From the IMG/VR virus record IMGVR_UViG_3300008113_000201, positions 1 to 32,797 of that record: a stretch of DNA of 32,797 nt. The stretch is one strand, 5' to 3'. This DNA is from a virus. The notes beneath the pieces were generated by a model that saw nothing but the letters and a program-made list of their open reading frames with translations, ran no database searches and was not told the DNA's origin. The position numbers and the translations under genes are program-made. Numbering within the stretch: position 1 is the first letter of the stretch; each line of letters opens with the position of its first letter. Positions 1-32,797 of the stretch are shown here, one piece after another.

Positions 1-142
1 TTGGGGCTTCCAGAGAGATATCACTGTAAACCGTTTCTATGTACCAAAGAAGGACACTGTAGAATATACAGTATTCGTTCGTTTCGGTATCGCATGGGAA
101 GAACTGGATGCAGTAGCATTCGCAGACACAACAACAGACTAA
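1..142 (+). CDS. Major capsid protein, C-terminal end (partial)
   Basis: The reading frame is open from base 2 to a TAA at 140-142 and encodes 46 residues; the start lies upstream of the window. The visible tail contains the stretches RFYVPKKDTVEYTVFVRFG and FGIAWEELDAVAF. Such beta-rich ends are common in HK97-fold capsid proteins of actinophages. Position also fits: it lies just before the neck and connector genes and is followed by a strong terminator, as expected for a very abundant protein. The identification rests on position and general resemblance, because no diagnostic motif is in view; another abundant head protein is possible. Confidence 0.55.
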   Translation, partial: WGFQRDITVNRFYVPKKDTVEYTVFVRFGIAWEELDAVAFADTTTD

Positions 143-168
143 TCTCTGTCTAGTGTTACCCTTTGATT

Positions 169-203
169 GGGGGTAGGGATTAATTTCTCTACCCCCTTTC
201 TAC
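169..203 (+). terminator. Rho-independent terminator after the capsid gene
   Basis: A G-rich left arm at 169-178 pairs with the C-rich right arm at 187-196. The stem is 10 bp with one G-U pair, and the outer eight pairs are perfect. The loop is 8 nt and a short T-rich run follows at 197-203. It sits 26 bases after the capsid stop codon and just before a new promoter. Confidence 0.85.
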
Positions 204-210
204 ATTTATC

Positions 211-219
211 TGGTATAAT
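211..219 (+). promoter_or_regulatory. Extended -10 promoter for the head/neck operon
   Basis: TGGTATAAT is a perfect -10 hexamer (214-219) with the TG of an extended -10 element. No -35 consensus is visible; the -35 position falls in the terminator stem. Transcription would begin near 226, giving a leader of about 20 nt that contains the AGGAGG ribosome binding site at 233-238 for the ATG at 246. Confidence 0.7.
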
Positions 220-245
220 TAAAATAAATCTAAGGAGGATTTATC

Positions 246-641
246 ATGGCTGAAGAAAAAAAGACACCTACCCCAAAGCCTGTTGTTGAAGACGCAGTTG
301 TAGAAACAGTTGTAGAAGCAGTAGCAGAAGTAGTTGAGGAAAAGGTTATCGTAGCACCAGAACCAACAAAAGACGTTCCTACATTGGGATTCAATGCAGA
401 TGGCGTAATTGGTTCAACAACCACAAATGCTGGAAAAGCAAAGGTAGAAAAGAAAGAGGTTGAAGAAGTATCAGTAACCACAAAGGTTGCAGTATTCTCA
501 ACACGCAACGTATATGCAGATGGTTTTGGAAAGATTAATGTTGGTTACAACATTATTCCAAAAAGATATGCAGACTTCTGGACAACACAAAGAGGCATTC
601 GCCTATGTACTCCAGAAGAAGTAGCGGAGGCATTTGCCTAA
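246..641 (+). CDS. Small structural protein downstream of capsid, function unknown
   Basis: This 131-residue protein has two parts. The N-terminal half (about residues 1-75) is low complexity, rich in Val, Glu, Lys, Ala and Pro, and probably disordered. The C-terminal part (about 80-131) is compact, with a conserved-looking pattern: VAVFSTRNVY, then VGYN, then a tryptophan and TPEEVAEAF at the end. I associate small proteins with this kind of tail with the capsid-to-connector region of actinophages, but their role is not established; a head decoration or neck component is possible. The start is supported by AGGAGG at 233-238, 7 nt upstream. The next gene starts directly after its stop. Confidence 0.75.
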   Translation: MAEEKKTPTPKPVVEDAVVETVVEAVAEVVEEKVIVAPEPTKDVPTLGFNADGVIGSTTTNAGKAKVEKKEVEEVSVTTKVAVFSTRNVYADGFGKINVGYNIIPKRYADFWTTQRGIRLCTPEEVAEAFA

Positions 642-1784
642 ATGGAGGTCTTGAGAGTTCCACCTTATCCAATTACAACTAAATGGGATGTACCAGCGGC
701 TAACACTGCATATTCTGTTTATGTACAGGATTTGGTGGACCACTCATCCGAAACAACAACCCTCACATCAGATGCAAATAAACAAATTTCATATATTTTG
801 CCAAGGTCAAAGGTCCAGTACGACCGTGACTTTTTGTTTCAAGTAAAGGATTCTGCAGGTGAAATCGTTGTAGATGAAAATCTAACAATCTATAGACCAT
901 ATGTGAATCCAAATACTTTAGCAACAACAGCAAATGAAATTGCCGAATACAAGAAATGGGAAATCATTGCTAGGTCTATCATGGACAACTACCTTGACAA
1001 AAGTGATTTCTACAATCATAAACTTGTTATTGTTAAAGAAGGGCAGGGCGGAGACTATTTCCCAATCTGGCACAACGTCAATAAGGTCCTAAAGGTATAC
1101 GAAAACAATGTTCTTATTTTTAATGGCGAAGATGTTGCCATCACTATTGCAACACAGACTCCAACAATATCATCTGGAACAGTAACCTTAACAACCGCTA
1201 CTGCCCATGGATTTGAAGTTGGAGAAGTAGTAACTATCTCTACAGTTGTGCCAACAGGGTATCAAGGAAGATTTGTGGTTACAGCAGTTCCAACAACTAC
1301 GTCTTTTAGTTTTGCAAACTCAACCACAGGAAATATTACCACTGCTGGAACAGTTCTTAGAACTTGGGAATACGAATACAAAACATTGCTAGACAATTCT
1401 GCTATTGCTAGAGTAGAAGCAAATGGGGTATACAACAGAAACGAATCAACTCCTCTAAGACTTCCAGCAGGTTCTGGAGACCTAGCGGTACACGCTGGAC
1501 AAAGAACTGGATATGTAGCGTTTGCAGAAGGAAGCGATTTTACTTTTGTTTTAGATGCAGGATATAAAACAATTCCACCAGATGTAGAAAGGGCTGCAAC
1601 TATTCTTGTTGAAGAACTAAAGTGTGGCTCAAATGACTATTACAAACGATTTGTTGCTCAATATAGCACAGACCAGTTTAATATCAAGTTTGCCCCACAA
1701 TTTTTGGAAGGAACTGGAAACATGCTTGTTGATAAGATTCTTAACAACTATAAGGGCAATGTCTTCAAGCCAGCAATACTATAA
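642..1784 (+). CDS. Head-tail connector (adaptor)-type protein with inserted beta domain
   Basis: The 380-residue protein likely joins the portal to the tail. An N-terminal beta-rich region (about 10-85) is followed by a helical stretch (about 98-125). A beta region around LKVYENNVLIF comes next, and the C-terminal part has the pattern PPDVERAATILVEEL and a Tyr/Phe-rich end, as in head-tail connector proteins of the HK97 gp6 class. Between about residues 172 and 243 lies an extra Thr/Val-rich beta module containing HGFEVGEVVTIS; the gene at 21762 carries a related copy. The stop codon overlaps the next ATG (TAATG). The connector role is inferred mainly from gene order and the C-terminal pattern; the insert is seen directly. 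Confidence 0.6.
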   Translation: MEVLRVPPYPITTKWDVPAANTAYSVYVQDLVDHSSETTTLTSDANKQISYILPRSKVQYDRDFLFQVKDSAGEIVVDENLTIYRPYVNPNTLATTANEIAEYKKWEIIARSIMDNYLDKSDFYNHKLVIVKEGQGGDYFPIWHNVNKVLKVYENNVLIFNGEDVAITIATQTPTISSGTVTLTTATAHGFEVGEVVTISTVVPTGYQGRFVVTAVPTTTSFSFANSTTGNITTAGTVLRTWEYEYKTLLDNSAIARVEANGVYNRNESTPLRLPAGSGDLAVHAGQRTGYVAFAEGSDFTFVLDAGYKTIPPDVERAATILVEELKCGSNDYYKRFVAQYSTDQFNIKFAPQFLEGTGNMLVDKILNNYKGNVFKPAIL

Positions 1785-2227
1785 TGATATGCGAAACAAC
1801 AGACTTTACATACCCACTACTTGCTGATGTCTATTATCCGATTGTAGATACAGGTGCTTATGGAAATACAAAAAAGACTTGGGTTCTAGATAGAACAATT
1901 TCTTGTTTCTTTAATCCAGCAGGAAGACTAACAAAAGAAGATATTAATTCTGAAAACAAGATTGAAATAGATTCATTGCTTATTGGTAGGGTTAGAAACG
2001 ATTTGGCAAAGGGTTCAAATGACTCCTACTCATTTACAAACATTATTGTTACAAATGTTAGAGATAATTCTGGTCAGTCTATATACAATGAACCTGCTGG
2101 AATCAGAAAAAATAATCCCACAATTTTTGAAATAGCATCACTCAATCCAATAGTTGGACCATTTGGAAAAACAGAATACTTTAAGGTTTTGATGAGAAGG
2201 TCTGAGAATCAGGCGGCTGACCTATGA
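1784..2227 (+). CDS. Probable head-closure / neck protein
   Basis: This 147-residue, beta-rich protein follows the connector gene with a one-base TAATG overlap, and its own stop overlaps the next start (ATGA). It has no recognisable catalytic motif. Size, beta character and position between the adaptor-like gene and the tail-completion genes fit a head-closure (stopper) protein such as SPP1 gp16. That role is inferred from synteny only. Translational coupling to both neighbours suggests stoichiometric production of the neck proteins. Confidence 0.55.
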   Translation: MICETTDFTYPLLADVYYPIVDTGAYGNTKKTWVLDRTISCFFNPAGRLTKEDINSENKIEIDSLLIGRVRNDLAKGSNDSYSFTNIIVTNVRDNSGQSIYNEPAGIRKNNPTIFEIASLNPIVGPFGKTEYFKVLMRRSENQAADL

Positions 2228-2904
2228 TAGCAGTAAAATTCGATGATAGGATTTTTTATAAAGACCTTTCAAATATCCTAGGGTATTCGGAAGGATTTCT
2301 TTTAGGAGCAGAACTTGGCAAAGGAAAACTTGCACAAAGTATTGGTAGGAACGCAATCGAAATATTTAAAGATTTTGTTGACCAAAACGCCAGGGTAGAT
2401 AATCAACTATATCATCACATCTATGAATGGTATCAAGTAGGTAATCCAGAAGCGAGATTATTTGACATAAACTATACAACTAGAGATGGTGGCATATCCT
2501 TTAATGGAACATTCTCACAATCAAGAAGCGTCAGTAAAAACTCTACAACTCCATTCTATAATAAGGCAGAGATTATGGAAAGAGGAATTCCAGTGACAAT
2601 TAGACCAATGAACGCAAGCGTTCTTGCTTTCAACATAGATGGAGAACAGGTTTTTACTCCAAATCAAGTTACAGTAGAAAATCCAGGAGGAAGTCACGTC
2701 ATGGGTTCTTTTGAAAGAATCTTTGACTTATTCTTTAAACAACACTTTAGACAATCAGTTTTAGATATGACAGGTATAACTAAATACTTAAGCAATGCAA
2801 AAGCATATAAAGATAATTTAAAGTCTGGCAAAACTGGAGGTAAAGCAAGAGGAGTAGAAGTAGGGTATAATTGGATTACGAAGGCAGGTGACTTAAGTGT
2901 CTAA
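2224..2904 (+). CDS. Probable neck / tail-completion protein
   Basis: The 226-residue protein begins with a helical N-terminal half that includes IGRNAIEIFKDFVDQNAR followed by HHIYEWYQVG. This pattern recalls HK97 gp10-like tail-completion proteins. A beta-rich middle follows (about 85-155), then a helical, Lys/Gly-rich C-terminus. The ATG overlaps the upstream stop (ATGA), and the gene overlaps the next one by 8 bases. Function is inferred from position between the stopper-like and terminator-like genes. Confidence 0.5.
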   Translation: MIAVKFDDRIFYKDLSNILGYSEGFLLGAELGKGKLAQSIGRNAIEIFKDFVDQNARVDNQLYHHIYEWYQVGNPEARLFDINYTTRDGGISFNGTFSQSRSVSKNSTTPFYNKAEIMERGIPVTIRPMNASVLAFNIDGEQVFTPNQVTVENPGGSHVMGSFERIFDLFFKQHFRQSVLDMTGITKYLSNAKAYKDNLKSGKTGGKARGVEVGYNWITKAGDLSV

Positions 2905-3418
2905 AACATCAATTTTAAATACCCCAGTATTGTGGGTTAATGCATATCTTCAGGAAAAACTAGAGAGCCTAGGCTTTGAGACAATGCCATTCTTCCCATC
3001 AGTACCATCAACCCTGAACGACTTAACGGAATCTTTTCCATCAAGTGGGGTAATGGCAACATACGATAGAATGATTAGAATGCGTAGAAGTCCATTCCCA
3101 CACATAAAGTGTGAGCAACTACTCTACTATTTCTATGCTACAGCAGAAAACTCAGTATTAAATATGGTTAAAATAACCGAACAGACCCTAAGACTAATGG
3201 ACCGTGAAGACGAAACAGCAGAAGAATTAAATCAGTGGTGTAATGCTAAAGGTTCTATTATCGTAGAGGGAGAAACTATCGAACCTAATTTTAGATTTGT
3301 AAATTTCAAGGTATTTCAGTTGCAAGAAACCAGAGATATTGTAAACTTTGGTACAGCAAGAACCTATGCTGGAAACAAGATAATTATCTATTATGACTAT
3401 ATTATGCAACAGTCCTAA
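2897..3418 (+). CDS. Probable tail terminator protein
   Basis: This 173-residue protein immediately precedes the tail tube gene, the usual location of the tail terminator (lambda gpU type). It has a mixed alpha/beta sequence with central FPHIKCEQLLYYFYA and a C-terminal beta region ending YYDYIMQQS. The start is GTG at 2897, supported by AGGTGA at 2886-2891. The first eight bases overlap the end of the upstream gene. No motif proves the role; it is assigned by order and size. Confidence 0.55.
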   Translation: MSKTSILNTPVLWVNAYLQEKLESLGFETMPFFPSVPSTLNDLTESFPSSGVMATYDRMIRMRRSPFPHIKCEQLLYYFYATAENSVLNMVKITEQTLRLMDREDETAEELNQWCNAKGSIIVEGETIEPNFRFVNFKVFQLQETRDIVNFGTARTYAGNKIIIYYDYIMQQS

Positions 3419-3423
3419 AAGGA

Positions 3424-3432
3424 TGTTATACT
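3424..3432 (+). promoter_or_regulatory. Extended -10 promoter for the tail tube gene
   Basis: TGTTATACT lies in the 69-base gap before the tube gene: a one-mismatch -10 (3427-3432) with an upstream TG. There is no clear -35. Transcription would begin near 3439, giving a leader of about 50 nt. Together with the terminator after the gene it would make a separate transcript for the tube protein. Confidence 0.5.
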
Positions 3433-3487
3433 TATATAGAGGAAACACAAGCCCATTAATTCATAAATGAAAGATGGTGAAAAAAAT

Positions 3488-4210
3488 ATGGCATATACAA
3501 GAGGAACCGCAACCAATATCGTAGTTGGTGCAGCGGCACTATTCGTAACAAAGGCTGGACAGACTATTGGAGATTCAACATCTGCAGTAGGTACACTTCC
3601 TAAGACAGTTACAGGAGAGTCTTACAAGACAACCCTGTCAGACCGCTACTCAACAGTAGTTAGAAACGTTGGATATACTAGCAATGGTATCGACTTGACA
3701 TTCACTCCAACATTTGGAGACGTTCAGGTTGACCAACTTCTAGATACAGCACGTCTGTTCAAATCTGCAATGACAGTTACCCTAAGAACAAGTCTTGCAG
3801 AGGCAACTCTGGAAAACCTTCTTATGGCAATCACACAGTCAAACGCAACAGTAACACCTGCAGGAGTTCTTGGAACTTCAATTGCATCTTGGTTGGACAC
3901 AGGAGTAACAACTCCTTCTAACTCAAGCGGCGTTGGAACTACAGCAACTAACGCTTCAAGTGGTTATGTAGACATTCTATCTGGTGAACTAGGCGACTAC
4001 CCAGTAGAGCGTGGACTGATTGCTGTTGGTGCAAGCACTAACAACAGTGCAGATGATGAAGAGCGTGTTTACGTTGCATACCGTGCAGTATCAATTCAGA
4101 ACGTAACAGTATCCGCAAAGCGTGACGCTGCAACTATGTTCGATGTCGAATTCCGTCTACTCCCTGATGCTCAGGGTGCATACGGTAAGATTATTGACCG
4201 CACTTACTAA
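3488..4210 (+). CDS. Major tail tube protein
   Basis: This 240-residue protein starts MAYTRGTATNIVVGAAALFV and has a Thr/Val/Ala-rich beta composition. Together with its position between the tail terminator and the tail chaperones, this points to the tube protein, which stacks to form the siphovirus tail. I chose ATG 3488 over the in-frame ATG 3467 because GGTGA at 3476-3480 is 7 nt upstream, while 3467 has no ribosome binding site. The gene is flanked by its own promoter and a strong terminator. It uses CGY arginine codons more than AGA, unlike the neighbouring tail genes, consistent with high expression. Confidence 0.8.
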   Translation: MAYTRGTATNIVVGAAALFVTKAGQTIGDSTSAVGTLPKTVTGESYKTTLSDRYSTVVRNVGYTSNGIDLTFTPTFGDVQVDQLLDTARLFKSAMTVTLRTSLAEATLENLLMAITQSNATVTPAGVLGTSIASWLDTGVTTPSNSSGVGTTATNASSGYVDILSGELGDYPVERGLIAVGASTNNSADDEERVYVAYRAVSIQNVTVSAKRDAATMFDVEFRLLPDAQGAYGKIIDRTY

Positions 4211-4240
4211 AAACTAAATAATAACTGAATATCGTTGAGG

Positions 4241-4272
4241 CTGCCCTGGGGATTCCTGGGGCAGTTTCTTTT
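4241..4272 (+). terminator. Rho-independent terminator after the tail tube gene
   Basis: The arm at 4241-4250 pairs with 4255-4264 across a four-base GATT loop. The stem is 10 bp including two G-U pairs, followed by TTTCTTTT at 4265-4272. It lies 30 bases after the tube stop codon, and its T-run runs straight into the next promoter. Confidence 0.9.
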
Positions 4273-4280
4273 GCTATAAT
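4272..4280 (+). promoter_or_regulatory. Extended -10 promoter, predicted leaderless start at 4286
   Basis: TGCTATAAT has a perfect -10 hexamer at 4275-4280. Only AGAGT separates it from the ATG at 4286, so the normal transcription start would coincide with the start codon. There is no ribosome binding site and no -35; upstream is the terminator stem. Confidence 0.75.
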
Positions 4281-4285
4281 AGAGT

Positions 4286-5011
4286 ATGCCTACAAAAATA
4301 TATGACATATCCTACATCAAGACAATCTATGGTAAAAGCATAGAGGTATCTCCATTAAAGATTAAGTACATGAGAGAGTTTATGCATAAGTTTGATTCAG
4401 TAAAAACAGCACAGGATGAGGATGAAATTATACAAATCTTAACTGAATGTGCAACTATCGCAATGAAACAGTTTTATCCAGAAGTGGACACAGTAGAAAA
4501 GTTTGAGGACAATTTCGACTTAAAGACTATGTATAAGGTTGTAGAGTATGCTGGTGGAATTAAGATGGATAACGAAGAGCCAGAAGATTTGGAAGATATA
4601 GAAGAACAGCCAGAACAAGCGGAAGTTTCTTCAAAATCTGGATGGGAAGATTTAGATTTAAATAAATTAGAATCAGAAGCATTTCTTTTGGGTATCTGGA
4701 AAAATTACGAAGAACTAGAGTCTTCTATTTGTTTGGCAGAACTTATGGCTATCCTAGAACAAAAAAGAGAGATGGACTATCAAGACAAAAAGTTTACAGC
4801 ATCTCTGAAGGGTATTGACCTAGACGATGCTACAGGACAAAAAGAGGAAGACCCTTGGGAAGCAATGAAAGCCAGAGTAGCGGCTAAGTCAAGCGGTATT
4901 GGAAATGGAAATCCTAACGATGTTACATCACTACAAGGAATAAAAGCACAACAAGCAGGATTTGGTATCGGACATGGACTAGATTATGAAGTCCTAAATG
5001 AATCCCAGTAA
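4286..5011 (+). CDS. Tail assembly chaperone, long form (in-frame G-T type)
   Basis: This 241-residue protein likely guides polymerisation of the tube around the tape measure. Residues 1-95 form a G-like domain (motifs PLKI, FMHKFD, CATIAMKQ, YKVVEYAGGIK). An acidic linker (about 96-115) follows. A T-like C-terminal region (about 120-241) contains LAELMAILEQKREMDYQDKK. In many siphophages the T part is reached only by programmed frameshift; here both parts are in one continuous frame. The N-terminal domain is clearly paralogous to the next gene. The start is ATG 4286, with no Shine-Dalgarno sequence, next to a promoter. Function comes from synteny and sequence pattern. Confidence 0.75.
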   Translation: MPTKIYDISYIKTIYGKSIEVSPLKIKYMREFMHKFDSVKTAQDEDEIIQILTECATIAMKQFYPEVDTVEKFEDNFDLKTMYKVVEYAGGIKMDNEEPEDLEDIEEQPEQAEVSSKSGWEDLDLNKLESEAFLLGIWKNYEELESSICLAELMAILEQKREMDYQDKKFTASLKGIDLDDATGQKEEDPWEAMKARVAAKSSGIGNGNPNDVTSLQGIKAQQAGFGIGHGLDYEVLNESQ

Positions 5012-5014
5012 TTA

Positions 5015-5023
5015 TGCTATAAT
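5015..5023 (+). promoter_or_regulatory. Extended -10 promoter for the short tail chaperone
   Basis: TGCTATAAT (hexamer 5018-5023) lies 4 bases after the stop of the long chaperone. Transcription would start near 5030. The leader contains a perfect AAGGAGG (5040-5046) before the ATG at 5051, so this gene should be translated much more strongly than the leaderless long form. Confidence 0.7.
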
Positions 5024-5050
5024 TTATCTATGACCTTATAAGGAGGACAA

Positions 5051-5368
5051 ATGACAACAACTATTAATGAAGAGAAGAATATTACTCTTATTGATGGAAC
5101 TACAGTTACCATTAGACCATTGAAAATTTCATTGCTTCGTGATTTTATGAAGAAGTTTGACGAGATTTCAAAGGTTGCAGAAGACAACGACAAGTCAATG
5201 AACTTGTTGATGGAATGTGTGCAGATTGCACTTAAGCAGTACAAGCCAGAAATTGCAACAGACCTGAAAGCACTAGAAGACCTTCTAGACCTTCCAACTG
5301 TTTACAAGATTGTGGAAGAAGCATCTGGCATTAAACTAGGAGATTCCGCCCTTGGTGGTCTACTCTAG
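5051..5368 (+). CDS. Tail assembly chaperone, short form (G-like paralog)
   Basis: This 105-residue protein matches the N-terminal domain of the preceding gene in order and spacing: RPLKI, LRDFMKKFD, MECVQIALKQYKPE, TVYKIVEEASGIK. It ends soon after that domain, so it corresponds to a stand-alone G protein. It has its own promoter and a strong ribosome binding site (AGGAGG at 5041-5046, 4 nt before the ATG). I see no slippery heptamer near its end and no T-like continuation in another frame before the tape measure starts. It lies directly upstream of the tape measure, the classical place for the chaperone. Confidence 0.75.
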   Translation: MTTTINEEKNITLIDGTTVTIRPLKISLLRDFMKKFDEISKVAEDNDKSMNLLMECVQIALKQYKPEIATDLKALEDLLDLPTVYKIVEEASGIKLGDSALGGLL

Positions 5369-5399
5369 TAACAAAAAATAACTAAAGAGGTGTTTATGG

Positions 5400-8300
5400 A
5401 TGGCTGACGATATTCAGTCCAATATTAGAATTAATGTTGATACTGCTTCCGCAATGGACAGCATCAGATTACTTCAGAATCAAATCTCAGCCTTCCATAC
5501 ACAAATGTCCAAAATGGGGGCAGCCAGTGCTGCTGACTCCAGAAACTTACAACAAAATCTCGTAAATTCTATTAATGCCACAGGTGCATTTGCTGCAAAT
5601 ATGACTAAGGTCAGAACAACTGCAGAACAATTTTCTCTATCACTTGAAAGAAACAAACTCTCAATGGGAGAGTATTTCAGATATGCTGGTGGAGCGTCTA
5701 AATCGTTCGGAAGAATGTTTAAGGCTGAATTTGAAACAATAAACAAGGTTGCTCGTGAAAGAGTAAAAGACCTACAAAGCCAATACATTAAACTTGGACG
5801 TGACGCTAATGGTGCTATGCAAGCAATCAGAGTTAGACCACTTGTGCTTGACATGGACAATCTTGCAACAAAAACACAGATTGCTGCTCAAAGACAGCAA
5901 CTTCTAAATCAACTACTTAAGCAAGGTTCTACAAACCTTCTAAACTTTGGTAAGAACACTCAGTGGGCTGGTCGCCAGTTGATGGTTGGTTTCACTATTC
6001 CACTTTCCATCATGGGTAGTGCAGCCATGAAGTCATATAAAGAAATTGAAGAAGCAGGAATCAGATTAAAGCGTGTATACGGAGACCTTGGGACCACAAA
6101 CATGGAAACCGAAAAGATGGTCAAGCAGGTTCAGATGCTTGCACAAGAGTATACTAAGTATGGTGTTGCTGTTAAGGATAGTATGGAGATGGCTGCAACA
6201 GCAGCAGCAACTGGTAAAAAGGGAGCAGACCTTCTAGCACAGGTTTCATCTTCTGCAAGACTTGCTGTCCTTGGTGGTGTAGACCAACAAATGGCTCTAA
6301 AGACAACAATCTCTCTAACAGATGCTTTTGGTGTTTCTGCCAAGCAACTTTCTAAAGACATCAACTTCCTAAACGCTGTAGAAAACCAAACAGTTCTAAG
6401 CATTGAGGATATGACTGTAGCCATTCCAAAGGCTGCTCCTGTTATTCAGCAACTGGGTGGAGATGTTAAAGACCTAGCGTTCTTCCTAACAGCAATGAAG
6501 GAAGGTGGAATTAATGCATCTGAAAGTGCTAACGCACTAAAGTCTGGTTTAGCATCTTTGATTAATCCAACAAACACTGCAAGTAAAATGCTTCAGGGAT
6601 TCGGCATCAACCTTCGTGGAATCGTTCAAGGTAATAAAGGTGACGTAAAGAAAACAGTTATAGACTTTGCACAAGCCCTAGATAAACTAGACCCACTAAA
6701 CAGAGCAAAAGCAATAGAACAATTGTTCGGTAAGTTCCAGTTTGCTCGTATGTCAACTCTTTTCAAGAACGTAATTGAGCAGGGTAGCCAAGCATCAGAA
6801 GTATTAAAACTAGCATCTACAAGTAGCCTAGAACTATCTATGCTGGCACAAAAAGAATTAAACAAGATTCAGCAATCACCACTATACAAGTTCCAAAAGG
6901 CTATTGCTGACTTCCAAGCACAACTAGCCCCTGTTGGAGAACAGTTTATGAAGGCTCTTACTCCAATCATTAACTTTGGAACAGATGTTCTTAAAAACTT
7001 TAACAACCTTGGTGAAGGTGTAAAAGGTTTTATTGTTAAGTTTGTTGCTGTCGCTGGTGTTGTAGGTCCAGTACTTTTGATGTCCTTTGGTCTTATCGCT
7101 AACGCTGTCGCAAACGTAATTAAGGGCTTTGCCCTGATGAAGGATATCTTTAACAAAACTGGGAAGTCCTCCATGAGTCTTGGAGACCAAGTTAACTACA
7201 TGACTAATGAACAGATTCAGGCAGCAGCAATTGCTTCATCGCTTGACCAAGTTCACTCAAAACTAAAACAAACATTTACATCAGAAGCAGCGGCAGTAGA
7301 TGCCCTCACAGCAGCCTATCAGCGTTCTGTAGCAGCACAGAGAGCATTTGGTGTTCCTATTACACCTAGAGGACCTGTAGCCACAGGACCTGTTAGAAAA
7401 TATGCTACAGGTGGATTTATTACTGGTGCTGGAACTGGCACTAGTGATTCGATACCTGCTATGCTTTCAAATGGCGAAGCAGTTATTCCAGCAAAATCTG
7501 TGTCACAAAACAGAGACCTTGTTCAGTCTCTCATTAACGACAGCATTCCTAGATTTGCTTCTGGTGGTATTATTGGGACTCCTTCAGAAACATTAATGCA
7601 ACAGGTAAAAGGAACTAGTGCAGTTATCGCTTATGGAGCACATCAACCCTTCACTTCTGCTCATCAGGGTATTGCCCAAAGAGGAATGTCTATGGCAGAA
7701 GAATCTGGAATGCCATTCTTCCAGTTCACATCTAATCAGGGTAAAGCAAAGCGTTCGGTTCTAGGAGATGACCTTAAGTCTAGGATGATTTCTGAGGCTA
7801 TCGGTAGAAACCCTGAATTTGCTAAAAATCCATTTGAGTTGATGGCTATCCTATCTAAGGCTGGAATTAAAAATGTAAATATTCTTCTTGGTGAAGATAG
7901 AATGAAGTCTCCAGTTTGGGAAGCAGCAGCAAAAGAATTCGGTATTACTATTACAAAGACTGGCATTCCTAGACCATTAGGTTCTACATCTGGAACTATG
8001 GCACGAGCAGCCGCTGCAAGCGGAAACTTCGGAATGCTTGAGCCACTGCTTGCATCTGGAATGTCTAAATCAACAAAGGATGAAATTTTTAAAACTCTTT
8101 TTGCTGCTGGTAAGGGTAAAAAATTTGCTTTTGGTGGTATGGTTCGTGGTCCTGGTGGTCCAAAAGATGACCTAGTTCCAGCAAATCTTTCTAATGGTGA
8201 GGCAGTTATTGATGCTGAAACAACCAGAAAAAATCCTAGAATTATTGGTGCATTATTTGCTGGCAAGAAGATTAACATTCCTGGATACGCAGAAGACAAT

Positions 8301-11300
8301 TCTGAATTGTTTGGTTTTGAAATGCCAGATAGAATTACTCAAAAAAATGCAAAAAGAGTTAGAGAGGCTTTAGATGCCGCTAAAGCAGTTAGCGAAGATG
8401 TTCTTGGTGGACTAACTCAGTCTTTAAATAATATTACAAAGTTTACACAAAAGAATATTGATGAAGTTCTTTACTCCCCAGAGTTCGAACTTTTAAGTTC
8501 TATGACTGCTGCTAAACAGGGAAGAAGTACTGGTAGTCAGGGAATGGTTAAGGCACATGGAACCTTAACACGAGAAGTTTCGGCACAAGACGTTGCTCCA
8601 TTTATGGACCCTGGACAAAATGCACTTTTAAGCCAAGCGTCTAAAATAAATGCTATGAACAACCTTACTTTTGGTATGCCAGCATCATTTAATAAAGGAC
8701 AACTAACTGGGCTAGAAGGTTCAAAATTTATTAAAGAATTCCAAGATGACTTCATGTCTCAACTTGCTGCACAAGGACTAGATACTAATGACCCAGCATC
8801 CAGGGCATTCGCAAATAATGTTGCTCAACAAATGGAAAGAGCAGGAGCAAAAGTTATTGGCGACTCCGAATTTGCAGAGATTGTTTCTATAGCAATTAAT
8901 CAAGAAATTGATGCGGTAGGTAAAAATGTAAATCAGGGAGTTAGAAAAGTATTTGCTGAAGCAAGAAAAACTAGTACTATGCAATACACTATTCCTGGTA
9001 CACCAACAGCAAGAATGAATGTTCCAACATCTGGAAGAGGAAGGTCTGCAAATGGAATTACTACTATAGGAACAGGTGTAATGCCATACAGAAGTATTCC
9101 ACTACTAGATAATGCTCATCAAAGGGCTGATATTTTTACTGCAAAAATAATTGCAGATAGATTTAAAAAAGATGGAAATGTTGCTGCAAACGCATTCTTA
9201 GATGCTCAAAAAGTTGTACTGAGCAAACCAGCAAATGACCCTGCAATGCTTTCAAGAGATGCAGGTAAAAGGAATAGCCCACACCAACAAGCACCTATTG
9301 ACGGTAAGGATGATGGGGTAGCGTATAGTCAGGCTCGTACAAATGCAATAGCACAAGAAGAAGCCAAGTCTGCGACCAGACGTAATAGAAGAGTAACAAG
9401 TGGCGGTATTATCACCCCAGGAGAATCACAGGCACAGCAGGTTCAAAGAACTAGGGGGAATAGGGTAGCGTCACAGGGAGAAAGTTTCGTTCCAGGAAGC
9501 ATGATTATTGTTAATCCAAAGGATGTTGTTCCTGCAGTAAATACTTCTTCATCACCAACAATTATTCCAGCAAATCAAAATTTCAAAAAATCTGTAATTC
9601 CTGCTCCATACGACACAACAAACATGAATCTTATTGAAAAACAAGGACTTAGACTAAAGTATGGTCAAGGTTTTCAAGGAAAGATGTTCGGAACATCTAT
9701 GGGTCTTGGTATGGCATCTATGTTCCTTCCACCAGAATTAGGTGCTATTGCTCAGGCTGGTTCTATGGCAACTGGTGTTGCAGGTATGTTTAAGGATGCT
9801 GGACCAAAACTAGGAGAAGCACTATTCAAATTTGGAAAACCACTTCTAAGACTTGTGCCATATGTTGGTGCAGCGGTAGTGGCATTTGAAGTCTTCGATA
9901 CTTTTATTGTGCCAATGGTAAAAAAGAATGCTGACGCATATAAGGCTATAACAGATACTTTATCTATTACTCAAGAAAAACTTCAGGGAATAAATAACTT
10001 CTTTGGCACAGATGTTCAACTTACTGGAATTAGAGCAATGAAAACCGCTGGTGGAACGCAATCAGCAAGACAAGCAAGCATTGCAAAACAATTTCAAGAA
10101 AGTCAAGATTTTAAAGATACTTATCAGGAATCAGCAAAAAAGATGGAAGGTCTTTCAGATAAAGAATTTAGTTCAGCAATGCAATTTATGGCTGCAGACC
10201 TATTCGGTCAGGGCTACGAGGCAGAGGCTGTTACAGCAATTGTAGACGCTATAGCACTAGAGGCTAAAAAAAGCAGAGTAAGTATTGCTCCAGAACTATT
10301 TTCATTAGACAATGAACAAACTAGAGCATTAATGAATAAAAATATTGAACAGGTTCTTAACACTGCTGGTGAAATTTTTGAACGTTACGAACCAGGTGAG
10401 TATATGAGTCCACAAGATAATGCAATGATAAAAGCCACTCAAGCCCAAGCAGCATCTTATATGAGTTCTTTGAGCGGACAGTTTGAAAGTGGAGCAATTA
10501 GTGCCGAAGATTATAACACTCAATATGAAAAATTTCTAGCCCTAAGTCAAAAAGTGCCTGACGGTATGGGACTATATACTTTACAAATGGCTTTTGCACA
10601 ATTAAATAGTGAAATAGGAAACACACTATTTAAACTTGACGAACTTCAATTTGGAATTGTTTCAAAAGCAATCAATGCTGGCGTTACTCCTACAGCAGAG
10701 TCTGCAAAAGTTTTTGAATATGGAACAGACTCACAAGTAAAAGCACAAGTTGAACTATATAACGAAGCATATAAAAAACGAGTAGCACTAGATTCTAAAA
10801 TAGACAAAACAAAGGCTCAGTTAAAAGCAGTTGAAAATTCTACCCAAGACATTGCAAATCTTGAAGGAAAAATTAATGATAAATACGATAAACGTATTGA
10901 CCAACTTGATAAAATTAAAACGCTAAATGACCAAATTGCAAAATCACAGCAAGGACAGTTAACCTTAGCAGAAGCATTAAATAAAGGAGACATCGCTGCA
11001 GCAGCAAGAGCAGCAATAGAAATTCAAAATAATGATATTCAGGCATCTTTAGATAATCAAAAGACTGGTTTAGATGAAGCAAGAAAAGCAGAACTAAAAC
11101 CCTTGGAAGATAGTAGACAAGACAATACAGCAGCAGTAGACAAATTAACTACAAAAATACAAGATTTAATTTCTAAAGGTATTACTGTTCAAAATCTTCC
11201 ACCAAGAGAACTTGATAGTGTAATGACTCCAGAAGAAAGACTAAAAACACAAGGAATACCAGAATGGCTTATTCCAGTTCTTCGTTTCTTCAATCTAGGA

Positions 11301-14300
11301 AAGGCTCCTACAGGAGAGAGTGGCGGCGGCGGTTTAGCCTCTGGTGGACACATTACAGGTCCAGGTAGCGGAACAAGCGACAGTATTCCAGCAATGCTTT
11401 CTAATGGAGAATATGTTATTAGAGCAAATGCTGTAAAGACTATTGGTGTTGATACCCTCAATAAATTGAACCAAGCAGACAGACTAGGCTTTGCTGCTGG
11501 CGGTATTGTAGATGCTATGAAAGGTAAAAAGCCACCAAGAACAGACCAGTACCCAAACGTAGACCCTATTGACCCTAAGTCAGTAGCGGCATATAGAGAA
11601 AGAATTGCTAAACTATTTAAACCAACTCCTAGAAAAGAAGACCCTACATGGTTTGACTGGACTGGTGGAAAGCAGTCAATGCTTGCAATGCTTGACGATA
11701 CTGGCAACTATCCAGGATATTATCAGTGGACAGCCCCCTATGCTGTTGGTGGTTCTTTCAATAAAACTAAAACTGGTCCATCGGCATATACATGGGCAGA
11801 CAGCCCTTTCCAAAAATACAATCCATTAAATTCAATGGAGACAAACAAAAAACTATTTAGTAAACTTCCAGAAGCATTCCCAAATCCTGCTGCTAACCAA
11901 AACCCACTAGATATCATTGAGGCATACAAAAAAATGCTGGAAGGAAGAAAGAGACTAGCCGAAAATGTTTACCTTCCAGACTTAAACAAAGACACAACAT
12001 TAATGACATCAAAGAATCCAATTCTTTATACTATTGCTACATATGCTAAAGCATTTTCTAATAGAGGCATTTATACAGATAGTACTGGTGGTCAGGACTT
12101 AGAAAAAGCAAGAGCACTCATAGAATTGGGAAGAACAAGTAAAATGATTCCAGGTTGGGACGGTCTCGACCCTAAAGAATTTAAAAACCTTGTAGATGCA
12201 ATGCACTCTGAGTTTGGTCCACAAGTCACAAAGGGCATGATTGGCAAACTAGGTTTTGGAAAAAGATATGACAGACTTATTAATCCACCAAAGGGTCCAT
12301 CTGCAAAACTAAATTATGCAGAAAATTATTTGGGTATTTCAGGAGGCATTCCAAAAGATAGTCCTATATATCAGTACGCATATAACTATATGACAAATGA
12401 TTATGAAGGTGGTGAAAGAGGCAGACAAAATTGGTTTAGAGGCTCTCCGAATTCATTTGTGCTTAATCCAAAACTTGGAACATACAACAGGCTAGGAGGA
12501 TATAACGGTTTTGCTAAGGGCGGTATGGTTGGCTGTCCTTGTGGTACCCCAGGATGTCCAGGCTGTTCAAAGGGTTACGCTATGGGCGGTATGGTTGGGT
12601 ATGCCAATGGTGGTCTTGTAGGATACAAAGATGGTGGTAAAGTAAAGAAGTCTAGAGGATATCCTGGTGCATTTAACGTTACTTCTAGCGTAGGTCAACA
12701 ACAGGCAGAAAGAAATAGACTTTACAAGCAAGGTGGCTTCCAAGGATTTGAAGCAGGAGCCAATAGTTTTATGGCAGACCTTATGGGTGGTCCTGCTGGT
12801 GAAGTACTCAAAAATGTTGGAAAATTTATAGAAGCCAATCCAGGCTTAAATCTTGCACTATCCACCTTGTCCCTACCAGTGAATTTGCTTGGTGGTGCTG
12901 TTCGTGGCTCGATGAATGCAGGTAGAGCACTTGCAAAGGGAGACTTCTTAGGTGCCGCAACATCTGGATTTAGAGGACTTGGAGATGCTTTCGCTTCAAC
13001 ATATGGAAACATCTTTGATAAAGAAAATGTTTACAAGTCTCAATTTGAGATGGCAGCACAAGATGTTATAAACAATGGAGAATTTGGCAGCAAGAATAAT
13101 AAAGAACTTCAGGCACTAGCAAGGATTATCGGTGGTACAGGAGACCTAGCATTTGACCCTTTAAACTATGTTGGTATTGGTCTTGCATCTAAAGCAGTTA
13201 AGGCTACTTCTTTTGCTAAAAATGCTGGTAAGAGTGTAGCAAAGGCTGTAAAGCCAGTAAAGACAGTTACAAGAGATGCAATAGCACTGGCTGCCGCTAA
13301 GAAGTTTGAATTACAAACAAAAAATATTCCTCCATTAATTAACCCTGGAAAGGGTACTAGAGCATCGCTTGAAGCAGCAGAACGCATGGCTTCAAAGATG
13401 AACCTTGGTAAAAACATGAAGGTTGATATTAAGACAGCCATTACTGATGATGAAATGGCTGAAATGTTTGACATAGAGTCGCAGTTTGAAGTTCCAGAAT
13501 ATTTGTATGCAGGACTGCAAGGTAGTTTTAGAAACACAAAGGCTCCTGGAACTCAGGGTATGGCAGGTAATGTTAGTGGAGTAATCTATAATAAAGATGG
13601 CGTTCTTAGTGCAGAAGACATTCACATAAGACTAGAAGAGGCTTATAGAGGTAAGGGCATTGCTCAAAAGTTTACAACTCAGTACATGGCACTATTGAAA
13701 AATATGGGAGTAAAAAGTGTAGGCATAGACGCAGCCCTATCAGATGGTGGTTATGCTTGGGCTAGGGCTAATTTCAAGTTTAATGCAAGACCAAAGAATC
13801 TTATCGAAAGAATGGAAGTCATGGACCCATTTATCTACAATCCAAAATTTGATGAACTTTTAGAAAGACTTAAAACAGCAGACATTAAAGATTTGCCTAT
13901 GCCAAAAGAGATACTAGGCTTGAAAACAGATTGGAGAAAGTCTCTTTCAGAAGAACGACTTCATTCATTTTTGACTGGAGATAGTCGCTATCCAAGTTAT
14001 GGTGCAGACCCTTATGCTGTTATGCGTCTAGCAAATGATATTAATCCTAATGCTAAATCTTTAGGAGAACTTATTATGAGAGGTTCTAGGTGGACTGGCA
14101 GTAAGCAAATTGGTGGTAACTCAGTACTAAAACAGTTCTTTGACAACAGTGTTGGCATGGGCAAAAGTGTGTTTAATAAATTTAAAGAATCTCGAAACAT
14201 GTTCCAAAGGAGAGTGTTCGATGGCGTTGCAAATGGCATGGGTTATAGAATAAAAGGAAAAGATTTCGCTTTTCAGGGATTTGAGCAAGACTTTTCTGAA

Positions 14301-16148
14301 TTATCTGATTTACTAGATATAAATGTTGTTCAATTAGCCAATAAGTCAGACCTAGAAGTTCCCAAAGGATTTGTTGGGGCATCAGCACCAACACCAGTAG
14401 CATTACTAGAAGCAGCATTAAAAATAAAACCTGGAAACAAAAAGTTGCAGTCTATGCTAGACAATTTTAAAGAAATGAAAATCGGTAAAAAAGAACTAAG
14501 AATGGTAGACAATATTGCTGCATCAATATCAATTGATAGTAATATGAAAGCCCTCAATTTAGAGAATACAGATGGATTTGCCATGATGCTATCTTCATTG
14601 GCTGGAAATAGACGTGCTAAAAATATAATTAACAAAAAAACTAATGTCTTGCAAAAGATTATGAATGATAGAGCATCTTCAGCAAAACAAAAAGAAATGG
14701 ATGAATTGGCAGAACATCAAAAACAATTTGGTGGCTATGGGGATATGGCAGACCCAAGCACTATTCCAATGATACACACGTCAAAATACCCTATTGTTCG
14801 TGATAAAGATGGAAACATTAATCTGTATCCACTTGGACAGTTTAATCCAAAATATGCAAGAGCGTCCGTGCACTTTACAGAAGAAGCCCCAGTCCAGTCA
14901 CATTTGTCTGGAACCTGGGATTCTTCAGAAACTAAAGTTGTTTCTCCTTTATCTTCAATGATAAGTGACAATGGATTACCAGCAAATCTATACCCATTGG
15001 ATAGTTGGTGGATGAGAAATCCTGGACAATCAGTAAAACTTTCTAATGCTAGTGTTATTAGACCTTTTAAAGACTACAAAGCATACACCGAAGAACTTGT
15101 ATCTAGGGGATTAATTGAGCCAGGAAAGATGGCACCAGTTATTATGACTGACCCAAAAACAAAAGATGTTTTATATGCGATTAAACCAGAATATAGTTTT
15201 GTAGATAGAGTACAAATACAAAAAGCATTAGAGGCACCATACCCTAGATATAAGTCAGATAGAATTAAAGGAAAAGAGGCTGAACTTTTAGACGGATTGG
15301 CTTTAGACCTTGCTAAAAAACAGTTAGGAATTAATACTCAAAAATCAACTATTGGAGAGCACCAACTATACCCAGATTCCAGACACAAGCAACTTCTTGC
15401 AACAGCACAAAGCCTTGGAGTTGGTGCAGATAGATATCACACAGGAAAGTCTGTACAGAGATTGGAAAGTCCTTTTGGTCTTAAAGATAATTATGGAGAA
15501 ATGAGTTCTAGAACTAAGTTTTCAGACTTTATGGAGTCGTTGAGAATGTCTATAATTAAGGGACATTTTAAAACATCAACTTCTTTAGATGGACCTTTTT
15601 CTGATATACATTTTAGACCAAAAACAGCAGAAGAGTTAGCAGACCTTCCAGAATTTGCTAATGGTGGTATGGTTCGTAGATATGCTAATGGAGGATTAGT
15701 TCGTGGAATGATGTCTATTCCAGAACCAGCACCTAAACAGTTTGCTAATGGTGGAATGGTTAGAGCCGCTATGGGAGGAATGCTTATAAATGGAAAGTTC
15801 CTTCCTGGCTTTGCTATGGGTGGTATGGTTCCAGCCAAGTTTGCTATGGGTGGATATGCTATGGGAACAGACACAGTCCCTGCTATGCTTACCCCAGGAG
15901 AATTCGTAATTAAGAAGTCAGCGGTAGACAGAATTGGACCATCTGCTCTTAATAAGATTAATGGATATGCAGAAGGTGGACTAGTTGGCGGTATGTCAAC
16001 AACATCTTCAGATTCAGTGTATAATAATAATACATACGAAATAAATGTCAATGTAAGTTCTAACTCAAATCCAGACCAGATAGCAAATGCTGTAATGACT
16101 AAGATTAGACAGATTGACAATAAGCGAGTAAGAGGAAGTGCGTTTTAA
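5400..16148 (+). CDS. Giant tape measure protein with embedded enzyme-like domains
   Basis: The 3582-residue protein sets tail length. Order: TP901-type tape measure core (about 1-640) with a hydrophobic segment near 544-570; Gly-Gly linker motif (669-701); nucleotidyltransferase-like domain (about 740-900); second motif (909-942); long variable region with hydrophobic stretches near 1431-1467 and 1483-1506; coiled coil (about 1788-1931); third motif (1980-2013); unassigned region (about 2040-2370); GGMV cluster with four cysteines (2379-2389); Ala/Gly-rich region; GNAT-like domain (about 2680-2800); further unassigned regions; GGMV cluster (3419-3490) with a fourth motif; conserved-looking C-terminus with a run of Asn and INVNV. 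Start: ATG 5400 after AGAGG at 5386-5390. The stop overlaps the next ATG (TAATG). At 0.15 nm per residue the maximum tail would be about 540 nm, less if inserts are globular. Confidence 0.93.
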   Translation: MADDIQSNIRINVDTASAMDSIRLLQNQISAFHTQMSKMGAASAADSRNLQQNLVNSINATGAFAANMTKVRTTAEQFSLSLERNKLSMGEYFRYAGGASKSFGRMFKAEFETINKVARERVKDLQSQYIKLGRDANGAMQAIRVRPLVLDMDNLATKTQIAAQRQQLLNQLLKQGSTNLLNFGKNTQWAGRQLMVGFTIPLSIMGSAAMKSYKEIEEAGIRLKRVYGDLGTTNMETEKMVKQVQMLAQEYTKYGVAVKDSMEMAATAAATGKKGADLLAQVSSSARLAVLGGVDQQMALKTTISLTDAFGVSAKQLSKDINFLNAVENQTVLSIEDMTVAIPKAAPVIQQLGGDVKDLAFFLTAMKEGGINASESANALKSGLASLINPTNTASKMLQGFGINLRGIVQGNKGDVKKTVIDFAQALDKLDPLNRAKAIEQLFGKFQFARMSTLFKNVIEQGSQASEVLKLASTSSLELSMLAQKELNKIQQSPLYKFQKAIADFQAQLAPVGEQFMKALTPIINFGTDVLKNFNNLGEGVKGFIVKFVAVAGVVGPVLLMSFGLIANAVANVIKGFALMKDIFNKTGKSSMSLGDQVNYMTNEQIQAAAIASSLDQVHSKLKQTFTSEAAAVDALTAAYQRSVAAQRAFGVPITPRGPVATGPVRKYATGGFITGAGTGTSDSIPAMLSNGEAVIPAKSVSQNRDLVQSLINDSIPRFASGGIIGTPSETLMQQVKGTSAVIAYGAHQPFTSAHQGIAQRGMSMAEESGMPFFQFTSNQGKAKRSVLGDDLKSRMISEAIGRNPEFAKNPFELMAILSKAGIKNVNILLGEDRMKSPVWEAAAKEFGITITKTGIPRPLGSTSGTMARAAAASGNFGMLEPLLASGMSKSTKDEIFKTLFAAGKGKKFAFGGMVRGPGGPKDDLVPANLSNGEAVIDAETTRKNPRIIGALFAGKKINIPGYAEDNSELFGFEMPDRITQKNAKRVREALDAAKAVSEDVLGGLTQSLNNITKFTQKNIDEVLYSPEFELLSSMTAAKQGRSTGSQGMVKAHGTLTREVSAQDVAPFMDPGQNALLSQASKINAMNNLTFGMPASFNKGQLTGLEGSKFIKEFQDDFMSQLAAQGLDTNDPASRAFANNVAQQMERAGAKVIGDSEFAEIVSIAINQEIDAVGKNVNQGVRKVFAEARKTSTMQYTIPGTPTARMNVPTSGRGRSANGITTIGTGVMPYRSIPLLDNAHQRADIFTAKIIADRFKKDGNVAANAFLDAQKVVLSKPANDPAMLSRDAGKRNSPHQQAPIDGKDDGVAYSQARTNAIAQEEAKSATRRNRRVTSGGIITPGESQAQQVQRTRGNRVASQGESFVPGSMIIVNPKDVVPAVNTSSSPTIIPANQNFKKSVIPAPYDTTNMNLIEKQGLRLKYGQGFQGKMFGTSMGLGMASMFLPPELGAIAQAGSMATGVAGMFKDAGPKLGEALFKFGKPLLRLVPYVGAAVVAFEVFDTFIVPMVKKNADAYKAITDTLSITQEKLQGINNFFGTDVQLTGIRAMKTAGGTQSARQASIAKQFQESQDFKDTYQESAKKMEGLSDKEFSSAMQFMAADLFGQGYEAEAVTAIVDAIALEAKKSRVSIAPELFSLDNEQTRALMNKNIEQVLNTAGEIFERYEPGEYMSPQDNAMIKATQAQAASYMSSLSGQFESGAISAEDYNTQYEKFLALSQKVPDGMGLYTLQMAFAQLNSEIGNTLFKLDELQFGIVSKAINAGVTPTAESAKVFEYGTDSQVKAQVELYNEAYKKRVALDSKIDKTKAQLKAVENSTQDIANLEGKINDKYDKRIDQLDKIKTLNDQIAKSQQGQLTLAEALNKGDIAAAARAAIEIQNNDIQASLDNQKTGLDEARKAELKPLEDSRQDNTAAVDKLTTKIQDLISKGITVQNLPPRELDSVMTPEERLKTQGIPEWLIPVLRFFNLGKAPTGESGGGGLASGGHITGPGSGTSDSIPAMLSNGEYVIRANAVKTIGVDTLNKLNQADRLGFAAGGIVDAMKGKKPPRTDQYPNVDPIDPKSVAAYRERIAKLFKPTPRKEDPTWFDWTGGKQSMLAMLDDTGNYPGYYQWTAPYAVGGSFNKTKTGPSAYTWADSPFQKYNPLNSMETNKKLFSKLPEAFPNPAANQNPLDIIEAYKKMLEGRKRLAENVYLPDLNKDTTLMTSKNPILYTIATYAKAFSNRGIYTDSTGGQDLEKARALIELGRTSKMIPGWDGLDPKEFKNLVDAMHSEFGPQVTKGMIGKLGFGKRYDRLINPPKGPSAKLNYAENYLGISGGIPKDSPIYQYAYNYMTNDYEGGERGRQNWFRGSPNSFVLNPKLGTYNRLGGYNGFAKGGMVGCPCGTPGCPGCSKGYAMGGMVGYANGGLVGYKDGGKVKKSRGYPGAFNVTSSVGQQQAERNRLYKQGGFQGFEAGANSFMADLMGGPAGEVLKNVGKFIEANPGLNLALSTLSLPVNLLGGAVRGSMNAGRALAKGDFLGAATSGFRGLGDAFASTYGNIFDKENVYKSQFEMAAQDVINNGEFGSKNNKELQALARIIGGTGDLAFDPLNYVGIGLASKAVKATSFAKNAGKSVAKAVKPVKTVTRDAIALAAAKKFELQTKNIPPLINPGKGTRASLEAAERMASKMNLGKNMKVDIKTAITDDEMAEMFDIESQFEVPEYLYAGLQGSFRNTKAPGTQGMAGNVSGVIYNKDGVLSAEDIHIRLEEAYRGKGIAQKFTTQYMALLKNMGVKSVGIDAALSDGGYAWARANFKFNARPKNLIERMEVMDPFIYNPKFDELLERLKTADIKDLPMPKEILGLKTDWRKSLSEERLHSFLTGDSRYPSYGADPYAVMRLANDINPNAKSLGELIMRGSRWTGSKQIGGNSVLKQFFDNSVGMGKSVFNKFKESRNMFQRRVFDGVANGMGYRIKGKDFAFQGFEQDFSELSDLLDINVVQLANKSDLEVPKGFVGASAPTPVALLEAALKIKPGNKKLQSMLDNFKEMKIGKKELRMVDNIAASISIDSNMKALNLENTDGFAMMLSSLAGNRRAKNIINKKTNVLQKIMNDRASSAKQKEMDELAEHQKQFGGYGDMADPSTIPMIHTSKYPIVRDKDGNINLYPLGQFNPKYARASVHFTEEAPVQSHLSGTWDSSETKVVSPLSSMISDNGLPANLYPLDSWWMRNPGQSVKLSNASVIRPFKDYKAYTEELVSRGLIEPGKMAPVIMTDPKTKDVLYAIKPEYSFVDRVQIQKALEAPYPRYKSDRIKGKEAELLDGLALDLAKKQLGINTQKSTIGEHQLYPDSRHKQLLATAQSLGVGADRYHTGKSVQRLESPFGLKDNYGEMSSRTKFSDFMESLRMSIIKGHFKTSTSLDGPFSDIHFRPKTAEELADLPEFANGGMVRRYANGGLVRGMMSIPEPAPKQFANGGMVRAAMGGMLINGKFLPGFAMGGMVPAKFAMGGYAMGTDTVPAMLTPGEFVIKKSAVDRIGPSALNKINGYAEGGLVGGMSTTSSDSVYNNNTYEINVNVSSNSNPDQIANAVMTKIRQIDNKRVRGSAF
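7404..7503 (+). repeat. Tape measure linker motif, copy 1
   Basis: Encodes TGGFITGAGTGTSDSIPAML followed by SNGEAVI. The pattern GG-(hydrophobic)-x-G...SDSIPAMLSNGE-x-VI recurs four times in this gene. Such motifs are common in actinophage tape measures. This copy separates the core from the nucleotidyltransferase-like domain. Confidence 0.85.
7600..8090 (+). other. Nucleotidyltransferase-like (HIGH superfamily) domain inside the tape measure
   Basis: Within residues about 740-900 I see a first strand ending in VIAYGAHQPFTSAHQG (H755 in the HxGH-type position, Ala replacing the usual Gly). A middle strand and turn, VNILLGEDRM, follow. Near the end is GSTSGTMARAAAASGNFGML, which matches the SGT-x-x-R signature of phage and NadR/cytidylyltransferase-like nucleotidyltransferases. 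The order and spacing fit the family. Substrate is unknown, and activity is uncertain because of the altered first motif. Confidence 0.72.
8124..8224 (+). repeat. Tape measure linker motif, copy 2 (divergent)
   Basis: Encodes FAFGGMVRGPGGPKDDLVPA followed by NLSNGEAVI. It keeps the GG start and the SNGEAVI end but has GGPKDDLVPAN in the middle. It closes the nucleotidyltransferase-like domain on its C-terminal side. Confidence 0.8.
10760..11192 (+). other. Coiled-coil segment of the tape measure
   Basis: Residues about 1788-1931 are highly charged (Lys, Glu, Asp, Gln) with repeating hydrophobic positions, for example LDSKIDKTKAQLKAVEN and DQLDKIKTLNDQIAKSQ, and almost no Gly or Pro. This is the expected extended helical part of a tape measure. 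Confidence 0.7.
11337..11440 (+). repeat. Tape measure linker motif, copy 3
   Basis: Encodes ASGGHITGPGSGTSDSIPAM followed by LSNGEYVI. It is nearly identical to copy 1 over GTSDSIPAMLSNGE. It separates the coiled coil from an unassigned globular region. Confidence 0.85.
12510..12650 (+). repeat. GGMV repeat cluster with four clustered cysteines
   Basis: Four short repeats of the form (aromatic or Tyr)-Ala-x-Gly-Gly-(Met/Leu)-Val occur here, ending in YKDGGKV. Between the first two repeats is CPCGTPGCPGC (C2379, C2381, C2386, C2389). I find no other cysteine in the 3582-residue translation. Confidence 0.85.
13430..13800 (+). other. GNAT acetyltransferase-like domain inside the tape measure
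   Basis: Residues about 2680-2800 contain a strand SGVIYNKDGV, then EAYRGKGIAQKFTTQYMALL, which carries the GNAT acetyl-CoA pyrophosphate loop signature (R-x-x-G-x-A). Next comes MGVKSVGIDAA, and then GGYAWARANFKF at about 2783-2794, matching the end of the GNAT fold seen in several phage-encoded GNATs. Substrate is unknown. Confidence 0.68.
14769..15480 (+). other. Unassigned globular region of the tape measure
   Basis: Residues about 3124-3360 look like a folded domain, not tape measure helix. Features are MIHTSKYPIVRDKDG, ASVHFTEEAP, SHLSGTWDS, a Trp pair at PLDSWWMRNPG, and a later GADRYHTGKSVQRLESPFG. Conserved-looking His, Thr and Trp positions could be catalytic, but I do not recognise the family. 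Confidence 0.4.
15655..15992 (+). repeat. C-terminal GGMV repeats and linker motif, copy 4
   Basis: Six or more short repeats (FANGGMV, YANGGLV, FANGGMV, AMGGML, FAMGGMV, FAMGGYAM) lead into GTDTVPAMLTPGEFVIKKSA, the fourth copy of the SIPAML-type motif. AEGGLVGG follows, then the C-terminal end of the protein. Confidence 0.85.
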
Positions 16149-16759
16149 TGGCTAGTGCAAACTATATGGCAGGTAGAAAGACCTATGCTAGACCACAGGC
16201 GTTGTTGTTCTCTGAAAACCCTGGAACTATTGTAGATGGCAAATATGTCCCAGATGGAAATGAAACTTCTACATCTGGTAGCACCAACGAAGACTTTATT
16301 ATCCTATCTGACCACAACAGAGGTTCCCTAGATTTTGGTGTTCAAAGAATTGAGAATCGTCAAAGAACAGTTAATGGTCGTATGCGTTCATATTGGATAG
16401 CAGACAAAAGAACTCTTACTGTGTCTTGGACAATGCTTCCGTCTAGAGCATATAGTTTAGAGCCAAACTTTAACTCTTCCACAGGATTGCCAACAGGCAT
16501 TGGAACAGAATATACTGTAGATGGTGGTGCTGGTGGTGCAGAACTGCTAGATTGGTATCAAAACCACTACGGAACATTTTATGTATTTGTTGCTTACGAT
16601 AAACTTGATGTAAATAACGGAGACACAGCATATGCAAAATTGGGTCAATACGGAGAAGTACTAGAAATGTATATTACAGATTTTTCTTGGAATGTTCAAA
16701 AACGTGGTGGAACTAACTTTGATATGTGGGATGTGTCTATCTCACTGGAAGAGGCATAA
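16148..16759 (+). CDS. Minor tail protein, tube-like / distal tail
   Basis: The 203-residue protein directly follows the tape measure, where the distal tail protein is usually encoded. It is beta-rich, with a conserved-looking end ITDFSWNVQKRGGTNFDMWD followed by a short acidic C-terminus. That end resembles tube-fold tail proteins. The start ATG overlaps the tape measure stop (TAATG), and its own stop overlaps the next ATG the same way, so the three genes are translationally coupled. The distal tail role is inferred from synteny. Confidence 0.65.
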   Translation: MASANYMAGRKTYARPQALLFSENPGTIVDGKYVPDGNETSTSGSTNEDFIILSDHNRGSLDFGVQRIENRQRTVNGRMRSYWIADKRTLTVSWTMLPSRAYSLEPNFNSSTGLPTGIGTEYTVDGGAGGAELLDWYQNHYGTFYVFVAYDKLDVNNGDTAYAKLGQYGEVLEMYITDFSWNVQKRGGTNFDMWDVSISLEEA

Positions 16760-19700
16760 TGTATTCCAACGAAGCCCTTACAAAGCATCTACAAGAGTCA
16801 AATGCTATTGAGACAAAAAGCAAGATAATTGCTGAATGGAATCTAAACATCTTTGAAAACATTAAGGCTATTGGCAATTACAAGAATAGACCTATAGCGT
16901 CTAATACAGCAAATACTGCTTCAAATTCTTGGGTTGTAGAGGATGAGAACACTCCAGAAGCAAATAGAACTTGGTATGGCTTTACAGATTATGACACAGT
17001 AATAGATGGTGGTTTTACAGAGGATGTTGGTGGAACTGAAACACCAGTAACATTTCAGTCTTCTAATGAAAGACAAAAGTCACTAATGTCTCTAGAGGAT
17101 TGCTTTAAGAAATTTAGACCACGCTCAGGAATCAACAAACTAAGAGCAAGGGATAATGGTAGATACATTCTGCCAGTATATTCAAATACTATTTTTGCTA
17201 GACCAAGATACTATCCAGCAGGTAAAGATGACAACTTTAAGTATTGGTCATCATTTAGAACTGTTGACAATGATACTTTTGGTCTTTCAAAAACAGGAGA
17301 CCCATACCTGATTCAAGATGCTGCCCCTTTCGTGGTATATAAAAATAGCATTCCAACAAATAAGATTGTAATAAAGATTCAAACAAACACAAGTAAGATA
17401 GATAATGGAAGTTTGATTGACCAAAACTCTCCAACAAATAAAGACCCATTTTTTATTGGCTCTACACCAAACTATAAGTCCACACCTTTGAGATGGAAGA
17501 TTCAAAAACTAGACTCTCAAAATGAGTGGACTGACCTTATGGAAGAAATTACAGAAGACCAGTTTACATCAGAGTCTGGTTGGGACGGATATTTTCAACT
17601 ATCTTATGGTCTAACAAATAACGAAGTGCTCACAACATATAAAGATAACTTTTTACTTGTTGGAACATTGTCTTCTTTGTATGGACTGCCGAATGTTGTG
17701 GGAGAAGAGTTTGCTGGACAAGCATACCTAGTTAAATCATCAGAGACGGACATTGGTGTAATCTATATTCATAATGGTGGAACAAGTTCTACAACTTTAG
17801 ATAACTATACTTCTGCAATTGTTCCAACATATGGCTGGTATAAAAGCGAAGAGTCTATATCAAATGCTCAAACGTTTGTGACAGAACTAGACAAGACAAC
17901 AGCACCTTCTTATGAAAATCCAACAAAGATATACAGAGAGTTTGAATACATAAATGGTCTTCGTATTGTTGTTAATAGAATGATAAACCAAAGAACAGCA
18001 TTTGACCTGATTGAACTTTCTCCAAGATTGGCAGTAGACTTAACAGATATTACAACTGGTTTTTCTGTTAAAAAATATGCTTCAGATTTGGGAGTAAGTT
18101 CTTTGCCAGTAGGTCAACTACTTGTATCTACTGGAAGTCTGTCCGTAATTGACCACAAGCAAGTCTTTAACCTAAACAATAAAGAAAGCATAGTTAACTC
18201 ATATATAGCAGACGAATTTCAGTTTAGTTTTGTCAATAAGAATCTTCAATTAAAGTTCTACGAAGTTGTGTCCAGGGTACAGCAGGATGACGATACATAC
18301 AAAGATTACTACATACCATTAAAGACAATGTATGCAGATGGTTTCCCAGACTACGATGATTCAAATCGTAATATGAATATGAACCTTAGAGACTTTGCTT
18401 TCTATCTAGAGTCACAGATAGCACCAGAGATATTTCTGACAAATGCATCAACTAGTTATATTATTGCCACATTGCTAGATTCAATCGGATTTTCGAACTA
18501 CGATTTCAAAAGGTTAACTGATGAGCAAGATACGGTTATTCCAAACTTTTTTATCTCGCCTAACAAAACCATAATGCAGGTATTACAGGAACTAGCAATT
18601 GCTACACAAACCACAATGTTCTTTGATGAAATGAATAATCTTATTGTTATGAGTAAAAGATACTTAGTTCCAGATAGCACAGAGCAAAGAGACTATAATA
18701 TCATGCTTTATGGTTCAGACGTTCTTGTTGAGAATGCAGAGTCCTTGCCAAACAAAAAGGTAGCAAATAAAAAAGCAAACATTCTAAACATATCTTCACA
18801 GTCAAATGATATCTATAATGATGGAAAGATTACTTATTATAATCGATACATACAGAAAAGGTCAAATGAAAGAAATAAAGAGATTTATTTAGATAAGAAT
18901 AAATTCTTGTCTTACGAACAGCAGGTTTTATGGTCGATAAATGATAGGCAAGAGAACAAGACTCAAACAAAGAATGAAGAGAATGAAAGCGTTTCTGGGT
19001 ATACTTTAACTGCAATGGCATTGGCTTCAGGACTTACAAACCAAATCCCAAAGGTAGTTAATCAAGAAATAATTAACAATGAAATGGATTTTGGAGACAA
19101 CGTTTATTGGTACGCAAGACCAAGTGGGTATCTTTACGCAAACGGTGAAATTATTAAATATGACGCTGTTCAGTACATGGCTGGAAACCAAAAGGTTTGG
19201 GTTACTAACGAAAACGATTACGCAAAGTATTACTCTCAAGTATCTTTAGGTCAAAGAATGTATCCAACTGGAGTTCTTCGTATTTATGCAGAACCAAAGT
19301 ACGATGCTGATGGTCTTTTTGTAGAAAACACAATTTTAAAGCATGGTCGTGGACAGTTTGGAACAACTATAGTAAAACATTCTGCTACAGAGAAAGAACT
19401 TGATAGCGAATGGAAAACCATTAAAACGCCTTTGGTCACGGACTCTCAGTATTTATTTAAACAAACCACATCTGCAACATCTACTAAGTATGTACAAGAT
19501 AATAAGTCAGATTTGGCAAAGGCTAAAATGAAGCCACCAACAACAACTATCAAGAATTTTTTGGGTATGCCAAAATACAACACAAAGACTAAGCAGTATG
19601 AATACCGTGAGTCGTTGCAAGCCTCTGCCCTGATTCTATCTGGTCCAAACTTTTCTGTAAAAGCAAATAACGGTCCATCAATAAATTATGTAAAAAAAGA

Positions 19701-21153
19701 CTTGGGCAAGTCTATTCCATACGATATTTTTGGAGCAAGAATAAGACTACTGGGAACTAGACAAGAAACAGAGATGGAAAATGTTCAAAAACTTGCAGGA
19801 AGTTATCCACTATACACTTCAAAAAATTTACAGTCTCCAATAAACGGTGAATCTGGAGGTATTGGAATCTTGACTAATGAAAACGGAGAAGGATATTACT
19901 ATGAGATAGTTGCACTAAACTATGTAGATTCTAAAAAAGACGATGGCTCTAATGATTTTGTTGCAGCAGATTCTATAAATGTTGACACAGTTATTTTTTA
20001 TAGAATGAATCTTGTTGGCGGTATCTTGAAACCAACTGTTCTTTGGTCAGGCTTTGAAAACATTCTTGTAGATTCTGGTAAATTTGCAGCAAAAGTAAAA
20101 GGCTTAAAAGATTCTGTCGAAGACTCGGTATATGATATAGCATTAAAAGTAAATAAGGTAAACGACAAAGATTGGAGAATTTCTATTTATTTTAATGGAT
20201 TCATTATTGGGTCTGTTCAAGACACCAGTCCAGTAACAAGTAAGATTTCTCAAAGCATATCTTTGTTTACAAGAGGCTCCTCTCAGGTAATGTTTAATGA
20301 TGTTTATGCTATAAAGACGATGAACAAAAAACCAGCCGCAATAGAGGTTTCTGCATCATCAGAAATTTTTGACGGAAATAAAACATCTAACCTAAGTTAT
20401 AGCAAGTATTCTTTAAGCACTCTGGTTACAACAGGATTCTTGTCAAGTTTGTCTCCTTCTAAAGTTTCAGAAAATAGCATTTACTATGAAGAGTTTGGAA
20501 CAGTAATGAGAGAGTGTGCATATCTTAATGTTAAATTTGACAAGGTGTATCCAGCATTGCGTTCCAAGATTGCTCCACAAGTATCTCAAATTGCAGCATA
20601 TCATATTGCTGGATATAGTAGCACCCCATACCGTGCAGAATTTTTAGTATTCAATACAACAGATTTTGCACTTGGTCTTGGAGATGGAGAAGACTATTCA
20701 ACAATCTTGAATATTGTTGGAATTGGGTATACAGAAGAGGTTGCTAGAGAATTGACGGTAGATGGATTCTATAATAATCGTAGCGATTTTTCTACAAATA
20801 GCGACTATAGTTCTCAAACATACAAGAATAGATATACAGAGATTAAGAATAGCAGACTTAGTTATGGAAACAAAGCATTCACTATTGATTCGCCATATAT
20901 CCAAAGTGAGGAAACTGCAACAGAATTAATGGAATATATTATTAACAAAGTTTCTAGACCTAGAAAGGCAGTTGCTGTTCAGACATTTGGAATGCCAATC
21001 ATTCAACTAGGAGACTTAGTTAAGTTTTCATATGATACTAACTTAGTATTGCCAAATACCGTTACTGATAATAACTTTGTTGTTTATGGTATTGAGCAAG
21101 ATGTGTCAGAGACTGGACCATCAACAATTTTATATTTAAGTGAGGTGTCATAA
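16759..21153 (+). CDS. Tail hub / tail-associated minor tail protein, 1464 aa
   Basis: I chose ATG 16759, which overlaps the upstream stop, in place of an in-frame upstream start at 16726 that would run through the previous gene. The protein is long and beta-rich. Residues about 540-640 (RDFAFYLESQIAPEIFL through TMFFDEMNNLIVMSKRYL) resemble hub domains of tail-tip proteins. Residues about 1075-1192 look like a concanavalin/LamG-type sandwich (WRISIYFNGFIIGSVQD, then FTRGSSQVMFNDVYA). The C-terminus (AVQTFGMPIIQLGDLVKFSY to the end) has the QLGD-V pattern common at the end of siphophage hub proteins. It probably forms the tail tip and contacts the cell envelope. No peptidase or lysozyme motif is seen. 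Confidence 0.75.
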   Translation: MYSNEALTKHLQESNAIETKSKIIAEWNLNIFENIKAIGNYKNRPIASNTANTASNSWVVEDENTPEANRTWYGFTDYDTVIDGGFTEDVGGTETPVTFQSSNERQKSLMSLEDCFKKFRPRSGINKLRARDNGRYILPVYSNTIFARPRYYPAGKDDNFKYWSSFRTVDNDTFGLSKTGDPYLIQDAAPFVVYKNSIPTNKIVIKIQTNTSKIDNGSLIDQNSPTNKDPFFIGSTPNYKSTPLRWKIQKLDSQNEWTDLMEEITEDQFTSESGWDGYFQLSYGLTNNEVLTTYKDNFLLVGTLSSLYGLPNVVGEEFAGQAYLVKSSETDIGVIYIHNGGTSSTTLDNYTSAIVPTYGWYKSEESISNAQTFVTELDKTTAPSYENPTKIYREFEYINGLRIVVNRMINQRTAFDLIELSPRLAVDLTDITTGFSVKKYASDLGVSSLPVGQLLVSTGSLSVIDHKQVFNLNNKESIVNSYIADEFQFSFVNKNLQLKFYEVVSRVQQDDDTYKDYYIPLKTMYADGFPDYDDSNRNMNMNLRDFAFYLESQIAPEIFLTNASTSYIIATLLDSIGFSNYDFKRLTDEQDTVIPNFFISPNKTIMQVLQELAIATQTTMFFDEMNNLIVMSKRYLVPDSTEQRDYNIMLYGSDVLVENAESLPNKKVANKKANILNISSQSNDIYNDGKITYYNRYIQKRSNERNKEIYLDKNKFLSYEQQVLWSINDRQENKTQTKNEENESVSGYTLTAMALASGLTNQIPKVVNQEIINNEMDFGDNVYWYARPSGYLYANGEIIKYDAVQYMAGNQKVWVTNENDYAKYYSQVSLGQRMYPTGVLRIYAEPKYDADGLFVENTILKHGRGQFGTTIVKHSATEKELDSEWKTIKTPLVTDSQYLFKQTTSATSTKYVQDNKSDLAKAKMKPPTTTIKNFLGMPKYNTKTKQYEYRESLQASALILSGPNFSVKANNGPSINYVKKDLGKSIPYDIFGARIRLLGTRQETEMENVQKLAGSYPLYTSKNLQSPINGESGGIGILTNENGEGYYYEIVALNYVDSKKDDGSNDFVAADSINVDTVIFYRMNLVGGILKPTVLWSGFENILVDSGKFAAKVKGLKDSVEDSVYDIALKVNKVNDKDWRISIYFNGFIIGSVQDTSPVTSKISQSISLFTRGSSQVMFNDVYAIKTMNKKPAAIEVSASSEIFDGNKTSNLSYSKYSLSTLVTTGFLSSLSPSKVSENSIYYEEFGTVMRECAYLNVKFDKVYPALRSKIAPQVSQIAAYHIAGYSSTPYRAEFLVFNTTDFALGLGDGEDYSTILNIVGIGYTEEVARELTVDGFYNNRSDFSTNSDYSSQTYKNRYTEIKNSRLSYGNKAFTIDSPYIQSEETATELMEYIINKVSRPRKAVAVQTFGMPIIQLGDLVKFSYDTNLVLPNTVTDNNFVVYGIEQDVSETGPSTILYLSEVS

Positions 21154-21752
21154 TGCCAGAAAGATATCCACCAATGCCTACTCCACTACCACCAGGAGCA
21201 CCAGTAAACCCTTTTCCACAACAAAAAATTGCCAATGATGCGTGGTCAAAGAGTTGGGCTGCTAGGGGGAAGTGGGCAAAAGCAAATCCAAAATTGTCTG
21301 GATATATTGCACCAAAGCCAATAATTCCACCAATTGACCCAGGTATAGAAACAGACGATGTAAAAACAGGAACTAACGCAAACTTCACAGGCTTATTCTT
21401 TTCATCGTTACCAAACTACTCTATCAAAGAAGCCCTTAGTTTAAGAAGTTTGACTGGTAATGAAATTCTGATGGTTGCCCATAGGGAAAACTTTTATACC
21501 ACTAATGAAGTTCTAAATAGCAATATTCTAGACATTGTAGAGTCTAGAAACTTTTACTCTCCAACAGAAATTATTAAACTTCAAGCACCAGACTACTCTT
21601 ACTTGTTTCAAAATAACCTTGCTGCTTATGCTGTTTCCCTTACAAGTTCTATAGTAACAGTGAGCATTCCAAGTGCTGGACTTAACCAGTCTTCCAAGAT
21701 TCAGGTAGAAACCTTTGCACCTAGAGAGATTAAAAATGATACAATATATTAG
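21153..21752 (+). CDS. Minor tail protein, proline-rich N-terminus
   Basis: This 199-residue protein overlaps the hub gene by one base (TAATG). Residues 1-28 are strongly proline-rich (PPMPTPLPPGAPVNPFP), followed by a basic/Trp segment and a second proline patch (PKPIIPPIDPG). The rest (about 70-199) contains two related-looking segments, NEILMVAHRENFYTTNEVL and DIVESRNFYSPTEI, suggesting a small internal duplication. I do not recognise the family; position implies a tail-tip component or a linker attaching fibres to the hub. Confidence 0.6.
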   Translation: MPERYPPMPTPLPPGAPVNPFPQQKIANDAWSKSWAARGKWAKANPKLSGYIAPKPIIPPIDPGIETDDVKTGTNANFTGLFFSSLPNYSIKEALSLRSLTGNEILMVAHRENFYTTNEVLNSNILDIVESRNFYSPTEIIKLQAPDYSYLFQNNLAAYAVSLTSSIVTVSIPSAGLNQSSKIQVETFAPREIKNDTIY

Positions 21753-21761
21753 GAGATTATT

Positions 21762-23123
21762 ATGATTACAAACACTGGAAAAGAAATTATTGGCAAGTAC
21801 CTGGTTGGTCAGACAGACTCCTATGCCTCATACTTGGCTATTGGTTGTGGAGAAAAGCCACTTCTATCCTCAGATTCTTTTGGAAACTATGCAACAAAAA
21901 CCTCTCTAGCCTTTGAAACGCTAAGAGTTCCAATCATATCAAAGAGTTTAATTACTGATTCTGGTTCCACCAGGGTAGTTCTAACAGCAGAATTACCAAC
22001 AGAAGAAAGGTATGAAATAACAGAAGTAGGAGTATATCCATCTCAAAACAATCCAATTCCAACTGGACTAGATAGCCAAGCATTAATTCTTTTTGACGGA
22101 GCAGAACTTTGGGAAGCACACACAGCAACCATTGACCCTGTTCCTTTAGAACTAGGAACTATTGCAGATGAGCAAAATGACATCACCATAAGCGATAAAA
22201 TATTTTACACCAATTCCAACAACTCATTGTTCGAGAAGACAAACTATCCAGATAGAGTGGAAAGATACGAAAGACCAAGATTTTTAGACAGAACAATTTT
22301 TGTTAGGGGAGACTCTTCAGTTCTAGCGGTAAGTGGCTCAAACCTTTCCGTTACATCAGGAGACCACATTCATCTAGCAACAGGTCCAGTAGACCTTGCT
22401 AAAAACTCTACAGAAGACGAACTTAGACTTGCGTTTTCAGTAATTAACAAAAATGGAACAGAGATTGGGGATACCGCAGATGTTCCAAGCAATGTAAAGA
22501 TTCTGATTCAGTTTGCATCTACAGATGGGGCAAGCCCAGAGTATGCAAGTTTTGTTGTAAACTTAACAAATGGAGCATATCTTAATACACTAGGAACGCA
22601 AACACCAACTGGAACAACAAACATATCATTTACAACTGGAACTAGTCACAATATTTCTGTTGGCAATCAGGTCACTATTTCTGACGTAGCACCTTCTGCA
22701 TATAACGGAACTTGGACAGCACAGTCTGGAACTACAGGCTCAACTTTGGTATTAAATATAGGAAATAATCCTGGTGCAATTACCGTTGCTGGTAAAGTAA
22801 GAAATGAAAATAAATATGATTTTACAAACAATAGATATGTAGTAGTCAATAAGGCATTAAAGAATCTGTATACAACAGGTAGTTTTTCTTGGGACACTGT
22901 TTCTACCATTAAGGTTTATGCTTGTGTAAATGATGGTAGTACTGGAACTGGAAACTTTTATGTTGCCCTAGATGCACTTAAACTAGAAAACATTTCATCT
23001 TTTAACAACGTTTATGGTCTTACAGCCTATACAGTTATGAAAACCTCAGACTCTTTGCCAATTGTAAAATCAGACAATACATCAAGTTTTATAGAATTTA
23101 GTTATTTGGTGGATGTTCTCTAA
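21762..23123 (+). CDS. Minor tail / receptor-binding-type protein with inserted beta domain
   Basis: The 453-residue protein has an N-terminus of tail-fibre type (ITNTGKEIIGKYLVGQ, then SYASYLAIGCG). After a variable middle, residues about 280-350 contain a Thr-rich beta module (SHNISVGNQVTISDVAPSAY and GAITVAGKV) related to the insert in the connector gene at 642. The C-terminal part (about 355-453) is another beta-rich region. The start is supported by AGGAG at 21751-21755, 6 nt upstream. The stop overlaps the next ATG. Receptor binding is plausible from context but not shown. Confidence 0.62.
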   Translation: MITNTGKEIIGKYLVGQTDSYASYLAIGCGEKPLLSSDSFGNYATKTSLAFETLRVPIISKSLITDSGSTRVVLTAELPTEERYEITEVGVYPSQNNPIPTGLDSQALILFDGAELWEAHTATIDPVPLELGTIADEQNDITISDKIFYTNSNNSLFEKTNYPDRVERYERPRFLDRTIFVRGDSSVLAVSGSNLSVTSGDHIHLATGPVDLAKNSTEDELRLAFSVINKNGTEIGDTADVPSNVKILIQFASTDGASPEYASFVVNLTNGAYLNTLGTQTPTGTTNISFTTGTSHNISVGNQVTISDVAPSAYNGTWTAQSGTTGSTLVLNIGNNPGAITVAGKVRNENKYDFTNNRYVVVNKALKNLYTTGSFSWDTVSTIKVYACVNDGSTGTGNFYVALDALKLENISSFNNVYGLTAYTVMKTSDSLPIVKSDNTSSFIEFSYLVDVL

Positions 23124-23650
23124 TGGCTGAGAATACTGTTGTTGGCAGTTTTAATATCTTCGATAATTCAGTTGCAGTTATCAAAAACAGTTCATCTTCC
23201 CTAGACTATTTATTTAGATATAGATTAATAACAGATGAAGGCGAAGCCCTTAGCGAATGGTCAAGAGTCAATCAGATTACACAGCAAAGCATTTCTGGCA
23301 TAATGAATGGGTTTGTTTCTTCAGTATCTGTAAGTTCTGTAGAGTCTGGTGGTACTGGAATAAACGTTGGCTGGACTATTCCAAACAACTTTCCAACAAG
23401 CAAGTTTGACATATACTTTAGTTGGTCCTATGACAATGGAGTTTCTTTTACAGATTTTGAATATGTAGACACGGTTACCTCAAATAACTACTATATAGAC
23501 ATTCCAGTAGTATCTTCAGTAAAGGCAGGTCTTGTCAAGGTTGCTGTCCAGGTACCAACAAACATAAAAATTATTAACACAAATGCCTTATTGATTCAGT
23601 CTAGTGCTAAATCTACACTTCCAATTTTAGACCCAGGAACCATTGTTTAG
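23123..23650 (+). CDS. Minor tail protein, fibronectin III-like
   Basis: This 175-residue, beta-rich protein starts in a TAATG overlap with the upstream gene. The sequence YRLITDEGEALSEWSRVN and the later VGWTIPNNF followed by FDIYFSWSYDNG resemble fibronectin type III or Ig-like modules common in tail proteins. No signal peptide or catalytic motif is present. Its role is inferred from neighbours. Confidence 0.6.
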   Translation: MAENTVVGSFNIFDNSVAVIKNSSSSLDYLFRYRLITDEGEALSEWSRVNQITQQSISGIMNGFVSSVSVSSVESGGTGINVGWTIPNNFPTSKFDIYFSWSYDNGVSFTDFEYVDTVTSNNYYIDIPVVSSVKAGLVKVAVQVPTNIKIINTNALLIQSSAKSTLPILDPGTIV

Positions 23651-23659
23651 TGGTATAAT
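23651..23659 (+). promoter_or_regulatory. Extended -10 promoter, predicted leaderless start at 23666
   Basis: TGGTATAAT begins immediately after the previous stop codon. The hexamer is 23654-23659, and six bases separate it from the ATG at 23666, so the transcript should start at or within a base of the start codon. No ribosome binding site or -35 is seen. Confidence 0.72.
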
Positions 23660-23665
23660 TAAGTT

Positions 23666-24133
23666 ATGACACTACAAAAGCCAAGTTCAAATACACTAAT
23701 CGACCAGACATTCTTGGGGCAGATTGTTGACGAGATAAACATTCTTAGCGATAATTTCTCAAATGCTGCATCCCCAATATTCGATACAAATACTAAGAAA
23801 TCAGCCCTGACCTATTTTGGAGGATTCTCTTTTGCAACAACTCAACTAGAAGTAACTCAAACATTAGCAGCAGGAAACACCTTGAATGAATATACTACAA
23901 ATTTTGCTTTTGGAAAAGACTTTCTTGCCCCACCACTAGTTTTTGTCACAATTCAGTCAGACGCTATAACAGGTTCTGGAAGAGGTGTAGCGGCAACACT
24001 TCTAAATGGTGTCACTGTTAGCGGAGTCACAACTGGCGGAGGAACTGTTTCTGTTGTGCTAGGGAATCCTCAAACAAAAACAACCGTCAAGTATCGTATA
24101 AACATTATGGCAATCGGTATCCCACAGATATAA
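23666..24133 (+). CDS. Small tail fibre / lectin-like protein
   Basis: The 155-residue protein has an N-terminal helical stretch (IVDEINILSDNFSNA). A beta-rich C-terminal half follows with FAFGKDFLAPPLVFVTIQSD and a Gly/Thr/Val-rich end. The pattern of an aromatic-Pro-Pro-x-Val strand recalls H-type lectin folds in phage fibres, but this is only a suggestion. It has its own promoter with no leader, which separates it from the preceding tail operon and may tune its level. Confidence 0.5.
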   Translation: MTLQKPSSNTLIDQTFLGQIVDEINILSDNFSNAASPIFDTNTKKSALTYFGGFSFATTQLEVTQTLAAGNTLNEYTTNFAFGKDFLAPPLVFVTIQSDAITGSGRGVAATLLNGVTVSGVTTGGGTVSVVLGNPQTKTTVKYRINIMAIGIPQI

Positions 24134-24135
24134 TC

Positions 24136-24666
24136 ATGGCTGCTCAAACTATGGAAGAGTATAACTCTTCACCTGTAATTCCAGGGAATAAAAAGGTCTG
24201 GTATCTTAACGGAGACCTTGTTCGTGTATACCATATGAATAACTCTAATGGCATAATGTCTGTTTATAACATTATAAAAGACCAGATTGAAAGTTGTTTA
24301 GTTAGTGATTTTAAGAAAACTAGAGAACGAGCATATACCGTAGGAGAGACTGCAGCCCTTGTGAACAGGCATAAAAAATATATGCCAGCATTAATGCTAA
24401 AAGGTGTTATTCCCTTCCCTATGGGGTCGCAGAAGGGCGGAGAGAGGGGCTGGCAGGTCCGTTCTTACTATTCCGAGTCACAGGTAAGAGAAATTCGTGA
24501 TATACTTGCATCCTACCACCACGGTAGACCAAGAAAAGATAAACTAATAACCAACGATGTAACACCCACAAAACAAGAGTTGACAAGACGTATGGGCGAT
24601 GGTATACTGGTTTATACAAAGACAGAAGATGGCAGATTTGTGCCAATCTGGAATGAATCAATTTAA
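24136..24666 (+). CDS. MerR-like helix-turn-helix DNA-binding protein
   Basis: In this 176-residue protein, residues about 67-122 form a MerR-type HTH: AYTVGETAALVNRHKKYMPA, then a wing-like GWQVRSYYSESQVREIRDIL. The N-terminal region (about 1-60) is beta-rich and of unknown role. The C-terminus carries a basic patch (HGRPRKDK) and another short helical segment. It lies between the structural genes and the replication module, a good place for a regulator. The ATG is 2 bases after the upstream stop with no clear ribosome binding site, so translation is probably coupled. The DNA target is unknown. Confidence 0.68.
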   Translation: MAAQTMEEYNSSPVIPGNKKVWYLNGDLVRVYHMNNSNGIMSVYNIIKDQIESCLVSDFKKTRERAYTVGETAALVNRHKKYMPALMLKGVIPFPMGSQKGGERGWQVRSYYSESQVREIRDILASYHHGRPRKDKLITNDVTPTKQELTRRMGDGILVYTKTEDGRFVPIWNESI

Positions 24667-24688
24667 TGTTCTTGAAAGGACACAGGGT

Positions 24689-24898
24689 ATGAATAACGAT
24701 GAGACTAAGGTTACAGTTGGGCTAGGCTATACGCTCAATCTGGGTAACTTCCAATCACTTCGCATTGACCTATCGGTATCAGATAGTAAGCGTAATGGAG
24801 AGAATACAGCAGATGCTTTTGAACGTGTATATGCGTTTGTTGAACAGAAACTATCTGAAAAGGTCAAGGAATCTTTAGAAGAGGCTGACAATAAGTAA
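24689..24898 (+). CDS. Small conserved phage protein, function unknown
   Basis: The frame is open from further upstream, but ATG 24689 has AAAGGA at 24675-24680, 8 nt before it, and gives a 69-residue protein starting MNNDETKVTVGLGYTLNLGN. The N-terminal half is a beta segment and the C-terminal half a helix ending in Lys/Glu residues (FVEQKLSEKVKESLEEADNK). I associate similar small proteins with replication genes in actinophages and some Firmicutes phages; the function is not known. Its stop overlaps the next ATG. Confidence 0.7.
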   Translation: MNNDETKVTVGLGYTLNLGNFQSLRIDLSVSDSKRNGENTADAFERVYAFVEQKLSEKVKESLEEADNK

Positions 24899-25206
24899 TG
24901 GCTGACCGCAAAGACCGTATGGCTTTGCTTAGTCGCTACAGTAAATTGCATACTGCGAGATACCAAGAAAAGCCATCTTTAAATTTGAATGTAGAGCAGT
25001 GGGCAGCAGATGCCTTGATTGCTTCCTATGGAATGCCAGAGTGCTATGACCTACTAGAATATTACTTTGATGTATCCGATAATCCCAGTTGGAAGTATTT
25101 TGCCAACTATGCAGACAACATTGTTTACAAGCGTAAGCAACTAGAACAAGACAACAAAGAGCGAGCAGAACGTAGGCTCAAGGCGAAGGAATGGCTAAAT
25201 GAATAA
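24898..25206 (+). CDS. Small helical protein next to the helicase, possible loader
   Basis: This 102-residue protein is mostly helical, with a basic N-terminus, an aromatic middle (YDLLEYYFDVSDNPSWKYF) and a highly charged C-terminal helix (KQLEQDNKERAERRLKAKE). It overlaps the helicase gene by 8 bases and its predecessor by one base (TAATG). Small helical proteins encoded directly before a phage DnaB-type helicase are often loaders, but nothing in the sequence proves that here. Confidence 0.6.
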   Translation: MADRKDRMALLSRYSKLHTARYQEKPSLNLNVEQWAADALIASYGMPECYDLLEYYFDVSDNPSWKYFANYADNIVYKRKQLEQDNKERAERRLKAKEWLNE

Positions 25207-26419
25207 CACTGAATCAAAACTAATCTCTGCTGTATTGGCAGACAAACAAGTTCACGTTTTGTTACAAGCAAACGTAGACAACATCTTAAGAACCCACAAT
25301 GACATCTGGACTTTCATCCGCAACTATTCTGAAACTAATGGAACAGTTCCACCAGTATCTCTGGTTGTAGATAAGTTTCGGGACTTCTCTCCAGTCGATG
25401 GTGTTGGTGCTACCAAGTATCACCTAGAAGAACTACAGGCTGAGTTCCTGAATGATAGTCTAAAGGATGTTCTTAGGACTACTGCTTCAGATGTTCAGGC
25501 AGGTCAGGGCACCAAGGCACTAGAAGACCTTATCCAGAAGACATCAGAACTAAAGAAGAACACAGCAGTTATTCGTGACATTGATGCTACTGATATTGAT
25601 TCTGCTGTTGCATACTTTGAGAATCTTGCTAGACAAAATGAACTAGGCTCTATTGGTATCAAGACTGGTTTGCCAGGATTTGACAACTATCTTCCTGCTG
25701 GTATTACTCCAGGTCAGTTAGGCGTGTTCCTTGCTTATCCAGGAATTGGTAAGTCTTGGTTTGCTCTTTACATGGCGGTACAGGCATGGAAGCAAGGTAA
25801 GTCACCGCTAATCATCTCACTTGAAATGTCAGAGACAGAAGTTCGTAACCGTGTGTTTGCCATCATGGGTGAGGGTCTTTGGTCACATCGTAAACTGAGC
25901 AATGGTCAGGTAGAGATTGATGACCTTAAGCGTTGGCACTCTAAGGAACTTGCTGGTAAACCAGAGTTCCATATTATTTCTAATGACAATGGTGGAGAAG
26001 TAACTCCGTCAGTTATTCGTGGTAAAATTGACCAGTACAAGCCTGACCTAGTTATCGTGGACTATTTACAGTTGATGTCTCCAAACCAGAAGTCTGACAA
26101 TGAGACTGTTCGCATGAAGAACCTTTCTCGTGAACTAAAATTGATGGCTATCTCTGAAGAAATGCCTATTATCTCTATCTCATCTGCTACACCAGACGAT
26201 GTTACCAAGTTGGACACAGTCCCTACCTTGGGTCAGACCGCTTGGTCTCGCCAGATTGCCTACGATGCTGACTGGGTTTTGGCTCTGGGTCGTGCTACAA
26301 ACTCCGACATTCTAGAGTGTGTATTCCGTAAGAACCGTAATGGTTTTATGGGTGAATTCTTAGTTCAGGTAGACTTTGACAAGGGTTACTATCGTTATAA
26401 GGATTTTGAAGATAACTAG
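25199..26419 (+). CDS. dnaB: DnaB-type replicative DNA helicase
   Basis: The 406-residue ATPase unwinds DNA at the replication fork. An N-terminal helical domain (about 1-110) and linker precede the RecA-fold core. The core shows Walker A PGIGKS at 181-186, then ISLEMSETEVRNR, Walker B LVIVDYLQLM with Asp288, and a C-terminal region AWSRQIAYDADWVLALG followed by basic residues and FDKGYYRY near the end. This order is typical of DnaB/gp4-type hexameric helicases. The length is slightly short of bacterial DnaB (about 450-470), mostly from a shorter N-terminal part. AAGGA at 25186-25190 supports ATG 25199. Arginine is mainly CGN, as in the other replication genes. Confidence 0.92.
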   Translation: MNNTESKLISAVLADKQVHVLLQANVDNILRTHNDIWTFIRNYSETNGTVPPVSLVVDKFRDFSPVDGVGATKYHLEELQAEFLNDSLKDVLRTTASDVQAGQGTKALEDLIQKTSELKKNTAVIRDIDATDIDSAVAYFENLARQNELGSIGIKTGLPGFDNYLPAGITPGQLGVFLAYPGIGKSWFALYMAVQAWKQGKSPLIISLEMSETEVRNRVFAIMGEGLWSHRKLSNGQVEIDDLKRWHSKELAGKPEFHIISNDNGGEVTPSVIRGKIDQYKPDLVIVDYLQLMSPNQKSDNETVRMKNLSRELKLMAISEEMPIISISSATPDDVTKLDTVPTLGQTAWSRQIAYDADWVLALGRATNSDILECVFRKNRNGFMGEFLVQVDFDKGYYRYKDFEDN

Positions 26420-26420
26420 T

Positions 26421-26426
26421 TATAAT
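26421..26426 (+). promoter_or_regulatory. -10 promoter element, predicted leaderless GTG start at 26432
   Basis: TATAAT is followed by AGAGT and then GTG. The block TATAATAGAGT followed by RTG is the same as at 4275-4288 except for the first base of the start codon. No TG extension or -35 is visible. The transcript would begin at the GTG start codon, three codon lengths after the helicase stop. Confidence 0.6.
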
Positions 26427-26431
26427 AGAGT

Positions 26432-26776
26432 GTGGAGAATATATATCACAGACCTATTAAGAACTTTACGTTTGACGGAATCATTAAGAATGATGCCGCA
26501 ATCGGTAGACTTCGCTTAGAACTTGTGAGACTCAAGACGCTTGAGATGTGTGAATTGGGGTATGTGCAAAGGCTTGACATAGACCCACAATTTACGATAA
26601 AATATAATAACGAAAAAGACTATTACGAATTTACATTAACAGTATATGGTACATACATAGGAAAGAATAAAGCATTATGGACAAATGGAATAAACGGAAC
26701 AGAAATGATTCCTACTCAAAGGAGCAAATTAAGCGAGTTATCGCAGGGTCAGGCATCACAATCGAATCAGAAGTAG
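26432..26776 (+). CDS. Small conserved protein of the replication module, unknown function
   Basis: This 114-residue protein begins at a GTG with no ribosome binding site, right after a -10 element, so it is probably translated from a leaderless mRNA. It has a helical part (IGRLRLELVRLKTLEMCELG), then a beta part (DPQFTIKYNNEKDYYEFTLT and VYGTYIGKNKA), and a polar tail (IPTQRSKLSELSQGQASQ). The last 100 bases overlap the primase gene in another frame. No family recognised with confidence. Confidence 0.65.
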   Translation: MENIYHRPIKNFTFDGIIKNDAAIGRLRLELVRLKTLEMCELGYVQRLDIDPQFTIKYNNEKDYYEFTLTVYGTYIGKNKALWTNGINGTEMIPTQRSKLSELSQGQASQSNQK

Positions 26777-27621
26777 ATTCTGACTATATTATTTTCTGTC
26801 CTTTTCATAACAACTATCGTTCTCCTGCTGGAGAAGTAGATAAAAGTTCTGGTCTATTCTTTTGCTTTTCCTGCCATCACGTCTGTGACCTACCATCCCT
26901 AATCATGCACACCTCTGCTAGAACATATTTTGAAGCAGTTCGTTACATAAAGTCTAAAGAAACTGAAACTGACCTTTCTTATCAGATTAATCAAACACTT
27001 GTTCAGAAACCAGACTATGTTCCTTACGATGAGTTGCAGATTAAAAGATTACATCAACAGGCGGTAGATTCTTCTAGAGCAACTAGGTATTACAGTGGCA
27101 GACTTATTACTGATGCTTCTGTTAAAAAGTTTCAGTTGGGATATTCTGAAAAACAAGACATGGTAACTATCCCTGTTCACTCACCAGACGGAATTCCTGT
27201 CGGATTTGTTGGTCGCTCTGTCGAGGGCAAGGAGTTTAAGAATACTCCAGGACTACCAAAAGCAAAAACTTTATTCAACCTACATCGTGTTAAGACTGCT
27301 GGAAAAGTCTATGTAGTTGAATCATCATTTGATGCTATTCGCTTAGACCAATGCGGTTTTTCAGCGGTAGCAACATTGGGTGCAAATGTATCCAATTTTC
27401 AAACAGACCTGCTCATTAAGTATTTCAATAATGTTATTGTTATTGCAGATAATGATGAGGCTGGCGGTAATATGAAAGATAAGATTATTGAACGTCTTGG
27501 CTCTCGTGTTACTGTTATTAAAATAGATAAACAATATAAGGATATTGGCGATATGCCAGACGAAGCAATAAAAAATATTGACGAATCGTTTGACAAAACT
27601 ATTGCCAGTATGCTACAATAG
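26677..27621 (+). CDS. dnaG: DnaG-type DNA primase
   Basis: The 314-residue protein makes RNA primers at the fork. The N-terminal CHC2-type zinc-binding domain shows CPFH (Cys41, His44) and CFSC (Cys63, Cys66). The TOPRIM fold follows: VYVVESSFDAI with Glu215, SAVATLGANVS, and VIVIADNDEAGG with Asp258 and Asp260. The usual EGY/EGx of TOPRIM is ESS here. At 314 residues it lacks the C-terminal helicase-interaction domain of bacterial DnaG (about 600 residues), as in other short phage primases. The start overlaps the previous gene by 100 bases; GGAAAG upstream is a weak ribosome binding site, so a later start remains possible, but the zinc domain must be included. Confidence 0.9.
   Translation: MDKWNKRNRNDSYSKEQIKRVIAGSGITIESEVDSDYIIFCPFHNNYRSPAGEVDKSSGLFFCFSCHHVCDLPSLIMHTSARTYFEAVRYIKSKETETDLSYQINQTLVQKPDYVPYDELQIKRLHQQAVDSSRATRYYSGRLITDASVKKFQLGYSEKQDMVTIPVHSPDGIPVGFVGRSVEGKEFKNTPGLPKAKTLFNLHRVKTAGKVYVVESSFDAIRLDQCGFSAVATLGANVSNFQTDLLIKYFNNVIVIADNDEAGGNMKDKIIERLGSRVTVIKIDKQYKDIGDMPDEAIKNIDESFDKTIASMLQ
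27611..27619 (+). promoter_or_regulatory. Extended -10 promoter for the single-strand binding protein gene
   Basis: TGCTACAAT (hexamer 27614-27619, one mismatch to TATAAT) overlaps the end of the primase gene. Transcription would start near 27626, giving a leader of about 23 nt with AAGGAG before ATG 27649. No -35 is visible. Confidence 0.55.
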
Positions 27622-27648
27622 AAAACCACAGAAAAATAAGGAGAAATA

Positions 27649-28302
27649 ATGAGTATCATTCGTGGGCTAAAAGAAATCAACGCTATTGTTGATAAGCCAA
27701 AATATGAAAGCACAGGAGAGAAAGTTCGCTGGGTTAAACTAGCGGATGGACAATCAGCAAAGATTCGTTTTGTCGAGGAACTTGACACGGATTCAGCAAA
27801 CTACGATGCAGACAGAGGTCTTGCAATTGTAGTAAAGGAACACACTAATCCAAAGGATTACAAGCGTAAGGCTCTGGACACTACGGACACTGAGGGTCGT
27901 GACTGGGCAGAAGAGATGCACCGTAAAGACCCAAAGGCAGGTTGGAAGGCTCGTCTACGCTTCTACTGCAACGTCATTATTGACGATGGAACTGAGCCTC
28001 CGTATGTGGCTGTATGGTCACAAGGTATCAGCAAGCAGTCAGCATTCAACACACTTCGTGAGTATGCATTAGAGACTGGTTCAATCTCAAACCTTGAGTG
28101 GAAGATTAAGCGTAACGGTCAGGGAACTGAAACTAGTTACACACTTCTTCCAACAAAGCCAGACACAGAGCCATTTGACTGGTCAGGCGTTAGCCCATTC
28201 AACCTTGATAAGGTTGTAAGACATGTTCCTTATGCGGAACAGGAAGCCTTTTACCTAGGTTTCGATGCACCATCAGTTACATCTAGCAACCAAGACTGGT
28301 AG
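27649..28302 (+). CDS. Single-stranded DNA-binding protein
   Basis: This 217-residue protein is assigned by context between primase and polymerase and by its pattern. The beta-rich OB-like core (about 25-185) includes VRWVKLADGQSAKIRFVEEL, RLRFYCNVIIDDG, YVAVWSQGISKQSAFNTL and LEWKIKRNGQGTETSYTLLP. The C-terminus ends NQDW with acidic and aromatic residues, the type of tail SSB proteins use to contact partners. The layout resembles T4 gp32/T7 gp2.5-like phage SSBs more than bacterial SSB. A strong AAGGAG ribosome binding site and its own promoter suggest high expression, and arginine is almost all CGN. Confidence 0.75.
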   Translation: MSIIRGLKEINAIVDKPKYESTGEKVRWVKLADGQSAKIRFVEELDTDSANYDADRGLAIVVKEHTNPKDYKRKALDTTDTEGRDWAEEMHRKDPKAGWKARLRFYCNVIIDDGTEPPYVAVWSQGISKQSAFNTLREYALETGSISNLEWKIKRNGQGTETSYTLLPTKPDTEPFDWSGVSPFNLDKVVRHVPYAEQEAFYLGFDAPSVTSSNQDW

Positions 28303-28314
28303 CAAATAATCGTG

Positions 28315-28346
28315 GTGGGGGTAGACGATTCGCTCTCTACGCCCAC
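28315..28346 (+). terminator. Strong hairpin between SSB and polymerase genes (possible terminator)
   Basis: The arm 28315-28325 pairs with 28336-28346: 11 positions with one G-G mismatch and a 10-base loop. It lies 13 bases after the SSB stop. No T-run follows, so it may be a weak terminator, an RNA-processing or stability element, or an attenuator limiting polymerase expression. The sequence motif GGGGGTAG in the left arm also occurs in the capsid terminator. Confidence 0.55.
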
Positions 28347-28372
28347 TGCCCTAAACTTTAAGGATTTATTAT

Positions 28373-31300
28373 ATGAGTTATGCTGGACTGCACGTTCACA
28401 CTCACTACTCGCTATTTGATGGCATAGCAACACCACAAGAATATGTGGACAGAGCAATCGAAATTGGAATGCCAGCCATCGCAATTACAGACCATGGTTC
28501 TTTATCAGGACACCGTGAAATGTATCGTGTCGCTATTGAAAAGGGTATCAAACCAATTCTTGGTGTCGAAGGATACATTGCACAAGACCGCTTTGACCAG
28601 AGAGACAAAGAAGAGCGTGAAGATACGCCACTAAACCCTATCTACAATCACTTAATTATTCTTGCAAAGAATGAAAAGGGTCTTGAGAACCTTAACAAAC
28701 TAAATGAGATTGCTTGGACTGAGGGTTTCTATAAGAAGCCTCGCATGGACTGGGAATCTTTAGAGAAGTATAAAGAAGGTCTTATCATAACTTCAGGATG
28801 TCTGTCTGGCTTTGTGGCTAAGGCTATCGAAGCGGATGACCTTGCTGCTGCTAAGGAGCATTTGGAATGGGCTAAGAAAACTTTTGGAGATGACTATTAC
28901 ATCGAAGTTATGCCACACAATCCACCAGAGATTAACAAGACTATTCTTGCTCTTGCAGATGAGTTTGGTATCAAACCTATCGTTACTCCTGACTGCCACC
29001 ACTCTGGTCCAGAACAGCGTGAGATTCAGGAACTTAAACTAATCCTAAACACTTACTCAAACAAGGTGCAAAAAGATGCTACTTTTGCTGGTACTCAGGA
29101 TTACGACAACCTTATGGACAAGTTGGATTACCTTTACGGTGCTGACCGCCAGATTACTTTTAGGGATTACGAAATTCACCTGCTCTCTGATGAAGAGATG
29201 CACAGGTCTATGGAAGCCCAGGGTATTACTCGTCAGGACATGTACGATAACACTATTGAGATTATGAATAAGGTTGAAGACTACAACATTAAAGACCACC
29301 TAGACTTGCTACCAGCACAGTATCAGAATCCAGACCAAGAACTTTATGAACTTGCCATGGAAGGACTTACTGCTCGTGGTGTAGGTGCTGACCCTGCATA
29401 TCATGTTAGGGCTGAAGAAGAACTTCAAATCATCAAGGACAAAAACTTTGCTCCTTACTTCCTAGTTGTTCGTAACATGATTAACTGGGCTAAGAAAGAG
29501 GGCATCATGGTTGGTCCAGGTCGTGGTTCTTCTGCTGGTTCTTTAGTTTGTTATGCATTGGGCATTACTGACATTGACCCTATTGAGCATGGTCTTTTGT
29601 TCTTCCGTTTTATTAATCCAGAACGCAATGACTTTCCAGATATCGATACAGATATCCAAGATTCGAGACGTGAAGATGTCAAAGATTATCTAGTTAGACA
29701 GTATAGACACGTTGCCTCTATCGCCACATTCCTTGAGTTCAAGGGTAAGGGTATGATTAGAGATATTGCTCGTGTGCTAAACATTCCACTACCAGATGTG
29801 AACAAGGTTCTTAAACTAGTTGATGACTGGGATGACTACTTGAGGTCTAAGTCTACACAAGAGTTCCGTGAAAAGTATCCAGAGATTGAACTCTATGGTG
29901 AACAACTTCGTGGTCGTATTCGTGGTACTGGTATTCACGCTGCTGGTGTAGTTACTGCTAAAGAACCTATCTTTAAGTATGCACCGTTGGAGACTAGAAC
30001 AACTCCAGGTAGCAAGGAACGTATTCCAGTAGTAGCAGTAGATATGGAAGAAGCAGAACGTATTGGTCTGATTAAGATTGATGCTCTAGGTCTAAAGACC
30101 CTATCTGTTATTCAGGACACGCTTGCTATTATCAAAGAGCGTTCTGGGAACGATGTTGACCTGTACAAACTTAACATGGAAGATGCAAATGTTTATCGTA
30201 TGCTTTCCGATGGTTTTACCAAGGGTGTGTTCCAATGTGAAGCCACGCCATACACAAATCTTCTAGTAAAGATGGGCATCAAGAACTTTAGTGAGTTGGC
30301 TGCTTCTAACGCCTTGGTTCGTCCAGGTGCTATGAACACAATCGGTAAAGACTATGTTGCTCGTAAGCATGGTAGACAAAACATTGATTACAAGCACCAA
30401 GTACTAAAGGCATTTACACAAGAGACCTACGGATGTATTCTGTATCAGGAACAAGTTATGCTTGCCTGTGTGGAACTTGGCGGTATGACAATGGCTGAAG
30501 CGGACAAGGTTCGTAAGATTATTGGTAAGAAAAAAGATGCTAAAGAGTTCGATGTCTTTAAAGACAAGTTCGTAAAGGGTGCTTCTAGATTCTTGACACC
30601 AGTAGCCTCTGAAGAACTATGGACAGACTTCGAAGCACACGCTGGATACTCGTTTAACAAGTCTCACGCTGTGGCTTACTCAACTGTTTCTTACTGGACT
30701 GCTTGGTTGAAGTACTACTATCCAATTGAGTTTATGTACTCATTGCTCAAGAACGAAAGTGATAAGGATGCTCGTACTGAGTACCTGATTGAAGCAAAGC
30801 GTATGGGTATTCCTGTTCGTCTGCCACACATCAATGATTCGGATGTTGACTTTAAAATCGAGGGTAAGGGTATCAGATTCGGACTATCATCTATTAAGTT
30901 TATTAGTGATAACATTGCTAATAAGTATATCGCTGCTAGACCTTTTGCTTCCTACAAAGAACTAGAAGAGTTTACATTCGGTAAAGGTAACGGTGTGAAC
31001 AGTCGTGCATTACAGGCTCTACGCCTTGTAGGTGCTGCTACGTTCCATGACCAACCTAGAAACGATGTAGAGGTTCGTGAAAACCTTTATGAGTACCTTA
31101 ACCTGCCAGAGTTCAATACTTCTGTTCCACAACACTTTCACGCATTCATCAACGATGTCGAAGAGTACGAGGAAACAGGTGCGTATGTTCTTATGGGAAT
31201 GGTAAAAAACATCAAGCGTGGCAAGGGTTGGTCGAGAGTAGAGATTCTTGACAGAACTGGTAGCACTGGTATTTTTGACGATGAAAACACTACTATTGAA

Positions 31301-31654
31301 GCAGGAAGAACTTATATAGTTCTAGCAAGTGATAACAGAATAGTCACAGCAGTTCCAGCAGATGAAGTTAAAGGAAACACGTCTGGACTGATAAAGATTA
31401 TGAACTATCGTCAGTTGCCTTACAAAGACGAAGAACTCTTTGTTGTATCCTTTAAGCCAAGGGTAACTAAGGCAGGTAAAAAGATGGCTTCTCTAGTTTT
31501 GGCTGATGTCAATAGAGATATACATAGTGTAACAGTATTTCCAACAGCATTCTCAAAGGCTTATATGAAGATTGATGAAGGAAATGTATACAAATTCTCT
31601 TTGGGTAAGACTAAAGATGGAACCATAATTATGGAGGATGTGTTCAATGTTTGA
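28373..31654 (+). CDS. dnaE: DNA polymerase III alpha subunit (DnaE type)
   Basis: The 1093-residue polymerase copies the phage genome. The N-terminal PHP domain has its metal-site residues in place: LHVHTH (His7, His9), ITDHG (Asp40, His41), GVEGY (Glu66), HLIILAKN, TSGCLSG and PDCHHS. The family C polymerase core has GPGRGSSAGSL, PDIDTD at 422-427 (Asp425 and Asp427 of the catalytic triad) and LIKIDALGLKTL with the likely third Asp. QEQVML and SFNKSHAVAYS follow. The C-terminal OB-like domain starts near residue 940 (VLMGMVKNIKRGKGW). No exonuclease domain is inserted, so it is DnaE, not PolC. The intact PHP site could give proofreading, as in mycobacterial DnaE1. AAGGA at 28360-28364 supports the start. 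Confidence 0.95.
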   Translation: MSYAGLHVHTHYSLFDGIATPQEYVDRAIEIGMPAIAITDHGSLSGHREMYRVAIEKGIKPILGVEGYIAQDRFDQRDKEEREDTPLNPIYNHLIILAKNEKGLENLNKLNEIAWTEGFYKKPRMDWESLEKYKEGLIITSGCLSGFVAKAIEADDLAAAKEHLEWAKKTFGDDYYIEVMPHNPPEINKTILALADEFGIKPIVTPDCHHSGPEQREIQELKLILNTYSNKVQKDATFAGTQDYDNLMDKLDYLYGADRQITFRDYEIHLLSDEEMHRSMEAQGITRQDMYDNTIEIMNKVEDYNIKDHLDLLPAQYQNPDQELYELAMEGLTARGVGADPAYHVRAEEELQIIKDKNFAPYFLVVRNMINWAKKEGIMVGPGRGSSAGSLVCYALGITDIDPIEHGLLFFRFINPERNDFPDIDTDIQDSRREDVKDYLVRQYRHVASIATFLEFKGKGMIRDIARVLNIPLPDVNKVLKLVDDWDDYLRSKSTQEFREKYPEIELYGEQLRGRIRGTGIHAAGVVTAKEPIFKYAPLETRTTPGSKERIPVVAVDMEEAERIGLIKIDALGLKTLSVIQDTLAIIKERSGNDVDLYKLNMEDANVYRMLSDGFTKGVFQCEATPYTNLLVKMGIKNFSELAASNALVRPGAMNTIGKDYVARKHGRQNIDYKHQVLKAFTQETYGCILYQEQVMLACVELGGMTMAEADKVRKIIGKKKDAKEFDVFKDKFVKGASRFLTPVASEELWTDFEAHAGYSFNKSHAVAYSTVSYWTAWLKYYYPIEFMYSLLKNESDKDARTEYLIEAKRMGIPVRLPHINDSDVDFKIEGKGIRFGLSSIKFISDNIANKYIAARPFASYKELEEFTFGKGNGVNSRALQALRLVGAATFHDQPRNDVEVRENLYEYLNLPEFNTSVPQHFHAFINDVEEYEETGAYVLMGMVKNIKRGKGWSRVEILDRTGSTGIFDDENTTIEAGRTYIVLASDNRIVTAVPADEVKGNTSGLIKIMNYRQLPYKDEELFVVSFKPRVTKAGKKMASLVLADVNRDIHSVTVFPTAFSKAYMKIDEGNVYKFSLGKTKDGTIIMEDVFNV

Positions 31655-31985
31655 TGAAGTAGCAAAAGACCTGCACGAAACAGCAGTAGAAAAAGGTTTC
31701 TGGGGCATTGCCTACAATAATAACGACAAGGAATCCTTGGATATCTTTATGACTAAACAACTAATGATGATTGTGTCAGAGGCTGTAGAAGTTATGGAAG
31801 CAATTCGTAAATCCAAAGGTCCAGAAGAAGTGGCAGATGAGATGGCAGACATTGTTATTCGCACACTTGACCTGTATGCAGGGCTGCGTGAGTTTGAATA
31901 TGTAAATGGAAGTCTTGACGATGCATTCGAAAAGAAGACTGGCTATAACAAGTCTAGACCAGAAAGACATGGGGTTCGTTTCTAA
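31647..31985 (+). CDS. MazG-like nucleotide pyrophosphohydrolase
   Basis: In this 112-residue all-helical protein, the MazG-type metal-binding signature is visible as EAVEVMEAI (E-x-x-E) followed by EVADEMADIVI (E-x-x-D). Such enzymes hydrolyse nucleoside triphosphates and related nucleotides; in phages they may clean the nucleotide pool or lower stress alarmones. I chose ATG 31647 because GGAGG at 31633-31637 is 9 nt upstream, whereas the in-frame ATG at 31638 is next to that site. It overlaps the polymerase end by 8 bases and the next gene by one base (TAATG), linking it to replication. Substrate is not shown. Confidence 0.82.
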   Translation: MFDEVAKDLHETAVEKGFWGIAYNNNDKESLDIFMTKQLMMIVSEAVEVMEAIRKSKGPEEVADEMADIVIRTLDLYAGLREFEYVNGSLDDAFEKKTGYNKSRPERHGVRF

Positions 31986-32797
31986 TGACTACTTTAGAAG
32001 AAGCAATGGCAGCACTGGACCCACGCATTCGTAAGCGTTTGACTAACGGTGTTGGATTCAAGACTGAGTATCAGGGAACTCCTAGTTTCGGTCTTAATCG
32101 TGCACTCAATGGTGGTCTACCACTGGGCAGACAGGTTTTGATTTGGGGAAGCAAGTCTTCTGCTAAGTCCTCTCTATGCTTGCAGATGATTGCTCAGGCA
32201 CAGGAAGAAGGCAAGTTGTGTGCCTGGATTGATGCAGAGATGTCTTATTCAGAAGATTGGGCTAAGAGACTTGGGGTAGATACAGATAACCTTATTGTCT
32301 CACAAGCCAGAACTATTAATGAGATGGTTGATGTAGGGACCAACCTAATGAATGCTGGAGTAGACATCATTGTTGTTGATTCAATTACGTCTCTACTACC
32401 CGCTATATATTTTGAAAAGGATACTGATGAACTTAAACAGTTGGAAAACACTAAACAGATTGGTGCGGAGTCTAGAGATTTTAGTAACGCTTGGAAGATG
32501 CTTAATTATGCCAATAATAAAGTTAAGCCAACCCTTATGGTTCTTATCTCGCAATCTCGTAACAATATTTCTGCTATGTATACTAGTCAACAGCCTTCAG
32601 GCGGTCAGGCTACTAAGTTTTATTCATCAACGATTATCAAGTTATTCTCTTCCGAATCAGACAATCAAGCAATTAAAGGCAAAATTGCAGTTGGCGATAA
32701 ACTCATTGAGGAAAAGGTTGGTAGGAAGATTCGTTGGGAAGTCCAGTTCAGCAAGACATCGCCAGCATTTCAGTCTGGAGAATACGATTTTTATTTC
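31985..32797 (+). CDS. RecA/UvsX-like recombinase (partial, runs off the window)
   Basis: The frame from ATG 31985 stays open to the window end (271 codons). It encodes a RecA-fold ATPase for strand exchange or recombination-dependent replication. Motifs: Walker A GSKSSAKSS at residues 55-63, with Ala in place of the usual second Gly; LCAWIDAEMSYSEDWAKRLG, as in RecA; Walker B DIIVVDSITSLLP; LMVLISQSRNN, and SGGQATKFYSST, which corresponds to the loop 2 and core region. The altered Walker A recalls T4 UvsX, which also lacks the canonical Gly. The start overlaps the MazG-like stop (TAATG). The C-terminus is missing. Confidence 0.85.
   Translation, partial: MTTLEEAMAALDPRIRKRLTNGVGFKTEYQGTPSFGLNRALNGGLPLGRQVLIWGSKSSAKSSLCLQMIAQAQEEGKLCAWIDAEMSYSEDWAKRLGVDTDNLIVSQARTINEMVDVGTNLMNAGVDIIVVDSITSLLPAIYFEKDTDELKQLENTKQIGAESRDFSNAWKMLNYANNKVKPTLMVLISQSRNNISAMYTSQQPSGGQATKFYSSTIIKLFSSESDNQAIKGKIAVGDKLIEEKVGRKIRWEVQFSKTSPAFQSGEYDFYF

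Follow-up and report, generated by a model that had tools for sequence, protein, structure and literature searches.

A predicted nucleotidylyltransferase module in the modular tape measure protein of a siphophage group

Introduction

In the siphophage JBD30, tape measure proteins (TMPs) have been proposed to be expelled from the tail tube, to enter the envelope and to form a channel for the DNA (PMC11445458). Enzymes embedded in TMPs have also been described. A survey of enterococcal GH23 domains reported TMPs with peptidoglycan hydrolase domains (PMC10194240), and an embedded hydrolase domain of this kind is attributed there to the TMP of mycobacteriophage TM4 (Piuri and Hatfull, 2006, as cited in PMC10194240). 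Polyvalent proteins combine unrelated conflict-type domains, including GNAT, kinase and nucleotidyltransferase domains, in one virion protein that is predicted to be injected; these proteins are packaged in the head or linked to MuF (Iyer et al., 2017; PMC5512222). In addition, the virion proteome of cyanophage S-CREM2 was found to include a cytidylyltransferase as well as a kinase; the authors of that study proposed that such virion proteins enter the host and allowed for contamination (PMC10665884).

The phage 'cytidyltransferases' of PHROG 3041 and 395 (S-P4 gp136 and a Syn30 protein among them) are separate proteins of 370–430 aa in T4-like phages. Annotation within and around this family is uneven. 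Members in NC_019443.1 and JN371768.1 are labelled 'NrdB ribonucleotide reductase', an apparent misannotation, and S-P4 gp137, the neighbour of a family member, is called a cytidyltransferase yet is rich in Ser and Lys and has no visible motifs of these enzymes.

The DNA analysed here, referred to as the window, is the whole 32,797-nucleotide stretch of IMG/VR virus record IMGVR_UViG_3300008113_000201. From its letters alone, a nucleotidyltransferase-like domain had been proposed to lie inside a TMP and to act on a host molecule at the moment of infection (the original prediction). The present analysis addresses this domain, its homologues and the protein that carries it.

The tape measure gene and its surroundings

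The tail genes of the window that bear on the TMP are as follows.

4286-5011 and 5051-5368, + strand: two small genes 5' of the TMP gene, probable tail assembly chaperones by position and synteny with Angela gp54-gp55
5400..16148, + strand: TMP, one uninterrupted open reading frame of 3,582 aa
16726..21153, + strand: minor tail protein of 1475 aa, 3' of the TMP gene (PHROG 10359, 1.1e-57)

The identification of the carrier as a TMP was borne out by matches to PhageMin_Tail (8.9e-25) and to PHROG 10030, 'tail length tape measure protein' (9.8e-97). The protein has the core domain and the size of a TMP, and its gene lies between the tail chaperones and the tail-tip genes. The same gene order, two tail assembly chaperones followed by the TMP and minor tail proteins, is found in Streptomyces phage Angela. 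The Stanwilliamsviridae TMP (Angela gp56, 2105 aa) shares an N-terminal backbone with the window TMP at 33% identity and differs from it in that the nucleotidylyltransferase (NTase) domain was undetected there by tblastn of phage records.

The indications of a host diverge: the N-terminus of the TMP matched one metagenome-assembled genome labelled as a cyanobacterium (37%), whereas the DNA polymerase (55%) and the capsid protein (40%) of the window matched those of Streptomyces phages. A search of genome contigs with the TMP-type NTase domain returned zero relatives.

A nucleotidylyltransferase domain within the tape measure protein

HIGH-superfamily NTases move a nucleoside monophosphate from an NTP onto a small-molecule phosphate or carboxylate, and a few act in RNA-linked chemistry. 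Judged by sequence profiles and a structural model, residues 734–900 of the window TMP are an NTase domain of this superfamily, with the following elements.

7599..8099, + strand: NTase domain, TMP aa 734-900 (PHROG 3041/395, independent HMM, AlphaFold2, PDB and BFVD fold searches)
7635..7670, + strand: motif 1, GAHQPFTSAHQG, residues 746-757 with G746, P750, T752 and H755, counterpart of GxFxPxTxGH (alignments A5 and A7)
7743..7763, + strand: KAKRSVL with K784, invariant in every aligned homologue, counterpart of cyanophage KKNPL
7884..7904, + strand: LLGEDRM, residues 829-835 with G831 and R834, counterpart of VGGDRV (alignments)
7986..8006, + strand: motif 2, TSGTMAR, residues 863-869 with R869, counterpart of SxTxxR / MSASKMR (alignments)

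The original prediction had placed motif 1, LLGEDRM and motif 2 correctly in the TMP frame and had numbered H755 and R869 as found here; the two lie 114 residues apart (about 115 had been given). Of the HIGH signature, the C-terminal S-x-T-x-x-R motif is represented by TSGTMAR, with S, T and R invariant in alignment A7 (TMP-type domains). Motif 1 reads GAHQPFTSAH and has the Gly, Pro, Thr and final His; it departs from the classical HxGH in reading T-x-A-H, with Ala for the HIGH Gly and Thr for the first His. Phosphopantetheine adenylyltransferase (PPAT) and the cyanophage homologues also have Thr in place of the first His, and the free-standing homologues L008–L012 show T-x-A-H as well.

PHROG 3041 ('cytidyltransferase') matched the piece of the window that was searched at E=1.9e-6 over aa 32–201 of the piece, which is most of the domain, and PHROG 395 matched it at E=1e-3. 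Free-standing cyanophage cytidyltransferases were matched at about 25% identity by tblastn. An alignment-based search of viral contigs recovered 62 loci, 60 of which are not among the near kin of the window. Alignment A5 (32 rows) is invariant at G746, P750, T752, H755, K784, K793, G822, G831 and R834, and almost so at R869. An independent HMM, built from 37 distinct free-standing phage homologues and zero TMP-derived sequences, matched the window TMP at E=6e-11 and eight further TMPs at 2e-15 to 8e-7. Pfam PF01467 (CTP_transf_like) was matched by 30 of the 32 A5 members at E up to 1, with a best value of 1.3e-8; the window domain itself lay below threshold (E=0.021, 15.5 bits against a cut-off of 21 bits). 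Against the PDB, neither phmmer with the single window domain nor the TMP-only NTase profile gave a meaningful sequence match.

The same NTase family also occurs in larger fusions. L016:5977-10515 encodes a protein of 1513 aa that combines CTP_transf_like with SET and HNH_3, the architecture of polyvalent proteins, and L013 joins an NTase domain to HNH_3.

An AlphaFold2 model based on A5 (mean pLDDT 85.7, pTM 0.81) alternates strands and helices in a Rossmann-like alpha/beta NTase fold. Nearly all Foldseek matches in the PDB were nucleotidylyltransferases, headed by the PPAT structure 1od6 (6.4e-6, probability 1.00) and including FAD synthetase and NaMN adenylyltransferase. In BFVD, phage cytidyltransferase-like proteins were matched with TMq up to 0.76. 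Structure prediction, by which the original prediction proposed to be judged, thus returned the NTase fold and not a confident other fold, and the claim of an NTase-like domain within the TMP is upheld by the model, by both fold searches, by PHROG 3041 and by the free-standing-only HMM.

Taken by itself, the sub-threshold Pfam score would leave room for a chance resemblance of motifs, but this was rejected because the free-standing-only HMM matched 0 of 352 reversed or shuffled TMPs and the fold was confirmed. An assembly chimera was rejected on finding the same fusion on independent contigs, and an intein because the fold of the domain is not an intein fold. Chance, chimera or intein is accordingly considered a highly improbable source of the observations.

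Conservation of the domain in other tape measure proteins

An identical copy of the window domain is present on an independent contig (L001), and L002 carries a 92% copy. With the TMP-type alignment as query, 12 loci (about nine lineages) were recovered, namely L152 (= L001), which is near kin of the window, L150 (= L002), L148 (= L129), L149, L151, L153 (= L082), L154, L155-L158 and L159. All of these domains lie within TMP frames that share the N-terminal backbone. Down to about 41% identity, 12 of 12 loci retain GAHQPFTxAH, K784, LLGxDRM and S-(G/A)-T-x-x-R, and G746, P750, T752, H755, K784, G831, R834 and R869 are identical throughout. The conservation of both motifs, on which the original prediction had also staked itself, was therefore seen in every TMP homologue found.

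The pN/pS values of the NTase domain were 0.043/0.337 for the window and L002, 0.060/0.417 for L148 and L149, and 0.117/0.717 for L148 and L153, which gives ratios of about 0.13–0.16 in three of the pairs. Synonymous change thus far exceeds amino-acid change, which indicates selection on the domain at the protein level. Between the window and L002, the ratio was 0.4–0.7 over much of the remaining cargo, with 0.6–0.7 in several stretches, compared with about 0.13 in the NTase domain.

Dead enzymes are often recruited by structural proteins, and the degenerate HIGH motif (T-x-A-H) would suit a domain that has lost catalysis and serves the TMP for binding or as a spacer. This reading is nevertheless judged unlikely. 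The signature residues are invariant in the 12 loci while adjoining cargo varies freely, T-x-A-H is found in free-standing members too, and the ratio of about 0.13 stands well apart from that of much other cargo in the same pair of TMPs. The pattern of invariant residues favours retention of catalysis, and residues 734–900 are, from their sequence and modelled fold, probably a catalytically active adenylyl- or cytidylyltransferase. The points against this reading are the Ala and Thr substitutions in motif 1 and the position of the window domain below the Pfam cut-off.

The tape measure scaffold and its cargo

The alignment of 70 complete relatives to the window TMP yielded a map of three conserved blocks, with little common to the TMPs of the relatives between them. 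The blocks, the spacers around the NTase domain and one further stretch are listed below.

5400..7499, + strand: conserved N-terminal backbone block, aa 1-700 (along its length, 66-70 of the 70 complete relatives align)
7410..7487, + strand: upstream spacer module, GGFITGAGTGTSDSIPAMLSNGEAVI, a repeated module that precedes and follows cargo in several TMPs
8124..8210, + strand: downstream spacer module, FAFGGMVRGPGGPKDDLVPANLSNGEAVI
10800..11219, + strand: conserved central block, aa 1801-1940, between slots A and B (about 62 of 70 relatives)
13317..13799, + strand: GNAT-like stretch in slot B, aa 2640-2800, with YRGKGIA and GGYAWARANF (weak, below cut-offs)
15837..16145, + strand: conserved C-terminal TMP block with GTDTVPAMLTPGEFVI, mapped at about aa 3500-3582 (about 64-67 of 70 relatives)

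The N-terminal block contains a hydrophobic segment at aa 540–581 by hydropathy. In relatives with placeable blocks, slot A measures 809–2,283 aa and slot B 43–1,867 aa. Cargo is flanked by spacers with the pattern GG...GTSDSIPAMLSNGEAVI. On one and the same backbone (L068-L147, L155), complete TMPs range from about 1,700 to more than 3,900 aa, and that of L155, truncated by the locus end, reaches 4,224 aa. This spread of lengths on one backbone raises the question of whether cargo counts towards tail length.

Several other domains occupy the slots. A kinase-like domain of 260 aa is present in about 36 TMPs, several of which also have the NTase domain, and contains the invariant motifs VKP, AE-R-T and R-D-DL-x-x-x-N; in the TMP of L082 it spans aa 742-1020, in slot A. 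No PDB match was obtained for it by sequence. Its model (pLDDT 87.8, pTM 0.88) matched LepB of Legionella at 6e-4 in a Foldseek search of the PDB, followed by protein kinases and HipA at 0.003 and weaker, with low TM-scores, and with moderate confidence the model points to a kinase-like fold. NTase and kinase-like fold occur together in L082, L155, L158 and L159. A different kinase-like stretch is found in slot B of L002 (L002:15449-16444), with HipA/PI-kinase-like motifs (YYVKRPD ... LGNSDTHGMNILF); the window TMP is without it.

Pfam searches of the TMP family identified a HAD acid phosphatase in three TMPs (best 9e-16) and LysM in three; a PNKP-type HAD was also matched, as was, weakly, the polyvalent-protein domain LPD3. 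Two GNAT Pfam models matched slot B of the window TMP below cut-off (E=0.046 and 0.061) over a stretch that is conserved in L002, which is no more than suggestive of GNAT-like cargo. The remaining pieces of window cargo gave nothing significant against Pfam and PHROGs. Among them, window positions 14637-15659 (TMP aa 3080-3420, with HFTEEAPVQSHLSGTWD) have no Pfam or PHROG match and are common only to L141 among the TMPs compared. A Cys-rich segment at 12534-12566 (TMP aa 2379-2389, CPCGTPGCPGC), also present in L002, resembles a small metal-binding knuckle.

The NTase domains of the TMPs form a single clade (100/100) with respect to the free-standing ones. On a tree of TMP N-termini, in which gains and losses are not distinguishable, the distribution of the domain requires seven changes, and branches with good support force at least six of these. 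The TMP of L159 carries a 164-aa NTase module where its close relatives L139, L126, L124, L121 and L115 have both flanks with 3–15 residues between them, and the same contrast of presence and absence is seen for L155 and L158 versus L114 and L134. In most TMPs with an NTase domain, it lies directly behind the first conserved block; in L082 and L151 its start is shifted by about 300–400 aa, and in L082 the kinase-like domain precedes it. It is present in four of about 70 complete TMPs, a sample of best-matching hits and not an unbiased frequency. By these comparisons, the NTase domain is a TMP-specific module, repeatedly gained or lost, that occupies one of the two cargo slots of a modular scaffold. 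The simplest reading would be that it was captured once and was afterwards exchanged among TMPs or lost from them.

Proposed function and delivery

The explanation preferred here, given about an even chance, is that residues 734–900 constitute an active small-molecule adenylyl- or cytidylyltransferase module that is delivered at tail ejection by way of the TMP. During infection the TMP would exit the tail tube together with the DNA or in front of it, the NTase domain would refold on the host side, perhaps after processing of the TMP, and the enzyme would then nucleotidylate a small host molecule that carries a phosphate. Delivery with the TMP and a small-molecule target in the host are favoured because of the ejection proposed for the JBD30 TMP, the virion enzymes of S-CREM2, whose cytidylyltransferase is likened to the window domain by enzyme name and not by alignment, and the L016 fusion. 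The action at infection put forward in the original prediction is retained as a hypothesis by analogy with these systems. Against delivery, a folded domain of about 170 aa is not expected to fit the lumen of a siphophage tube, so that the domain would need an unfolded or extended state inside the virion and would refold later.

The enzyme could instead work in the cell that makes the phage, ahead of tail assembly or in the course of it, for example on a nucleotide pool or a tail component, with the TMP ensuring late expression at fixed stoichiometry. The TMP gene does lie in the tail gene cluster, and the free-standing homologues are ordinary separate genes of T4-like cyanophages. Such free-standing genes would do, however, with no burden on the ruler, and the repeated gain or loss of the module has taken place specifically in TMPs, beside other effector-like folds. 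This alternative is thought improbable, if marginally less so than the loss of catalysis considered above.

As to the reaction that the enzyme would catalyse, a dinucleotide-cofactor type (adenylylation of NMN/NaMN or FMN) is offered as a first guess because NadD and RibF were the best models for the TMP-type members. Members of A7 matched the RibF model at 2.7e-5 and the NadD model at 5.8e-4. A sharper version would make the enzyme a tail-delivered NMN adenylyltransferase that restores or alters host NAD+ and thereby counters NAD+-depleting defences at the onset of infection. The A5 profile matched NadD 2h29 (E=1e-3) and MJ0541 (E=7e-3), TIGR00482 was matched by 29 of 32 A5 members at E up to 1, and phages are known to encode NAD+ salvage of the NMN adenylyltransferase type (PMC9503650). 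In contrast, RibF is matched by the TMP-type members at least as well as NadD, PPAT ranked first in the PDB fold search, and the annotated window genes yielded no partner gene for an NAD+ pathway. The window domain itself had no NCBIfam match, equivalog models of NadD/NadM/NadR included. The sharper version is rated as improbable as a catalytically dead domain.

Extended to a large group of uncultured siphophages, the TMP may be a modular vehicle with two slots, whose interchangeable intracellular enzymes thread through the tail and regain their fold in the host at DNA entry; the exchangeable slot enzymes would be the nucleotidyltransferase, kinase-like, phosphatase and acetyltransferase-like domains. 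This wider proposal is advanced tentatively, both for the vehicle and for its list of enzymes, and is held somewhat less firmly than that for the single NTase module.

Comparison with known systems

No TMP with such an NTase domain was found in the literature searched. Among open-licence papers, none was found that combines a tape measure protein with a cytidyltransferase, an absence that is weak evidence, and in one paper with both 'tape measure protein' and 'nucleotidyltransferase domain' the two terms occur in unrelated passages. A tblastn search of 50,697 phage records with the NTase domain gave, among the matches listed, none whose gene carries a tape measure annotation.

PPAT, NadD and RibF (FAD synthetase) are fold relatives of the window domain with the same motif positions, at about 10–16% identity in structural alignments. 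The PHROG 3041/395 family has the same domain at about 25–30% identity across its whole length, including the common motifs and the region after motif 2; its members are separate proteins, whereas the TMP versions form a clade of their own inside the tail ruler. Like the hydrolase-bearing TMPs, the window TMP contains an embedded enzyme domain. The hydrolases act on the cell wall during penetration, whereas an NTase of the HIGH superfamily needs an NTP, so that its useful site of action would be the cytoplasm.

Beyond the original prediction, the NTase domain emerges as one module of a cargo-carrying TMP family. If TMPs deliver enzymes, the long non-contractile tail would double as a device that injects proteins and whose payload can be exchanged. 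The passage of an enzyme through a siphophage tail and its refolding, as well as the effect of cargo residues on tail length, thereby become testable. A parallel in composition is provided by the polyvalent proteins, which are carried in the head or with MuF and whose NTases are of the Pol-beta type, not of the HIGH type found here; TMPs are unmentioned in their description (PMC5512222). For the variable set of enzyme domains that marks such proteins, the TMP family offers the NTase together with the kinase-like fold in L082, L155, L158 and L159 and the gain or loss of the module, and the window TMP a weakly matched GNAT-like stretch as its second enzyme. The TMP would be the tail-borne counterpart of these head-packaged effectors and, if this is true, the idea of injected effectors would extend from phage heads to tails.
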